Positions 1-60,502 of a DNA stretch of 60,502 nt are shown here, piece by piece; position 1 is the first letter of the stretch, and each line of letters starts with the position of its first letter. The DNA comes from an uncultured Acetobacteraceae bacterium (GTDB lineage: Bacteria; Pseudomonadota; Alphaproteobacteria; Acetobacterales; Acetobacteraceae), in contig CALMVT010000125.1 of assembly GCA_937873175.1 (NCBI GenBank), positions 1 through 60,502 on the forward strand. The letters run 5' to 3'. The notes under the pieces were generated by a model that was not told where the DNA came from, ran no database searches, and was given only the letters and a program-made list of their open reading frames with translations. Made by a program: the position numbers and the translations under genes.

Positions 1-705
1 GTTGCGCTGATCGATGGCGTTTGCATGGGTGGCGGCATGGGACTGTCCATCCACGGCAGTGCGCGTGTGGTCACGGACGCGGCCGTGCTGGCCATGCCGG
101 AGACCGGAATCGGCTTTTTCCCTGATGTCGGCGCGAGCTTTTTTCTGCCGCGGCTGCCGGGCGACTATGGCATGTTTCTGGCACTGACCGGCACCCGGGT
201 GCATGGGGCTTATTCTGTCAGCTTGGGCCTTGCGACCCACTATGTTATGCGCGACCGGATCGCGACGATCCCCGAGGAGATGGCCGAGGACGGGATAGCT
301 GCACTGGATCGCGCGGTCGCATTGATGCCATCCGGTTCAGGACCAGAACATGCGGAGGTCGTCGCCTGCTTCGGTGCCGAGACCGTAGCAGACATCTTAA
401 TCCGCCTGACGAAACTGGAGGACGCACCCGCACAGGATGCCTTGGGCGCGTTGCGAGCGAGATCACCGATCGCTGTGATGTGGGCGTTTGAGTTGATGCG
501 GCTTGGCGCAAGCCGCACGCTTGAGCAATGCTTGGCAGTCGAACGTGCACTGGCCGGGCATGCCATCCGCCATCCCGACTTTGCAGAAGGCGTGCGTGCC
601 ATGGTCATCGATAAGGACCGAAACCCGAACTGGTCCCCGGCACGGATCGAGGACGTTCCGCTTGACGAGGTGAATGCCCTGTTCCGCCAGCTCGGCGCTG
701 AATAA
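1..705 (+). CDS. 3-hydroxyisobutyryl-CoA hydrolase-like protein (5' end cut off by window)
   Basis: The reading frame is open from base 1 and ends at 705, so only the C-terminal 234 residues are present. It belongs to the enoyl-CoA hydratase/isomerase (crotonase) superfamily. GGGMG at about residues 10-14 forms part of the oxyanion hole, and MPETGIGFFPDVG at about 33-45 carries the acidic residue typical of the hydrolase branch. The C-terminal IDKDRNPNWSP motif is characteristic of HIBCH-type proteins and absent from ordinary enoyl-CoA hydratases. Members release 3-hydroxyisobutyrate from its CoA ester in valine breakdown. Some homologues are annotated as enoyl-CoA hydratase, so the exact substrate is inferred. 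The gene converges on the molybdopterin oxidoreductase gene, with a hairpin between the two. Confidence 0.85.
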   Translation, partial: VALIDGVCMGGGMGLSIHGSARVVTDAAVLAMPETGIGFFPDVGASFFLPRLPGDYGMFLALTGTRVHGAYSVSLGLATHYVMRDRIATIPEEMAEDGIAALDRAVALMPSGSGPEHAEVVACFGAETVADILIRLTKLEDAPAQDALGALRARSPIAVMWAFELMRLGASRTLEQCLAVERALAGHAIRHPDFAEGVRAMVIDKDRNPNWSPARIEDVPLDEVNALFRQLGAE

Positions 706-716
706 TGCTGCAGAGC

Positions 717-739
717 GGGTGGGATCGCTGATCCCACCC
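717..739. terminator. Bidirectional terminator-like hairpin
   Basis: A perfect 10-bp inverted repeat (GGGTGGGATC / GATCCCACCC) with a 3-base loop sits between two convergent genes whose stop codons are 47 bases apart. No clear T-run follows on either strand, so calling it a terminator rests on position and stem strength. Confidence 0.5.
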
Positions 740-752
740 CCATTGCTCCGCG

Positions 753-3080
753 TCAGGCGGCGCGGCTCATGTGGATCGCCTTCCAAACCTTTTCCGGCGT
801 GGCGGGCATGTCGATGCTCTTCACCCCGGTGTCGGACAGCGCGTCCACGATCGCGTTGATCACCGCGGGCGGGCTGCCGACCGCGCCGGCCTCCCCGGCG
901 CCCTTGACCCCCAGCGGATTGCTGGCGCAAGGCACCTCGATCAGGTCAACCTCGATGTCCGGCAGGTCGGCCGCGCGGGGCAGGGCATAATCCATGAAGC
1001 TGCCCGACAGCAGCTGGCCGGATTGCGGGTCGTAAGCCGTCTGCTCCAGCACTGCCTGGCCGAATCCTTGGGCCACGCCGCCGTGCACCTGGCCGCGCAC
1101 GATCATCGGGTTCACCGCCTTGCCCACGTCGTCGCACACGATGTAGCGCACGATGGCGACCATCCCGGTGTCGGGATCAATCTCCACCTCCGCCATGTGG
1201 CAACCGTTCGGGAAGGTGTGAACGTCGATCTTGGCGATCTCCGCGGCATCGAGCGTCGTTGCGGCCTGGCCAGAGGCCGCCCGGGCGCGCTGCGCGGCTG
1301 CGAGTTCCAGGATGTCCAGACCGCGGTCGGTGCCGGCGACGCTGAACCGGCCGCCCGTGAACTCGATATCGGACACGGATGCTTCCAACGCCTCGGACGC
1401 CGCCTTCTTGCCCTTCTCGATGACGCTTGCCGCGGTGACCAGGATGGCCTGGCCTTCGGAGTACAGGCTGCGCGCGCCGCCGGTCCCGCCGCCGGTCGGG
1501 ATGGTGTCGGTGTCGCCCTGCTTGATCCGGATCTTGTCGCCGTCGATGCCGAGCTGATCCACCGTAAGCTGAACATAAGCGGTCTCGTGTCCCTGCCCGG
1601 TGCTTTGCGTGCCGACGAACACATCGACGAAGCCGTCATCGGCGAAGCGGATCTCCGCCCGCTCGCTCGGCGCGCCGCCGGTCGCTTCCAGGTAGTAGGA
1701 CATGCCGATGCCGCGCTTCATGCCGCGCCGCGCGCTGCTTGCGCGCCGCCCCTCGAAGCCCGCCCAGTCCATCTTCTCCAGTGCCGCATCCAGCACGCGC
1801 TGGAAGTCGCCGCTGTCGTAGGTCTGCTGCATCGCAGTCACATACGGCATGGCGCTCGGCGCCACCATGTTGCGACGGCGCAGCTCGATCCGGTCGATCC
1901 CGACCTCGGCAGCAGCCGCGTCGATCAGCCGTTCCACGACGTAGTTGCTTTCCGGCCGCCCGGCACCCCGGTAAGCATCCACCGGCACCGTGTGGGTAAA
2001 CACGCCGAGCACATTCACGTAGATGGACTGGAACTTGTAAACGCTGGCCAGCACCTTGGTGCCCGCAAGCGTCGGGATGAACGGCGCGAAGTTGGACAGG
2101 TAAGCGCCCATGTTCGCCACGTTGCGGGTGCGCAGCGCCAGAAAGTTGCCGTCCTTGTCGAGCGCGATCTCGCCCTGCGTGATGTTGTCGCGACCGTGGG
2201 TGTCCGACAGGAACGCCTCGCTCCGCTCGCTGGCCCACTTCACCGGACGCCCGAGGCGCCGCGCCGCGTAGCAAGTGAGCGCCTGCTCGGCATACAGGAA
2301 CAGCTTCATGCCGAAGCCGCCGCCGACATCGGGGGTCACAATGCGGAACCGGTCCTCCGGCACGTTGAACACCGCCTGGCCCAGCATGGACTTGAGCGGC
2401 CAGCCGCCCTGCGTGTTGGTGTAAAGCGTCCAGCGCTCGGACGCGGCGTCATACTCGGCCACAGCCGCGCGGGCCTCCATGGAGGCCACGATGACGCGGT
2501 TGTTCACCACCGTGAGCCGGGTGACATGGGCCGCCTGGGCGAACAAGGCCTCTGTGCGCTCCTTTTCCCCGGTTTCCCAGTCAAAGCACACATTGCCCGC
2601 CGCCTGCGGCCAAACCGCCGGCGCGTCGGCGTCGAGCGTCGCCCCCAGGTCGGTGATGCTGGGCAGGATGTCGTACTCCACCGTGACCGCCTCGGCCGCG
2701 TCCCGCGCCGCCTGGTGGGTTTGCGCAACGATGAAGGCCACGGGGTCGCCGACATGGCGCACCTCGCCATCCGCCAGCACCGGGTGCGGCACGTCGGCGC
2801 GGGCGGAGCCGTCGCGATTCTTCAACGGAATAAGGCAGGGCAGCCCGCCGATCCCATCCGCCTTCAGATCCGCCCCGGTGTAGATCGCGAGCACGCCGGG
2901 CAAAGCGGTGGCGGCGGTCGTGTCGATCGAAAGGATGCGCGCCGCCGCGTGCGGGCTGCGCAGGACAACGCCCACGGCCTCGTTCGCCAGGGTGATGTCG
3001 TCGGTGTAGCGTCCGTTGCCGATCAGCAGCCGGGGGTCTTCCACGCGCCGTACTGGCTGGGCCATGCCGAATTTTGTCAT
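753..3080 (-). CDS. Xanthine dehydrogenase-family molybdopterin-binding subunit (form II CoxL-like)
   Basis: This 775-residue protein is the large, molybdenum-cofactor-binding subunit of a xanthine dehydrogenase / aldehyde oxidase / CO dehydrogenase-type hydroxylase. GGFGMK at 254-259 is a cofactor-binding loop. AYRGAGR at 369-375 is the form II active-site signature, where true CO dehydrogenases have AYxCSFR. GAGEAG at 727-732 contains the catalytic glutamate (E730). It should therefore hydroxylate an aldehyde or N-heterocycle rather than oxidise CO, and the substrate cannot be read from sequence. The ATG at 3080 is preceded by GAGGAA. The FAD-binding medium subunit and the 2Fe-2S small subunit usually sit next to this gene, but neither is in this window; upstream lies an RND pump gene. 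Confidence 0.88.
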   Translation of the reverse strand: MTKFGMAQPVRRVEDPRLLIGNGRYTDDITLANEAVGVVLRSPHAAARILSIDTTAATALPGVLAIYTGADLKADGIGGLPCLIPLKNRDGSARADVPHPVLADGEVRHVGDPVAFIVAQTHQAARDAAEAVTVEYDILPSITDLGATLDADAPAVWPQAAGNVCFDWETGEKERTEALFAQAAHVTRLTVVNNRVIVASMEARAAVAEYDAASERWTLYTNTQGGWPLKSMLGQAVFNVPEDRFRIVTPDVGGGFGMKLFLYAEQALTCYAARRLGRPVKWASERSEAFLSDTHGRDNITQGEIALDKDGNFLALRTRNVANMGAYLSNFAPFIPTLAGTKVLASVYKFQSIYVNVLGVFTHTVPVDAYRGAGRPESNYVVERLIDAAAAEVGIDRIELRRRNMVAPSAMPYVTAMQQTYDSGDFQRVLDAALEKMDWAGFEGRRASSARRGMKRGIGMSYYLEATGGAPSERAEIRFADDGFVDVFVGTQSTGQGHETAYVQLTVDQLGIDGDKIRIKQGDTDTIPTGGGTGGARSLYSEGQAILVTAASVIEKGKKAASEALEASVSDIEFTGGRFSVAGTDRGLDILELAAAQRARAASGQAATTLDAAEIAKIDVHTFPNGCHMAEVEIDPDTGMVAIVRYIVCDDVGKAVNPMIVRGQVHGGVAQGFGQAVLEQTAYDPQSGQLLSGSFMDYALPRAADLPDIEVDLIEVPCASNPLGVKGAGEAGAVGSPPAVINAIVDALSDTGVKSIDMPATPEKVWKAIHMSRAA

Positions 3081-3149
3081 GCTTGCGGTTCCTCGCTGGC
3101 TTTAGGCTGTTTTTATGAAATGCGGATGGCGGGCGAAAGGCCAAGAGGC

Positions 3150-6100
3150 TTAATGCACGCGCTCCAGCGTCTTGCCGGATTTTCTGCCGAACCGGGCTTT
3201 CGTCCACTCCCGCATTCTTTGGAAGGTGACATACAGCATCGGGATCAGGAAGATGCCGAACATGCTGGCGGCGATCATGCCGGCGAACACCGGCGTGCCC
3301 ACGGCGCGGCGGCTGACCTGCGCCGCGCCGTTCGCAATCACCAGCGGCAACAGGCCGAGAACAAGCGCGATCGACGTCATCATCACGGCGCGGAACCGGG
3401 CCTGGGCACCGAGCCGCGCCGCCTCAGCAATCGGCTTGCCCTCCTCGCGCTGGTCCTTGGCGAACTCAACGATCAGGATGCCGTTCTTCGCCGCGATGGC
3501 GATCAGCACCACCAACCCGATCTGCGCATACAGGTCAAGCGCCAGCCCCGCCAACTGCAGCCCCGCGAAAGACCCCAGGATGCCGACGCTGACCGAAAGC
3601 AGCACCGGTATGGGGATCACCCAGCTTTCATAAAGCGCCACGAGGAACAGGTAGGCGAACAGGATCGCCAGGGCCAGGATCTTGCCGGTTTGCCCGGAGG
3701 CCGATTTTTCCTGGAACGCCGTCCCGGTCCACTCATAGCTGTAGCCGGGTGGCAGGGTGCTGTCGCTGATCTGCTCCATCGTCGCCAGCGCGTCGCCCGA
3801 GGACACGCCCGGCTTCGGCGTGCCGTTCACGGTGATCGAACGGTAGTTGTTGTAGCGGCTGATGGTCTGGGGCCCCAGCACGATCCGCGCGTCGGCGATC
3901 GAGCGCAGCGGCACCATGGTGCCCACCTTGTTGCGGATGTAGATGCGCCAAACCGCCGGGATATCGGTCCGGTCCAGGGCCTCGCCCTGGATGTTCACCT
4001 GCCAAGTCCGGCCGAACAGGTTGAAGTCGTTGACGTAGATGCCGCCCAAGGTGCCCTGCAGCGACGTGAACACGTCGCTGACCGACAAGCCCAGCGCCTG
4101 CGCCTTTTCCCGGTCGATGTCGAGGTAGATGCTGGGCGTCGTCGGGCTGAAGGTGCTGAACACCCGGGCAAGCTTCGGGTCCTGGTTCGCCGATGCGAGC
4201 AGGCCGTTCAGCACGTTGCCCATTTCCGCCGGTTCCCGGCCTTCCAGGTTCTGCAACTGGTATTCGAACCCGCCGCTGGTCGACAGCCCGATGATCGGCG
4301 GCAGGTTGAAGGGGAAGATCGTCGCCGAGCGGATCTGCTGCACGCCGGCGAACACCTGGCCGATCAACGCCTGCGCCTTGTCGGAAGCCGCCTTGCGGTC
4401 GGCGAACGGCTTCATACGCACCACGATGAAGGCCGCGTTGGACTGGTTGCCGCCGTCGAGCAACGAGAAGCCGACGATCGACAGCACGTTCTGGATCTGC
4501 GGAATGCCCCTGACCACCGCTTCCACCCGCTCCACCACGCCGCGGGTCCGGGTCACGCTGGCGCCGTCGGGCAACTGCACTGCGACGAAAAACGCGCCCT
4601 GGTCTTCGTCCGGCAGGAAGCCGGTCGGCGTGCGCAGGCTCAGGGCGTAGATGCCGCCGCCGCACAGCAGCACGACCAGCAGGCCGACGATGCCGACCCG
4701 CAGGAGCCGCGCAACGACCGCGGCGTAGCCATCCCGCACCCAGTCGATACCGCGCCCGATCCGGCCGAGGATGCCGCGCTTCGGCCCGCCGTGCCGCAAA
4801 AACACGCCGCACAGCGCCGGGGACAGCGTGAGCGCGTTGACCGCCGAGATCAGCACCGACACGCTGATGGTCACGGCGAACTGCCGGAACAGGGTGCCGG
4901 AGATGCCCGGGATGAAGGCGATCGGCACGAACACCGACAGCAGCACCAGCGTGATGGCGATGATCGGCGCGGTGATCTGCGCCATGGCCTTCTTCGTGGC
5001 GTCCTTGGAGGACAGCTCCGGCTCCTCCTCCATGACGCGCTCGACGTTTTCCACCACCACGATGGCGTCATCGACGACAATGCCGATGGCCAGCACCAGC
5101 GCCAGCAGCGACACGGTGTTCGCGGAGTAGCCGATTGCCAGCAGCACGGCGAAGGTGCCGATCAGGCTGACCGGCACGGCGATGGTCGGGATGATGGTCG
5201 CGCGGAGGTTGCCCAGGAACAGGAACACCACGACCACCACCAGCGCGAACGCTTCCAGCAGCGTGGATTTTACCTCGCTGATCGTGTCGGACACGAAGGT
5301 CGAGCTGTTGTAGAACACCTGCGACTTGAGGCCCTCGGGAAAGCGCTTGGCCAGGTCGTCGAGCGCCGCCTGCACGCGGTCCGCCGTCCGCACCGCGTTG
5401 GCGCCGGGGGCGAGGTACACGCCGAGCGTGACCGCCGGGTTGCCGTTCAGCCGACTTTCGCTGTCCTGCGTCGCGGCGCCCAGTTCGACCCGCGCCACGT
5501 CGCGCACCCGCAGCACGGAGCCGTCGGGATTGGCGCGCAACAGGATGTCGCCGAACTCCTCCGGCGTCGTGAGGCGTCCCTTGGTCTGCAGGTTGATCTG
5601 GAACTGCGTGTCGTCGCTGGTCGGGCGCGCGCCGACCCGGCCGACCGGCGCCTGCACGTTCTGTTGCTGGATCGCCAGGATCACGTCGCTCGGCGCCAAG
5701 TTGAGGCTGACCATCCGGCTGGTGTCGAACCAGATGCGCATGGAATAGTCGAGCGCGCCGAACAGCGTGGCCGACCCCACGCCGCTCACCCGGGACAGCC
5801 GGTCGAGCACGTTGATCGTCACGTAGTTCGAAATGAACAGCGGGTCCTGCTTCGCCCCCTCGCTGGAGAACGCCAGGAACTCCAGAATCGCCGAGGACCG
5901 CTTCTGCACGGTGACGCCCTGGCGCTGCACCTCCGCCGGCAGGCGGGACAGCGCCGCCTGCACGCGGTTGTTGACGTTGACGGTGTTGATGTCCGGGTTC
6001 GTTCCCAGCGCGAACGACACCGTCAGCCCATAGCTCCCGTCGTTCGCGGAGTTGGACTTCATGTAGATCATCTGGTCGGCCCCGTTGACCTGGGCTTCCA

Positions 6101-6296
6101 AGGGCTGGGCCACGGTCGCTTCCACCACCGCCGCGGACGCGCCGGGATAGCGGGTCGTGACCTGCACCTGCGGCGGCACCACGTCGGGGAACTGGCTGAC
6201 GGGGATCACGGTCATCGCGATCAGCCCGGCGATCACCGTGATGATCGCGATGACGATGGCGAGCCGCGGCCGATCAACGAAGACGGCGGAGATCAT
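3150..6296 (-). CDS. RND multidrug efflux transporter, inner-membrane permease (AcrB/MexB type)
   Basis: At 1048 residues this matches the usual length of hydrophobe/amphiphile efflux (HAE1) RND pumps. It has an N-terminal membrane helix at about 10-30, two large periplasmic loops and two sets of helices. The proton-relay aspartate pair lies in [16 protein letters not shown] (D409-D410), and the partner lysine is in the [15 protein letters not shown] segment near residue 945. It exports hydrophobic compounds from the inner membrane and periplasm using proton motive force, as a trimer with an adaptor and an outer-membrane channel. The adaptor gene ends 4 bases upstream, so the two form an operon. 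No outer-membrane factor (TolC/OprM) or TetR regulator is adjacent. Drug specificity cannot be inferred. Confidence 0.95.
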
Positions 6297-6300
6297 GGCG

Positions 6301-7470
6301 CTACGTCCGCGGCGCCGACGCGGGAAGCGTCGGACCGGTGCTGGCCGGGCCGGGGTTGACGGTGATGCCGGGTCTCACGCGCTGCACGCCGTCTGCCACC
6401 ACCGTTTCCCCTTCCTTCAGCCCGGCCGAGATCACCGCAAGGCCTGGGGTGTTCTGGCCCAGTTGGAGCCGGCGCTGCTCCACTTTGTTGCCGTCGCCCA
6501 CGACCCAGACGTAGTTGCCTTGCTGGTCCGACAAGACGGCGCTGCGCGGGATCACAATCTGGTCAACCGGTTGCACGCCCTCCAGTGTCACCGTCACGAA
6601 CTCCCCGTCCGACAGTTCTCGGTCGCCAGGTTCGCCAGGCTTCGATCCCGGCAGCAGCGGGTTCGGGACGCGCCCGCGCAGCGTCAGGGTATCGGTGTTG
6701 GCCGCCACCGTGGGATCGGCGTAGTCGAGCTTGCCGGCCTGGCCATACATCTTGCCGTTGGGCAGCCGGAGCTTGATCGTCACCGCGCCGAACCCGCCCC
6801 CCTTGCCCCCGTAGCGGTCCCGCAGATCGGTGGCGGCCCGGACGGAAACGGGGAACAGCACATACATCGGGTCCTGGCTCACGATGGTCGCGAGCACGCC
6901 GGAGCTCGGGCTGACAACGTTGCCCTCCGTCACGGTGGTGCGGCTGATCTTGCCGTCGATGGGCGCCTTGATCTCGGTATAGTCGAGGTTGGTCTGCGCC
7001 AGCCGCAACTGCGCCTGCGCGTTGGACAGTTGCGCCGCTTGGCTCCGCTGCGTGGCCCGCGCGTCGTCCACCAGGCTGCGCTGGCCCGCCGGCGTGTTCA
7101 GCAGCGCCTCCGCCCGGCCCAGGGTCAGGCTGCTGCCCTGCAGCACGGCCTGGGCCTGCGCGACGGACGCGGCCGCGGCGGCGACCTGCGCCTCGAACGG
7201 GGCACGCTCCAGCTTGTAAAGCACGTCGCCGGTGTGCACCTCCGCGCCCTCGGTGAAATGGCGCTCCTGCATGAAGGCCGTCACGCGGGCAACCAGGTCC
7301 ACACGGCTGATCGCCTGGATGCGTCCGACGAACTCGCTGGTTTCGGTGACGGGCTGTTTTTTCGCCTGCACAACGCCGACTGCGGGGGGGCCTCCAGGAC
7401 CGGGCTGCGCCAGGGCCGGGCCGGCAAGGGCGAGCAGGACGGGCGCCAGCAGGGAAAGGCGGCAGAGCAT
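6301..7470 (-). CDS. RND efflux periplasmic adaptor subunit (AcrA/MexA type)
   Basis: This 389-residue membrane-fusion protein begins with a signal peptide (about residues 1-22, ending ALAQ). The order is a beta-barrel strand and lipoyl half-motif, an alanine/glutamine-rich coiled-coil hairpin at about 95-165, the second lipoyl half with a [12 protein letters not shown]-type motif, and barrel and membrane-proximal domains. It bridges the pump encoded next to it and an outer-membrane channel. I chose the ATG at 7470; a GTG three codons earlier (7479) is possible, and neither has a strong ribosome-binding site. No lipobox cysteine follows the signal peptide, so it is probably not lipidated, unlike AcrA of Escherichia coli. 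Confidence 0.92.
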
Positions 7471-7816
7471 CGGGTTCACTTTCGCAGTACAGACGCTGCA
7501 GGTCCAGCAAAGGCGGGTCGCCGCATTGTCAGCTTTTTACCATTGCAGCACATCCAACCAAACCTTGCACGTTCGGCGGCATCGTCTCACCCCGGCCAAC
7601 TGGGGAGGCCGCGCGCCTTGCGACGGCTGGCCTTGGCATGTCCGGTTCGAGGATGCTTACCGTGCCGGGCAAGGTTGATCGCGCCTTCGGTTTGGTTTTA
7701 AGGAGGGCGGCGGCGCGGACGGCGTTTCTTGAAACGCCGGCATGGGCGTCCGCACGGGGCGCTCGAACCCCTGCACGCGCCAGGCGCTATATGCTTCAAA
7801 AAGCAGGAGTGTGACG
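7471..7816. other. Divergent intergenic region without a recognisable gene
   Basis: About 345 bases separate the efflux adaptor (leftward) from the DUF2934 gene (rightward). Apart from a perfect inverted repeat at 7720-7739 I see no coding signal or RNA gene. A TATATGCTT stretch at about 7790 could be part of a promoter for the rightward genes, but no convincing -35 box stands at the right distance. Confidence 0.5.
7720..7739. repeat. Perfect 9-bp inverted repeat with a 2-base centre
   Basis: CGGCGTTTC and GAAACGCCG are separated by TT. Read as RNA it would form an 8-bp stem capped by a CUUG tetraloop. It lies 77 bases before the DUF2934 start and has no T-run after it. An operator for a dimeric regulator or a 5' leader hairpin are both possible. 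Confidence 0.45.
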
Positions 7817-8005
7817 ATGGCGCGCGACGACATCTTGGAACCGATCCGGTCCCGGGCTTACCGGTTGTGGGAGCAGGCCGGCCGCCCAGAAGGCGGCGAC
7901 CTGGAATTCTGGGAACGAGCCCGGCAGGAGATCGAGGCGGAACAGGCCGCAAACGAGTCTGCCGTGCCAGACCCAGCCGCCGGGGCCAAGGAGCAGCCCC
8001 TGTGA
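7817..8005 (+). CDS. DUF2934 domain-containing small protein
   Basis: This 62-residue soluble protein matches the DUF2934 pattern: an N-terminal RSRAYRLWEQAGRPEG segment followed by a WERARQEIE helix, then a short acidic tail. The domain is common in alphaproteobacteria and has no established function. AGGAG at 7805-7809 precedes the ATG at 7817 by 7 bases, which fixes the start. The stop overlaps the GTG start of the DUF3297 gene (GTGA), so the two are probably translationally coupled. Confidence 0.75.
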   Translation: MARDDILEPIRSRAYRLWEQAGRPEGGDLEFWERARQEIEAEQAANESAVPDPAAGAKEQPL

Positions 8006-8271
8006 CCGACGACTCTGTGGCCGACACCCCGCCCGATCGCTTGGCCTCGCATCCCAAAAGCCCCTACTACAATGCCACCCTGCTTGAGCGCGGCGTGGGC
8101 GTCCGGTTCAAGGGCGTGGAAAAGAACAACGTGGACGAGTACTGCGTAAGCGAGGGCTGGGTGCGCCTTGCCGTCGGCAAGGCGGTGGACCGGACGGGTG
8201 CGCCGATGACGATGAAGCTGATGGGACCGGTCGAGGTTTATTTCCGGGACACTATGCCGGACGGGACCTGA
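8002..8271 (+). CDS. DUF3297 family protein
   Basis: This 89-residue protein matches DUF3297 along nearly its whole length, with PPDRLASHPKSPYYN near the N-terminus and GVGVRFKGVEKNNVDEYCVSEGWVR in the middle (quoted in part). Homologues are sometimes labelled glutathione peroxidase in databases, but I see no selenocysteine/cysteine peroxidase motif and would not transfer that name. The start is a GTG at 8002 overlapping the upstream stop codon. The two-gene unit with DUF2934 is followed by a convergent acyltransferase gene. Confidence 0.8.
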   Translation: MTDDSVADTPPDRLASHPKSPYYNATLLERGVGVRFKGVEKNNVDEYCVSEGWVRLAVGKAVDRTGAPMTMKLMGPVEVYFRDTMPDGT

Positions 8272-8340
8272 AACTGCGCTTCGGCACCAAAGCGGCACAG
8301 GCCGCTGGTCCAGGCTCCCGGCGGAAACAACGCCCCGGCC

Positions 8341-8988
8341 TCAGCCATGCCGGAGGCAAAATTCCTCCGCGCCCAACTTGCGGAAGTCCGCCATCGCCGC
8401 GCCGATCCGCTCATGCGGCCAGTCCCACCAGGCAATCCGCAGCAGGTCCGCCATCACCGCGTCGGAGAAGCGCGTGCGCAGCATCCGGGCAGGGTTGCCG
8501 GCGACCACTGCAAAGTCCGGCACGTCCTTCGTGACGATCGCCCCGGCACCGACCGCCGCCCCGGTGCCGACTGTGACTCCCGGCAGCACGACGGCGCCAT
8601 GGCCGATCCAGGCGTCATGCCCAAGCGTCACCGGGCTGCTTCGGCGCCACGCGAACAACTCGGGATCGTCGGAACCCAGGCCGTAGGCGCTGCTGCGGTA
8701 GCCGACATGGCTCAGCATCGCCCGGTCGAGCGGATGGTTGCCCGGGTTCAGCCGCACATGCGCCGCGATTGAGCAGAACTTGCCGATGACTGCATGGATG
8801 ATGTCGCTGTCGTTCACGACGTAGGAGTAGTCGCCGAAGCTGCTTTCGGCGACCTTGGTGCGGGCGCCGACCTCGCACCAGCGGCCGAAGGTGGTGGCGC
8901 GCACGGACGCGGTGCGGTGGATGCTAGGCTTGTCGCTCAGCCGCTTCTCCACGGACGCCGGGTCCTCGGCCCCAGTCTTGGGTGCCAT
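8341..8988 (-). CDS. Hexapeptide-repeat acyltransferase of the phosphonate-associated family
   Basis: This 215-residue protein has the left-handed beta-helix hexapeptide repeats of the DapH/LacA/GlmU acyltransferase fold. The histidine/asparagine region (RLNPGNHPLDR) and the motif GHDAWIGHGAVVLPGVTVG resemble chloramphenicol/streptogramin A-type acetyltransferases. The C-terminal segment AWWDWPHERI is typical of the family found beside phosphonate-utilisation (phn) operons. It probably transfers an acetyl or other acyl group from CoA to a small acceptor. No phn genes are near, so a phosphonate role is only a family-based suggestion. The ATG at 8988 lies 16 bases after the glcD-like stop in transcription order, suggesting co-transcription with that gene. 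Confidence 0.75.
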   Translation of the reverse strand: MAPKTGAEDPASVEKRLSDKPSIHRTASVRATTFGRWCEVGARTKVAESSFGDYSYVVNDSDIIHAVIGKFCSIAAHVRLNPGNHPLDRAMLSHVGYRSSAYGLGSDDPELFAWRRSSPVTLGHDAWIGHGAVVLPGVTVGTGAAVGAGAIVTKDVPDFAVVAGNPARMLRTRFSDAVMADLLRIAWWDWPHERIGAAMADFRKLGAEEFCLRHG

Positions 8989-9004
8989 CAGTTCTCAGGC
9001 GCTG

Positions 9005-10384
9005 TCAGTTCAGGAACACCTTGCCCGGGTTCATGATCCCGCGCGGATCGAGCGCCGTCTTGATCTGCCGCATGACCGCCAGCGTTTCGGCCCCGTGCTC
9101 CGCTTCCAGGAACTCGCGCTTGCCGATGCCGATCCCGTGCTCCCCGCTGCAGGAGCCGCCAAGCGCCAGCGCCCGGGCGACGATCCGCTTGTCGAGGTCC
9201 CAGGCGCGCACCAGCTCGTCCTCGCCCGGCGGCACCAGGATAACGGTGTGGAAGTTGCCGTCGCCGACATGGCCGACAATGGGCGCGATCAGGCCGGATT
9301 GCTCGATGTCCCCCTTCGCGCCGACGATCAGCTCCGTCATGCGGGAGATCGGCACGATGGCGTCCGTCGCCAGTCCGCGATAGCCGGGGCGCAGGGCGAG
9401 CGCCGCCCAATAGGCATCATGCCGCGCCTTCCATAGCCGGTTGCGCTCGGCGGCGTCCGTTGCCCATTGGAAGCCGCTGGCGCCAAAGCCCGCGGTGATC
9501 TCCTCCGCCAGCGCCGCCTGCTCGGCGACGCCCGCCGGGCTGCCGTGGAATTCCAGCAGCAGGGTCGGGCGCGCGGTGTAGCCGTCCAGCTTCGAGTAGG
9601 CGATGCAGGCGCCCATCTGCACGTCGTCCAGCAGCTCGATCCGCGCGATGGGGATGCCGGCCTGCAGAATGGCGATCACGCTGTCCACCGCGCCAGCCAG
9701 GTCGTCGAACTGGCAGATGGCGGCGCTAATCGCCTCGGGGATGCCATGCAAGCGAAGCTGGATCTCAGTGATCACGCCGAGCGTGCCCTCCGACCCCAGC
9801 ATCAGGTGGGTCAGGTCGTATCCCGTGGCGGCCTTGCGGACGCGCCCGCCGGTTTCGATCAGGCGGCCGTCGGGGAGCGCGACCTGCAGGCCCAGCACGT
9901 TCTCCCGGATGGTGCCGTAGCGGACGGCGGCGGTGCCGGAGGCGCGGGTGGCGCACATGCCGCCGATGCTGCACTCGCTGCCGGGATCGACGGGGAAGAA
10001 CAGGCCCTGGTCGCGCAGGTGGGCGTTGAGCTGCTGCCGGGTCACGCCCGCCTCGACCCGGCAATCCATGTCGGCCGGGTTCACCTGCAAAACGCGGGTC
10101 ATGCGCGACAGGTCGAGGCTGATGCCGCCGCGCACCGGGGTCACGTGGCCTTCCAGGCTGGTGCCGGCGCCGAACGGCACCACGGGCACGCCGTGCTGGT
10201 GGCAGAGCGCCAGGACGCGCGCCGCTTCCTCGCCCTGCTCCATGAAGGCGACGGCGTCGGGCAGGCAGCGGGGCTGGCTGTCCTCGCCGTGGCTGTGCTG
10301 CTCGCGCAGCGCGGCGTTGGTGGTGATGCGCTCGCCGAGGAACTCGCGGGCTTGGGCGATGACGGCATCGACGGGGCGTGACAT
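9005..10384 (-). CDS. FAD-linked oxidase, GlcD / D-lactate dehydrogenase type
   Basis: This 459-residue flavoprotein has an N-terminal PCMH-type FAD-binding domain (about 35-215, with VPFGAGTSLEGHV and DPGSECSIGGMCATRASG) and a C-terminal FAD-linked oxidase cap ending in GSCSGEHGIGIGKREFL. Such enzymes oxidise glycolate, D-lactate or related 2-hydroxyacids to 2-oxoacids and pass electrons to quinone or cytochrome c. No GlcE or iron-sulphur GlcF gene is adjacent, which favours a single-subunit D-lactate dehydrogenase-like or D-2-hydroxyacid dehydrogenase-like enzyme. The ATG at 10384 has AAGGA 7 bases upstream. It is divergent from a catabolic gene run, with only 77 bases between them. Substrate is inferred. 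Confidence 0.85.
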   Translation of the reverse strand: MSRPVDAVIAQAREFLGERITTNAALREQHSHGEDSQPRCLPDAVAFMEQGEEAARVLALCHQHGVPVVPFGAGTSLEGHVTPVRGGISLDLSRMTRVLQVNPADMDCRVEAGVTRQQLNAHLRDQGLFFPVDPGSECSIGGMCATRASGTAAVRYGTIRENVLGLQVALPDGRLIETGGRVRKAATGYDLTHLMLGSEGTLGVITEIQLRLHGIPEAISAAICQFDDLAGAVDSVIAILQAGIPIARIELLDDVQMGACIAYSKLDGYTARPTLLLEFHGSPAGVAEQAALAEEITAGFGASGFQWATDAAERNRLWKARHDAYWAALALRPGYRGLATDAIVPISRMTELIVGAKGDIEQSGLIAPIVGHVGDGNFHTVILVPPGEDELVRAWDLDKRIVARALALGGSCSGEHGIGIGKREFLEAEHGAETLAVMRQIKTALDPRGIMNPGKVFLN

Positions 10385-10461
10385 GGAGGGTTCCTTTTCC
10401 CCCAGCCTAGCGCAACGCGGCCAGGCGCGTCACCCTGGGCCTGATTGCAGAGGAGGCATGC

Positions 10462-11685
10462 GTGACCCTTTCCGTGAACCAGGACCGGCTCTGGCAGGCG
10501 CTTCTCGACATGGCCACGGTCGGCGCGACGCCGGAGGGGGGCAGCAACCGCCCGGCCTTGTCCGCCGCGGACGCCGAAGCGCGCGCCCTGCTGCTGTCCT
10601 GGTGCGAGCCGCTGGGCCTCAAAATGGAGCGCGACGGCATCGGCAACCTGTTCCTGCGCCGCGCCGGGCAGGCGCAGCGGCCCGCCGTCGCCTTTGGCAG
10701 CCACCTGGACACCGTGCCCACTGGCGGCCGGTTTGACGGTGCGTTCGGAGTGCTGGCCGGGCTGGAAGCGCTGCGCACCCTCCATGACGCCAGCTTGACG
10801 ACCGCGGCGCCGCTGGAGCTTGTGGTGTGGACCAACGAGGAAGGCAGCCGCTTCCCACCCGCCATGATGGGCAGCCGGGTGCACGCGGGAAACCTGTCGC
10901 TCGACCGCGCTTTGACAACAGCAGACGACGCCGGGGAAACGGTGGGGGAAGCGCTGGCCGAAACGTTCCAGATCGGCTTCCTCACGCCCGGCCCGCGCGA
11001 CTGGGCCGCCTGGATCGAGCCGCACATCGAGCAAGGCCCGGTGCTGGAGCAGTCAGGCGCCGTTGTCGGCATCGTGACCGGCACCGTCGAGGCCCGCTAC
11101 TTCCAGTTGACGGTCGCCGGGGAGGCTAGCCACGCCGGCGCCACCGCCATGGGCGGGCGCCGCGACAGCCTGGCCGCTGCCGCCGAGATGATCCTGGCCA
11201 CCGAGCAGATCGGCCTGTCCAGCGAACCCGGCGGGCGTAGCTCGGCCGCTTGGATCGGCAACGCGCCCAATGCCCGCGGCGCCGTGCCCAGCCTGACCCG
11301 GCTGCACTGCGACATGCGGCACGAGGACCCGGCCCGCGTGGACGCGATGGAGGCGGCGGCCCGCATCGCCTGGACCGCCATCGCCGCCCGCCGCGGCGTG
11401 CAGTTGGAGGTCGACGCCTATGCGTCCTTCGGCCCCGTCCGGTTCGATCCGGGGCTGGGCGCGCTGCTGCGCGAGGTCGCGGCCGCCCGGCAAATGCCGG
11501 TGCGCGACATGGTGGCCGCAGCCGGGCATGACAGCGTGTTGATCGCGCCATTGTGCCCCAGCGCCATGCTGTTCGTGCCGAGCCGCGGCGGCATCACCCA
11601 CCATCCCGCCGAGTATACCGCGCCGGAACACCTGGCCGGAGGCGCCCAGGTGCTGCTGGACGCGGTCATGCGTTTGGCAAATTGA
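10462..11685 (+). CDS. M20-family Zn-dependent amidohydrolase (N-carbamoyl-L-amino acid hydrolase / allantoate amidohydrolase type)
   Basis: This 407-residue enzyme belongs to the M20 metallopeptidase clan, hydantoinase/carbamoylase branch. Di-metal ligands are visible in GSHLDTVPTGGRFDG (H81, D92), TNEEGSRF (E126-E127) and a later HIEQGP motif; the C-terminal GHDS segment supplies another. The lid/dimerisation domain lies between. These enzymes hydrolyse N-carbamoyl amino acids, allantoate or ureidoglycolate, releasing ammonia and CO2. The GTG start at 10462 is supported by GAGGAGG a few bases upstream; the ATG at 10458 is out of frame. No other purine or hydantoin genes are nearby, so the exact substrate is uncertain. 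It leads a co-directional run with the aldolase and dehydratase genes. Confidence 0.85.
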   Translation: MTLSVNQDRLWQALLDMATVGATPEGGSNRPALSAADAEARALLLSWCEPLGLKMERDGIGNLFLRRAGQAQRPAVAFGSHLDTVPTGGRFDGAFGVLAGLEALRTLHDASLTTAAPLELVVWTNEEGSRFPPAMMGSRVHAGNLSLDRALTTADDAGETVGEALAETFQIGFLTPGPRDWAAWIEPHIEQGPVLEQSGAVVGIVTGTVEARYFQLTVAGEASHAGATAMGGRRDSLAAAAEMILATEQIGLSSEPGGRSSAAWIGNAPNARGAVPSLTRLHCDMRHEDPARVDAMEAAARIAWTAIAARRGVQLEVDAYASFGPVRFDPGLGALLREVAAARQMPVRDMVAAAGHDSVLIAPLCPSAMLFVPSRGGITHHPAEYTAPEHLAGGAQVLLDAVMRLAN

Positions 11686-11740
11686 CGCTGTTTGGTCCGG
11701 GGCCTAGCTTGCCGGGACCATAAGCCGCGAGGATTGTCCG

Positions 11741-12502
11741 ATGCCCAACAAGGTGAAGCAGGTCTGGAAAGACGGGCGCGCAGCGGTCAACGGCTGGCTC
11801 GCGATCCCCAACGGGTTCTCGGCCGAGGTCATGGCGCAAGCCGGCTGGGACAGCGTGACCGTGGACCTGCAGCATGGCGTGCAGGATTACCTATCGATGG
11901 TCGCCTGCTTCCAGGCCATGCAGGTGCATCCGGTGCTGCCGATGGTGCGGGTGCCTTGGAACGAGCCGGGTATCGTCGGCAAGGTGCTGGATGCCGGCGC
12001 CTACGGCGTGATCTGCCCCATGGTGAACAACCGGGCAGAGGCCGAGGCCTTCGTGTCCTATTGCCGCTACCCACCCGCCGGCAAGCGCAGCAACGGGCCG
12101 ATCCGCGCCGGCATCTACGGCGTGGGCACCAGCTACCAGTCCACTGCCAACGACGAGATCCTGTGCATCCCGATGGTCGAGACCCAGGAAGCCGTGGACA
12201 ACCTGGAAGGCATCCTGGACGTGCCGGGCATTGACGCCGTGTATATTGGGCCGAGCGACCTCGGCTTTTCCATGGGCTTGCCGCCGGTGCTGGACCGGGA
12301 AGAGCCGCAGATCATGGCCATCTACGAGCGGATCGTCACGGAAACCAAGCGGCGCGGGCTGCGCGCCTGCATCCATTGCCTGACCCCGGCCTACGCCACC
12401 CGAATGATCGCCATGGGGTTCAGCTTGGTCACCATCGCCAACGACAGCGGCCTGCTGCTCGGTGCCGCCCGCACCGCGGTGCAAGCGGTCCGCAAGGGCT
12501 AG
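11741..12502 (+). CDS. HpcH/HpaI-family class II pyruvate aldolase
   Basis: This 253-residue TIM-barrel protein belongs to the HpcH/HpaI aldolase family. Diagnostic segments are VDLQHGVQDY near residue 42, PMVRVPWNEP near 70 and the metal-ligand-bearing PMVETQEAV and VYIGPSDLGFSMG. Members cleave 2-oxo-4-hydroxy acids to pyruvate and an aldehyde, for example 4-hydroxy-2-oxoheptanedioate or 2-keto-3-deoxy sugar acids. GCGAGGA stands about 10 bases before the ATG. The downstream gene encodes a sugar-acid dehydratase-like protein 10 bases later, which favours a sugar-acid route over aromatic catabolism. That pathway reading is inference. Confidence 0.88.
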   Translation: MPNKVKQVWKDGRAAVNGWLAIPNGFSAEVMAQAGWDSVTVDLQHGVQDYLSMVACFQAMQVHPVLPMVRVPWNEPGIVGKVLDAGAYGVICPMVNNRAEAEAFVSYCRYPPAGKRSNGPIRAGIYGVGTSYQSTANDEILCIPMVETQEAVDNLEGILDVPGIDAVYIGPSDLGFSMGLPPVLDREEPQIMAIYERIVTETKRRGLRACIHCLTPAYATRMIAMGFSLVTIANDSGLLLGAARTAVQAVRKG

Positions 12503-12512
12503 GAAAGCAATC

Positions 12513-14033
12513 ATGCCGACAGCTGTGATCCGCCTGCACCCCGAGGACGCCGTGGTAATCGCGCGCAGCACCTTGTTGCCGGGGGCGCCGGTCGCGCCCG
12601 GCGTCACGGCCGCCGAGCGTATCCCGGCCGGGCACAAGGTCGCGGTGCGCGCGCTGGCGGAAGGCGAGGCGATCCAGCGATACGGCCAGATCATTGGCTT
12701 CGCCACCCAGCCCATCGCGCCCGGTGCCCACGTGCATGTGCACAACTGCGGCATGGGCGACTTCGACAAGGACTACGCCTATAGCCAGGACGCGCGGCCC
12801 ACGCCGATGGCAAACGAGGGGCTGACGTTTTCCGGTATCCGCCGCCCGGACGGTCGGGTCGCCACGCGCAACTACATCGGCATCCTGACCTCAGTGAATT
12901 GCAGCGCACATGTGGCCGGGCTGGTGGCGGACGTGTTCAAGCGCAACCCTTTCACCGGGCACGACCCGCTGGCGGCGTATCCCAACGTCGATGGCGTGGT
13001 GGCGCTGACGCACAAGACCGGCTGCGGCATGACTGACGGGGAGCCGCTGCGCCTGTTGCGCCGCACCCTCGCGGGTTATGCGCGGCACGTGAACTTCAGC
13101 CATGTCGTGGTGCTGGGCCTCGGTTGCGAGGTGAACCAGATCGCCGGGTTGCTGGAAGAGCAGCGCCTGGCCGGGCGCATCCGCAACATGGACATCCAGA
13201 GCATGGGCGGCACCCGCAAGACGGTGGAGGCCGCGGTTGCCTTCGTGCACGAAGTACTGGCCGAAAGCAACGAGGTGCGTCGCGAGCCGGTGCCGGTCAG
13301 CGAATTGACGGTGGCGCTGCAATGCGGCGGCTCCGACGGGTATTCCGGCGTGTCGGCCAACCCGGCGCTTGGCGCGGCAAGTGACCTTCTGGTGCGCCAC
13401 GGCGGGACCGTGATCCTGTCGGAAACGCCGGAAACCTACGGCGCCGAGCACCTGTTGACCCGGCGCGCGGTCAGCCAGGAGGTGGGCGAGAAGCTGGTTG
13501 GCCTGATGCGCTGGTGGGAGGAGTATACGGCCCGCGAAGGCGCCGAGATGAACGCGAACCCCAGCCCCGGCAACAAGGCTGGCGGCCTTACCACTATTCT
13601 GGAGAAGTCACTGGGCGCCATGGCCAAGGCCGGCACCACCAACCTGGTGGACGTGGTGCGCTACGCCGAGCCGGTGACGGCGCGCGGCTTCGTGTTCATG
13701 GACACGCCGGGCTACGACCCGGTGGCGGCGACGGGCCAGGTGGCGGGCGGCGCAAACCTCGTGTGCTTCACGACCGGGCGCGGCAGCGTGTTCGGCTGCA
13801 AGCCGTCGCCGTCCATCAAGCTCGCGACCAACACGCCGATGTTCCAGCGCATGGAAGACGACATGGACATCAACTGCGGCACGATCCTGGACGGGGACGA
13901 GACGGTGCAGGAGTGCGGCCAGCGCATCTTCGAAACCATGATCCGCACGGCGAGCGGGGAGCGCACCAAGAGCGAGTCGTTCGATGCGGGCGGGGCTGAG
14001 TTCGCGCCTTGGGTGATCGGCGCGACGATGTAG
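12513..14033 (+). CDS. UxaA-family altronate / galactarate-type dehydratase
   Basis: This 506-residue protein combines an N-terminal SAF domain (about 1-95, ending near HVHVHNCGMGDF) with the large C-terminal domain of altronate and galactarate dehydratases. Conserved segments include NYIGILTSVNCSAH, HKTGCGM, GLGCEVNQ, CGGSDGYSG and GCKPSPSIKLATN, whose cysteines and histidines are typical of the iron-dependent active site. It dehydrates a hexuronate-derived or related sugar acid to a 2-keto-3-deoxy acid in the cytoplasm, the kind of product the upstream aldolase could cleave. The ATG at 12513 is 10 bases after the aldolase stop. The gene converges on the IlvD/Edd gene, only 6 bases apart. 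Substrate unknown. Confidence 0.88.
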   Translation: MPTAVIRLHPEDAVVIARSTLLPGAPVAPGVTAAERIPAGHKVAVRALAEGEAIQRYGQIIGFATQPIAPGAHVHVHNCGMGDFDKDYAYSQDARPTPMANEGLTFSGIRRPDGRVATRNYIGILTSVNCSAHVAGLVADVFKRNPFTGHDPLAAYPNVDGVVALTHKTGCGMTDGEPLRLLRRTLAGYARHVNFSHVVVLGLGCEVNQIAGLLEEQRLAGRIRNMDIQSMGGTRKTVEAAVAFVHEVLAESNEVRREPVPVSELTVALQCGGSDGYSGVSANPALGAASDLLVRHGGTVILSETPETYGAEHLLTRRAVSQEVGEKLVGLMRWWEEYTAREGAEMNANPSPGNKAGGLTTILEKSLGAMAKAGTTNLVDVVRYAEPVTARGFVFMDTPGYDPVAATGQVAGGANLVCFTTGRGSVFGCKPSPSIKLATNTPMFQRMEDDMDINCGTILDGDETVQECGQRIFETMIRTASGERTKSESFDAGGAEFAPWVIGATM

Positions 14034-14039
14034 CGGTGT

Positions 14040-15746
14040 TCAGCCGGGTGAGGGCCGGCGCATGAAATCGAAGTCGCAGCCCTCGTCCGCTTGCAGCACC
14101 GTGTCGTGGTAAAGGCGGGCGTAGCCGCGCTGTGCCCATTCGGGTCGGACGGGCGGCGCGAGCAGGGCCTGCCGCCGGGCCAACTCCTCGTCGCTCACCA
14201 GCAGGTCGATGCGGCGGCCAGCCACGTCGAGCCGGATGAGGTCGCCTGACTCCACCAAGGCCAGCGGCCCGCCGACCGCGGACTCCGGCGTGACGTGCAG
14301 CACAATCGTGCCGAAGGCGGTGCCGCTCATCCTGGCGTCCGAGATGCGCACCATGTCCCTCACGCCTTGGCGGCCAAGCTGCTTCGGGATCGGCAGGTAG
14401 CCGGCTTCCGGCATGCCCGGTGCGCCCTTCGGCCCGGCGTTGCGCAGCACCAGCACATCGTCCGGCCCGACATCGAGCGCCGGGTCGTCGATCCGCGCCG
14501 CCATGTCGGGGATGGAGTCGAACACCACCGCCCGCCCGGTGTGCTGCAGCAGGCGCGGCGTCGCGGCGGAATGCTTGATCACCGCCCCGCGCGGCGCGAG
14601 GTTGCCGTGCAGCACCGCCATCGCGCCCACCGGTTTGATCGGGTCGTGCCTCGGCCGGATCACGGTCTGGCCCGGCACCTGCTCGGCCGCCGTCGCCACG
14701 TCGCGCAGGGTCCCGCCGCCGACCGTGCGGGCATCAAGATCGATCAGGTCGCCCAATTCCGCCAACAGCCGCGGCATGCCCCCGGCGTGATGAAAATGCT
14801 CCATGTAGTGGTCGCCGGACGGTTTCAGGTCCACAAGCACCGGGACCTCGCGGCCTAGGGCGTCGAAGGCGTCCATGTCGATCCGATGCGGCGTGCGGTT
14901 CGCAATGGCAGTCAGGTGGATCAGCCCGTTGGTCGAGCCGCCGATGGCCTGCAGCACCACCTGCGCGTTGCGGAACGCCGCCGGGGTCAGCAGTTCGCTC
15001 GGGCGCGGCCCGCCGGCGACGGCCATCTCGGCCGCCCGCCGCCCGCTGGCCTCGGCGAATCGCACGCGCTCGGCGTGGGGGGCGGGGATGGTGGCGGCGG
15101 TCGGCAGGGCCAACCCCAATGCCTCGGTGACGCAGGCCATGGTGCTCGCCGTGCCCATCACCATGCAGGTGCCGACGGATGGGGCGAGCCGGCCCTCGAC
15201 GACCTCGATCTCCGCCGCATCCACCGTGCCGGCGCGGTGGGCGCTCCACAGACGGCGGCAATCGGTGCAGGCGCCGAGCACCTCGCCCTTGTGGTGGCCC
15301 ACGACCATGGGGCCGACCGGGACCACGATTGTCGGCAGGTCCACGCTGGCGGCCGCCATGATCTGCGCCGGCAGCGTCTTGTCGCAGCCGCCAATCACGA
15401 TGACCGCGTCCATCGGCTGGGCACGGACCATCTCCTCCGTGTCCATTGCCATCAGGTTGCGCAGGAACATGGAGGTCGGGTGCGCGAAGCTCTCGTGGAT
15501 CGAGACGGTCGGGAACACCATGGGCATGGCGCCGGCCAGCATGACACCGCGCTTCGCCGCCTCGATCAGCGCGGCGGCGTTGCCGTGGCAGGGATTGTAG
15601 TCGCTCCCCGTGTTGGTGATGCCGACGATGGGACGGTCGAGCGCGTCATCGGAGTAGCCCATCGCCTTGATGAACGCTTTGCGCAGGAACAAGGAGAATC
15701 CGGCGTCGCCGTAGCTCGTGAGACCCTTGCGCAGCCCCTTGTCCAT
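14040..15746 (-). CDS. IlvD/Edd-family dehydratase, probable sugar-acid dehydratase
   Basis: This 568-residue protein has the full length of dihydroxyacid/sugar-acid dehydratases. Three probable iron-sulphur cysteines are visible: C53 in NPCHGN, C121 in GGCDKTLPA and C194 in GTCMVMGTAST. The family includes dihydroxyacid dehydratase (isoleucine/valine synthesis), phosphogluconate dehydratase, and arabonate/xylonate/galactonate dehydratases. The TDCRRLWSAHRAG insert and the neighbouring aldolase and UxaA genes favour the pentonate/hexonate dehydratase branch. I set the start at the ATG at 15746, preceded by GGGAAG, instead of an upstream extension in the same frame that has no family similarity. 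Its role in sugar-acid catabolism is inferred from context. Confidence 0.85.
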   Translation of the reverse strand: MDKGLRKGLTSYGDAGFSLFLRKAFIKAMGYSDDALDRPIVGITNTGSDYNPCHGNAAALIEAAKRGVMLAGAMPMVFPTVSIHESFAHPTSMFLRNLMAMDTEEMVRAQPMDAVIVIGGCDKTLPAQIMAAASVDLPTIVVPVGPMVVGHHKGEVLGACTDCRRLWSAHRAGTVDAAEIEVVEGRLAPSVGTCMVMGTASTMACVTEALGLALPTAATIPAPHAERVRFAEASGRRAAEMAVAGGPRPSELLTPAAFRNAQVVLQAIGGSTNGLIHLTAIANRTPHRIDMDAFDALGREVPVLVDLKPSGDHYMEHFHHAGGMPRLLAELGDLIDLDARTVGGGTLRDVATAAEQVPGQTVIRPRHDPIKPVGAMAVLHGNLAPRGAVIKHSAATPRLLQHTGRAVVFDSIPDMAARIDDPALDVGPDDVLVLRNAGPKGAPGMPEAGYLPIPKQLGRQGVRDMVRISDARMSGTAFGTIVLHVTPESAVGGPLALVESGDLIRLDVAGRRIDLLVSDEELARRQALLAPPVRPEWAQRGYARLYHDTVLQADEGCDFDFMRRPSPG

Positions 15747-15950
15747 CTGCCGCTTCCCTTCATGCTTGCGCGCCGGTGCATTGTAGCCCGGGGAGCCATG
15801 CAGACAACGCCAGGTCCAGCGGCCAAACCTCCTGAAATGGCCCGCGGTCCCAAACTGGGCCGGTACTAAATCAACAAGCGGTGATCTCCGCATCCTGAAA
15901 CCATTGAGTTGCGTATCCGACAGCCAACATCGCCATCACCAAGGGTTGCC

Positions 15951-17069
15951 ATGCACCATTACATCCGTTCCATAGGTTTCGCCGGCCTTGCGGCCGTGCT
16001 GCTTTCGGGATGCACTTCGCCGCCGCAGGGAAAGACGCCGTATCAACCCACGGCCGACATGGCGGCGGTGCTCGCCGCACAGGCCGATCTTGGCGCCAAG
16101 CCGATCGACGATCTGACGCCGGCGCAGGCGCGGGTGAACCCGTCCATTGCCGACGCGGTGCTGAAGGTGGAGCAGCAGCGCGGCATGAGCACGGCGCCCA
16201 TGCCGGCGCGGGTCGAGGATGTCCAGGTGCAAGGCGCCGCCGGGCTGCTTCCGGCGAGGGTATACCGACCGGCCATGGCGACGCCCGGCCCATTGCCGAT
16301 CATCCTTTATTTCCACGGCGGCGGCTGGGTGATCTCGACGATTGACACCTATGACAGCTCGGCCCGGGCTTTGGCCAACGGCGCCGGGGCGGTCGTGGTG
16401 TCCGTGGAGTACCGGAAAGGGCCGGAGGACCGATTCCCTGCCGCGCACGACGACGCCGTTGCAGCCTACCGCTTCGTGCTGCAGCACGCGGCGCCTTTGG
16501 GTGGCGACGAGCGGCACGTCGCGGTGGCCGGGGAAAGCGCGGGCGGCAACCTGGCCTTCAACGTGGCGTTGGCGGCCCGGGACCAGAAGCTGCCGATGCC
16601 GGTGCACCAACTGCTCGTCTATCCCGTCGCCAGCACGGACCTGATGGCGCCGAGCGTGCAGGAGAACGCGCGGGCAAAGCCGCTGAGCCGGGCCGCGCTG
16701 GAATGGTTCATCAAGTACTATGGCCGCGGGCCGCAGGACGTTGCGGACACCCGACTCAACCTTCTGGGCGTGTCCGACCTCCAGGGGCTGCCGTCCACGA
16801 CGATCATCCTGGCGCAGATCGACCCATTGCGTTCGGGCGGCGAAACGCTGGGCGACCGCCTTCGCACCGCCGGCGTGCCGGAGGAAACGCGTCTGTATCC
16901 CGGGGTGACGCATGAGTTCTTCGGCACCGGCGCGGTAGTGCCGGAGGGCAAGGCGGCGGTGGCGTTTGCCAGCGAGCGGCTGAAGCAGTCATTCGCCGCC
17001 GTGCCGGCGTTGCCCGCGCCGACCCGGCGCGGCCGGGCGGTCCGCGCTCGCACGGCGCAGGGATACTGA
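15951..17069 (+). CDS. Lipoprotein alpha/beta hydrolase, hormone-sensitive-lipase family
   Basis: This 372-residue protein starts with a lipoprotein signal peptide whose lipobox is LLSGC (C21), so it is probably anchored in the envelope. The hydrolase domain carries the oxyanion-hole motif HGGGW (122-126) and the nucleophile elbow GESAG (S196). A later aspartate (IDPLRSGG) and histidine (VTHEFFG) complete the triad. This is the bacterial HSL / family IV esterase type, acting on short acyl esters, often annotated as acetyl esterase. An ATG upstream in frame at 15909 is less likely because only the start at 15951 gives a clean signal peptide. The stop is 2 bases before the broken catalase-family gene. 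Confidence 0.85.
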   Translation: MHHYIRSIGFAGLAAVLLSGCTSPPQGKTPYQPTADMAAVLAAQADLGAKPIDDLTPAQARVNPSIADAVLKVEQQRGMSTAPMPARVEDVQVQGAAGLLPARVYRPAMATPGPLPIILYFHGGGWVISTIDTYDSSARALANGAGAVVVSVEYRKGPEDRFPAAHDDAVAAYRFVLQHAAPLGGDERHVAVAGESAGGNLAFNVALAARDQKLPMPVHQLLVYPVASTDLMAPSVQENARAKPLSRAALEWFIKYYGRGPQDVADTRLNLLGVSDLQGLPSTTIILAQIDPLRSGGETLGDRLRTAGVPEETRLYPGVTHEFFGTGAVVPEGKAAVAFASERLKQSFAAVPALPAPTRRGRAVRARTAQGY

Positions 17070-17071
17070 GC

Positions 17072-18165
17072 ATGGCGAACTTCGTGCGCTACGCCGACAG
17101 CTTGGAAGCACCAGCCCCCGGCGAGCAGGAGGTCGTCGGGCAAATCATCCTCGCCATGCAGCGGGAAACGGACAAAGTTGCCGAACGCGAGCACCACGCG
17201 GTTCGGGCGTCACATGCCAAGAGCACCGGGCTGCTCAAGGGGGAGCTGCGCGTCTTGGATGGCCTGCCGCCGCATCTCGCCCAGGGCTTGTTCGCCCGGC
17301 CGCACAGCTACCCTGCCGTTGTCCGGTTCGCGCAGGGGCCGGGCGAGCATTTATCCGACAGCGTTTCGACGCATCGTGGCATGGCGGTCAAGCTGTTCGG
17401 CGTCCATGGCCCGGCGCTGCCGGGGCATGAGGGCCGCGGAACGCAGGACTTCGTTTTTGCCACCGGCACGACGTTTCCGCAGGCCAATTCGGCGAGCTTT
17501 CTCACGGCGATCAAGGGCCTCGAGAAAAGCACCAACATGCCGGAAGCGATGAAGCAGGCGGCAGCGACCGCGGCGCGGGCCGCCAATGCCGTCGTTTAGG
17601 CGGTGGGCGGTGACAGCGCGACCCTTGGCTTCTTCGGCCACAGCAAGCGCAACCCGCTGAGCGACGCTTATTTCAGCCAGGCACCGATGCGCTACGGCGA
17701 CCATGTGGCAAAGCTGGGCTTCTTCCCGGTCTCGCCGGGAGCTGGTCGCCATGATTGACCAGACGCTCGACACCAGCGACGATCCCGACGCCTTCCGCAC
17801 CGCATTAGTCGGTTTCATGCGGACGCAGGGTGCCGAGTTTGGGCTGCGGGTGCAGCTTTGCACCGACCTGGACCGCATGCCGGTCGAGGACGCCGCCGTG
17901 ACGTGGCCGGAGGACGAAAGTCCCTACGCTGCGGTGGCCCGCCTGACCTTGCCGCCGCGAGACGCCTACAGCCCGGCGCGCCAGACCTACTTCGACGGCG
18001 TGCTCGCCTTTCGCCCGGCGCACAGCCTGGCGGCCGGCCCATCGCCCGCTCGGCTCCATTATGCGCGCCCGGCTCGCCGCCTATTCGGCATTGTCGGCCT
18101 ATCGGCACGAGCGCAACGGCCAACTGCAGACCGAGCCGGCCTCCATCGGCGACGTTCCCGATTGA
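17072..18165 (+). pseudogene. Catalase-family protein (y4iL-like), disrupted by one stop codon and two frameshifts
   Basis: Joining three segments restores a protein of about 360 residues like the small heme-dependent catalase-like family. It begins MANFVRYADSLE, has ASHAKSTGLLKGEL near the expected heme-pocket histidine, then NPLSDAYFSQAPMRYGDHVAK, and ends with GSIMRARLAAYSAL before a stop at 18163-18165. The lesions are an in-frame TAG at 17597-17599, one extra G in the run 17737-17739, and a 4-base tandem duplication (GGCC at 18032-18035 and 18036-18039). Removing the extra G turns the local reading into VSPELVAM, and removing one GGCC gives AAHRPLGSIM. Both match the family pattern. It sits 2 bases after the esterase gene, so the pair was probably once an operon. 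Confidence 0.85.
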
Positions 18166-18187
18166 ACTGGGCGTGACACAAGCGGCG

Positions 18188-18217
18188 GGGCCAGACGAAA
18201 GTTCTGGCCCTTCCCTT
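18188..18217 (+). terminator. Rho-independent terminator-like hairpin after the catalase remnant
   Basis: GGGCCAGA (18188-18195) pairs with TCTGGCCC (18203-18210). The inner loop could form a GAAA tetraloop closed by C-G with one bulged T. The T-rich stretch TTCCCTT follows. It lies 23 bases after the remnant stop codon and before the liv operon. Confidence 0.6.
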
Positions 18218-18292
18218 GCATACCGTGTTCTTAAATAGACACCGCCAGTTGCGGCGGGGTCGGTGCACGTCCCAGCAGGGGAGCGAGTTGAC

Positions 18293-19531
18293 ATGCTATC
18301 ACGCCGTAATGCCATCCAAACCGCAGCCATTCTCGCCGCTGCCGCCGCGACCGGCTCAAGACGCGCGCTGGCTGCCGACAAGGTAATCAAGGTCGGCGTC
18401 AACCTGTCATTTACCGGAGCCGATGCGGAGAACGCCGCGCGGATCGGCAACGGCGCGGTGATCGCGTTCGAGGAGGCGAACGCCGCCAAGGCGGTGCCGC
18501 GCTACACGTTCCAGCTTGTGAAGCTCGACGACGCCACCGCCACCGCCGGGCAATACGACCCGGCGCAGGCGGCGACCAACGCGCGCACCATGGTGTCGGA
18601 CAAGGCGTATGTGGCGGCGCTCGGCCCGCAGATGTCGGGTGCGGGCAAGGCGATGGCGCCGATCCTGAGCCAGGGTAACCTCGCGATCATCACCCCAGCC
18701 TCGACCAACCCCGATCTGACCGATCCGAAGTTCGCCCAGCAATACCGGCCTGCGGGCAAGGCGATCTACTTCCGGACGGTGGCGACGGACGCCTATCAAG
18801 GGCCCAACATGGCCAACTACATGGCCGACACGCTGAAGGTGAAATCGGTCTTCGTGCTCGATGACTCCGGCGCATACGGCGTCGGCATCGCGGACTCGTT
18901 TCAGGCGCAGGCGGAGAAGCGGGGCGTGAAGGTGCTCGGGCGCGACCGGCTGGACCCCAAGGCCGCGGACTACGCGCCGATCCTGACCAAGATCAAGTCA
19001 TTGGGCCCGCAAGGGCTGTACTACGGCGGGGTCAGCCAGGCGGGCGTCAAGCTGGCTAAGCAGGCATACGAAATCATTCCGGATGTCATCAAGGCAGGCG
19101 GCGACGGGATGCAGACGGTGGATCTGCTGAAGGGGGCCGGCTTCCCCGCGGTTGAGGGCTGGTACGCCACGGTTGCGTCCCCGCACGTGATCGAGGACCC
19201 GATTGCCGCCAAGTTCAGCGACCGCTACTTCGCTCGTTTCAAGCAGCATCCGGACGATTACACCATCACCTGCTACACCGGCGCCCAGGTCATCATCGAG
19301 GCAGTGAAACGGGTCGCCGCGTCCGGCAAGCCGGTGACGCGGGACGCGGTGCGCGACGCCATCCAGGGCGTCAAGCTACCGACCAGCATGCTCGGCCCGA
19401 TCGAGTTCGACGAATACGGGGATCTGCGCAACAAGATCATCAGCGTGTTCCAGATCCGAAAGAACACGGAGCAGCCGCTCGATGACCCGACGGCGCAATA
19501 CAAGTACGTGGGCGTCGCGCCGGTCGCCTGA
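18293..19531 (+). CDS. Branched-chain amino acid-type ABC transporter substrate-binding protein (LivJ family)
   Basis: This 412-residue periplasmic binding protein has an N-terminal export signal containing twin arginines (SRRNAIQ) and ending near ALAAD. The type I periplasmic binding fold follows, with KVGVNLSFTGADAEN at the start of the mature protein, LAIITPASTNPDLTD near residue 135 and DDSGAYGVG near 195. It should capture an amino acid or another small amphipathic substrate for the permease encoded downstream. I chose the ATG at 18293 over an in-frame GTG at 18263 because it gives the signal peptide directly and has AGGGGAG about 10 bases upstream. It is the first gene of a four-gene liv operon. 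The actual ligand cannot be told from sequence. Confidence 0.9.
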   Translation: MLSRRNAIQTAAILAAAAATGSRRALAADKVIKVGVNLSFTGADAENAARIGNGAVIAFEEANAAKAVPRYTFQLVKLDDATATAGQYDPAQAATNARTMVSDKAYVAALGPQMSGAGKAMAPILSQGNLAIITPASTNPDLTDPKFAQQYRPAGKAIYFRTVATDAYQGPNMANYMADTLKVKSVFVLDDSGAYGVGIADSFQAQAEKRGVKVLGRDRLDPKAADYAPILTKIKSLGPQGLYYGGVSQAGVKLAKQAYEIIPDVIKAGGDGMQTVDLLKGAGFPAVEGWYATVASPHVIEDPIAAKFSDRYFARFKQHPDDYTITCYTGAQVIIEAVKRVAASGKPVTRDAVRDAIQGVKLPTSMLGPIEFDEYGDLRNKIISVFQIRKNTEQPLDDPTAQYKYVGVAPVA

Positions 19532-19534
19532 CCC

Positions 19535-20464
19535 GTGACATCCGCTGACCTGCTGCTGCAGCAGGTGATCAACGGGCTGAGCCTGGGGGCGATGTACTCG
19601 CTCCTGGCGCTCGGCTTCACGCTGGTTTACGGCATTGCCGAGCTGATCAACTTCGCGCATTTCAACGTGTTCATGGTCGGCGCGATGGTCGCCATGCTGA
19701 CGCTGCAAAGCTTTGGCCTGGTGGGCCAGGAGACAGTCCTGACCGGCCTGCCGCTGATCGGCACGCTGGGGGCGGCGTTCGCCGTCGCGATGCTGGTGTG
19801 CGGCGGCATCGGGGTGGGGATCGAGCGGCTGCTGCTGCGCCCGCTGCGCGGTGTGGCGGGGCCAGCACCGATGATCACGACCATCGGCGTATCCTACGTG
19901 CTGTTCAACGTCGTGCTGCTGGCGCTTGGTTCGGACGCGAAGAACTTCCCCAACCCGCTGCCGCCCATTGCCTGGCGCATTGGGGGTGCGGTGCTGCGGC
20001 TGCGGGAGGTGCTGATCTGGATCATCGCCTTGGCCCTGATGGTCGGGCTGACCTACTTCGTGCAGCGCACCCGGATGGGCAAAGCGATGCGCGCCACGGC
20101 GCAGGACCCGGAAGCGGCGCGGATGATGGGCGTCGAGGTGGACCGCGTGGTGATGACCACCTTCTTCCTGAGTTCCGCCTTGGCAGGCGCTTGCGGCATG
20201 ATCTTCGGGCTGTATTACAACCTGGCGAAGGTCGATATCGGTTTTGCCGCCGGGCTGCGTGCCTTTACCGCCGCGGTGCTGGGCGGCATCGGCAATGTGC
20301 CCGGCGCCATGCTGGGCGGCGTGGTGATCGGGCTGATCGAGGCGGTGAGCGGGCAGACCGTCGGCACTGCCTGGGCCGACGTGATCATCTTCGGCCTGCT
20401 GGTGCTGGTGCTGATCGTGCGGCCGGCGGGGCTGATGGGCCGCCTGGCTCCCAACAAGTCCTGA
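19535..20464 (+). CDS. livH: Branched-chain amino acid ABC transporter permease (LivH family)
   Basis: This 309-residue integral membrane protein has about eight hydrophobic segments and the family signature NGLSLGAMYSLLALGFTLVYG at its N-terminus (quoted in part). A cytoplasmic coupling region TRMGKAMRATAQDPEAARMMG near residue 190 contacts the ATPases. It forms the membrane channel together with the LivM half of the next protein. The GTG start at 19535 is 3 bases past the substrate-binding-protein stop, and the next gene starts 10 bases after this stop. Confidence 0.9.
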   Translation: MTSADLLLQQVINGLSLGAMYSLLALGFTLVYGIAELINFAHFNVFMVGAMVAMLTLQSFGLVGQETVLTGLPLIGTLGAAFAVAMLVCGGIGVGIERLLLRPLRGVAGPAPMITTIGVSYVLFNVVLLALGSDAKNFPNPLPPIAWRIGGAVLRLREVLIWIIALALMVGLTYFVQRTRMGKAMRATAQDPEAARMMGVEVDRVVMTTFFLSSALAGACGMIFGLYYNLAKVDIGFAAGLRAFTAAVLGGIGNVPGAMLGGVVIGLIEAVSGQTVGTAWADVIIFGLLVLVLIVRPAGLMGRLAPNKS

Positions 20465-20474
20465 AGGGGCTGCA

Positions 20475-22493
20475 ATGGTCTCAACCGCACTCGCCTACGT
20501 GTCCCGCCCGCTGGCCGGCCTGACGCCGGAGCGGCGGCGGGCGCTGGGATTGCTGGCGCTCGGGCTGGGGCTGCTGGTGTTCCCGCTGGTGTATGACGAC
20601 GACGCCACGATCGACAGCATCGCCAACGCGATGTCCTATGCGACCTTGGCGCTCGGGCTGAACGTGGTGGTGGGGTTTGCCGGGCTGCTGGACCTCGGCT
20701 ACGCCGCGTTCTTCGCCATCGGTGCCTATTATTATGGCATCCTCAGCAGCTTTCAGGTGATGCCGCTTTGGAGCGAGGCCTGGGCGCCGTTGGCGTTTCT
20801 CGGCCTTGTTGAGAAAATGAACCAGGGCGGCCCCGACCTGGTGCACTTCACCCTGTCGTTCTGGCTGGCGCTGCCGACGGCGGCTTTGGTCAGCGCGGCC
20901 TTCGGCGTGTGTTTCGGCGCGCCCACCTTGCGGCTGCGCGGCGACTACCTGGCCATCGTGACGCTCGGCTTCGGCGAGATCGTGCCCATCGTGGCGCGCA
21001 ACATGGACGGCGTAACCAACGGCGCCGCCGGGCTGAATGGCATCCAGGCGCCGCGCCTGTTCGGCCAAAGTTTCGGCGTGGACTCAGTACCATACTATTA
21101 CGTGGGTCTGGGCCTGGTGGCGCTGCTGATCTTCGTGTCGGTCCGGTTGCGCGACAGCCGGGTCGGGCGGGCTTGGATGGCGATCCGCGAGGATGAAACG
21201 GCGGCTAACGCGATGGGGGTGAACCCGGTGCGCTTCAAGCTGCTGGCGTTCGCCATCGGCGCGGCGTTCGCCGGCATGACGGGCGTGTTCTTCGTCGCCA
21301 AGCTGCAGACCGCGACGCCGGAGATGTTCAATTTCAACGTGTCCTCCATGCTGCTGGTCATGGTGGTGCTGGGCGGCATGGGCAGCGTGTGGGGCGTGGT
21401 GGTCGGCGCCGTGCTGCTGCAGCTCATGCAGACCTGGTTCCTGCCGCAGCTCACGGGATGGCTGCACGACTTGGGGGAGGCCGTGGGCAGCCCGGCGCTC
21501 CTCCGCATCGACCTGGTGCAATGGACGCAGTTGTTCTTCGGCCTGATCCTGATCGGCATGATGCTGTATCGGCGCAACGGGCTGATCCCCGCGACGCGCA
21601 AAACGCCGCCGCTCACTTTCGCCGCGCAGCACGCGGAGGTGACGCGCGGCGGCTTTCTGAACCTCGACCGCATCCCGCGCTGGGAGCCGGGGGAGGGGGC
21701 GTTGGACATCCGCGGCGTTTCGGTGCGGTTCGGCGGTCTGGTGGCGCTGGACGACATCGACATCAGTGTGCCCGCGGGCGGCGTGGTGGCGGTGATCGGG
21801 CCGAACGGGTCCGGCAAATCAACGCTGTTCAACGTGATCACCGGGCTGGTGCCGGCCTATTCCGGGTCGATCACGTTCCGTGGCCAGGAGTTGGTGGGCC
21901 TTCCGGCACATCAGGTGCTGGCGCGCGGGGTGGCGCGGACGTTCCAGAACATCCGGCTGTTCCCGAACCTGACGGTGCTGGAGAACGTCATGGTCGGGCG
22001 GCACGCGCGGCTGCGCAGCGGAGCCGTCGCCTCCGTGCTGCACACGCCCGGCAACCGGGCGGAGGAGCAGGCGGCGCAAACCTCCGTGCTGGACCTGATC
22101 GCGATGTTCGGCAACCGGCTGGCGCCGCGGGTGGGCCAGGTGGTGAGCGGGCTGTCTTACGCCAACCGCCGCCGGGTGGAGATCGCGCGCGCCTTGGCGT
22201 CGCGCCCGCACATCTTACTGTTGGACGAGCCGACCGCGGGGATGAACCCGGCGGAAACGCTGGAACTGGCCGAGCAGATCAAGTCGCTGCACGAGATGGG
22301 GCTGACCATCCTAATCATCGAGCACAAGCTCGACGTGGTGACGGCGCTGGCCGATACGGTGGTGGTGCTGGATCACGGGGTGAAGATTGCTGAAGGCCGG
22401 CCGGAGGAGGTGCGGCGGAACGAGCAGGTGCTGACCGCCTACCTCGGCCGCGCCGCCCGGGCCGCGGTGATGGAGGCGGATCGTGTCGCCTGA
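20475..22493 (+). CDS. Fused LivM-LivG: ABC transporter permease and ATPase in one polypeptide
   Basis: This 672-residue protein joins two normally separate subunits. Residues 1 to about 370 are a LivM permease with several membrane segments and the coupling motif GRAWMAIREDETAANAMGVN near 231-250. Residues from about 408 are a LivG ATPase with Walker A GPNGSGKST (442-450), the signature VSGLSYANRRRVEIARAL near 555 and Walker B ILLLDEPTAGMNP near 577. The linker (about 371-407) is short and hydrophilic. The frame is continuous and both domains look intact, so this is a real fusion and not a sequencing join. It would pair with LivH and LivF to import the ligand bound by the upstream binding protein. 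Confidence 0.92.
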   Translation: MVSTALAYVSRPLAGLTPERRRALGLLALGLGLLVFPLVYDDDATIDSIANAMSYATLALGLNVVVGFAGLLDLGYAAFFAIGAYYYGILSSFQVMPLWSEAWAPLAFLGLVEKMNQGGPDLVHFTLSFWLALPTAALVSAAFGVCFGAPTLRLRGDYLAIVTLGFGEIVPIVARNMDGVTNGAAGLNGIQAPRLFGQSFGVDSVPYYYVGLGLVALLIFVSVRLRDSRVGRAWMAIREDETAANAMGVNPVRFKLLAFAIGAAFAGMTGVFFVAKLQTATPEMFNFNVSSMLLVMVVLGGMGSVWGVVVGAVLLQLMQTWFLPQLTGWLHDLGEAVGSPALLRIDLVQWTQLFFGLILIGMMLYRRNGLIPATRKTPPLTFAAQHAEVTRGGFLNLDRIPRWEPGEGALDIRGVSVRFGGLVALDDIDISVPAGGVVAVIGPNGSGKSTLFNVITGLVPAYSGSITFRGQELVGLPAHQVLARGVARTFQNIRLFPNLTVLENVMVGRHARLRSGAVASVLHTPGNRAEEQAAQTSVLDLIAMFGNRLAPRVGQVVSGLSYANRRRVEIARALASRPHILLLDEPTAGMNPAETLELAEQIKSLHEMGLTILIIEHKLDVVTALADTVVVLDHGVKIAEGRPEEVRRNEQVLTAYLGRAARAAVMEADRVA

Positions 22494-23229
22494 TCCCGCG
22501 CCCTTGCTGCAGTTCCGCGGCGTGAACACGCATTACGGCGACCTGCATGTGCTGAAAGACGTGAACTACAGCATCGCGCCGGGCGAGATCGTGTCGCTGC
22601 TGGGCGGCAACGCCTGCGGCAAATCGACGACGATGAAGACCATCATGGGCCTCGTTCGCCCGACGACGGGCACGGTGCTGTTTGAGGGCAAGCCCATCGA
22701 GCGCCTGTCCACCAGCGCCCGCGTCGCCCGCGGCATCGCCCCGGTGCTGGAAGCCCGACGCCTGTTCCCGCGCATGACGGTGTTCGAGAATTTGGAGATG
22801 GGCGCCTACACGAGGCAGCGCGACGCCCGGTTCGATGAGGACTTGGAGCGGGTATACGGGTTGTTCCCCCGGGTGAAGGAGCGGCGTGCGCAGCTTGCCG
22901 GCACGCTGTCGGGCGGGGAGCAACAGATGGTAGCTATCGGCCGCGCCCTGATGGCCCGGCCCCGACTGATCTGCATGGACGAGCCGTCGATGGGGCTGTC
23001 GCCGCTGTTCGTGGAGCAGGTGTTCGACATCATCCAGGCGATCAACCGCCAGGGAACGACGATCTTCATGGTGGAGCAGAACGCGGCCATGGCGCTGCAG
23101 GTCGCGCACCGGGCGTATGTGCTGCAAACCGGGGTGGTGGTGCTGTCCGGGACGGCGGAAGAGTTGCGGCGGAACGAGGATATCCGGCAGGCTTACCTGG
23201 GGGAGATGGCGGTCGGGACGGCGACCTGA
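22483..23229 (+). CDS. livF: Branched-chain amino acid ABC transporter ATP-binding protein (LivF family)
   Basis: This 248-residue ATPase is the second nucleotide-binding subunit of the liv transporter. Walker A reads GGNACGKST near residue 43, where alanine-cysteine replaces the more usual GAGK context. The signature is LSGGEQQMVAIGRAL near 143, Walker B is LICMDEPSMGLSP, and the H-loop region follows. The GTG start at 22483 lies inside the last 11 bases of the LivM-LivG gene, so translation is probably coupled. No gene follows on this strand for more than 6 kb, so the operon ends here. Confidence 0.9.
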   Translation: MSPDPAPLLQFRGVNTHYGDLHVLKDVNYSIAPGEIVSLLGGNACGKSTTMKTIMGLVRPTTGTVLFEGKPIERLSTSARVARGIAPVLEARRLFPRMTVFENLEMGAYTRQRDARFDEDLERVYGLFPRVKERRAQLAGTLSGGEQQMVAIGRALMARPRLICMDEPSMGLSPLFVEQVFDIIQAINRQGTTIFMVEQNAAMALQVAHRAYVLQTGVVVLSGTAEELRRNEDIRQAYLGEMAVGTAT

Positions 23230-23544
23230 TTGGCTTACTCAAGAATCGGCATCAGTATTTCCGCGGTGGAGAGAAATTCGATAATCGCCGACGTCTTGAG
23301 CTTCAACCGGTTGGGATACTTCACTGCTCAGAAAGACATGGCTATGATGGCCAAGCCGAGGAACATGGGATCATCGCGGCTACAGTACTAAATGATCCCA
23401 TCTACCGATACGTAAGCAAAGCGACAAGCGCAGCAATGCTTGCCGATTTCTGCCGTTGCCTCCGTGCGGGTCACGCTACCGGCAGTGCTGCGATGACAGA
23501 GCGGTTAGGCGCGTCAGAGGCTCAGCAAGGTCCTTCATCCTCAG
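23230..23544. other. Lower-GC intergenic region with an inverted repeat
   Basis: This stretch is visibly richer in A and T than its neighbours. I see no gene with a good start and family similarity. It contains a perfect 10-bp inverted repeat at 23365-23401. It could hold a terminator for the liv operon or the worn remains of acquired DNA. Confidence 0.45.
23365..23401. repeat. 10-bp inverted repeat with a 17-base spacer
   Basis: ATGGGATCAT (23365-23374) and ATGATCCCAT (23392-23401) are perfect reverse complements. No T-run follows. Possible readings are a weak hairpin, a regulator site or a remnant of a mobile-element end; none is established. Confidence 0.4.
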
Positions 23545-23793
23545 CTACTTGCGTTTTTTATCCTTGCTGATGGCTTCGTCCAATGCCATGCGGTCCCGCA
23601 TGCGCTGGTTTGCCTCCTCGTCTTGCGCAGCCTGCTGCATCATGCAGTTCGAGAATGCGGTGGTGTTCGGCTGGAAGCCGAAGCCTGCGCAAGATTTCTG
23701 GAACCGCTCTGCATCCATCCGATTGGCCCAATCAGCAACACCACATCCGCTGAGCGCCGCAATTGCACAGGTCAAGACAATCCAGACTCTCAT
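23545..23793 (-). CDS. Small putative lipoprotein of unknown function
   Basis: This 82-residue protein starts with a short lipoprotein signal peptide (MRVWIVLTCAIAALSGC, lipobox LSGC). The mature part is short and charged: ADWANRMDAERFQ, two further cysteines (KSCAGFGF and SNCMMQQAAQ) and a basic tail DKKRK. The two mature cysteines could form a disulphide. I do not recognise a family. The start at 23793 is chosen because it gives the signal peptide; a frame extension upstream lacks one. Its base composition is lower in GC than the flanking transporter genes, which fits late acquisition. It lies between the convergent ends of the liv and dpp operons. Confidence 0.6.
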   Translation of the reverse strand: MRVWIVLTCAIAALSGCGVADWANRMDAERFQKSCAGFGFQPNTTAFSNCMMQQAAQDEEANQRMRDRMALDEAISKDKKRK

Positions 23794-23806
23794 GATTTTT
23801 ACTCGA

Positions 23807-24748
23807 TCAGGCTGCGATCTGTTCGGCATAGTGACAAGCCACTAGTCGCTCGTCTATTGGACGCAACGTTGGACGTTCGTTTTTGCAGTAGTCTGTTGCA
23901 TGCGGACATCGGCTGGCAAAGGCGCAACCGGGAAGCAGATCAACCGGCGAAGGCGGCTCCCCCCGGACCGCCACCGCGGCCACCCGCCGCGCCGGGTCAA
24001 CGAACGGCGTCGAGGCCAGCAGCAGCCGCGTGTAGGGATGCCGCGGCCGGTTCAGCACCGCGTCAGCATCGCCCTGTTCCGCCGGCCGCCCGGCGTACAT
24101 CACCAGCACGTCCTGCGCCATGTGCCGCACCACGGAGATGTCGTGGCTGATGAACAGGTAGGCGATGCCTAGCTCGTCCTGCAAATCCCGCATCAGGTTG
24201 AGCACCTGCGCCTGCACCGAAACGTCCAGCGCCGAAACCGGCTCGTCCGCCGTCACCACGGCCGGGCGCAGCATCAAGGCACGGGCGATGGCGACGCGCT
24301 GGCGCTGGCCGCCGGAGAACTGGTGCGGGTAGCGGTCGAAGGCTTCCGGGCGCAGGCCCACGCGGTCGAGCATCTGCCGGGCCGCGGCGGCGCGCTCGCG
24401 CCGGGCGCCGCGGCGGTTGATGGTCAGCGGCTCCATCAGCGCCTCGCCAATGGTGCGGCGCGGGTTGAGCGAGGCGTAGGGGTTTTGGAACACCATCTGG
24501 TTCTGCAGTTGCAGGGTGCGCCAGGCCGGACCCTCGGCGGGCTGGCCGGCGATCAGGACCCGGCCCGCGGTCGGCGGCTCCATCAGCGCCGCCATGCGGG
24601 CGAGGGTGGATTTGCCGCAGCCGGACTCGCCCACCACCGCCAGCGTGCGCCCGGCCTCAAGCCGGAACGACACCCCCTCCACCGCGCGCAGCAGCTTGCG
24701 CCCCACGGGGTAGTGCCGGACCACATCAACCGCCTCCAGGACTGTCAC
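23807..24748 (-). CDS. dppF: Peptide/nickel ABC transporter ATP-binding protein (DppF/OppF family)
   Basis: This 313-residue ATPase is the last gene of a five-gene dpp-type operon. Walker A is GESGCGKST near residue 44. The signature FSGGQRQRVAIARAL lies near 150, and the Walker B segment reads VVTADEPVSALD. The C-terminal oligopeptide-transporter extension (about 235-313) has the cysteine motif CAFASRC...C...C seen in DppD/DppF proteins. The start is a GTG at 24748 that shares GTGA with the upstream stop. It energises import of the ligand bound by the DppA-like protein. Di-/oligopeptide specificity is a family default; nickel, opine or sugar substrates are possible. Confidence 0.9.
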   Translation of the reverse strand: MTVLEAVDVVRHYPVGRKLLRAVEGVSFRLEAGRTLAVVGESGCGKSTLARMAALMEPPTAGRVLIAGQPAEGPAWRTLQLQNQMVFQNPYASLNPRRTIGEALMEPLTINRRGARRERAAAARQMLDRVGLRPEAFDRYPHQFSGGQRQRVAIARALMLRPAVVTADEPVSALDVSVQAQVLNLMRDLQDELGIAYLFISHDISVVRHMAQDVLVMYAGRPAEQGDADAVLNRPRHPYTRLLLASTPFVDPARRVAAVAVRGEPPSPVDLLPGCAFASRCPHATDYCKNERPTLRPIDERLVACHYAEQIAA

Positions 24749-25725
24749 GCCGGATAACCTGTCGGCTGCCCGGCGTCGTCCAGCGGGTAATGGCAGCGCA
24801 CCCGGGCGCCGAACGCCTTCCGCAGCGCCGGGCGCTCGGCGTCGCAATGCGGCGTGCGGAAGCGGCAGCGCGGCGCGAACAGGCAGCCGGCCGGGCGGTC
24901 GCCGGCGCCGGGCACGACGCCGGGGATGGTGGGCAGGCGCGGCTTGCCCTCGGCGCGCTCCGGCAGGGCGTCCAGCAGGGCGGCGGTGTAGGGGTGGCGC
25001 GGGTGGGCGAACAAGGGGGCGGCGGGCTGCTCCTCCATCACCTGGCCGGCATACATCACCTGGACGCGCTGCGCCGTCTCCGCCACCACGCCCATGTCAT
25101 GGGTGATCAGCACGAGGCCCATGCCGCGCTCCCGCTGCAACCCCACCAGCAGGTCCAGCACGCCCTTCTGCACCGTCACGTCGAGCGCGGTGGTCGGCTC
25201 GTCGGCGATCAGCAGCGCCGGGTTGCAGGCGATGGCCATGGCGATCATCGCCCGCTGGTTCAAACCGCCGGAGAGCTGGTGCGGGAAGGCGCGCATCCGC
25301 TGCTCCGGCGCGGGCACGCCCACCTGGCCCAGCAGCGCCACGACCCGGCCGCGGATCTCGGCGCGTGGCGCGGCATGGTGGGCGCGCATCGCCTCGGCGA
25401 TCTGCCAGCCGATGGGGTAGCAGGGGTTCAAGGAGGTCGTGGGTTCCTGGAACACCATCGCCATCTCCCGCCCGATCAGGCGGCGCCGGTTGCGCGGGGT
25501 GGCGTGCAGCACGTCCGCGCCGCGGAACGCCACCCGGTCCGCCGCCACCCGCCCGGTGCGCGGCAGCAGGCCCATCACGGCGAGCATGGACACGCTCTTG
25601 CCCGAGCCGGACTCGCCCACGACGCACAGCACCTCGCCCGGCGCCACCAGGAGGTCCACGCCCTCCACGGCATGGAACGGCCCGAACGCGACGGACAGGT
25701 TGCAAACTTCCAAAAGCGCGGTCAT
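24745..25725 (-). CDS. dppD: Peptide/nickel ABC transporter ATP-binding protein (DppD/OppD family)
   Basis: This 326-residue ATPase has Walker A GESGSGKS near 38, a Q-loop followed by FQEPTTSLNP, the signature LSGGLNQRAMIAMAIA (where the usual QR is preceded by NQ) and Walker B LLIADEPTTALDVTVQ. The C-terminal region carries the OppD-type cysteine motif (CLFAPRCRFRTPHC). The ATG at 25725 overlaps the dppC stop as ATGA, and the 3' end overlaps the dppF start. It works as a heterodimer with DppF. An in-frame upstream extension exists but falls wholly within dppC. Confidence 0.9.
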   Translation of the reverse strand: MTALLEVCNLSVAFGPFHAVEGVDLLVAPGEVLCVVGESGSGKSVSMLAVMGLLPRTGRVAADRVAFRGADVLHATPRNRRRLIGREMAMVFQEPTTSLNPCYPIGWQIAEAMRAHHAAPRAEIRGRVVALLGQVGVPAPEQRMRAFPHQLSGGLNQRAMIAMAIACNPALLIADEPTTALDVTVQKGVLDLLVGLQRERGMGLVLITHDMGVVAETAQRVQVMYAGQVMEEQPAAPLFAHPRHPYTAALLDALPERAEGKPRLPTIPGVVPGAGDRPAGCLFAPRCRFRTPHCDAERPALRKAFGARVRCHYPLDDAGQPTGYPA

Positions 25726-26582
25726 CGCCGCAGCTTCGGGTCGAGCGCATCGCGCAAGCCGTCTCCCAGCAGGTTGAACGCCATCACCGTGACCAGGATA
25801 GCGATGCCGGGAAAGGCGAGCAGCCACCAGGCGCGCTGGTAGAACTGCAGCGCGTCGGCCAGCATGGTGCCCCATTCCGGTGTGGGCGGCTGCGCGCCGA
25901 GGCCCAAGAAGCCGAGCGCCGCCGCGTCCAGGATGGCGGCGGAAAAGCCGAGCGTCGCCTGCACGATCAGCGGCGCCAGGCAGTTGGGCAGCACGACCAG
26001 CAGCATCAGCCGCAGCACCCCGGCCCCGGCGCTGCGCGTCGCCACCACGTACTCGCGCGTCAGCTCCCCCAGCGCCGCCGCCCGTGCCAGCCGCACGTAG
26101 CCCGGCAGCAGCACCACCGCGACCGCCAGCATGGCGTTGGTCAGGCCGGGTCCGAGGATCGCCACCACGACGATCGCCAGCAACAGGCTTGGGAACACCA
26201 GCAGCACGTCCATCAGCCGCATGATCGCGATGTCCAGCACCCCACCGGCAAACGCGGCGGTGAGGCCCAGCAGGGTGCCGATCGAAAGCGACAGCGCCAC
26301 TACGGTCGCGCCGATCAGCAGCGACAGCCGCGCGCCGTAGATCAGCCGGGTCAGGATGTCCCGCCCCAAACTGTCGGTGCCGAGCGGAAAGGCGGCCTGC
26401 TGGAACGGGGGCGCCAGGAAGTGTTCCCGGAACTGCTCGGCCGGGCCGTGCGGCGCGATGAGGGGGGCGGCAACGGCAACGACGATCAGCACCGCCATGA
26501 CCACAAGCCCGGCTACCGCGCCCGGGTTCTCCAACAGGCGGCGGAACAGCCCAGCACCGGGCGCCGCAAGCGTGGCGCTCAC
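25722..26582 (-). CDS. dppC: Peptide/nickel ABC transporter permease (DppC family), start uncertain
   Basis: From the GTG at 26582 this is a 286-residue membrane permease. It has an N-terminal helix (AGLVVMAVLIVVAVAAPLIAP), a periplasmic loop with LGTDSLGRDILTRLIYGAR (quoted near residue 85) and the EAA-type cytoplasmic loop. The length is typical of DppC. Start choice is unclear: an in-frame TTG at 26609 would add nine residues. Both candidates fall at the same position of a 27-bp tandem repeat (26560-26640), and neither has a good ribosome-binding site. Coupling to dppB, which stops at 26633, may drive translation. The 3' end overlaps dppD by four bases. Confidence 0.85.
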   Translation of the reverse strand: MSATLAAPGAGLFRRLLENPGAVAGLVVMAVLIVVAVAAPLIAPHGPAEQFREHFLAPPFQQAAFPLGTDSLGRDILTRLIYGARLSLLIGATVVALSLSIGTLLGLTAAFAGGVLDIAIMRLMDVLLVFPSLLLAIVVVAILGPGLTNAMLAVAVVLLPGYVRLARAAALGELTREYVVATRSAGAGVLRLMLLVVLPNCLAPLIVQATLGFSAAILDAAALGFLGLGAQPPTPEWGTMLADALQFYQRAWWLLAFPGIAILVTVMAFNLLGDGLRDALDPKLRR

Positions 26583-26640
26583 TGCCGGAGCTTCAGATGC
26601 GGCGCTCAATGCCGTGGTCTCGGGTGCGGCATCTAATGCC
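26560..26640 (-). repeat. Three tandem 27-bp imperfect repeats across the dppB-dppC junction
   Basis: Units at 26614-26640, 26587-26613 and 26560-26586 (minus strand) each begin GGCATTAGATGCC, GGCATTGAGCGCC or GGCAGTGAGCGCC and continue with partly matching 3' halves. In the dppC frame each unit is nine codons encoding alanine-rich peptides (ALDAAPETT, ALSAASEAP, AVSATLAAP). The dppB stop codon falls in the first unit. Confidence 0.65.
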
Positions 26641-27637
26641 GCAGCCTCGGATTTAGAACGCCATACAGCACATCGACGCCGAGGTTCACCAGCATCACCA
26701 GCACGGCGATCAGCAGGGTGCCGCCTTGCAAGACGTTGTAGTCGCGGCGCTGCACGCTCTCGACCAGCCAATGGCCGACGCCGGGCCAGGCGAACACCGT
26801 CTCGGTCAGGATCGCGCCGCCCAGCAGCGCGCCCACCTGCAGGCCGAGCACGGTGACGACGGGAATCAGCGCGTTGCGCAGCGCGTGCACCACGACGACG
26901 CGGCCCGGCGCCAGGCCCTTGGCCCGGGCGGTCCGCACGTAGTCCTCGCCCAGCACTTCCAGCATGGCGGACCGGGTCATGCGGGCGATGGTGGCGAGCG
27001 GAATGGTGCCGAGCACGATGGCCGGCAGAATCAGGTGGCGCAAAGCGGAGCGGAACGCCCCGGCGTCGTCGCTCCACCAGGAATCGATCAGCAGGAAGCC
27101 GGACCACGGCTCCACGTAGTAAAGGTCGTCGATGCGGCCCGACACCGGCGTCCAGCCGAGGGCGACCGAGAAGATCAGCACCGCCATCAGCCCCCACCAG
27201 AAGATCGGCATGGACGCCCCGGTGACAGACAGCCCGATCAGCCCGTAATCCAGCGCCGACCCGCGCCGCACCGCCGCCATCACGCCCAGCGGCAGGCCGA
27301 GCGCGACCGCGAACAGCAGGGCGCAGGCGGCGAGTTCGAGCGTCGCGGGAAAAAAGGTCTTGAACTCCGTCCACACGCTTTCCTGCGTCACGACGGAGCG
27401 GCCGAGGTCGCCTTGCAGGAGTTGGCCCTGGTAGTCGAGGAACTGCTTCCACAGCGGCTGGTCAAGGCCGAGCTCATGCCGAAAGTAGGCGAGGCGCTCC
27501 GGGGAAATGCCGCGCTCGCCGACGCGGACCTCGACGGGGTCGCCGGGAATCGAATGGATCAGCAGGAAACCCAACAGCGTGACGCCGATAAAGGTCGGGA
27601 CGATCAGCGCCAGCCGCCGGGCCAGGAGGCGGAACAA
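26633..27637 (-). CDS. dppB: Peptide/nickel ABC transporter permease (DppB family)
   Basis: This 334-residue membrane protein has the typical DppB start, FRLLARRLALIVPTFIGVT, with HSIPGDPV at about 28-35 and GLDQPLWKQFLDY near 57-70. The coupling loop LEVLGEDYVRTARAKGL lies near residue 233. It forms the translocation pore with DppC. The start appears to be TTG at 27637, two bases after the dppA stop; no in-frame ATG or GTG lies close enough to give the conserved first helix. Translation probably depends on coupling to dppA. Confidence 0.88.
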   Translation of the reverse strand: MFRLLARRLALIVPTFIGVTLLGFLLIHSIPGDPVEVRVGERGISPERLAYFRHELGLDQPLWKQFLDYQGQLLQGDLGRSVVTQESVWTEFKTFFPATLELAACALLFAVALGLPLGVMAAVRRGSALDYGLIGLSVTGASMPIFWWGLMAVLIFSVALGWTPVSGRIDDLYYVEPWSGFLLIDSWWSDDAGAFRSALRHLILPAIVLGTIPLATIARMTRSAMLEVLGEDYVRTARAKGLAPGRVVVVHALRNALIPVVTVLGLQVGALLGGAILTETVFAWPGVGHWLVESVQRRDYNVLQGGTLLIAVLVMLVNLGVDVLYGVLNPRLRH

Positions 27638-27639
27638 CG

Positions 27640-29226
27640 CTACTGCAGGTCCACTTGATCAAAGACGTGCCGGCCGAACGGGCTCATGACGTAGCCGGTG
27701 ACGTTCTTCCGCATCGGCTGGTAAGCGATGGAGTGCGCGATCAGGAAGAAGGGCGCCTCCTCCCGCATGACCACCTGCGCTTGTTCATAAAGCTTGGTGC
27801 GTTCCGCCTTGTCGCTCAGCATCACAGCCTTATTGACCAGGCTTTCAAACTCCTGGTTGCACCACTTGGAGGCGCTGCCGCCGCCGGGCCGGGCCGCGGC
27901 GCAGCCGGCGAGGGGCACGAAGAAGTTGTCGGGATCGCCGTTGTCGCCGGTCCAGCCGAACATCGCCGCCATGTGGTCGCCGGCCTGAAGGCGCTTACGG
28001 TACTCCCCCCACTCGTAGCTGACGACCCGCGCCTTGACGCCGATCTTCGCAAGGTCGGATTGCATCAACTCGGCAATGCGCCGGGCGTCAGGGTTGTAGG
28101 GACGCTGCACCGGCATGGCCCACAGGTCGGTTTCGAACCCCTCAGGAAAGCCGGCGTCGGCCAGCAGCTTCTTGGCGGCGTTGGGGTCGAACGGCCAGGG
28201 CTGCACGGCGTCGTTATACGACCACATGGTGGGCGGGATCAGGTTTTTGGCCGGCTGCCCGGCGCCGAGGTAAACCGCGTCGATGATCGCCTTCCGGTCG
28301 ATCGCCATGTTCAGCGCCTGCCGCACCCGCTTGTCGTCGAACGGCTTCTTCTGGTTGTTGAAGGCGAGGTAGCCGATGTTGAGGCCCGGCTGATCCATGA
28401 GCGCCAAGGACGCATCGGACCGGATGCCCGGCAGGTCCGCGGGCGCCGGGTAGGCGGAAACCTGGCACTCGTTGGCCCGCAGCTTCGCCAGCCGCACCGC
28501 CGGGTCCTTGTTGATGGAGAACACCAGCGCGTCGAGCTTCACTTTCGGCCCCCAGAAGCCATCGAACCGGCGGTAGCGGATCGTGGCGTCGCGCTGATAG
28601 GTGACGAAGCTGAACGGGCCGGTGCCGATGGGCGCTTGGTCAATCTGCTCGGGCTTGCCCGCCTTCATCAGCGTGTCGGCGTACTCGGCGGATTGGATGG
28701 AAGCAAACTCCATGGCGAGATCCGACAGGAACGGTGCCGAAGGCTCACTCAGGGTGAAGCGGACGGTGAGGGGATCGACTTTCTCAAGCTTCGCAATCAG
28801 CTTCGGAAAGCCCATGTCGCCGTAATAATCGTAGGAACCGCCTGACACCTTGTGAAATGGGTGGTCCTCCTGGCCCATGCGATTAAAGGTGAACAGCACG
28901 TCATCGGCGTTGAAGTCGCGCGTCGGCTTGAACTGGGCGCTGCTGTGCCACTTCACGCCCGGGCGGAGGTGCATGGTGTAGGTTTTGCCATCGAGCGACA
29001 CATCCCAGCGCTCGGCCAGGCCCGGCTCGATGCTGGTCTCGCCGGGCTTGAACTCGATCAAGCGGCCATAGACCGGGTGGTTCGCGTCGAACGTCGTCCC
29101 CGTGGTGTTCAGCATCGGGCCGAAGTTCTCCGGCGAGCCTTCCGAGCAGTAAACAAGGGTCTTGGCCCCGGCGGATGACGCCCACAGCAACGCGGCGCCG
29201 GCCAGAAGAACGGTACGGAGTCGCAT
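27640..29226 (-). CDS. dppA: Peptide-type ABC transporter substrate-binding protein (DppA / SBP family 5)
   Basis: This 528-residue periplasmic binding protein has a cleavable signal peptide (MRLRTVLLAGAALLWASSAGA). Its mature start, KTLVYCSEGSPENFGP, resembles DppA, whose mature form also has a KTLVYCSEGSPE-like opening. ERWDVSLDGKTYTMHLRPGVKWH (around 78-100, quoted in part) and DDVLFTFNRM follow. DppA proteins bind dipeptides, heme or delta-aminolevulinate in different bacteria. The ATG at 29226 has AAGGA about 8 bases upstream, whereas the in-frame extension to 29379 has no signal peptide at its end. It is first in the dppABCDF-type operon. Confidence 0.92.
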   Translation of the reverse strand: MRLRTVLLAGAALLWASSAGAKTLVYCSEGSPENFGPMLNTTGTTFDANHPVYGRLIEFKPGETSIEPGLAERWDVSLDGKTYTMHLRPGVKWHSSAQFKPTRDFNADDVLFTFNRMGQEDHPFHKVSGGSYDYYGDMGFPKLIAKLEKVDPLTVRFTLSEPSAPFLSDLAMEFASIQSAEYADTLMKAGKPEQIDQAPIGTGPFSFVTYQRDATIRYRRFDGFWGPKVKLDALVFSINKDPAVRLAKLRANECQVSAYPAPADLPGIRSDASLALMDQPGLNIGYLAFNNQKKPFDDKRVRQALNMAIDRKAIIDAVYLGAGQPAKNLIPPTMWSYNDAVQPWPFDPNAAKKLLADAGFPEGFETDLWAMPVQRPYNPDARRIAELMQSDLAKIGVKARVVSYEWGEYRKRLQAGDHMAAMFGWTGDNGDPDNFFVPLAGCAAARPGGGSASKWCNQEFESLVNKAVMLSDKAERTKLYEQAQVVMREEAPFFLIAHSIAYQPMRKNVTGYVMSPFGRHVFDQVDLQ

Positions 29227-29377
29227 GGGCCAGTCCTTGCAAAATGGGTGATTGCTGCTCCCCAGCTTCCAGCGCAGGACGGCCCCGGTCAACGCCAGAT
29301 ATACAGGAAGCGTTGCCATCCCAGGACGGCTCGCTTTATCGTCACCGCAGTCCCGGATGCCACGGGCCGGAGGAAGC

Positions 29378-29467
29378 ATGACCGACTTCGCCCGACACCC
29401 TCGCGCCGCTGCTCCGCGGCTGACGCCTGTTAGCCGGACCCGTCATCTCATGCCAGGTGGCGCGTAG
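29378..29467 (+). CDS. Possible 29-residue leader ORF upstream of the hydrogenase-like operon
   Basis: An ATG at 29378 is preceded at good spacing by GGAGGAAG, the best ribosome-binding site in the gap. It opens a 29-codon frame rich in arginine, proline and alanine (MTDFARHPRAAAPR...), ending 39 bases before the hyfB-like GTG. No family is recognised. It could be a translated leader, a short gene, or chance. Confidence 0.2.
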   Translation: MTDFARHPRAAAPRLTPVSRTRHLMPGGA

Positions 29468-29506
29468 GCGTTTGGCCGTCCTCGACCTATCGCGCCCGCT
29501 GTCCGT

Positions 29507-31249
29507 GTGATCGCTACGGCAAGCTGGGCCGGCTGCGTGGCTGGCCTGGTCCTTTCGGCGCTGGGCCTTGCCGGCGGGTGGACCGATCCCATTGCCGTGC
29601 CGCTCGGGCCAACCGGCGGCCTGTATTGGACATGCGACGCGCTGTCGGCCTTGTTCGCGCTAGTGCTGTGCGCCGTGGGCGCGACCGCGGCGCTGGACGG
29701 CGGACCGCCGCGGCTGCCCGTCGCCATCTGGGCCACGGTCCTGACGCCGTTCGCGGCGGACGGATTCACCCTGGTGCTGTGCTTCGGCCTTGCCGCGGTG
29801 GCGAGCCGAGGCGCAGACCCGGCGAACCGGCCGGGCATCGAGCAGGCAGCCTGCGGCGTTTTGTGCCTGGTAGCGATGGTGGCGCTGCTGACGCCGCCGG
29901 GCGCACCGCCGAACCTGCGTTTCGCCGCGATGCGCACCGTGTCGCCGGAGGGTGCGCAGGCAACGGCCATCCTGCTCCTGGCGTTGCTGGGCGCGGCGTC
30001 GCAACTGGCGTGGCCCGCCCGGGCCTCCTTGCAAACGGAGCCGATCGGCGCGCCGCTGCCCGGCGGGGTGGCGATAGCTTCGCTTTACGTGCTTATCCGC
30101 GTGCTGCTCGACCTTTGCGGTCCCGCGGCTCCCGGCTGGTGGGGGGCACCCTTGCTGATCCTGGGCGCCGGGGGGGCGGTGCTGGGCGGCTTGCGGGCCC
30201 ACGCCGAGGACGATCTGCTGGTCATCCTGGGCGCGAGCCGGATGGGCGCGGCGGGGCTAACCGTGGCCGGACTTGGCGCGGCGCTGGCGGCGCGCGACGC
30301 CGACGCGCCGGCTTTGGCCGCACTGGCGCTCGGGGGCACGCTGCTGCACGTGGTCAGCTACGCCTTGGCTGACTTGCTGCTGACGCTGTGCGCCGCCGCA
30401 GCGATGCGGGGGGCGGGAACGCGGGCGCTGTCCCGGCTGGGCGGGCTAATCCGGAGCATGCCCGGCGTTACCCTGGGCGCCATGGCGGGTGCCGCCAGCC
30501 TGGCAAGCCTGCCGCTGACGGCCGGGTTTGCCGGGCGCTGGATGATGCTGCAGTCCCTGCTGGCGCTTCCCCAGACCTGCGGCATCTGGCAGCAGGCAGG
30601 CATTGCGGCCGTGCTGGCGGCAGTGGCATTGGGCACCGCGCTGGCGGCGGCGGCGGCGGTCCGGCTGATCGGCATCGGCTTCCTGGGCCGGCCGCGTACG
30701 CCTCGGACGGCGGCGGCGGCGGAGCCTTCGCACCGGGTCCGGCTGGCCGTTGCGGGGCTGGCCGGGCTGTGCGCGTTGCTGGGGGTATGGCCGTCCTTCG
30801 TCCTGTTGCTGATCCGCCCCGTGGTGGCGCGGCTGATGGATGTCGATGGGGCCAGGCGTCTGCTGGTGATCCCGGCGCAGGTGGACGGGCCTGGCTACGC
30901 CGCGCCGGGAATTGCGGCGCTGCTGGCATTATGCGGCCTGCTGCTGGCCTGGCTCGCCCGAAGCAGGGCAGGGCAGGAAGGCCAGCGGGTCCCGGCCTGG
31001 GATGGCGGCCTTGACGAGCCGCCGCCTTGGCTGCCTTTCGGCGACCCGGCCACCCAGTACAGCGCCGCCTCGGCCAGCCAGGCGCTGCTGCAAAGCCTTG
31101 GTTGTCCCGGCACGCCGCGCCAGGCACGATTTCAGGTTGCGAAGCAGTGGGCCGGCAAGGCCGCTGACCGGTTTTGCCGCCCGGGTGCCGGCGGACTCGT
31201 CGGCCTGCTCCTGGTTGTGGTCGGGCTGCTGCTGTGGGGCGCGTGGTGA
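29507..31249 (+). CDS. HyfB-like antiporter-type membrane subunit with proton-channel residues replaced
   Basis: This 580-residue polytopic membrane protein aligns by eye with HyfB/NuoL-type subunits. It keeps the DDLLVILGASRMGAAG segment (about 235-250, corresponding to the usual DDLKRLLAYSSVENIG) and the PLTAGFAGRWMMLQSL segment near 345. The residues expected to carry protons are changed. The glutamate of FWELMALAS reads CFGLAAVAS (G94), the lysine of GFGAKAG reads LGAASQ (164-165), and the HALFK helix reads SYALADLL (Y285, D289). It starts at a GTG (29507) and its stop overlaps the next gene. It should sit in the inner membrane as part of a complex I-like assembly; proton pumping is doubtful. 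Confidence 0.75.
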   Translation: MIATASWAGCVAGLVLSALGLAGGWTDPIAVPLGPTGGLYWTCDALSALFALVLCAVGATAALDGGPPRLPVAIWATVLTPFAADGFTLVLCFGLAAVASRGADPANRPGIEQAACGVLCLVAMVALLTPPGAPPNLRFAAMRTVSPEGAQATAILLLALLGAASQLAWPARASLQTEPIGAPLPGGVAIASLYVLIRVLLDLCGPAAPGWWGAPLLILGAGGAVLGGLRAHAEDDLLVILGASRMGAAGLTVAGLGAALAARDADAPALAALALGGTLLHVVSYALADLLLTLCAAAAMRGAGTRALSRLGGLIRSMPGVTLGAMAGAASLASLPLTAGFAGRWMMLQSLLALPQTCGIWQQAGIAAVLAAVALGTALAAAAAVRLIGIGFLGRPRTPRTAAAAEPSHRVRLAVAGLAGLCALLGVWPSFVLLLIRPVVARLMDVDGARRLLVIPAQVDGPGYAAPGIAALLALCGLLLAWLARSRAGQEGQRVPAWDGGLDEPPPWLPFGDPATQYSAASASQALLQSLGCPGTPRQARFQVAKQWAGKAADRFCRPGAGGLVGLLLVVVGLLLWGAW

Positions 31250-32181
31250 GCGGCGTCGCAAGCCTGCTGCTGCACGCGGCGCTGATGCTGGTTGGGGCGC
31301 CCTTGCTGGCGGGGGTGCAGTCGCGGGTTCGTGCGCGCTTGCTGGGCCGGGTCGGGCCTCCTTTGGCGCAGCCTTGGCGAAATCTTGTGCGCTTGTGGCG
31401 CAAGCGGCCGGTGCTGCCGGGGCCGGCATCCTGGCTGTTCGAGGGCGCGCCGTTCGCCCGCCTTTCGGCCGTTGTTGTTGCCGCCCTGCTGGTGCCGTCG
31501 TTCGCGCTGGGCATGGCGACGGCGCCGGCTTCCGACCTCCTTGTGCTGGCTGGGCTGCTCGCGTTTGACCGATGCGTGCTGGCCCTTGCGGGTTATGAGA
31601 CCGGCACGGCGCTGGGCGGCATGGGCGCCAGCCGCACCACGCTGGCCGCGGTGTGGGCGGCGCCCACGATGGTGCTGGTGATCCTGCTGCTGACGACCCT
31701 GACGGGCACCAGCAACCTCCAAGCCATTTGCGCAGCGCTGCTTGAAGTGCCGCAAGGGCTGGCAATTGCCTGGCTTCCCGCCGCGGCGGCGCTGGCCATC
31801 GTCGGGTTCGCCACGGCGCGGCGCGGGCAGGGTGGCCCGCCGCTCGCCTCCATGCAGGACGCGGCGGCGCTTGAATATTCCGGGCCTGCCCTCGCGCTGG
31901 TCGTCCTGTCCGAGCAGGTGCGCATGCTGGTGTGGATCAGCCTAGTTGCGGCGCTGGTCCTGCCGTTCGGCCTGGCGCCGGCCGGGGCTGGGCCGCTCGC
32001 TTGGGGCGTCGGCGTGGTGGCCTGGGTCGCCAAGGTGGGTCTGCTGGGGGTTGCGGTGGCGGTGTTGGACACGACCGCCGCCGAGCCGGCCATGGCCCGC
32101 GTGCCGGCCGCATTGGGCGTCGCGGCGGCGCTGGCGTTCCTGGCGGCCGTGTTCCTGTTCGCAAGCCAGGGCCTGGCATGA
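31246..32181 (+). CDS. HyfC/NuoH-like membrane subunit of the hydrogenase-related complex
   Basis: This 311-residue membrane protein matches HyfC/HycD (formate hydrogenlyase subunit 4, related to NuoH). Conserved landmarks are PWRNLVRLWRK near residue 40, ALAGYETGTALGGMGASR near 112-130 and ALEYSGPALALVVLSEQVRM near 206-225. Here the usual AEP after GGMGASR reads WAAP, so one conserved acidic residue is missing. In relatives it anchors the peripheral arm to the membrane arm near the quinone or proton-entry site. It starts at a GTG overlapping the upstream stop (GTGA) and ends overlapping the next ATG. Confidence 0.82.
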   Translation: MSGVASLLLHAALMLVGAPLLAGVQSRVRARLLGRVGPPLAQPWRNLVRLWRKRPVLPGPASWLFEGAPFARLSAVVVAALLVPSFALGMATAPASDLLVLAGLLAFDRCVLALAGYETGTALGGMGASRTTLAAVWAAPTMVLVILLLTTLTGTSNLQAICAALLEVPQGLAIAWLPAAAALAIVGFATARRGQGGPPLASMQDAAALEYSGPALALVVLSEQVRMLVWISLVAALVLPFGLAPAGAGPLAWGVGVVAWVAKVGLLGVAVAVLDTTAAEPAMARVPAALGVAAALAFLAAVFLFASQGLA

Positions 32182-32741
32182 CCGTTCAGCCAGCTTCCGA
32201 AGTCGCGCCCTGGCTGGCCGGCGTGGCGCTGTCGCTGTCCCTGGCCGTGTTGGCAGCGCGGCGGCCTGGCGTCGTGTTGTACGCCTACGCCGCGCAGGCA
32301 ACCGTGCTGGCGCTCGCCGTGGGCTGGCAGGCTTGGCTGCAAGCCTCACCGCCGCTGGCGGCGGCGGCCCTCGTCACGTTTGGGGCTAAAGGTGTGGGCA
32401 TGCCGTTGCTGCTGCGCCCGGCGTTTCGCGGCATGCGCCCCGCCGCGGGCGGCTGGTTGCCTGTGGCGCTGGGCGCCGGGTTGGCGGCGCTGGCGGCTGC
32501 GGTCGCGCCGGAGGAGCTGGCGCCTGCGCTCGCGATGACCTTGCTGGGACTGCTGACGATTGCCGCCCGGCGTGGCCGCGTTTTGCGGACGGTGGGCCTG
32601 CTGTCGCTTGAGAACGGGGTGGCCCTGGCCGCGTTCTGCGCGGCCGGCATTCCCGCGATCCTCGCTTTGGCGCTCGCGAGCTTGGGCGTCGTCAGCCTTG
32701 CTGCCGTGCATCTGGCGCCGGCTAGGACGCGGCCCGTATGA
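32178..32741 (+). CDS. HyfE-like membrane subunit (NuoK-related)
   Basis: This 187-residue hydrophobic protein has about six membrane segments. VTFGAKGVGMPLLLRPAF near 66-83 and LLSLENGVALAAF near 142-154 match HyfE; the LEN glutamate corresponds to a conserved NuoK-type acidic residue and is kept. It would lie between HyfC and the antiporter-like subunits in the membrane arm. The ATG overlaps the upstream stop as ATGA, and the downstream ATG overlaps this stop the same way. Confidence 0.8.
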   Translation: MTVQPASEVAPWLAGVALSLSLAVLAARRPGVVLYAYAAQATVLALAVGWQAWLQASPPLAAAALVTFGAKGVGMPLLLRPAFRGMRPAAGGWLPVALGAGLAALAAAVAPEELAPALAMTLLGLLTIAARRGRVLRTVGLLSLENGVALAAFCAAGIPAILALALASLGVVSLAAVHLAPARTRPV

Positions 32742-33976
32742 CCTGGCCGATTGCTGTCGCGGGAACCGTGTCGGTTCCGCTCTTGGCCGCCGCCGCGTTG
32801 GCTGTGGTGCCGTCTCATCGTGCCGCCCGGGCGGGCAGCGCCGTGGCAGCCGCTGCGGCCCTGGGCTGCGCCGCGTTCCTGCCCTGGACCACGGCAGAGC
32901 CTGGCGACGCGCTGTTGACCGACGGGCTTGCGGCCCATCTTGCCGTCCTCGCGGGACTTGTCGGGCTGATCACCGCCTGGGCCGAGCGTCACGCCGCGCC
33001 ACGCCGCCCGGCCATCCTGCTTCTGCTGCTGGGCCTCGTTCAACTCGCGCTCCTGTCGGACGACATCGGCCTGGCTTGGACGGCGTTTGCCGCGGCTGCC
33101 ATGCTGACAGCGGGGTGGCGGCCCGGCCCGGCTCTGCTGCCCACCGCTGCCGGGGTGCTGTTGGCGCTTTTCGGCGTTGTTCTGCTGCACGCCGCAGCGT
33201 CACCGCCTGATGTCGGCTGGCCTGGCTTGCGGTGGACCGGTCTCCCTGCTGCCGCGCCGGGCTGCCAGGGCCACGTGCTGAGCCTGGCGTTCCTGCTGCT
33301 GCTCGCCGGCTACGGCGCGGTGGCCGTGTTGGCGCCGCGCCAGGCAGGAACGGGAAGCGCGTCGGGCGTTCTGCTGCCGGTCGTCGCGTTCTCCGTGGTG
33401 CTGCGCTTGCGGGGGGTGATGGCGGCCAATGCCGACGCCGTTGCGCCGGGGCCGCCGCTCCTTGCCTTTGGGATGGGCGCGCTGCTGCTCGGGGCGTTCG
33501 GCGTGTGGCGCAGAGGTCGGCTCCTGGCTGCCAGCAGCCTCGGCCATAACGGGATCGCCGCCGTCGCGTTTGGGCTGGGCGGCCCGGCGGCAACCTTCGC
33601 CGGCCTGCTGCACCTGACCGCGCACAGCCTGGCCCACGCGGCGCTTCGGCGTTCCCTTCCGGCGGCGCCGCTTGCCGTCCTGCTGGTTGCGCTCGCCGGG
33701 CTGCCGCCCTTCGCGCTGTTCGGAAGCGAGGCGTTGATCCTCGCCGAGGCGGTGCGCGTGCTGCCTGGGTTGGCCCTGGTGTTCGGCCTGGGCCTCCTGT
33801 TGTTGGCCGGCGCGCTGGCCGTGCGCCTGCGTGAGCGTCGTTCCGGCCCGGCGACCGGGCCAAGCGGCACGGCGTTCGCCTGGGTCTGGCTGCCGGTGGC
33901 GGCGCTGCTGGGCTTGGGGGCGGTCATGCCGGCGGGGGTGGCGGCCTGGTTCCGGGCCGTGGCGGCGTCGCCTTGA
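32738..33976 (+). CDS. HyfF-like antiporter-type membrane subunit with proton-channel residues replaced
   Basis: This 412-residue membrane protein is shorter than typical HyfF (about 480-530) but aligns with it. The segment DIGLAWTAFAAAAML has alanine (A118) where the family has the glutamate of IEATTL. GYGAVAVLAP (191-200) has valine (V195) for the lysine of GYGTKAGLAP and lacks the following histidine. LLHLTAHSLAHAAL (291-304) keeps two histidines but has histidine (H300) for the lysine of HALTKSLL. Two normal helical blocks are thus present without the charged residues thought to carry protons. Its ATG overlaps the upstream stop. Confidence 0.75.
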   Translation: MTWPIAVAGTVSVPLLAAAALAVVPSHRAARAGSAVAAAAALGCAAFLPWTTAEPGDALLTDGLAAHLAVLAGLVGLITAWAERHAAPRRPAILLLLLGLVQLALLSDDIGLAWTAFAAAAMLTAGWRPGPALLPTAAGVLLALFGVVLLHAAASPPDVGWPGLRWTGLPAAAPGCQGHVLSLAFLLLLAGYGAVAVLAPRQAGTGSASGVLLPVVAFSVVLRLRGVMAANADAVAPGPPLLAFGMGALLLGAFGVWRRGRLLAASSLGHNGIAAVAFGLGGPAATFAGLLHLTAHSLAHAALRRSLPAAPLAVLLVALAGLPPFALFGSEALILAEAVRVLPGLALVFGLGLLLLAGALAVRLRERRSGPATGPSGTAFAWVWLPVAALLGLGAVMPAGVAAWFRAVAASP

Positions 33977-35445
33977 CGATCGAGGCGCTGATCACCGCCG
34001 GAGACCCGCAGCCCATGCGGCCCTGGCCTCGCTACCTGCTCAGCTGCGAAGCCTGGCGCGCGGTGGCGGACGCGCTGCGCAGCGATCCCGAGCCGGCCCT
34101 TCTGGGATTGTGGGCGGACACGGCCCACGTGCACGCCTTGTTCATGGGCAGCACGCCGATGATAGCCTCGGTCCCGGTTGAAGGCGTGCTATACGACGCG
34201 CTTTCGCCGGGCCGCCCTGCGGCGGCGCTGTTTGAGCGCATGATCCACGATCTTTGGGGTCATGTCGCCGCGCATGGCACCGACCAGCACCCGCTGCTGG
34301 ATCACGGGCGCTGGCCGATCCTGCGCCCGCTTTCACGCCGTCCCGTGCCCAACAGCGCCCCCCCGGAGCCGCAAGGTCCCGGCGTCGTGCAGCCCGGCCA
34401 ACACCAGGTTTCCATCGGTCCGATCGGCAGCGGCGCTGCCGACCCCGTGCACCTGCGCGTCACCGTCGCGGGGGAGATGGTTGTGCGGATGGAGGCGCGG
34501 CTGGGCTACGCCCATCGGGGCGTCCTGGCGCTGATGCGCGGCAAGCCGCTGCGCAGCGCGGCGCCGCTCGCCGCGCGGATCGCCGCCGACAGCACGGTGG
34601 CGCACGCCGTCGCGTTCGCCCGCGCGGGTGAGGCCGCGCTCGACGTCGATCCGCCGCCCCGCGGCCACGCGCTCCGCGGCGTCATGGCGGAGCTGGAGCG
34701 GATCGCCAGCCACCTTGGCGACCTCGGTGCAGCCCTGCCGGGTTTGCCCGGCGCGCGGTGCGGGGCGTTGCGGGAAACGGTGCTGCGGGCCAACCAGGCC
34801 GCGTTCGGGCACCGCTTACTGATGGACTGCGTCCTGCCCGGCGGAACCGCGGTGGACCTCGCGCCGGGCGGGCACGCCGCCGTGCTGGACGCCCTGGACC
34901 GGATTGCCAAAGACGAGCCGGACACGCGGCGCAGCCTGGACGGCATGGCCGTCTCGACAGCGGCTGGCGGCGTGGCAGGCCCGGAAATCCTGGCATCATT
35001 CGCCCCAGGTGGCGTGTTGGGGCGGGCGGCCGGCCGCAAGGACGACGCACGGCGGGTGCCGGGCTACCCGCCTTACGGTCCCCCGCCCACCGTGCCGTCT
35101 GCGCCGTGGGACGGCGACGTGGAGGCCCGCCTGCGCCTGCGCCTCGATGAAATTCGGGACAGCAACGTGATGCTGCGCCGATGGTTAGCCGACCTGCCCC
35201 CCGGCCCCGTCAACGGCGGCGTGCCCTTTGCGAGCGGCGAGGGCCTGGGCGTCGCCGAGGGACCCCACGGCGACGTTTGGCATTGGCTCCGCCTGGATGC
35301 CGGGAACATCGCGACGAGTTTCGTCCGCGACCCTCGGTGGCTGCATTGGCCGTTGATTGAAGCGGCATGCGCTGGCGCCGCCCTGGGCGACTTGCCGCTG
35401 ATCATGCGATCGTTCAGCCCCGCGGCGTCCGGCCTGGAACTTTAG
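33973..35445 (+). CDS. HyfG-like (NuoC-NuoD fused) large subunit lacking all NiFe-ligand cysteines
   Basis: This 490-residue protein has a NuoC-like N-terminal domain (about 15-125, with ERMIHDLWGH and LDHGRWP) and a NuoD/hydrogenase-large-subunit domain. VRMEARLGYAHRGVLALMRGK (quoted near 171) and GVMAELERIASHLGDLG (236-252) place it with group 4 hydrogenases. Where NiFe hydrogenases have RxCGxC it reads ARIAADSTVAH (201-211), and the C-terminal DPCxxC is replaced by SFSPAASGLEL. No NiFe site can form. The same pattern is known for energy-converting hydrogenase-related (Ehr) proteins. The start is probably TTG at 33973 overlapping the hyfF stop; an ATG at 34015 would shorten it by 14 residues. 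Confidence 0.85.
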   Translation: MTIEALITAGDPQPMRPWPRYLLSCEAWRAVADALRSDPEPALLGLWADTAHVHALFMGSTPMIASVPVEGVLYDALSPGRPAAALFERMIHDLWGHVAAHGTDQHPLLDHGRWPILRPLSRRPVPNSAPPEPQGPGVVQPGQHQVSIGPIGSGAADPVHLRVTVAGEMVVRMEARLGYAHRGVLALMRGKPLRSAAPLAARIAADSTVAHAVAFARAGEAALDVDPPPRGHALRGVMAELERIASHLGDLGAALPGLPGARCGALRETVLRANQAAFGHRLLMDCVLPGGTAVDLAPGGHAAVLDALDRIAKDEPDTRRSLDGMAVSTAAGGVAGPEILASFAPGGVLGRAAGRKDDARRVPGYPPYGPPPTVPSAPWDGDVEARLRLRLDEIRDSNVMLRRWLADLPPGPVNGGVPFASGEGLGVAEGPHGDVWHWLRLDAGNIATSFVRDPRWLHWPLIEAACAGAALGDLPLIMRSFSPAASGLEL

Positions 35446-35447
35446 CG

Positions 35448-35966
35448 ATGCTGCAAGCCCTCGCTCGCGCCCTGATCCGCCGGCCCGCCGCCGCAGACAC
35501 AACGGCCGCGCCGGACACGGAGATCGCCGGGGCGCTCGCGGCGCAGTTGGACAGCGCCGCGCAGGCCCGGCTGGGCCGGAGCTTGGCCATCCTGCACGTC
35601 GCCGCCGCCGGCTGCGGCGGCTGCGCGACGGAGATCGACGCACTTGGGGGCGTCGCCTACGACCTGGAGCGCCATGGCCTGGCCTTTGTCGGCAACCCGC
35701 GCCAGGCCGATGTGCTGCTGGTGACGGGGCCGCTGACGGCCGCCATGCGGACCGCGATGGAAGGCGTCTGGACGGCCATGCCGGAACCCCGGTGGGTCGT
35801 GGCGGTCGGCGCCTGCGCCATCGACGGCGGCGTGTTCGCCGGAAGCTACGCGGTGCAAGGCGGCATCGGCATCGCGCTGCCGGTTGACCTGATCGTGGAA
35901 GGCTGCCCACCGTCCCCAGCGTCCGTGCTGTCGGCGCTGCTGACCCTGATCGAGGCGAATCGTTAG
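35448..35966 (+). CDS. HyfI/NuoB-like iron-sulphur small subunit
   Basis: This 172-residue soluble protein matches the hydrogenase-4/NuoB small subunit. Four cysteines for a 4Fe-4S cluster are in place: C56 and C59 (AGCGGCATEID), C123 (VGACAIDGG) and C153 (EGCPPSP). The N-terminal 40 residues are alanine-rich and less conserved. It would dock onto the HyfG-like subunit and pass electrons near the HyfC interface. No ferredoxin-type HyfA/HyfH gene is in the cluster, so the electron donor is unknown. The ATG is 2 bases after the upstream stop. The 3' end overlaps the stop codon of the convergent DUF1489 gene. Confidence 0.88.
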   Translation: MLQALARALIRRPAAADTTAAPDTEIAGALAAQLDSAAQARLGRSLAILHVAAAGCGGCATEIDALGGVAYDLERHGLAFVGNPRQADVLLVTGPLTAAMRTAMEGVWTAMPEPRWVVAVGACAIDGGVFAGSYAVQGGIGIALPVDLIVEGCPPSPASVLSALLTLIEANR

Positions 35967-36385
35967 AGCAGGCAAAGCGCCCGCAACTGCCGTCGCAGCT
36001 CCTCCGGCAAGCCGTCCGCCCCGCGGGCCGGGTCCGCGGCGCTGATATCCGCCGGGGCATCCGTGTCCGCCAGGTATCGCCACCCTTGGAACGCCTTGGT
36101 CGGGCGGCCCTCAACTGGAACCAGCACCGGGTCGAGCACCAGCCCGGCGCAGCGCGTCTCGTCCTCCCAACGATCCTCGATCACATCCAGCACGCGCTGC
36201 CGCACCAGCATGGCGCCGGCGATCACCCAGTAGATGCTGCCCCCCTCGGTAATCTCCGGCGCCCGGCGCGGGAACATGCGGGTGCGGTGGCGCAACGGCG
36301 GCAGCTCGGTGGCACGGGTAGCCTGGACCTGGCGCAGGTGGGCGATGTCGCGGATCCCGACCGCGAGCTTGGCGATGTGCAGCAT
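35963..36385 (-). CDS. DUF1489 family protein
   Basis: This 140-residue soluble protein matches DUF1489, a family found mainly in alphaproteobacteria with no known function. Typical segments are LHIAKLAVGIRD at the N-terminus, TRMFPRRAPEI near 35-45 and GGSIYWVIAGAMLVRQRVLD near 48-67. Its stop (TAA on the minus strand) interlocks with the stop of the hyfI-like gene, so the two convergent transcripts overlap and no room is left for a separate terminator. Confidence 0.85.
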   Translation of the reverse strand: MLHIAKLAVGIRDIAHLRQVQATRATELPPLRHRTRMFPRRAPEITEGGSIYWVIAGAMLVRQRVLDVIEDRWEDETRCAGLVLDPVLVPVEGRPTKAFQGWRYLADTDAPADISAADPARGADGLPEELRRQLRALCLL

Positions 36386-36426
36386 GGGCTTCGATTAAGG
36401 CGGTGGCCGAGTCGGGCGCAAGGGCA

Positions 36427-37173
36427 CTACCCCGCGCTGCTCGCTGGCCCGGCCTCCTTGGCGGGAAAGCGGCACCACTCCTTCGCAACGCAGCGCCAGC
36501 ATTCCGGCCGGCGCGCCTTGCAGGCATAGCGACCGTGCAGGATCAACTGGTAGTGCGCCGGGCGGAGCAGGTCCTTGGGGATGCGCCTCACCAGGCCGTC
36601 CTCAACTTCCCTCACCGTTTTGCCCGGCGCGATGCCGGTGCGGTTGCCCAGGCGGAAGACGTGGGTATCGACCGCCATGGTGTCGTGCCCGAACGCCACG
36701 TTCAGCACCACGTTGGCGGTCTTGCGCCCGACGCCGGGCAAGGCTTCGAGTGCCCCGCGGTCATTGGGCACGGCGCCGCCGTGGCGCTCGATCAGCAGGC
36801 GCGAAAGCTCGACCACGTTCTTTGCTTTGCCTTGCCAAAGGCCGATGCTGCGGATGTGCACGCCGACCGCCTCCGCGCCCAGTGCCACCATCGCGGCCGG
36901 CGTGGGCGCCGCGGCGAACAGGGTGCGCCCAGCCCGGTTCACCGCGGCATCCGTTGTTTGCGCGGACAGAACCACGGCGACCAGCAAGGTGTAAGGGTCG
37001 GTGAAGTCCAGTTCGCTTGATCCCGCCGGGTACGCCTTTGACAGCGCCTCAATGAAGCCACGCACGGCGGCGAGGCTCATGGTCGGAGTTTTCCGGGTGC
37101 GTCCCGCGGTCGCGGCCACGCGGGTCAGGGCTGTGCGAGGTTTTGAGTGGGTCGGGTCTGGGTCTTGGGCCAT
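36427..37173 (-). CDS. nth: Endonuclease III (DNA glycosylase/AP lyase)
   Basis: This protein repairs oxidised pyrimidines by base excision. The helix-hairpin-helix LPGVGRKTANVVLN holds the catalytic lysine, and VDTHVFRLGNR holds the catalytic aspartate. The C-terminal 4Fe-4S motif is intact as C-x6-C-x2-C-x5-C (CKARRPEC, CVAKEWC). From the ATG at 37173 it is 248 residues, with a basic N-terminal extension seen in other alphaproteobacterial Nth. The ATG at 37080 would give the 217-residue core close to the Escherichia coli length. Neither has a strong ribosome-binding site. Confidence 0.93.
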   Translation of the reverse strand: MAQDPDPTHSKPRTALTRVAATAGRTRKTPTMSLAAVRGFIEALSKAYPAGSSELDFTDPYTLLVAVVLSAQTTDAAVNRAGRTLFAAAPTPAAMVALGAEAVGVHIRSIGLWQGKAKNVVELSRLLIERHGGAVPNDRGALEALPGVGRKTANVVLNVAFGHDTMAVDTHVFRLGNRTGIAPGKTVREVEDGLVRRIPKDLLRPAHYQLILHGRYACKARRPECWRCVAKEWCRFPAKEAGPASSAG

Positions 37174-37235
37174 AATGCCGGTATCGCGTGCAGGCACCGG
37201 GCTGACAAGATCACGTCCGGAGCCAGATCAGAGGG

Positions 37236-37751
37236 ATGCAATCCGCTATGTCCCCATGCCCGGGCACCGCGTTCGAGGCGGTGATCATCCCGCACCGCAG
37301 CCTGACGCGCGCCGGGCTGCGATGGCTCGTGGGCTTCATCTGCCTGCTGAGCACTTTGGTCTCGTTGGGGTTCTTCTATCTCGGCGCCTGGCCGGTTATC
37401 GGGTTCAACGGCGCTGAGATCGCCCTGGCCATCGTGCTGCTGCGCCGCAACGCGCGGGCATCCCGGGCAAGCGAGATGCTGCTGCTGTCAGAGGACGGAT
37501 TTCGGGTGGTGCGGACGGACACGGCCGGACGCAGGATGGAGCGCCGCCTGCAATCGGCCTGGCTGCGGGCCGAGCTGGAGGAGCGGGCTGGCCGCGTCCC
37601 AGCGCTATGGCTGCGCGATCGCGGCGGCAGGATGGAGATAGGCACCGAGTTGGGCGAAGCCGAGAAGCGTGACCTCGCGGTGGCCGTGGCTGCGGCGCTG
37701 CACCGCCACCGCAATCCGAGCTTCAACAATCCGCAACTGCAGGACCCGTGA
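37236..37751 (+). CDS. DUF2244 domain membrane protein
   Basis: This 171-residue protein has two adjacent hydrophobic segments (LVGFICLLSTLVSLGFFYLG and PVIGFNGAEIALAIVLL) after a short N-terminus that includes IIPHRSLTRAG. A C-terminal cytoplasmic domain follows, with EMLLLSEDGFRVVRTD and EIGTELGEAEKRDLA. This is the DUF2244 arrangement of alphaproteobacterial inner-membrane proteins, function unknown. AGAGGG directly abuts the ATG at 37236, which is too close for ideal initiation; the in-frame ATG at 37248 is an alternative start. It is divergent from nth, with 62 bases between the chosen start codons. Confidence 0.8.
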   Translation: MQSAMSPCPGTAFEAVIIPHRSLTRAGLRWLVGFICLLSTLVSLGFFYLGAWPVIGFNGAEIALAIVLLRRNARASRASEMLLLSEDGFRVVRTDTAGRRMERRLQSAWLRAELEERAGRVPALWLRDRGGRMEIGTELGEAEKRDLAVAVAAALHRHRNPSFNNPQLQDP

Positions 37752-37777
37752 CGCCGCCTTGACAGAGGCGCGCGAAA

Positions 37778-38254
37778 CTATGCTTCCGCGGGGCCCATCG
37801 ACTTGATAAGTTCAAAAACGCGCTTGCGGACCGATGGCTCCGTGATGCGGTAATAGGCCCGCACCAATTCCAAGGTTTCCCGCCGGTTCAGGGCCTCGTC
37901 AGCGCCGAATCCGTCTTGCGCCTCCGCAAAGCCGCCCGCGACGCGGGTAGTGTGATGAGTGCCGTGCAAACCGGCAATCGGCTCCGGCATGTCGTCAAAA
38001 AAGAAGCTGATGGACACGTCCAGCACGCGCGACAGGTCGAACAAGCGGGACGCGCCCACCCGGTTCACGCCGCGCTCATACTTCTGCACCTGCTGGAACG
38101 TCAGGCCCAACGCCTCCCCAAGCCGCTCCTGCGACATGCCCATCAAGGTGCGACGCAGGCGGATGCGCCCGCCCACATGGATGTCGATGGGACTCGGACG
38201 GCTTTCCTTGTCATTGCTCCCCGCGAAGGCATCCAGTCCCATACTCGTCTCCAA
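37778..38254 (-). CDS. XRE-family transcriptional regulator of the lnt-linked alphaproteobacterial type
   Basis: This 158-residue DNA-binding protein has a helix-turn-helix of the Cro/CI type at about 28-83 (RIRLRRTLMGMSQERLGEALGLTFQQVQKYERG, quoted in part across the two helices). NRVGASRLFDLSRVLDVSISFFFDDMP follows and is nearly invariant in a family found downstream of lnt in many alphaproteobacteria. The C-terminal part (LELVRAYYRI to the end) is a small helical domain. It is downstream of lnt with a 105-base gap that contains a promoter-like sequence. metK, which often follows this gene elsewhere, is not next to it here. Confidence 0.85.
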   Translation of the reverse strand: METSMGLDAFAGSNDKESRPSPIDIHVGGRIRLRRTLMGMSQERLGEALGLTFQQVQKYERGVNRVGASRLFDLSRVLDVSISFFFDDMPEPIAGLHGTHHTTRVAGGFAEAQDGFGADEALNRRETLELVRAYYRITEPSVRKRVFELIKSMGPAEA

Positions 38255-38285
38255 CGACGGTGTTATACATGAAATTCTAGTTTAA

Positions 38286-38314
38286 GATTTAACAATGCAA
38301 CCGCTAATTGTCAA
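38286..38314 (-). promoter_or_regulatory. Candidate sigma70-type promoter for the XRE regulator gene
   Basis: On the minus strand TTGACA (38314-38309) is followed after exactly 17 bases by TAAATC (38291-38286), in an AT-rich gap between lnt and the XRE gene. The -10 box would lie about 31 bases before the ATG at 38254. The -35 is a perfect consensus match and the -10 is moderate. Confidence 0.5.
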
Positions 38315-38359
38315 TGCTCTCGAATGATCCCTCTTTCCGCCGCCAAATTGAGACCGCCC

Positions 38360-39976
38360 TCAGAATCTAGTCGGCTTGCCCTTACGCCTGCGTGTCAAGC
38401 CGAGAGCGATTCCCGCGCCTGCTGACGCCAGCAAGCCGGGAAGCACCAAGCCCCAGCGCGAGAACGACGTTGGAGGACGCCGGCCGGGCAGCGGCAAAGC
38501 CAAGGTGTCCGCCACCCCCATCGGCAGCCGGCCCAATTCCCGGCCTTGGCTATCGAATCCGACCGAGATGCCGGTGTTCGCCGCGCGCATCAGCGGCAAC
38601 CCTTCCTCGACCGCGCGCATCCGGGCCGCCGCGAGGTGTTGTCGCGGCCCGGTCGAGTTGCCGAACCAGGCATCGTTCGTGATGTTCACCAGCCAGTCCG
38701 GCCGGTCCAACTGATCGACGACCTGGGCCGGGAAAATGGCCTCATAGCAAATCATTGCGCCGAACGGCGGCAGGCTCGGCATGTGCAGCGTCGCCGGGCC
38801 GCGGCCAAAGGCGAACTGGCCTGGCACCACCTGGATCGAGAGCGGCACCCAGGACGGCGCGTACTCGCCAAACGGGACAAGATGCCATTTGTCGTAGACG
38901 CCCGCGATTGCGCCATCGGCCGCCATGGCGACCAGGCTGTTGCGCGGCAGGTTGCGGGGATCAGCCGACGGCTGCCCGGCGGTGAACGTCAGGCTGCCCA
39001 CGATGGCGCCCCGCGCCGGCGCCGCGGCACGTGCGATGGCCTGACGCGCGGCGGCGTCGGACTGCAGCAGGAACACGCTGGCGGTTTCAGGCCAGATCAC
39101 CACAGACGAAGCGCCGCCCAGCCCGGCGACGGCCTGCCGCGTCAGGTCCAGGTGGCGCTCAAACGTCGCCAACGCCGTCGCGCGGTCCCACTTCTGGCCC
39201 TGCACCACGTTGCCTTGCACGAGCACAGCCACCAGGCCCGAACCCGGCGGCTCCGGCCCCTGCAGCCGCACCCAGCCCAGCCCGGCCCAACCTGCCAGCA
39301 CGACCGCCGCGCCGGCCAGGCCGCGCCGGCCCAGAACCGGGGACGCCGCCAACAGCAGGGTTGCCAGCGTCAGGCCCGGTGTGCCGACCCACGCCGCGGG
39401 CTGGATCATCACGTCGCCCAGGCTGCCGGGGATCGCCCACACGCTGCCCCATGGGTTCCAAGGGAACCCGGTGCCGACATACTGCCGCGCGAAATCGAAC
39501 AGCGTCCAAGCCGACGCCAGCATCAGCGCCCGGCGCCAGCCCGACAGCGCCAAGCGGGCCAGGGCGCAGGGCGCCCCGATGAACACGGCCAGCAACGCAG
39601 ACAAAGCCGGCACCGCGAAGGGGACCAGCCACCAGTATCGCGCTGATTCCAGCAGAATGGCTTCGGTGATCCAATACAGCCCAAAGACGTGGTGGCCGAG
39701 GCCGAACCAGAAGCCGCGCCGCGCTGCCGTCCATGGCCCGCGCGACTCGTCGATCAGGCACAGCAGGCCCGGCACCGTCAGCAACAGCACGGGGATCACG
39801 TGCAGCGGCGGCAGCGCGGCGGCGGAAAGCGCGCCCAAGCCCGCCGCTGCCAAATCGGCCCGCCAGCCGGCCGCCGCACGCAGGAGCAGCCACGGCCGCG
39901 CAAGGCGGGTGGAGGCGACGGACAGGGAGACGCTTGTCGCTGCGCGGAAGCGCAGCCACGGCTTGGTCAAGCCCAT
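38360..39976 (-). CDS. lnt: Apolipoprotein N-acyltransferase
   Basis: This 538-residue inner-membrane enzyme adds the third acyl chain to lipoproteins. About six N-terminal membrane helices precede a nitrilase-type periplasmic domain. The catalytic triad is visible: glutamate in IWPETASVF (about E297), lysine in YDKWHLVPFGEYAP (about K363) and cysteine in MICYEAIFP (about C410). A final helix and a basic tail close the protein. I use the ATG at 39976; a GTG at 39985 overlapping the upstream stop as GTGA is an equally possible start. It serves the lipoproteins encoded elsewhere in this window, such as those at 15951 and 23793. Confidence 0.94.
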   Translation of the reverse strand: MGLTKPWLRFRAATSVSLSVASTRLARPWLLLRAAAGWRADLAAAGLGALSAAALPPLHVIPVLLLTVPGLLCLIDESRGPWTAARRGFWFGLGHHVFGLYWITEAILLESARYWWLVPFAVPALSALLAVFIGAPCALARLALSGWRRALMLASAWTLFDFARQYVGTGFPWNPWGSVWAIPGSLGDVMIQPAAWVGTPGLTLATLLLAASPVLGRRGLAGAAVVLAGWAGLGWVRLQGPEPPGSGLVAVLVQGNVVQGQKWDRATALATFERHLDLTRQAVAGLGGASSVVIWPETASVFLLQSDAAARQAIARAAAPARGAIVGSLTFTAGQPSADPRNLPRNSLVAMAADGAIAGVYDKWHLVPFGEYAPSWVPLSIQVVPGQFAFGRGPATLHMPSLPPFGAMICYEAIFPAQVVDQLDRPDWLVNITNDAWFGNSTGPRQHLAAARMRAVEEGLPLMRAANTGISVGFDSQGRELGRLPMGVADTLALPLPGRRPPTSFSRWGLVLPGLLASAGAGIALGLTRRRKGKPTRF

Positions 39977-39981
39977 GCCGA

Positions 39982-40929
39982 TCACGCCCGGACCAGGCGC
40001 TCGGGCGGCACCGGGTCGCCGCGCAGCACGGCGACGATGCACTCGGCCGCCATCACGCCCATGTTCACCAAGCTGTTGTCGGTCACGCCCGCAACGTGCG
40101 GGGTGCAGATCACGCGCGGGTGGCGGCGCAGCGGGTGGTCGGCGGGCGGCGGCTCGTCCTCAAACACGTCCAGCCCGGCGCCGGCCAGGTGCCCGGCTTC
40201 CAACGTTGCCAGCAGCGCGGCCTCGTCGATCAGGCCGCCCCGGGCGGTGTTGAGCACGAATGCGCCGGGCGGCAGGGCGGCCAGCTCCGCCGCTCCGATC
40301 AGGCGCCGCGTCGCCGGAAGCAACGGCAGGTGCAGGGACAGCACGTCGGACCGCGCGAGCAGGGCATGCAGGCTCGCCGCGGCTTCGATGGCCGCCTCCT
40401 CTGGCAAGCCCGGGTCATAGGCCGCAACCGACATGCCGAACGCGGTGGCCAGACGCGCGACGGCTTGGCCGATGGCGCCGCAGCCGACCAGGCCCAGGCG
40501 TAGCCCGGCCACGTCCCGCACCTTGGTTTCTGCCTTGCGCCAAGCGCCGCCCGCCACCTCCGCCGACAGCAGCGGCAGGTCCTTGGCCAAGGCCAGCAGC
40601 AGCGCTATGGCGTGCTCGGCCACCGCCTGCGTGTTGGACCCTGGGGCACGGGTGACGAGGACGCCGCGGCGCTGCGCCTCGGCAATGTCTACGTCATCCA
40701 CGCCCACGCCGTGCCGGGCGACGATGCGCAGGCCGGGCGCCGCGTCCATCGCCGCCGCCGTGACCGGCCCCTGGCGGGACAGGATGGCAACCGGCTGGAC
40801 CTTTGCTGCGAACGCCGCCACCTCCGCCGCCGATGGGAATGGAGCCATGTAGTGCAAGCGCCCACCCGCGGCTTCGATCAGGCGGGCCGCTGCCGGCGCC
40901 AAACGGGGCGCGGTCATGATCACGTCCAT
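39982..40929 (-). CDS. D-isomer-specific 2-hydroxyacid dehydrogenase
   Basis: This 315-residue NAD(P)-dependent enzyme belongs to the phosphoglycerate / glyoxylate reductase family. The Rossmann motif is LGLVGCGAIGQAVA near 140-153. Catalytic residues are the arginine in NTARGGLID, the glutamate in DVFEDEPP and the histidine in CTPHVAG. Without the ACT domain of SerA it is more likely a hydroxypyruvate/glyoxylate reductase or another 2-hydroxyacid dehydrogenase than the serine pathway enzyme. I took the ATG at 40929. It lies between olsB and lnt on the same strand and abuts lnt, suggesting one transcript. Confidence 0.88.
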   Translation of the reverse strand: MDVIMTAPRLAPAAARLIEAAGGRLHYMAPFPSAAEVAAFAAKVQPVAILSRQGPVTAAAMDAAPGLRIVARHGVGVDDVDIAEAQRRGVLVTRAPGSNTQAVAEHAIALLLALAKDLPLLSAEVAGGAWRKAETKVRDVAGLRLGLVGCGAIGQAVARLATAFGMSVAAYDPGLPEEAAIEAAASLHALLARSDVLSLHLPLLPATRRLIGAAELAALPPGAFVLNTARGGLIDEAALLATLEAGHLAGAGLDVFEDEPPPADHPLRRHPRVICTPHVAGVTDNSLVNMGVMAAECIVAVLRGDPVPPERLVRA

Positions 40930-40977
40930 GGAAGCCGGTCCAGATCGGATTGCGGACGCCGGAGTGTAGACCACGCT

Positions 40978-41811
40978 TCAGTCCGGCAGGTCACGGCTTT
41001 GGCGCTCGTAATGCCGATAGTACTTGTCGGTGATCATGTCGGTTTTCACGAGGATAGCCACGTCCGTCGTGTTGAACTCCGGATCGACCACGGCGCCGTC
41101 GCCGACGAACGCGCCGGCCCGCAGGTAGCCCTTGATCAGCGGCGGCAGCATCTGGCTGGCGCGGCGGGGATCGATGAGGGCGGGGTCGAGCCTGCGCATG
41201 TCGATGTACCGCTCCCGCCGTGCCCTGGGGCACAGGGCCGGAGGCGCGAGGTGGTGGCCATACAGGTAGGTTAGCTCGATTGCCAGCGCGTCCGGGTCGG
41301 TGCCGGGCAGGCTGGCGCAGCCGAACAGCAGCGCAATCTGGTTGTGGAACACATAAGCGGTGATGCCGCGCCACAGCAGTTGCATCACCGCCCGGCCGCG
41401 ATACCGGGCATCGACGCAGGAGCGTCCGAGTTCCAGGATCTGCCCGGGGAAGCTGATGATCGGCCCGATGTCGTATTCGGACGCCGAGTAAAAACCGCCA
41501 ACGCTGTCAGCGCCGGCTTGCTGGATCAGCCGGTAGGTGCCGACAACCGCTTCCGGTCCCGACCCGATCTGGTGGTCAATCACCAGCAGATGTTCCGCCA
41601 CGGCGTCGTAGGCATCCTGGTCGCGCCGGGTTTGCCGGGCGGCTTGATCCGGGATCGCGCCCATTTCCTCGAAAAAGACGCGGTACCGCAAGGCCAGGGC
41701 GGCATCCACCTCGCTCCGCGTTGCCGCGATGCGGACGCCAAGATTGCCCGCACGCAGTTCTCCGAAGCTTCGGGCAGCGGCCGGAACCTGCAAGGGCCGA
41801 AGGTCTGTCAT
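40978..41811 (-). CDS. olsB: L-ornithine N-alpha-acyltransferase (OlsB-type, GNAT fold)
   Basis: This 277-residue protein resembles OlsB, which attaches a 3-hydroxyacyl chain from acyl carrier protein to ornithine, giving lyso-ornithine lipid. Recognisable parts are ALRYRVFFEEMGA near 50, DAYDAVAEHLLVID near 74 and the segment ILELGRSCVDARYRGRAVMQLLW near 130 (quoted in part). The C-terminal YLRAGAFVGDGAVVDPEFNTTDV is also typical of this hemolysin-like acyltransferase family. The ATG at 41811 starts a clean domain. A PlsC-like acyltransferase that might supply the second, OlsA-type step lies 7 kb away (48959-49909). Confidence 0.85.
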   Translation of the reverse strand: MTDLRPLQVPAAARSFGELRAGNLGVRIAATRSEVDAALALRYRVFFEEMGAIPDQAARQTRRDQDAYDAVAEHLLVIDHQIGSGPEAVVGTYRLIQQAGADSVGGFYSASEYDIGPIISFPGQILELGRSCVDARYRGRAVMQLLWRGITAYVFHNQIALLFGCASLPGTDPDALAIELTYLYGHHLAPPALCPRARRERYIDMRRLDPALIDPRRASQMLPPLIKGYLRAGAFVGDGAVVDPEFNTTDVAILVKTDMITDKYYRHYERQSRDLPD

Positions 41812-42310
41812 GAGGCCGGCGCCATCAGGCAACCATGCTTGAGAACTTGGCCCCCCGCCAACCGACCTTTGCGGCGGCGTCGTGCCAAGGGCCATTCACT
41901 GTGGCGTTTCCGTCACTGCGAACCGCGTCCGCGGCTTGGCCCTCCACCAGCCGTCATGGTCGCAACGCGCGCTGCCTTTGGATGGCTGCACTGCCGTGCT
42001 CCTCAACGAGGCGGACCGTTCTGTGCACAGCGCCACTCGCCGGAAGAAAGGCCGTCGCCGGCCCGGCCCCGGAACACAAGCAGCCGATTCCGCCATGCCT
42101 ATCACGATTTCCGGCGTAGCCGATATGGGCGCCGTCTGTCGAATCTCGACGTCCCGTCAGCGACGAGATCTTTTCACAAACCACATGAGCGCGCCAAACC
42201 TATCCTGTTCAAGCATCAACTGCACGGACGAAACCGTCCGTGCAGAAAAGCTGTCGATCTTGACCAATCGCGAGACTGTGTTGCTTGAGCCAAACCGTAC
42301 AGATCACACC
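41812..42310. other. 500-base gap between mucR and olsB, with one strong hairpin
   Basis: Both flanking genes point left. Frames are open here on both strands, but none shows family similarity or a convincing ribosome-binding site. The only clear structure is the 11-bp stem-loop at 42220-42245. The gap is long for this compact region and could contain the olsB promoter or a small RNA. Confidence 0.5.
42220..42245 (-). terminator. Perfect 11-bp stem-loop downstream of mucR
   Basis: CTGCACGGACG and CGTCCGTGCAG flank an AAAC loop (plus strand). It lies 66-91 bases after the mucR stop codon. On the minus strand no long U-tract follows, so a terminator role is likely from position but not proven; a structured small RNA end is the main alternative. 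Confidence 0.5.
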
Positions 42311-42718
42311 CTAACGCGCACGAGGTTTGGTGCCCAGGCCAATTTTCTTCGCGAGAGAGGAGCGATGCCGGGCATAGTTCGGCGCCACCATTGGATAGTC
42401 CGGCGGCAATTGCCACTTCTCCCGGTACTGCTCCGGGGTCATATTGTAAGAAGTTTTCAGATGGCGCTTCAGCATCTTCAGCTTCTTTCCATCCTCAAGG
42501 CAGATAATATGGTCTGGAAATACCGACTTCTTAACAGGCACAGCCGGTTGCTGCTTATCCGGCACAGCCGGTTCTTTTCCGACTCCAGCCAGCGTGCGGT
42601 AGACCTCTTGGATCAGGTTCGGTAGTGCGTCGGGCGCTACCGAGTTGTTGGAAACATGAGCTGAGACGATCTGGGCTGTCAGCCCAAGAACGTCCGAGTT
42701 AGCCGTCGCCTCAACCAT
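42311..42718 (-). CDS. mucR: MucR/Ros-family transcriptional regulator
   Basis: This 135-residue protein matches MucR/Ros, alphaproteobacterial H-NS-like regulators that bind AT-rich DNA and silence surface-polysaccharide, virulence and cell-cycle genes. The DNA-binding region reads IICLEDGKKLKMLKRHL and then MTPEQYREKWQLP and DYPMVAPNYA. Ros binds zinc with two cysteines and two histidines. Here the second cysteine is aspartate (CLED, as in many MucR proteins), and the last histidine region reads KTSYN instead of MTHYN or MTHHS, so only one cysteine and one histidine remain clearly in place. The ATG at 42718 gives the usual MucR length. Divergent from a TusA-family gene. Confidence 0.9.
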   Translation of the reverse strand: MVEATANSDVLGLTAQIVSAHVSNNSVAPDALPNLIQEVYRTLAGVGKEPAVPDKQQPAVPVKKSVFPDHIICLEDGKKLKMLKRHLKTSYNMTPEQYREKWQLPPDYPMVAPNYARHRSSLAKKIGLGTKPRAR

Positions 42719-42742
42719 AGGTACCCTTTCGTTACATAAGTA

Positions 42743-42763
42743 GTAAACCATATACGGTTTTAC
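42743..42763. promoter_or_regulatory. AT-rich imperfect dyad in the mucR / tusA-like divergent promoter region
   Basis: GTAAACCATATACGGTTTTAC has inverted GTAAA/TTTAC arms in an 81-base AT-rich gap between divergent genes. MucR proteins commonly regulate themselves through AT-rich sites, so this is a candidate operator or part of the overlapping promoters. It is a positional inference. Confidence 0.35.
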
Positions 42764-42799
42764 CTCGTCACTTCGCAATAGAGGACTTGTAAAATAAAC

Positions 42800-43087
42800 A
42801 TGGGGTCAATCAAGCTTGACGAAGTGCTCCCGGTGCAACCGGCATACCAGCATCTGGACATCACCCGCGAGGTTTGCCCGATGACCTATGTCCGCACCCG
42901 CCTCGCACTTGACCGACTAGCACCTGGACAAATGTTAATGGTTCACCTGAACGGGGAGGAACCACGCCGCAACGTCCCGCGGACTGCGACTGAGCAGGGG
43001 CATGTTGTGATAAGTCAAAAAGATAACTCTGACGGAACGACTGACCTGCTGCTGCGCCGCGGGCCAGCCCATCCACCCCGGGCGTAG
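42800..43087 (+). CDS. TusA/SirA-family sulphur-carrier-like protein
   Basis: This 95-residue protein has the TusA fold pattern. LDITREVCPMTYVRTRLALD carries the CPMT motif (C26), the usual CPxP with threonine in place of proline, and LAPGQMLMVHLNGEEPRRNVPR follows. TusA proteins carry persulphide sulphur for tRNA thiolation or molybdenum-cofactor enzymes. AGAGGA stands about 14 bases before the ATG, longer than ideal. It is the only rightward gene in this stretch. Molybdenum-cofactor assembly for the enzyme at 753-3080 is one imaginable use, but nothing in the sequence links the two. Confidence 0.8.
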   Translation: MGSIKLDEVLPVQPAYQHLDITREVCPMTYVRTRLALDRLAPGQMLMVHLNGEEPRRNVPRTATEQGHVVISQKDNSDGTTDLLLRRGPAHPPRA

Positions 43088-43121
43088 GGTGGCCGAGGCA
43101 GTCAACCCCGGCGGCAACGGG

Positions 43122-43553
43122 CTACAAGGGCCGCCGCAGCACCAGCGCGTCGCCTCCGTCCGGATAATACCCCTGGCGGCAACCGATGGTGACAAAGCCG
43201 GCGGCCACATAAAGCGAGCGCGCCGAGTCATTGCCGGACGCGACCTCCAAGTAGATGACGTCAGCGCCACGCTGCCGTGCTGTGGCCAGAGTCTGACCAA
43301 GCAGCGCCCGTCCAACGCCCTGCCGCTGAACCGCGGGGTCCACGGCCAGAGTCAGTATTTCTGCCTCGTCGGCTGTGACCCGCGCCAGGATCATGCCGCC
43401 AGCCGGCGCGATCCAGCCAAATGCGCCGGGAAGGGCAAGCTGCAGCCCGATCGCATCGGCGCCCCAGCGTTCTCGGACAGCAAAGGCACAGTTGTGCAGC
43501 AACGCCATGGCTGCCGCGTGGGCCGGGGTCGCCACGACCAGCGGATATGTCAC
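43122..43553 (-). CDS. rimI: Ribosomal-protein-alanine N-acetyltransferase (RimI-type GNAT)
   Basis: This 143-residue GNAT acetyltransferase has the acetyl-CoA-binding loop VQRQGVGRALL near 75-85 and the C-terminal LEVASGNDSARSLYVAAGF segment typical of RimI, which acetylates the N-terminus of ribosomal protein S18. Its ATG overlaps the tsaB stop (ATGA). The tsaB-rimI pair is a widespread arrangement, which supports the name over a general GNAT label. Confidence 0.87.
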   Translation of the reverse strand: MTYPLVVATPAHAAAMALLHNCAFAVRERWGADAIGLQLALPGAFGWIAPAGGMILARVTADEAEILTLAVDPAVQRQGVGRALLGQTLATARQRGADVIYLEVASGNDSARSLYVAAGFVTIGCRQGYYPDGGDALVLRRPL

Positions 43554-44176
43554 ACCGGCTTCGCCGGGCGGGCTTCCGGCGGGTCCACATACAGGGGCTG
43601 CACCGGTCGCGGGTCTAGTCCCGCGCTGACCCGGCGCCGGGCGGCTGCCGCCACGCCGGCCGGCGTGGGCATTCGGGCGGGAAGCAGGAGCACGTCCGCA
43701 CCGCTCGCCGCGAGCCGGGACGCCACGGCGATGGCCGCATCCCCGGCTACCGACACCGGGCGCCCTGGGTCTGGCAACGCATCCAGCGCCACCGTCACGA
43801 CATCGCCGTTACGTTCCAGGAACACGCGATCGCGGCGCGTATCCACCGCCACCCATTGCTGGCGCCCGCAATCCGGAGCGGCCAGGGCTTCGCCAACGGT
43901 GACGCCTACCAGGGAAACGCGCGCAGCAAGCGCGATGCCATGCGCCAGCGACAAAGCGGTGCGGATGCCGGTGAAGCTACCCGGCCCAACCGTCACGGCG
44001 ACCATCGCCAACTGACTGGGCGGAACACCCGCTTGGGCCATCGCTTCTTCCGCCATGGCGGGAAGTGCCGCAACCCGGCCCCGGGCACCGGCCGCCCGGC
44101 GCTCCGCCACCACGCCATCCAACCCGACGACGCCAACCGAGCAACCAGACAACGCAGCGTCCAACGCGAGCACCAT
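43550..44176 (-). CDS. tsaB: tRNA threonylcarbamoyladenosine biosynthesis protein TsaB
   Basis: This 208-residue protein is the TsaB partner of TsaD in making the t6A modification of ANN-decoding tRNAs. It has an ASKHA-type N-terminus (VLALDAALSGCSVGV), VTVGPGSFTGIRTALSLAHGIA near 62-83 and GVTVGEALA. The ATG at 44176 is preferred to a GTG seven codons earlier because it begins right at the conserved first strand. It is followed by rimI with an overlap. Confidence 0.9.
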   Translation of the reverse strand: MVLALDAALSGCSVGVVGLDGVVAERRAAGARGRVAALPAMAEEAMAQAGVPPSQLAMVAVTVGPGSFTGIRTALSLAHGIALAARVSLVGVTVGEALAAPDCGRQQWVAVDTRRDRVFLERNGDVVTVALDALPDPGRPVSVAGDAAIAVASRLAASGADVLLLPARMPTPAGVAAAARRRVSAGLDPRPVQPLYVDPPEARPAKPV

Positions 44177-44348
44177 CCCGCTGTCAGGACCGGGCACGGG
44201 CCTTGCAAGCCTTAAATCGCGACAGGTGCAGCCCGGTCAGGCTGTCACGGCGCAAGGCCGAGGCGTTGCCGACCCGGACAGTCACGGCAAGACGGCCTCC
44301 CCGCGGTTGCAGACCCGTCCTGAACGAGATGGCCGTGTCGTGAGCGCG

Positions 44349-44906
44349 TCAGGCCTCAACCTGCTCAACCGATGTCACCTCCGGCACGTAATGCCGCAGC
44401 ATGTTCTCGATGCCGTGCTTCAGGGTGGCACTGGAGGACGGGCACCCGCTGCAGGCGCCCTGCATGTGCAGGCGCACCACGCCCTCGCGATAGCCACGGA
44501 ACACGATGTCGCCGCCGTCGCTGGCGACAGCCGGGCGGACGCGGCTGTCGAGCAGTTCCTTGATCTGATCGACGATCTCCTGATCCTCAGGCGATACGTC
44601 TTCATCCACCACGGCGCCAAGACCCTCTATCACCCGGCGGCCGGCAACGAAATGCTCCATGATCACGCCGAGAACCTGCGGCCGCAGCGCCTGCCACTCG
44701 GCGATGTCGGACTTGGTCACGGTGATGAAGTCGCTGCCGAGGAACACGCGCGCCACGCCCGGCAGGGCGAACAGCGCGGTGGCAAGTGGGCTGCGGCCGG
44801 CCGTGTCCGGCCCGGCAAAATCGGCGGTGCCGTCGCCCATCACGTCCCGCCCGGGCAGGAACTTGAGCGTGGCCGGGTTCGGGGTGCCTTCGGTTTCGAT
44901 GAACAT
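44349..44906 (-). CDS. NifU-like iron-sulphur carrier (Nfu type)
   Basis: This 185-residue protein has an N-terminal Nfu domain (MFIETEGTPNPATLKFLPG) and a C-terminal NifU-like domain with the cluster-binding C-x2-C motif (GACSGCPSSS, C152 and C155). It carries a 4Fe-4S cluster and hands it to target enzymes. Candidate clients in this window include MiaB, endonuclease III and the IlvD/Edd enzyme. Nfu upstream of tsaB is common in alphaproteobacteria. The ATG is at 44906 with no strong ribosome-binding site visible. Confidence 0.9.
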   Translation of the reverse strand: MFIETEGTPNPATLKFLPGRDVMGDGTADFAGPDTAGRSPLATALFALPGVARVFLGSDFITVTKSDIAEWQALRPQVLGVIMEHFVAGRRVIEGLGAVVDEDVSPEDQEIVDQIKELLDSRVRPAVASDGGDIVFRGYREGVVRLHMQGACSGCPSSSATLKHGIENMLRHYVPEVTSVEQVEA

Positions 44907-45001
44907 CGGTTTACCTCGAAATGGGGACTGCTAGCGTCCGGATGGCAGTACATGTGGCCAAAAGCCGCGCTTCATGCAAGTGTCACGAAACGCCGCGCCG
45001 T

Positions 45002-45877
45002 TCACTCCGCCGCCTGCTGCACGGGCCGCCGTGCCCTGAGCCGCCGAATGCGGCGGGCGTCGGCGTCCAGGATGCGGAACTCCAGCCCGGAGGCGTGGCT
45101 GATCACCTCGCCGCGCGCCGGCACCCGGCCGGCCAGGGTGAACACCAAACCGCCAACGGTGTCGATGTCGGCCTGTCGCTCGTCCTCCGTGAGCGTTTGG
45201 CCGAACCGCGTTTCGAAGTCCTCGATCGGCAGCCGGGCATCAAGGTCCAGCGCGCCGTCCGGGCGCTCGACGATCATCGGACCTTCGACCTCGTCGTGCT
45301 CGTCAGCGATGTCGCCCACGATCTCCTCCACCAGGTCCTCGATGGTGAGCAGGCCGTCGATGCCGCCATACTCGTCCACCACCAGCGCCAGGTGCATCCG
45401 CGCCTGACGCATCTGCAGCAGCAGGTCCAGCACCGGGACCTGCGGCGCCACCATCAGCGGCAAGCGCAGCAGGGCCTCAAGGTTGAACGCATCGGGGCGG
45501 CCGACATAGGCGAACACATCCTTGATGTGTACCATGCCCACGATGTCGTCCAACTGCTCGCGAAACACCGGCAGGCGCGAGTGGCCTTCCCGGCGGATCT
45601 GGTCCAGCGCCTGTTCCAACGTGACATCGACCGGCATGGCGACGATATCGGCCCGGGGCACCATCACATCGTCGGCCGACTTGCCGCGGAGGCGCAACAC
45701 GTTGGCGATCAGCGCCCGTTCCTGGCGGTCGAGTTCGGGAATGGCGCCGTCGGTCTGGCTGTCGTCAGCGGATTGCTGGACCAGCTCGGCGATGCTTTCC
45801 CGTACGTTGTGCTCGGGATAGCGCCCGCGCAGCAACTGCTGCACCCGGTTTAGGAAGCTGCGTTGCGACGCGCTCAT
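45002..45877 (-). CDS. corC: CorC/HlyC-type hemolysin-family CBS-domain protein
   Basis: This 291-residue cytoplasmic protein has a short N-terminal helix, a pair of CBS domains at about 65-185 (DDVMVPRADIVAMPVDV, GHSRLPVFREQLDDIVGMVHIKD and LALVVDEYGGIDGLLTIEDL quoted in part) and a C-terminal CorC_HlyC domain with DTVGGLVFTLAGRVP. It is linked to magnesium and cobalt efflux in enterobacteria. The ATG overlaps the ybeY stop (ATGA), continuing the phoH-ybeY-corC unit found in most proteobacteria. Confidence 0.92.
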   Translation of the reverse strand: MSASQRSFLNRVQQLLRGRYPEHNVRESIAELVQQSADDSQTDGAIPELDRQERALIANVLRLRGKSADDVMVPRADIVAMPVDVTLEQALDQIRREGHSRLPVFREQLDDIVGMVHIKDVFAYVGRPDAFNLEALLRLPLMVAPQVPVLDLLLQMRQARMHLALVVDEYGGIDGLLTIEDLVEEIVGDIADEHDEVEGPMIVERPDGALDLDARLPIEDFETRFGQTLTEDERQADIDTVGGLVFTLAGRVPARGEVISHASGLEFRILDADARRIRRLRARRPVQQAAE

Positions 45878-46338
45878 GGCCGGCGCCGCGCCGTGCGCCA
45901 CGGGTCGGGCACGCCCATGCGGCGCAGCAGCCGCGTTTCCGCCATCTCCATGCGCCGGGCCTCGCCGGGCAGGGCGTGATCGTAGCCGCGCAGGTGCAGG
46001 GCGCCGTGCACGACGAGGTGGGCCAGGTGATGCGATGCCCGACGCCCGGCCGCCCGCGCTTCCCGCCGCACGGTGCCCAGCGCCAGGATCACGTCCCCGG
46101 TTGCAAAGGTCAGCACGTTGGTCGGCTTGTTCCGGCCGCGGTGCCGGGTGTTCAGCCGCTTTACCGCCAGGTCGGACGCGAGGACCACCGTTCCGGCGCC
46201 CCCGGCGGCCCGCGCGGCGCGGCCGGCGATCAGCTCGGCGCGCGGCGCGAACCGCCGCCATCCTGGGTCGGCCACGATGATGGCGGGATCGTCACTAAGC
46301 CCCGCCGAAGCGGGGCCGCGTCTGCTGTCAGGGTCCAT
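45874..46338 (-). CDS. ybeY: Endoribonuclease YbeY (16S rRNA 3'-end maturation)
   Basis: This 154-residue zinc enzyme has the signature HGALHLRGYDH with the three metal-binding histidines at 111, 115 and 121. RGRNKPTNVLTFAT near 68-80 is the usual N-K-P/T-D-VLSF region, with threonine-asparagine for the commoner acidic form. It matures the 16S rRNA 3' end and takes part in ribosome quality control. The ATG at 46338 lies inside the last 11 bases of phoH; another ATG two codons upstream (46344) is possible. Confidence 0.9.
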   Translation of the reverse strand: MDPDSRRGPASAGLSDDPAIIVADPGWRRFAPRAELIAGRAARAAGGAGTVVLASDLAVKRLNTRHRGRNKPTNVLTFATGDVILALGTVRREARAAGRRASHHLAHLVVHGALHLRGYDHALPGEARRMEMAETRLLRRMGVPDPWRTARRRP

Positions 46339-47428
46339 TGGCATCCTGGAAGTCGGCTGGCGGCTCGGTTCGTGGTCGACCGCGGGGGCCGCGGTTCTGC
46401 CCGGCCTCGGGCATCCCCGCATCGCGCTGGGCCTGCGCCCGCTGTTCATATGCGCCGACAATGGCGGCAACGAGCGGGTGACGCACCACGTCGCGCACCC
46501 CGAACCGGGTGATGCCGATGCCGGGCAGGCCGTCCAGCGTGTCAAGCGCGTCGCGCAGCCCGCTGCGCTGACCCGGCGGCAAGTCGATCTGGCTCAGGTC
46601 GCCGGTGATCACCATGCGCGTGCCCTCGCCCATGCGGGTCAGGAACATCTTCATCTGCACAGGCGTCGTGTTCTGCGCCTCGTCCAAGATCACGAAGGCG
46701 TGCGCCAAGGTGCGCCCGCGCATGAAGGCGAGGGGCGCCACCTCGATCTCCCCGGTGCCCATGCGCCGGATCACCTGGTCGCCCGGCATCATGTCGTGCA
46801 GCGCGTCGTAAAGCGGGCGCAGGTAGGGATCGACCTTTTCCTTGAGGTCGCCGGGCAGGAAGCCCAGGCGCTCCCCGGCCTCCACCGCCGGGCGGGACAA
46901 TATGATGCGGTCCACGCGGTTCGCTTGCAGCATCGCGACCGCCTGGGCCACGGCAAGGTAGGTCTTGCCGGTGCCGGCCGGGCCGATGCCGAACACCATC
47001 TCGAAACGGCTGAGCATCTCCATGTACGTCGCCTGGCCCGGCGAGCGCGGGCCGACGGTGCCGCGGCGGGTCTGGATCGCCGGTAGGTCGGACAACGGCA
47101 GCCGGGGATCGGGGTCGGTTTCGGACATGCGGATCGCCGCCTCCACGTCGGCGCGGGATACCCCCTTGCCGCGTTCGAGGCGTTTATACAATCCGGTCAG
47201 CGCGGCTTCCGCCGCCTGCACGCGGGCCGGCTCCCCGCTGATCGCGACGCGGTTGCCCCGGGAGGACATGCGCACGCCCAAGCCCTGCTCCAATCGGACC
47301 AGGTGGCGGTCATGGTCGCCGAACAGCAGCGGCAGCAACGCGTTGTCGTTGAATTGCAGCGTCACCGCCTTTTCGGGCGATACCGCATTGGGAGAAGTCG
47401 AAGCCGAAGTCCCGGCGAGGATGTTCAA
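46328..47428 (-). CDS. ybeZ: PhoH-like ATPase (YbeZ)
   Basis: This 366-residue P-loop protein has a KH-like N-terminal segment, Walker [10 protein letters not shown] (quoted near 160), [18 protein letters not shown] and Walker [10 protein letters not shown] with [16 protein letters not shown] following, all typical of PhoH/YbeZ. It is linked to RNA metabolism with its neighbour YbeY. The proposed start is a TTG at 47428 overlapping the miaB stop as TTGA. A later in-frame GTG at 47365 would remove the variable first 21 residues. The C-terminal tail is rich in proline and arginine and is not conserved. Confidence 0.9.
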
Positions 47429-48798
47429 GCGCAGATTTGCTCCAGGTTCAGGGTTCCAGCCAGAGAGTTGGGGCGTCCATCCACAATCGTCACCGGGGCA
47501 ACCTTCCCAACCAGCGACATTGGGCCATGCACGTGCACCGGCTGCAGGAAAGGTGTCCGTCCCGAGAGCTGCCCGGGACGCCGGCCCGGCCCGGTGAACA
47601 GCACAGGCATGACCAGGCCGCGGCTTTGCGCGTTGAACGCTGCCTGCTGGTCCCGCAACAGGGCCAGAAGTGTTTGCAGGCGCGCATGCTTCACGGGCTC
47701 GGCCACATGCAGCGGGGCGCCGGCCGCAGGCGTTCCGGGGCGGGGGGAGTACTGGAAGCTGAACGCCTGCGCGAAGCCGACCCGGCGCACGAGGTCCAAC
47801 GTCGCCAAGAAGTCCGTGTCGGTTTCCCCGGGGTGCCCCACGATGAAGTCCGACGACAATGCAAGATCGGGCCGCACCGCCCGCAAACGCTCGACCAGCC
47901 GCAGGTAGTCGGCGGCGGTATGACGCCGGTTCATCGCGGCGAGCATGCGGTCGGAGCCTGACTGCACCGGCAGGTGCAGGAACGGCATCAGTTGCGGCAC
48001 GTCCCGGTGGGCGTCGATCAGGTCGTCGCCCATGTCGCGCGGGTGCGACGTGGTGTAGCGCAGCCGCAGCAGGCCCGGCAGCTCGGCCAAAGCTCGGATC
48101 AGCCGGCCAAAGGTCCAAGCGCCGCCGCCCGGCGCCTCGCCGTGCCAGGCATTGACGTTCTGGCCCAGCAAGGTGATCTCGCGAGCGCCCGCGGCCAGGA
48201 GGCGACGCGCTTCCGTGATCACGGCGACGGCCGGCCGGCTCGCTTCCGCGCCGCGGGTGTACGGGACGACGCAGAAGGAGCAGAACTTGTCGCAGCCTTC
48301 CTGCACCGTCAGGAACGCGGTCACGCCGGGAAGGGCCGCGCTGTCCGGCAGGTAATCGAACTTGGCTTCAGCCGGGAAGTCCGTCTCGATCACGCCCCCG
48401 CCCGCGCGCGCCGCGCGGGCCACCATCTCCGGCAGGCGGTGATAAGTCTGCGGACCCAGCACGATATCGACATACGGCGCACGGGCGACGATCTCCGCCC
48501 CTTCCGCCTGCGCCACGCAGCCGGCAACCGCCAGAATGGTCGGCCGCCCCGCCGCTTCCCGTGCCTGCTTGACCGCGCGAAGCCGGCCCAACTCGCTGAA
48601 CACCTTTTCAGCCGCCTTGTCGCGGATATGGCAAGTGTTCAGGATCACCATGTCGGCGTCCTCCGGCGTAGGCGTGGGCGCAAAGCCCAACGGCGCCAGC
48701 ACGTCCGCCATGCGTCCGCTGTCATACACGTTCATCTGGCAGCCCCAGGTGATGACGTGCAGCCGTTTCGGGCTTTTGGTCTCGTTGGTCGCGGTCAC
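47425..48798 (-). CDS. miaB: tRNA-2-methylthio-N6-isopentenyladenosine synthase
   Basis: This 457-residue radical-SAM methylthiotransferase has the N-terminal UPF0004 domain with cysteines in TWGCQMN (C20), LNTCHIR and VAGCVAQ holding one 4Fe-4S cluster. The radical SAM motif CDKFCSFC (C-x3-C-x2-C) holds the other, and a C-terminal TRAM domain binds tRNA. It adds the methylthio group at A37 of tRNAs reading U-starting codons. The start is GTG at 48798 with AGGGA about 11 bases upstream. The open frame extends far upstream without family similarity. Confidence 0.93.
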
Positions 48799-48958
48799 AG
48801 CCAGGAACGTCCCTTCGTCAGCCGGAGAAGCCCGGCCAAGCGTCGGGAAGGAATGGGCGGGCAACCGGTCCGGGTCAAGCGCAGCAGCGTTCGGAAAGCT
48901 CCTTCTGGTCCTGCCAACTCCGGCCGGTCGAAGTGTGGCAGATCGGGCAGGAGGCTTG

Positions 48959-49909
48959 TCAAGCGAAAGCGGGCCGGTCCGGCGTGGCATCCTCGGCCGC
49001 CGGGTGCAAGGCGGGCCGCACCGGCCGGTTCTGCCGAAGCGCCGCCGCACCTTCCGCCACGGTCTGCCATACCGCCTGCGACAGCGCCTTCCGGGACGCA
49101 TAAGCGGCCGGATCAACTGGGGCGTGCAGCACCACGGTGGCACGCAGCCCGCTGTGCTGCGCCAAGCGCCAGAAATGGCTGGCGAGGTCCATGTCGCCGT
49201 ACCACGCGAACACCGGCCGGCTCGCCCGGCCGATGGGCAGCCCGCCCAACTGGTCGTAAACGACCGATACCGGTTGGATCAGCGGACGCCGGGCCAAGGA
49301 CGGAGGAACCGGCGGCTCCCCATCCGTGCGCGCCTCGGCAACCGAGAAGAACACCGAGCGGAACGGCAGCACCCGGGAACCGTCGGAGCTGGTGCCCTCG
49401 GGAAACAGGATCAGGTTGTCGCCCGCGTCCAGCCGGTCCCGCATGGCGCTGCTTTCCCGCCCAGTGTTGGCGGCGCGGCGGCTGACGAACACGGTGCGGC
49501 CCAGGCGGGCAACGGTGCGGATGACCGGCCAGCGGCCCACCTCCTCCTTGGCGATGAAGCAGCCTTCCAGCACGCCGCCCAGGGCCAAGATGTCCAGCCA
49601 GGACGAATGGTTGGACGCGAACACCACCGGCCGCCCGCCGCGCCGCGCCGGCGTGCCGATCACCCGCACGTGCAGGCCGAGCAGGCGGCACACGCTGGCC
49701 CAATACAGCCGGGCAAACACAATCTTGCCACGGCCGGGTAATACGAGCATCCCGGCCTGGATCGCGGCGGCGGGAAGCGTCCACAAAGCGATGGCCGCGC
49801 CGCGCCGCACCGACCGCAGCTGATGGGTCCGCTGGCGCGGCGTTTCCGTTTCAACCTGCGCCAGGGCGGGCAGGCTCCTTTGGCGTGCGCGGGGTGTAAG
49901 AAGCTTCAT
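48959..49909 (-). CDS. Lysophospholipid acyltransferase (PlsC/OlsA-like)
   Basis: This 316-residue membrane-bound acyltransferase has an N-terminal hydrophobic stretch at about 38-60, the catalytic NHSSWLD box (H101, D106) and the glycerophosphate-binding FPEGTSSDG box (169-177). The family transfers a fatty acyl chain to 1-acylglycerol-3-phosphate, or to lyso-ornithine lipid in the OlsA branch. The position next to miaB is common for this gene in alphaproteobacteria. It also shares the window with olsB, so an OlsA-type role is possible but cannot be separated from PlsC by eye. The ATG at 49909 gives a normal length. Confidence 0.88.
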
Positions 49910-50042
49910 GGAACCCAGATACCAATCCGTATGTGTCGGAACAACAACGCGCCCGTGACAATCGCGGAACGGCGGCGGGCGGCGTAGCAGGATGCGCAGG
50001 CGAATCTGGCGCGCTCTCGGGCTTTCAGCATTATGCTGCCGC

Positions 50043-51887
50043 ATGTTCAAGGGAACGACTCCTTGGTTCCAGCGGGTCGTCCTGTTCGCCGTCGTGCTGG
50101 CCGTGCTGCACGGTGCCGCCGCGGGCGCGGCCGATCCGCAGCCCTACACCATGTCCATCGCGTCCACCGGCGACGCGGCGCTGGACCAGGCGCTGAAGGA
50201 CAGCTCCAACCTCATGTCATTGCGGGAAAGCGCCCCGGTCGGCCCGTTCGCGCTGGTGAGCCGCGCGCGGGACGACGAGGGTCGCCTGTCCACGGCGCTC
50301 AACAGCTATGGCCACTACGCCGCCCGGGTCACGATCAGGGTGGCCGGACGGAGCCTGGACGACACGGCGCTGCCGACCGTGCTGGAAGCCGCAAGCGCGC
50401 CGGTCCCGGTGACGGTCGGGATCGACCCCGGGCCCGTGTTCCATTTGCGCCGGGTCACGCTGGACGGCCAAGTGCTGGAGCAGGCGCGGGCGGCGCTGGG
50501 CATAGCACCCGGCGCGCCGGCCGTGGCGGCCGACGTGCTGGCGGGGCGGGAGCGCGTGCTGGATGCGCTGCGCAGCCAAGGCTACGCGCTGGCCAAGGTC
50601 GATCCCCCGGTGGCGATGCTCGACCCCTCGGCGCAGGCGTTGGACGTGTCCTACAAGGTGGACGCCGGCCCGCAGGTCGATCTCGGGCCGATCAGCATCG
50701 GCGGGCTGACGCGGGTGGACCCGGTTTTCGTGCGGCGCCGGTTGCTGGTCCACCAAGGCGAGCGGTTCGACCCGGCGAAAATCGAGAAAGCGCGGCAGGA
50801 CCTGGCGCAGCTTGGCGTGTTCGCGACCGTCCGCGCCCGAGCGGCCGATCAGGTGGACGCCGCCGGGCAGTTGCCGCTGGCCTTTGACATGACGGAACGG
50901 CCGCGCCACGCCATCGCGGTGACGGCCGACTACTCGACCGACCTCGGCGCCAGCTTCGGCGCCACATTCCAGCACCGCAACCTGTTCGGCCAGGCCGAGC
51001 AGTTGAACCTGGGCGCCGCGGTGACCCAGCTCGGCGGCACCGCCACCCGGGGCAGCGGCTACAACGTGACGGCCGCGCTGACCAAGCCGGACATGTGGCG
51101 GCGGGACCAATCGGTGACGGTGAACGTGCAGGCGATCAAGGAAAATCTCGATGCCTATGACCGCACGGCGGTGCTGGGCGGCGTCACCCTCAGCCGGAAA
51201 GTCGAGCAGGTCTGGACAGGCAGTGTCGGCGTGCAGGCGCAGCAGTCGCAGATCACCCAGGAAGGGGTGGAGCGCAGCTACACCCTGCTCGCCCTGCCGC
51301 TCGGCCTCCGCTACGACTCGACGGGGCCGGAAGGACTGTTCGAGCCGACGCACGGCATCAAGGCGGCAGCAAGCGTGGCGCCGACGCAGGTCCTGGTTGG
51401 CCGGCAAGCGACGTTCACCATTCTGCAGGTCTCAGGTTCAACCTATATCAACTTGGGCGCCCCGGGCCGCAGCATCATCGCGCTGCGCGGCCTGATCGGC
51501 AGCGTGCAGGGGGCGAGCACCTTTGACCTGCCGCCGGATGAGCGGTTCTACGCCGGAGGGGGCGGCACGGTGCGGGGCTACCGCTACCAGTCGATCGGGC
51601 CGAAGTTCGCGAGCAACCGGCCCACCGGCGGCACGTCGATCACGGCCGCCACGGTTGAGTACCGGCAGCGCTTCGGCGAAAGCTTCGGCGCCGCGGTGTT
51701 CGTGGACGCCGGGCAGGTGTCCAACTCCAGCAGCGGGTTCGGCAGCGGCTTGCGGGCGGGCGCCGGGGTGGGCGCTCGCTACTACACGCCGATCGGGCCG
51801 GTGCGGCTGGACGTGGCCGTGCCGCTCAACAAGCAGAGCCGGGACGACACGTTCGAGCTATACGTCGGCATCGGGCAGGCTTTCTGA
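50043..51887 (+). CDS. tamA: TamA-like outer-membrane assembly protein (Omp85 family)
   Basis: This 614-residue protein starts with a signal peptide (about 1-31, ending GAAAGA). POTRA-like repeats follow up to about residue 270 (LRRVTLDGQVLEQARAAL and the motif LGPISIGGLTRVDPVFVRRRL are parts of two of them). The rest is the 16-stranded Omp85 barrel, with GGGGTVRGYRYQSIGP near 500-515 carrying the RGY lid-lock-type motif and a final strand ending in phenylalanine. With TamB it helps insert outer-membrane proteins or move phospholipids. An upstream ATG at 49992 would bury the signal peptide, so I prefer 50043. The stop overlaps tamB by one base (TGATG). Confidence 0.92.
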   Translation: MFKGTTPWFQRVVLFAVVLAVLHGAAAGAADPQPYTMSIASTGDAALDQALKDSSNLMSLRESAPVGPFALVSRARDDEGRLSTALNSYGHYAARVTIRVAGRSLDDTALPTVLEAASAPVPVTVGIDPGPVFHLRRVTLDGQVLEQARAALGIAPGAPAVAADVLAGRERVLDALRSQGYALAKVDPPVAMLDPSAQALDVSYKVDAGPQVDLGPISIGGLTRVDPVFVRRRLLVHQGERFDPAKIEKARQDLAQLGVFATVRARAADQVDAAGQLPLAFDMTERPRHAIAVTADYSTDLGASFGATFQHRNLFGQAEQLNLGAAVTQLGGTATRGSGYNVTAALTKPDMWRRDQSVTVNVQAIKENLDAYDRTAVLGGVTLSRKVEQVWTGSVGVQAQQSQITQEGVERSYTLLALPLGLRYDSTGPEGLFEPTHGIKAAASVAPTQVLVGRQATFTILQVSGSTYINLGAPGRSIIALRGLIGSVQGASTFDLPPDERFYAGGGGTVRGYRYQSIGPKFASNRPTGGTSITAATVEYRQRFGESFGAAVFVDAGQVSNSSSGFGSGLRAGAGVGARYYTPIGPVRLDVAVPLNKQSRDDTFELYVGIGQAF

Positions 51888-54800
51888 TGCGCCGGGTTCT
51901 GCGCGCGGCGCTTTGGGTGTTGGGCCTGCTCCTGCTGCTTCCGGTCGTGGGGGTCGCCGCCGTCGTGCTGGCCCTGAACATCGGGCCGGGCCGCGTCGCG
52001 GCGGAGCAGTTGATCAACCATGTGACCGGCGGCACCGTGGTGCTGGAAGGCTTGTCGGGCCGCTTTCCGGACGCGCTGCGGCTGCAGCACCTGGAAGTGC
52101 ACGACGCGGCCGGCGCTTGGCTGCTGGCCGACGACGTGGCGCTTGATTGGTCGCCGACCCGGCTGCTGCAGCGCAATGCCCTGGTCGAGCGGCTGGAAGT
52201 TGCGCGAGTACAGGTGCCCCGCCTGCCCGTCGCGAGCACCGCCGCCCCGACGCCTGCGACCGAGGGCAGCCAGCCGTTCAGCCTGCCGGTGCGGGTCACG
52301 GTGCAGCGTATCCACGTGGCGCGGGCGGAGCTTGGCCCCGGCGTGCTCGGAACCGCGGCGGTGCTTTCGGCGGACGGCAGCGCGGACGGCGCGTCGCTGC
52401 AGGACGCCAGCACAGACCTTGCGCTGCATCGGCTGGACGCGCCCGGCGATTACAAGGCGACCGTCCGCCTGGACCCGGCGCGCATCGCGGGAACGCTTGA
52501 CGCCGCCGAGCCGGATGGAGGGCTGATCGCGACGGTCGCGACGCTGCCGGGCCTCGGCCCGCTGTCGATCAAGGCGGGCCTGGACGGGCCTCGGAGCGCC
52601 ATCGCGACGAACCTGGCGCTGACCGCCGGCCCGCTGCAAGCGCAGGCGCGGGGCACGCTGGATTTGGAGGGATCGGCGGCCGACCTCGACCTGTCCGCGT
52701 CCGCCCCGGCCATGACCCCGCGTCCGGACGTGTCCTGGCAGAGCGTCGCGTTGCAGGCCCGGGTGCACGGGCCGTTCACCGCGCCGGACGCCTCGGGGCA
52801 ACTGCGGATCGAGAATTTGAACGCAGCCGGTGCCGCGGTGCGAAGCCTGGTGGCCAACATTGGAGGCAATGCCGGCCGGGTCGGGCTGCACGCGACGGCG
52901 GAGGGCGTGCGCTTGCCAGGCCCGGAGCCCGCGCTGCTGGCAGCTTCGCCCGTGGTGCTGGACGCCGATGCGCGGCTGGATGACCCGGCCCGGCCCGTCA
53001 CCTTCGCGCTCACCCACCCGCTGCTGACGATTAAGGGCGACGCAAGAACGGGGGGCGACATCTCGGCCAACGCCGATGTGTCCGCGGCCGACCTGACGCC
53101 ACTCGCCGCCCTCGGCGGGATCGACCTGCATGGCAGCACGGCGCTGCGCCTGCGTGCTGCGGTGGCAGGGGGCGTAACCCGGGCGGATTTGGACGGCAAG
53201 CTGTCCATCACCGGCGGGCTGGCGCCGGTGCCGGCGCTCCTGGGCGATGCGACGTTGGGGGCGTCGGCGCAGCTTGCCGGGTCGGACATCACGCTGTCGC
53301 GGCTGGAGATCGACGGCAAGGCGCTGCGCTTGTCGGCCCAGGGCAGCCAGAAGGCAAACGTGCTGGACGCCACGTATCGCCTTGGCCTGTCCGACCTGGT
53401 GGCACTCGCCCCGACCTTGACCGGCGCCTTGGAGGCTGACGGGCACGCGCGGGGGCCGATGGACTCGTTGTCGCTCGATACCATCATCAAAGGGGAGGTC
53501 GGCGCCCCGAACGTGCCGCGCGGGCCGGTGACGCTGACCGCTGCGGTGACGGGCCTGCCGAGCAAGCCCGCCGGGCAGGTGACGGCGGAAGGCACGCTGG
53601 AAGGCGCGCCGCTCGCCTTAGCCGTCACGGCCCGGCGTGAAGCGGACGGCACGGTGCACGCCACCATCGAGCGCGCGGATTGGCGCAGCCTGCATGCCGC
53701 GGGCATGCTTTCCTTGCCGGCGGGCGCCAAGCTGCCGCTCGGTCAAGTTGATCTGCGCATGGACAAGCTGGATGACCTGCGCCCGTTCATCGGCCAGCCG
53801 CTGTCCGGCAGCGTGGCGGCGCAGGCTAACCTGGACGCGCAGGAGACCCGGCTCCACGCGGAGCTGCGCAATGCCGGCCTGCCCGGCAGCCGCGTCGGCC
53901 ATGCCGTCCTCACCGCCCGCGTCGCCGATCCCACGGCCGATCCGGTGGTGAATGCCCAGCTCACGGCAGAAGGCATCGACGCCGCGGGCGTGAAAGGGTC
54001 CGCCAAGGTGGACGTGTCCGGCCCGCAAGCGGCGCTCGCCGTGCGGACCACGGCGGCCCTGCAGGTCGGCGGCACCGACGCCCAGATCGCCGGCGCGGCC
54101 GTGGTGGACGCCCCGGCCAGAGCCGTGCAGCTCAACGCCTTCCAGGTCGCTGCCAAGGGCGAAACGCTGCGGCTGCTGGCGCCGGCGCGGGTCCGCCTAG
54201 CCGACGAGGTGACGGTGGACCGGCTACGGCTGGGCGTGCGGGACGCGGTGCTGGAGGTGACTGGGCGCGTGTCGCCCACGCTGGACGCGACGGCCGCGCT
54301 GCGCGCCCCGGCGGATTTGGCGCGGCTCGCCTCGCCGGAGCTTGCGGCAGACGGCACGGTTGCGTTGGATGCTCGGCTGACCGGCACAACGGCGCAGCCA
54401 AACGGGACGGTGAAGCTGATCGCCAACGGGGTGCGGCTGCGCTCCGGGCCGGGCCGGGCGATCCCGGCGGTCAACCTCGCGGCCACGGCGCAACTAGCCG
54501 GGGGTGCCGCCCGGATCGACTCGCGGCTCATGGCCGGGCCGTCTCTCCAGCTCGCGGTTGCGGGGCAGGCGCCGTTGGGGGCCGGACCGCTGGACCTGCG
54601 GGCGACCGGGGCGCTGGACCTCGTGCTGCTCGACCCCGTGCTGACCGCGGCCGGGCGGCGCGCCCGGGGTCGGCTGGCGTTGGATGCGACGGTGGCCGGC
54701 ACCGCGGCGGCGCCCCGCATCGGCGGCACGGTGCAACTTACCAAGGGCGAGGTGCAGGATTTCGCGCAGGGCGTACGCATCACCGACATCGCCGCGACCC

Positions 54801-55897
54801 TGCGGGCGGACGGCGACAAAGTCCGCATCGCGAGCCTCACCGGCCGGGCCGGGCCGGGCACGGTGGCGGCGTCCGGCAGCATCGGCGTGCTGGCGCCGGG
54901 GCTGCCTGTCGATCTCACGCTCACGCTGCGCAACGCCCGGCCGCTCGCGTCCGACCAACTGAGCGCCGACCTGGACGCCGACCTGACGGTGCAGGGCCAA
55001 GCCGCGGGCGCGCTGCAAGCCGCCGGGCGCATCGGCATCAAGCGGGCCGAAATCCGCATCCCCGAGCGCCTGCCGGCCTCCATCGCCGTGCTTGACGTGC
55101 GGCGGCCCGGCGAAAAGCCGCCAGCGCCGCCCGCCGCCAGCAGCACAATCGGCCTCGACCTCACGATCAACGCGCCGCGCGCCATCTTTGTCCGCGGCCG
55201 CGGACTTGACGCCGAGCTTGCTGGGGAGCTGCGCGTCAAGGGCACCAGCGCGACGCCGCAGGTGTCCGGCGGGTTCGACATGCGCCGCGGCAACATCAGC
55301 GTGGCCGGCACCACCCTGACCTTCACGCGCGGCAAGGTGGGCTTCGACGGCACCGGGGTCACGGGGAAGATCGACCCGACGCTCGACTTCGCCGCCGACA
55401 GCACGGCGGGCAGCGTCACCGCGACGCTCGGCATCACCGGCTACGCCAGCGCCCCCAAGATCAGCCTGACCAGCGTGCCGGAGCTGCCGCAGGACGAGGT
55501 GCTCGCCTACCTGCTGTTCAAGCGCAGCGCCAAGGAACTGGGGCCGTTCCAGCTTGCCGAGATCGCCGCCACGGTCGCGAGCCTGACCGGCGTGGGCGGC
55601 AGCGCCGGCAACCCGTTGGAAAGCATCCGGAAAGGACTGGGGCTGGACCGGCTGTCGGTCGGTGGCGGCAGCAACAGCGGCAGTAGCGGCAGCAGCACGT
55701 CCAGCACGGCGCCCTCCATCGAAGCGGGGCGGTATGTCCGCCCCGGCGTTTACGTGGGCGCGAAGCAGGGCACCACCGGGAATCAAACGCAGGCGACGGT
55801 GCAGATCGACCTCTACAAAGGCCTGAAGGCGCAAACCGACGTGGGAACCGGGCAAGGCGGCAACTCGGTCGGGCTGAGCTACCAGTTCGAGTATTAG
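51887..55897 (+). CDS. tamB: Translocation and assembly module protein TamB (AsmA-like bridge)
   Basis: This 1336-residue protein has one N-terminal membrane anchor (about 5-30) and a very long, repetitive beta-rich periplasmic part typical of bridge-like lipid-transfer proteins. The C-terminal TamB domain (roughly the last 350 residues) contains LDLTINAPRAIFVRGRGLDAELAG, RGNISVAGTTLTFTRGKVGFDG and LPQDEVLAYLLFKRS in turn, which are the best conserved parts of the family. A short serine/glycine-rich linker (GGGSNSGSSGSSTSS) precedes the final strands. It spans the periplasm and works with TamA encoded just upstream. Confidence 0.93.
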   Translation: MRRVLRAALWVLGLLLLLPVVGVAAVVLALNIGPGRVAAEQLINHVTGGTVVLEGLSGRFPDALRLQHLEVHDAAGAWLLADDVALDWSPTRLLQRNALVERLEVARVQVPRLPVASTAAPTPATEGSQPFSLPVRVTVQRIHVARAELGPGVLGTAAVLSADGSADGASLQDASTDLALHRLDAPGDYKATVRLDPARIAGTLDAAEPDGGLIATVATLPGLGPLSIKAGLDGPRSAIATNLALTAGPLQAQARGTLDLEGSAADLDLSASAPAMTPRPDVSWQSVALQARVHGPFTAPDASGQLRIENLNAAGAAVRSLVANIGGNAGRVGLHATAEGVRLPGPEPALLAASPVVLDADARLDDPARPVTFALTHPLLTIKGDARTGGDISANADVSAADLTPLAALGGIDLHGSTALRLRAAVAGGVTRADLDGKLSITGGLAPVPALLGDATLGASAQLAGSDITLSRLEIDGKALRLSAQGSQKANVLDATYRLGLSDLVALAPTLTGALEADGHARGPMDSLSLDTIIKGEVGAPNVPRGPVTLTAAVTGLPSKPAGQVTAEGTLEGAPLALAVTARREADGTVHATIERADWRSLHAAGMLSLPAGAKLPLGQVDLRMDKLDDLRPFIGQPLSGSVAAQANLDAQETRLHAELRNAGLPGSRVGHAVLTARVADPTADPVVNAQLTAEGIDAAGVKGSAKVDVSGPQAALAVRTTAALQVGGTDAQIAGAAVVDAPARAVQLNAFQVAAKGETLRLLAPARVRLADEVTVDRLRLGVRDAVLEVTGRVSPTLDATAALRAPADLARLASPELAADGTVALDARLTGTTAQPNGTVKLIANGVRLRSGPGRAIPAVNLAATAQLAGGAARIDSRLMAGPSLQLAVAGQAPLGAGPLDLRATGALDLVLLDPVLTAAGRRARGRLALDATVAGTAAAPRIGGTVQLTKGEVQDFAQGVRITDIAATLRADGDKVRIASLTGRAGPGTVAASGSIGVLAPGLPVDLTLTLRNARPLASDQLSADLDADLTVQGQAAGALQAAGRIGIKRAEIRIPERLPASIAVLDVRRPGEKPPAPPAASSTIGLDLTINAPRAIFVRGRGLDAELAGELRVKGTSATPQVSGGFDMRRGNISVAGTTLTFTRGKVGFDGTGVTGKIDPTLDFAADSTAGSVTATLGITGYASAPKISLTSVPELPQDEVLAYLLFKRSAKELGPFQLAEIAATVASLTGVGGSAGNPLESIRKGLGLDRLSVGGGSNSGSSGSSTSSTAPSIEAGRYVRPGVYVGAKQGTTGNQTQATVQIDLYKGLKAQTDVGTGQGGNSVGLSYQFEY

Positions 55898-55951
55898 CGT
55901 GCTTAAACGGCCGGGCAGCGCGCCGAACCAGCGCCCGGCCGGAGGAAAACC

Positions 55952-57475
55952 ATGAAGCTTGCGACGATCTGGGCGCTCGCCGCTGCCCTGCTGGCTGGGC
56001 CGGCATCGGCGCAGCCGCACGGCCCGGGCGGTCCCGAGCGCGAAGCGGAAGCGCCCCGCGCCTCGGCACCGGAGCCGAGCGCCGACAAGACGACCGCCCA
56101 CACTCTGGCCCTGCCCGGACGCAGCATGGCGTTCAACGCCACTGTCAGCACCATCCGCCTCGCGAACCCGCAAGGCGCCGCGCAGGCCGAGGTCGTCGTG
56201 ACCGCGTTCCAGCTTGCCAACACGGCGCCGGGCAGACGGCCGGTGACGTTCGCGGTGAACGGCGGCCCGGGATCGGCTTCCGCCTGGCTGAACCTCGGCG
56301 CGATCGGGCCGTGGCGTGTGCCGATGGCAGGCGGGATCAGCCCCAGCATGCGCCCAGGCGTCGTGGACAACGCCGAAACCTGGCTCGACTTCACCGACCT
56401 CGTGTTCATTGATCCCGTCACCACCGGCTACAGCCGGGTGCTCGGCGGCGACGACGTGCGGCGGCGCATGTTGTCGGTGGAGGGCGACATCGACACGCTG
56501 GCCAACGTTGCGCGCCGCTGGCTGGAGGCCAACGGGCGGCTGCAATCACCGAAGTTCATTGTGGGCGAAAGCTACGGCGGGTTCCGCGGCCCAAAGCTGG
56601 CGCAGGCGCTGCTGGACCAGCAGGGCGTGGGGGTCAGCGGGCTGGTGCTGGTGTCCCCGGTGCTGGACTTCAACGGGCGGGATGCGCCGTGGGACCCGAT
56701 GCGTTGGGTGGCACGGCTGCCGTCCATGGCCGCCGCCGCACGGGGCGCCGCGGGCCGGACGGAGATCAAGGACGCCGAAAGCTATGCCGAAACCGACTAC
56801 CTGCTGGACCTGGTGCGCGGGGAGCATGACGCGGCGGCGGTTGGGCGGATCAGCGAGCGGGTCGCAGCGCTGACCGGCCTCGATCCCGCGCTGGTGCGGC
56901 GACGGGCGGGCAAGGTGGACCTCGGCGCCTTTACGCGGGACCGGGAGCCGGGCCGGGTTGCCAGCCCCTACGACGCGACGATCTCGGCGGCCGACCCGTT
57001 CCCGTCGGCGGCGAACGATAATTCGCCCGATGCGGTCCTGGACGCCCTGCGCGGACCCGTCACAGGCGCCATGCTGGACCTATACGCGACGCGGCTGGAC
57101 TGGAAGCCGAGCGGCGCACCCGGGCGCCGCTACGAGCTGCTGAACGAGGCCACGGCGCGCGAATGGGACTACGGCCGCGGCAACGCCCGGCCGGAGTCGC
57201 TGACGCCCTTGCGGCAGTTCCTGGCGCTCGACCCGGCGGCGCACGTCCTGGTGGCACACGGGTTGACCGACCTCGTCACGCCGTATTTCGCCAGCCAGAT
57301 GCTGATGAACCAGGTGCCGGAGGCTGGGGGCGGAAACCGCTTGCAGCTCCGCGTGTATGGCGGCGGGCACATGTTCTACACCCGGGACGCTTCGCGTGCC
57401 GCGCTTCATGCCGACGCGGAAGCGTTGGTTGCCGCGTCGCTGGCCTCCAGGCCGGACCGGGTGGCGGCCGAATAA
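55952..57475 (+). CDS. S10-family serine carboxypeptidase, exported
   Basis: This 507-residue protein has a signal peptide ([20 protein letters not shown]). The S10 peptidase domain carries NGGPGSAS (103-110), the nucleophile elbow GESYGG (S207), an aspartate in HGLTDLVTP and a histidine in YGGGHMFY. S10 enzymes remove C-terminal residues from peptides at acidic pH, and bacterial members are periplasmic or secreted. GGAGGA stands 11 bases before the ATG at 55952. It is co-directional with tamB and with the downstream short-chain dehydrogenase, 26 bases away. Confidence 0.9.
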
Positions 57476-57501
57476 ACCCGTTCCGAAGGAGGACACCCCC
57501 A

Positions 57502-58269
57502 ATGCAGATCGCCGAGCACGTTTTCATTGTCACCGGCGGCGCGTCCGGCCTGGGCGCCGCGACTGCCCGCATGGTGGCGGCAGGCGGCGGCCGAGTGGTG
57601 GTCGCCGACGTGAACCGGGCGGCCGGAGAAGCGCTGGCGCAGGAGCTTGGCGCCGCCGCCCGCTTCGTCGCGGCTGACATCACGGAAGAAGCATCGGCAC
57701 AGGCGGTGGTGGCGGAGGCGGAAGCAGCGTTCGGCGGCCTGCACGGCCTGGCGAACTGCGCCGGGATCGCGATCGGGGAAAAGGTGCTGGGCCGCGACGG
57801 GCCGCACGCGCTGGCGTCGTTCGCCCGGGTGATCGCGATTAACCTGGTCGGCACGTTCAACATGATCCGGCTCGCCGCGGTCGCCATCGCCAAGAGCGCT
57901 CCGGGTGCGGACGGCGAGCGCGGGGTGATCGTCAACACGGCGTCGGTCGCAGCCTTTGACGGGCAGATCGGCCAGGCGGCCTATGCGGCGTCAAAAGCAG
58001 GGGTGGCGGGCCTTACGCTGCCGATCGCGCGGGAGCTGGCGCGCAACGGCATCCGTGTGGTGACGATCGCTCCCGGCCTGTTCGAGACGCCGATGATGGC
58101 CGGGCTGCCGGCGGAGGTGCAGGCGAGCCTGGGCAGCGCGGTGCCGTTCCCGTCCCGGCTGGGCCGTCCGGAGGAGTTCGCGGCGATGGTCCGTGCGATC
58201 TGCGAGAACCCGATGCTGAACGGCGAGGTGATCCGCCTTGATGGCGCGCTCAGGATGGCGCCGCGTTAG
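57502..58269 (+). CDS. Short-chain dehydrogenase, 3-hydroxyacyl-CoA dehydrogenase type 2-like
   Basis: This 255-residue SDR has the cofactor motif TGGASGLG (11-18) with an aspartate (D37, VVVADVN) that favours NAD. NCAGIA (85-90), catalytic S148 and Y161-x3-K165 (YAASK) follow. The [14 protein letters not shown] context and the [16 protein letters not shown] tail resemble HSD17B10-type 3-hydroxy-2-methylbutyryl-CoA dehydrogenases of isoleucine and fatty-acid breakdown. GAAGGAGGA lies 9 bases upstream of the ATG. An upstream frame extension runs into the peptidase gene and is not used. Substrate is inferred from family resemblance. Confidence 0.88.
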
Positions 58270-59040
58270 CTACCGCGTCGCCACCAGGAAAAGCCGCGGG
58301 AACGGCAGCAGGACGCTGCCGTCCGGCAAGGCGGGGTAGGCGCGGGCGATCCGGCCGTGGTACTCCGCCAGGAAGCCGGCCTGCTCGCCCGCGTCGAGCG
58401 GCTGGAGGAACGGACGCAGACCGCTGCCCTTGAACCATTCGACCACGGCCTGCGCCCCGCCGGCCAGCGGATGGTGGTAGGTGGTCCGCCACACATCCAC
58501 CCGCGCGCAATGCGGGCGCAGCACGCCGTAAAACCAATCGGGCGACCCCATCGCCTCCCGCGCCCCGGCGGCGTGCGCGAGCTTTCCGGCCCAAGGCCCG
58601 TCCGCCGCGACCTCCCGCATCAGCCGGTGCGCCGGCTCGTCCAGGTTGTCCGGCATCTGCACCGCAAGGCTGCCGCCCGGCGCGAGCTGGGCAGCAAGAC
58701 GCGGCAGCAGGCCCGCATGGTCCGGCAGCCATTGCAGCACGGCATTGGCCAGGATCGCATCGAACGGTCTCGCCGCGTCCCACGCCGCGATGTCCGCCAC
58801 CTGGAACCGCAGTTGCGGCAGCCGCGCCTGCGCCGCCGCGATCATGTCGGGCGAACTGTCGAGGCCGGTCACTTCCGCCTCCGGAAAGCGCCGCAGCAGC
58901 AGTTCCGTGGAGTTGCCAGGTCCGCAGCCCAGGTCCACCGCGGCCGACGCCGCCTGGCCTGGCATCGCGGCGAGCAGGTCGCGCACCGGCCGGGTGCGCT
59001 CGTCCTCGAAGATCGTGTACTGCCTGGCAGACCAGTCCAT
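58270..59040 (-). CDS. tam: Trans-aconitate 2-methyltransferase
   Basis: This 256-residue SAM-dependent methyltransferase has the typical Tam start [18 protein letters not shown], the SAM-binding motif [10 protein letters not shown] (36-45), LDSSPDMIA near 69 and [11 protein letters not shown] near 106. Tam methylates trans-aconitate, an inhibitor of aconitase, as a detoxification step. It starts 14 bases after the pcaB-like stop on the same strand, so the two are probably co-transcribed. The stop codon directly abuts that of the convergent SDR gene, leaving no intergenic base. Confidence 0.9.
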
Positions 59041-59053
59041 CGCGTATGCTCCG

Positions 59054-60403
59054 TCAAAGCTCCCGTTGCACGGCGGCGGCGTGAACCAGGGCGCGGTCCA
59101 CCCAAGGCCCGGCCGCCGCGACTGCCGGGGCGAGGTCGAAGGCGGCGGCTAGGTCGGTGCCGTGCAGCGCCGGGTCGCGGGCGAGAACGGTTTCCAGCGC
59201 GCCGCCGGTTCGGCGCACCTCGTCAGCCGCCTGCTCGACCCGCGCATGCGCCGCTTCCCGGCCCAGCAGGGAAGCCAGCCGGACCGCCGCCACGTCGGCG
59301 AACAGCAGGCCGCGCGTTTGGCCGATGTTGGCGCGCATGCGCCCGGCATCGACGACCAAGCCTTGCGCCAGCGACGCCGCTTCCCGCAGCGCGCCCGAGG
59401 CGAGGCCGAACAGCGTGGGCAGGGCATGCCACTCGGCATGCCACAGGCCCGGCGGGCGCTCATGCGCGCCCGCCATCGCGTCCAGCAGCGTGGTGACGTG
59501 GCCCTTGGCGGCGGAGGCGGCGGCCAGGATCACGGTGGAGGACACCGGGTTGCGCTTGTGCGGCATGGCGGAGGAGCCGCCGCGGCCGGGCATCCAGGGT
59601 TCGGACACTTCGCCCACCTCGGTGGAGGCGAGGTTTGCGATGTCGGTTGCCATCTTGGCCAGCGCGCCCAGGAGCGTCGCGAGCCACGCACCGCCCTCCG
59701 CGATGCCCACGCGCCGCGTATGCCAGGCCATCGGCGCGGCATGGAGGCCGAGCGCCTCCGCGAACCCGTCCGCAACCGCCGGGCCGTGCGCGCCGAGGCC
59801 GGCGAGGGTCCCGACCGGCCCGCCAAGCGACGCCAGCAGCAGCCGGGAGCGCAGCCCGGGCAGGCGCTCCGCCGCGTCCGCGACGCCCGACATCCAGACC
59901 GCGGCCTTGAAGCCGAAAGTCAGCGGCGCCGCGTGCTGGCCGTAGGTGCGCCCCACGCAGGGCGTGTCCCGGTGCGCCGCCGCGAGCTTGGCCAGCCCGG
60001 CCAGGATGGCTTGAAGGTCGGCCGAAACCAACGCTAACGCCGCCCGGAGCTGCAGGGACAGCGCGGTGTCCAGAATGTCCTGCGTGGTGGCGCCCTTGTG
60101 GAACGCCCGCGCCAGGTCCTGCGGCAACCGGGCCTGCACCGCCTTGACGAACGGGATGGTGGGGACGCCGGCCAGCGCGGTCTGCTCGCCCAGGGCGGCG
60201 GGGTCGAGGCTGTCGGCGCTGATCGCGGCGATGGCCGGGGCCAAGGCGTCCGGCGCCAGGCCGAAGCGTGCCTGCACCCGCGCCAGGGCGGCCTCCGCTT
60301 CCAGCATCGCGGCAAGGCGGGCGTGATCGGAGAACACATCGCGCATCGCCGCGGTCGCGAACAGCGGGCCGAGCAGCGCCGAGTCGATGGCGGAAAAGGT
60401 CAT
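59054..60403 (-). CDS. pcaB: 3-carboxy-cis,cis-muconate cycloisomerase-type lyase (PcaB)
   Basis: This 449-residue enzyme belongs to the fumarase/aspartase/argininosuccinate lyase superfamily. [12 protein letters not shown] (104-115) and the signature [10 protein letters not shown] (277-286, catalytic serine loop) are present, with [16 protein letters not shown] near 151-166. These point to PcaB, which cyclises 3-carboxymuconate in the protocatechuate branch of the beta-ketoadipate pathway. Adenylosuccinate lyase is less likely because of the RTYGQHA and PGLWHAEW segments. The ATG at 60403 is chosen over an upstream extension. No other pca genes are in the window. Confidence 0.87.
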
Positions 60404-60502
60404 GCGGACGCCAGGCAAACACGGCGCAGGCGCCCCGGTCAACGCGGGCCTAGCCCGAAGTCGTTCTGACTGGAATTGCGACCGGGGCTTGCAAAGCGGG
60501 CC

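Follow-up and report, generated by a model that had tools for sequence, protein, structure and literature searches.

The window analysed here is a stretch of 60,502 nucleotides from an uncultured Acetobacteraceae bacterium. Between positions 17072 and 18165 of its forward strand lies a single catalase-like gene of the y4iL type, which is legible only across three successive reading frames (Table 1). The gene starts with an ATG at 17072, 2 bases past the end of an intact alpha/beta-hydrolase gene, and the stop codon of its last frame is at 18163–18165. The ABC gene on the downstream side has counterparts at 86–89% in the same-genus genomes G001 and G002.

Table 1. The broken catalase-like gene, its lesions and its two neighbours (positions in the window; columns refer to the family profile)
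Feature	Position	Strand	Evidence
Alpha/beta-hydrolase (Abhydrolase_3) gene, intact, directly upstream	15909..17069	+	Pfam PF07859 E 1.6e-62; 78% orthologue in G001
Pseudogene piece 1: 175 codons, then TAG	17072..17599	+	Profile columns 2–175 (nt 17075–17596), E 7e-63
Lesion 1: in-frame TAG	17597..17599	+	Sequence
Pseudogene piece 2, same frame as piece 1, past the TAG	17600..17740	+	Columns 177–224, E 1e-14
Lesion 2: GGG, +1 frame change	17737..17739	+	Sequence, codon-usage plot, profile
Pseudogene piece 3, second frame	17739..18035	+	Columns 224–322, E 1e-38
Lesion 3: GGCC tandem duplication, GGCCGGCC, +4 shift	18032..18039	+	Sequence, profile
Pseudogene piece 4, third frame	18037..18165	+	Columns 322–362 (nt 18037–18159), E 2e-12
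ABC substrate-binding protein gene (branched-chain amino-acid type), intact, downstream flank	18263..19531	+	Pfam PF13458 E 1.4e-46

A 363-column family profile was made from ten intact relatives, and the four pieces of the gene tile its columns 2–362. Within this range the sole missing column is the one occupied by the TAG, which excludes a chance match and bears out the preliminary description, according to which family sequence continues across the joins. The codon-usage plot switches frame at the same places as the profile pieces, and the frame change at the second lesion falls within 17737–17740 (the GGG). Piece 1 holds an R-x-x-H-A-K-S motif; the translation of piece 4 holds an R-x-x-x-Y motif and the last stop. 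The three lesions represent three mutation types, only one of them being a homopolymer length change, and any single one would abolish the full-length product. Their positions and types are as first described, in agreement with the frames, the profile and the codon usage. An annotation calling short proteins at 17072–18165 would miscount a catalase.

The gene had been assigned to the catalase family. The profile tiling places it in the catalase-like superfamily, but it is not a true catalase: the match of piece 1 to the Pfam catalase profile PF00199 (E 0.033, 13.7 bits) stays below the gathering cut-off of 25, and pieces 2, 3 and 4 gave no match to this profile. Among 11 relatives searched in the same way, six matched PF00199 at E 0.1 or better, and the relative L014 did not match. 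Weak beta-lactamase matches of piece 3 in Pfam/NCBIfam (E 0.06–0.08) were taken as chance. We take the family to be the y4iL-like conserved domain cd08152. The y4iL-like family is described as cd08152 (PMC4417212), and its name and uncharacterised status are given in PMC4417212 and PMC5103461.

In a tree that left out L092, L093, L094, L089, L095 and the second tandem copy in L146, the window copy was found inside a five-row set with a support of 99/96. The nearest copy over the full length belongs to G104 (66% over 356 columns). The closest relative in a scan of named genomes was L014, from an uncultured Acetobacteraceae bin (56% over piece 1); it is 57% identical to the window copy over L014 residues 3–220, and a 100% identical protein is present in G067, a genome which the genome search assigns to the same bacterial family as the window.

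The fold was evaluated on L014, used as an intact stand-in for the broken copy. The predicted structure had a pLDDT of 80.8 and a pTM of 0.84, with residues 44–48 and 168–187 under 50, and a catalase fold is predicted for this relative: the VIA comparison gave Z values of 22.6–24.6 against the 50 catalase-fold entries shown, and of about 23 for many catalases. This result was clearer than that of the PDB sequence search, where true catalases appeared at E 1e-6 with mostly short or partial coverage and 3e4w at 0.011. Residues R44, H47 and R330 were invariant in an 11-member alignment, and Y334 was nearly so. Judging by position, and by the ligand roles in catalases, R44/H47 would presumably belong to the motif of the distal histidine, while R-x-x-x-Y would supply the proximal ligand.

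Several other peroxide-type enzymes are encoded in the same genome. Contig C482 carries an intact catalase-like paralogue of 371 residues, contig C419 a PF00199 protein over the cut-off, and contig C11 a frame of 753 codons without interruption that matches the peroxidase domain twice, as KatG does. A further paralogue on contig C396 (L012, 18474–19518, minus strand) shows a +1 frameshift a few codons at most from the position corresponding to the second lesion in the window. The preliminary description had suggested altered oxidative-stress handling. Since the intact paralogue, the PF00199 protein and the KatG-type frame are kept, and the activity of the family is uncharacterised, a changed peroxide response is not indicated.

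The state of preservation of the gene was compared with that of intact relatives. The dN values between the window copy and four relatives were 0.263, 0.261, 0.283 and 0.418, and those between the nearest intact copy and the same four were 0.277, 0.275, 0.290 and 0.387. The dN/dS ratio was 0.28–0.36 for the window copy to five relatives, 0.30–0.40 when the nearest intact copy was compared with four of these, and 0.14 for a close intact pair. In the tree, the tips of the window copy and of the nearest intact copy had the same length (0.25). Taken together, dN, dN/dS and the equal tip lengths reveal no detectable excess of amino-acid change in the window copy. The GC3 of the pieces was 0.81–0.87, and the codon bias persists in each frame. 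The earlier view of an inactivated, well-preserved and hence recently broken gene fits these data, as dN, codon bias and branch length are all in line with the values of intact relatives. We give no age, the synonymous sites being far diverged.

Conserved positions were examined separately. Of the 72 columns that do not vary within the intact clade, 5 are altered in the window copy, a level reached by one of the 17 intact members, for which the median changed fraction at the conserved columns of the clade was 1.4%. At the family-wide conserved columns the window copy is altered at 1 of 39; the proportion is at least as high in 17 of the 86 intact copies. This small excess suggests a slight relaxation at the conserved sites, and counts against a very recent inactivation.

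The locus was also compared with same-genus genomes, as the preliminary description had envisaged, and the gene proved to be absent from the collinear place in both G001 and G002. The end of the hydrolase gene and the ABC gene are present in both, separated where the gene would be by a spacer of 48 bases in G001 and 58 bases in G002. A search with piece 1, in which every first-look candidate was scored, found no family copy in G001 (97% complete), G002 (73%) or G003 (67%), and in G003 there was no match across the 17072–18165 slot. The G002 spacer aligns collinearly with bases 10–58 of the gene, with a score that 4 of 1000 shuffles reached against the first 90 bases and 41 of the 1000 against the gene as a whole. 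On the strength of this alignment G002 may keep a 5' scrap of the gene. The remnant is weak; a deletion in G002 is likely, and the scrap would be what it left behind. Alignment of the G001 spacer to the gene showed no trace of it, and in G001 the gene may have been lost or may never have been present. Within this one genus several states occur together: one paralogue is intact and another frameshifted, the window gene carries three lesions, and the site can be empty.

The pairing with a hydrolase gene is found elsewhere. In the loci fetched from G067, G145, G411, G044 and G149, a hydrolase gene and a catalase-like gene lie within about 1.1 kb. The order and the strand vary among these five genomes. 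Apart from the upstream copy in G067, the catalase-like neighbours of the hydrolase come from other family branches. The partners of the hydrolase being mostly from other branches, the pairing seen in the window could be newly formed and not inherited. L014 (4995–9245) has a compact three-gene cluster on one strand, in which an alpha/beta-hydrolase gene sits between two catalase-like genes from different branches.

This distribution of partners and the empty G001 spacer would both be compatible with a gene recently acquired by the present lineage, then broken, and never possessed by the congeners. Such a history appears unlikely to us, given the collinear match of the G002 spacer to the 5' end of the gene, the gap of only 2 bases to the hydrolase gene, and a codon use which matches that of the genome. 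The question touches history only, and the gene is broken either way.

A different possibility is that the gene is intact and that assembly or sequencing errors have put three mistakes into the draft consensus. We consider this improbable. The assembly is indeed a draft of 624 contigs, the protein divergence shows no excess, and the C396 paralogue is likewise +1-shifted close to the equivalent place; however, the three lesions crowd into one gene, they are of three types of which only one is a homopolymer length change, and the gene is missing from two congeners. A lesion screen was performed on 242 kb of the genome itself, corresponding to the window and 20 stretches, and the 25 events listed were judged by eye. 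At least nine lesions in five genes were accepted, three of them in this gene; the other genes are the C396 paralogue, L026, L027 and L034, the last three being judged by eye. At the rate of the other lesions, the probability of at least three in a gene of this size is about 4e-6, a figure for which the background may be undercounted, as the +1 shift of this very gene was absent from the events listed, even though the segments do change there. The rest of the window held no other accepted lesion in this screen of imperfect sensitivity, the event at 33833 being judged by eye to be a gene boundary. The remaining events were attributed to gene boundaries or to a run of N, with L028, L036 near 14095, L037, L039 and L040 left unassigned. 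The clustering of lesions in one gene argues against scattered consensus errors. The support for the presence of the lesions in the organism itself is indirect, and an assembly error is less likely than decay.

As judged by eye, L026 (C3, about 5200–7800, minus strand) looks like a molybdopterin subunit of the xanthine-dehydrogenase type, with several frame changes and an in-frame TAG. L027 (C10, about 1500–3090, plus strand) is a MmgE/PrpD-like gene with one in-frame TGA at 2331 and coding sequence on both sides. L034 (C250, 178–1664, minus strand) is a carboxylesterase-like gene with an in-frame TAG at about 765.

Copies of the family were surveyed in 397 genomes of the bacterial family, at most five candidates being scored per genome, and 83 genomes had a match. 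The 97 distinct copies comprised 87 single open frames, 7 frame-broken copies and 3 short ones; "intact" was defined by length cut-offs of 0.85 and 0.80 of the profile, and the frame-broken counts were unaffected by this choice. The frame-broken copies are those of the window and of C396 in the same genome, those of G143, G301, G009 and G342, and the second tandem copy in G197, and the short ones are in G129, G042 and G202. Eleven distant copies (G117, G085, G131, G045, G070, G168, G142, G147, G073, G280 and G146) were left out, and the survey misses some copies, such as the intact G149 copy next to a hydrolase gene, which lies outside the 97. An internal-stop flag was dropped as a measure of decay: it was raised for G179, G221 and G173, where a single open frame contains the profile match, and for many esterase rows.

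With the window copy set aside, 6 of 96 catalase-like copies were frame-broken, compared with none of 58 esterase control copies (one-sided Fisher p = 0.055, or 0.012 if the three short copies are added to the broken ones). We do not rely on this contrast, since the esterase control is made of best-scoring rows and so favours intact copies, broken copies scoring lower, whereas the 97 catalase-like copies include low-scoring partial rows. Like for like, with the 58 best rows taken from either search and without the window, the count was 1 of 57 (G301) against 0 of 58 (p = 0.50). On this count there is no excess of broken catalase-like copies. Pseudogenes in general are common. Two of the three catalase-like copies found in the window genome are broken, and, taken with the empty slot in two congeners and the 6 of 96 broken copies elsewhere, this gives a lead, though a very doubtful one, that the y4iL-type family has been inactivated time and again in separate lineages of the Acetobacteraceae. 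If so, the activity would in many cases be redundant or carry a cost, much as for contingency genes or niche-dependent ones. The y4iL-type function being uncharacterised, a pattern of loss could hint at when these proteins are needed.

Some of the other copies had peculiarities of their own. L095 (G009:C107:112900–115000) shows two compensating frameshifts, which leave about 40 residues out of frame in an otherwise open frame. In L092 (G129:C64) and L093 (G042:C16), which are from one genus, the match goes no further than profile column 108, with about 100 bases left to a contig end. An insertion or a repeat at the same place is a possible explanation for this common end point.

The idea that readthrough, programmed frameshifting or separate translation still yields a working protein from the pieces, to which the codon bias and protein sequence kept in all frames and the frame change of the C396 paralogue at the same place to within a few codons could lend some colour, is extremely improbable, as several different events would all be required in one gene, 87 of the 97 copies examined are single open frames and none of the broken ones shows the break pattern of the window, and programmed frameshifting in particular was rejected because the shift sites differ between the two paralogues and several events would be needed.

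The stretch 17072–18165 is thus very probably a pseudogene of recent origin, whose intact form encoded a catalase-like haem protein of the y4iL type. The pseudogene itself is well supported, and we interpret it as ordinary gene decay caught early. We propose that the intact ancestor lay 2 bases behind the hydrolase gene in an operon-like arrangement, and that its protein would have bound haem and acted on peroxides. The catalase-like gene would have become dispensable in the genus, under relaxed selection. Any one of the lesions would have been sufficient to stop the full-length product, and the remaining ones could then build up neutrally. The product that could still be made would consist of the first 175 residues. 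It would keep the presumed distal-histidine region, without the C-terminal helix bearing the presumed tyrosine ligand; as this helix is missing, it should not form the haem site. The accessible part of the literature on y4iL, catalase-related and catalase-pseudogene topics contained no report of the 17072–18165 locus; an earlier report is still possible.

The gene resembles the y4iL-like proteins (cd08152) in its length of about 360 residues, its R-x-x-H-A-K-S motif and its C-terminal R-x-x-x-Y motif, and differs from them in being broken by three lesions. Among proteins of known structure, the L014 model reached a VIA Z value of 24.6 with the coral allene oxide synthase (1u5u). Its best Foldseek match was the catalase-related protein of Mycobacterium avium subsp. 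paratuberculosis (3e4y; VIA Z of 23.1 with 3e4w), a small protein with the catalase fold. The identity is 19–20%, and both its length and its sequence set this protein in another subfamily. A catalase gene was likewise lost in the course of genome decay in Staphylococcus aureus subsp. anaerobius (PMC8171923). That organism is catalase-negative and microaerophilic, whereas in the genome of the window an accessory catalase-like paralogue was lost and other peroxide-type enzymes are left.
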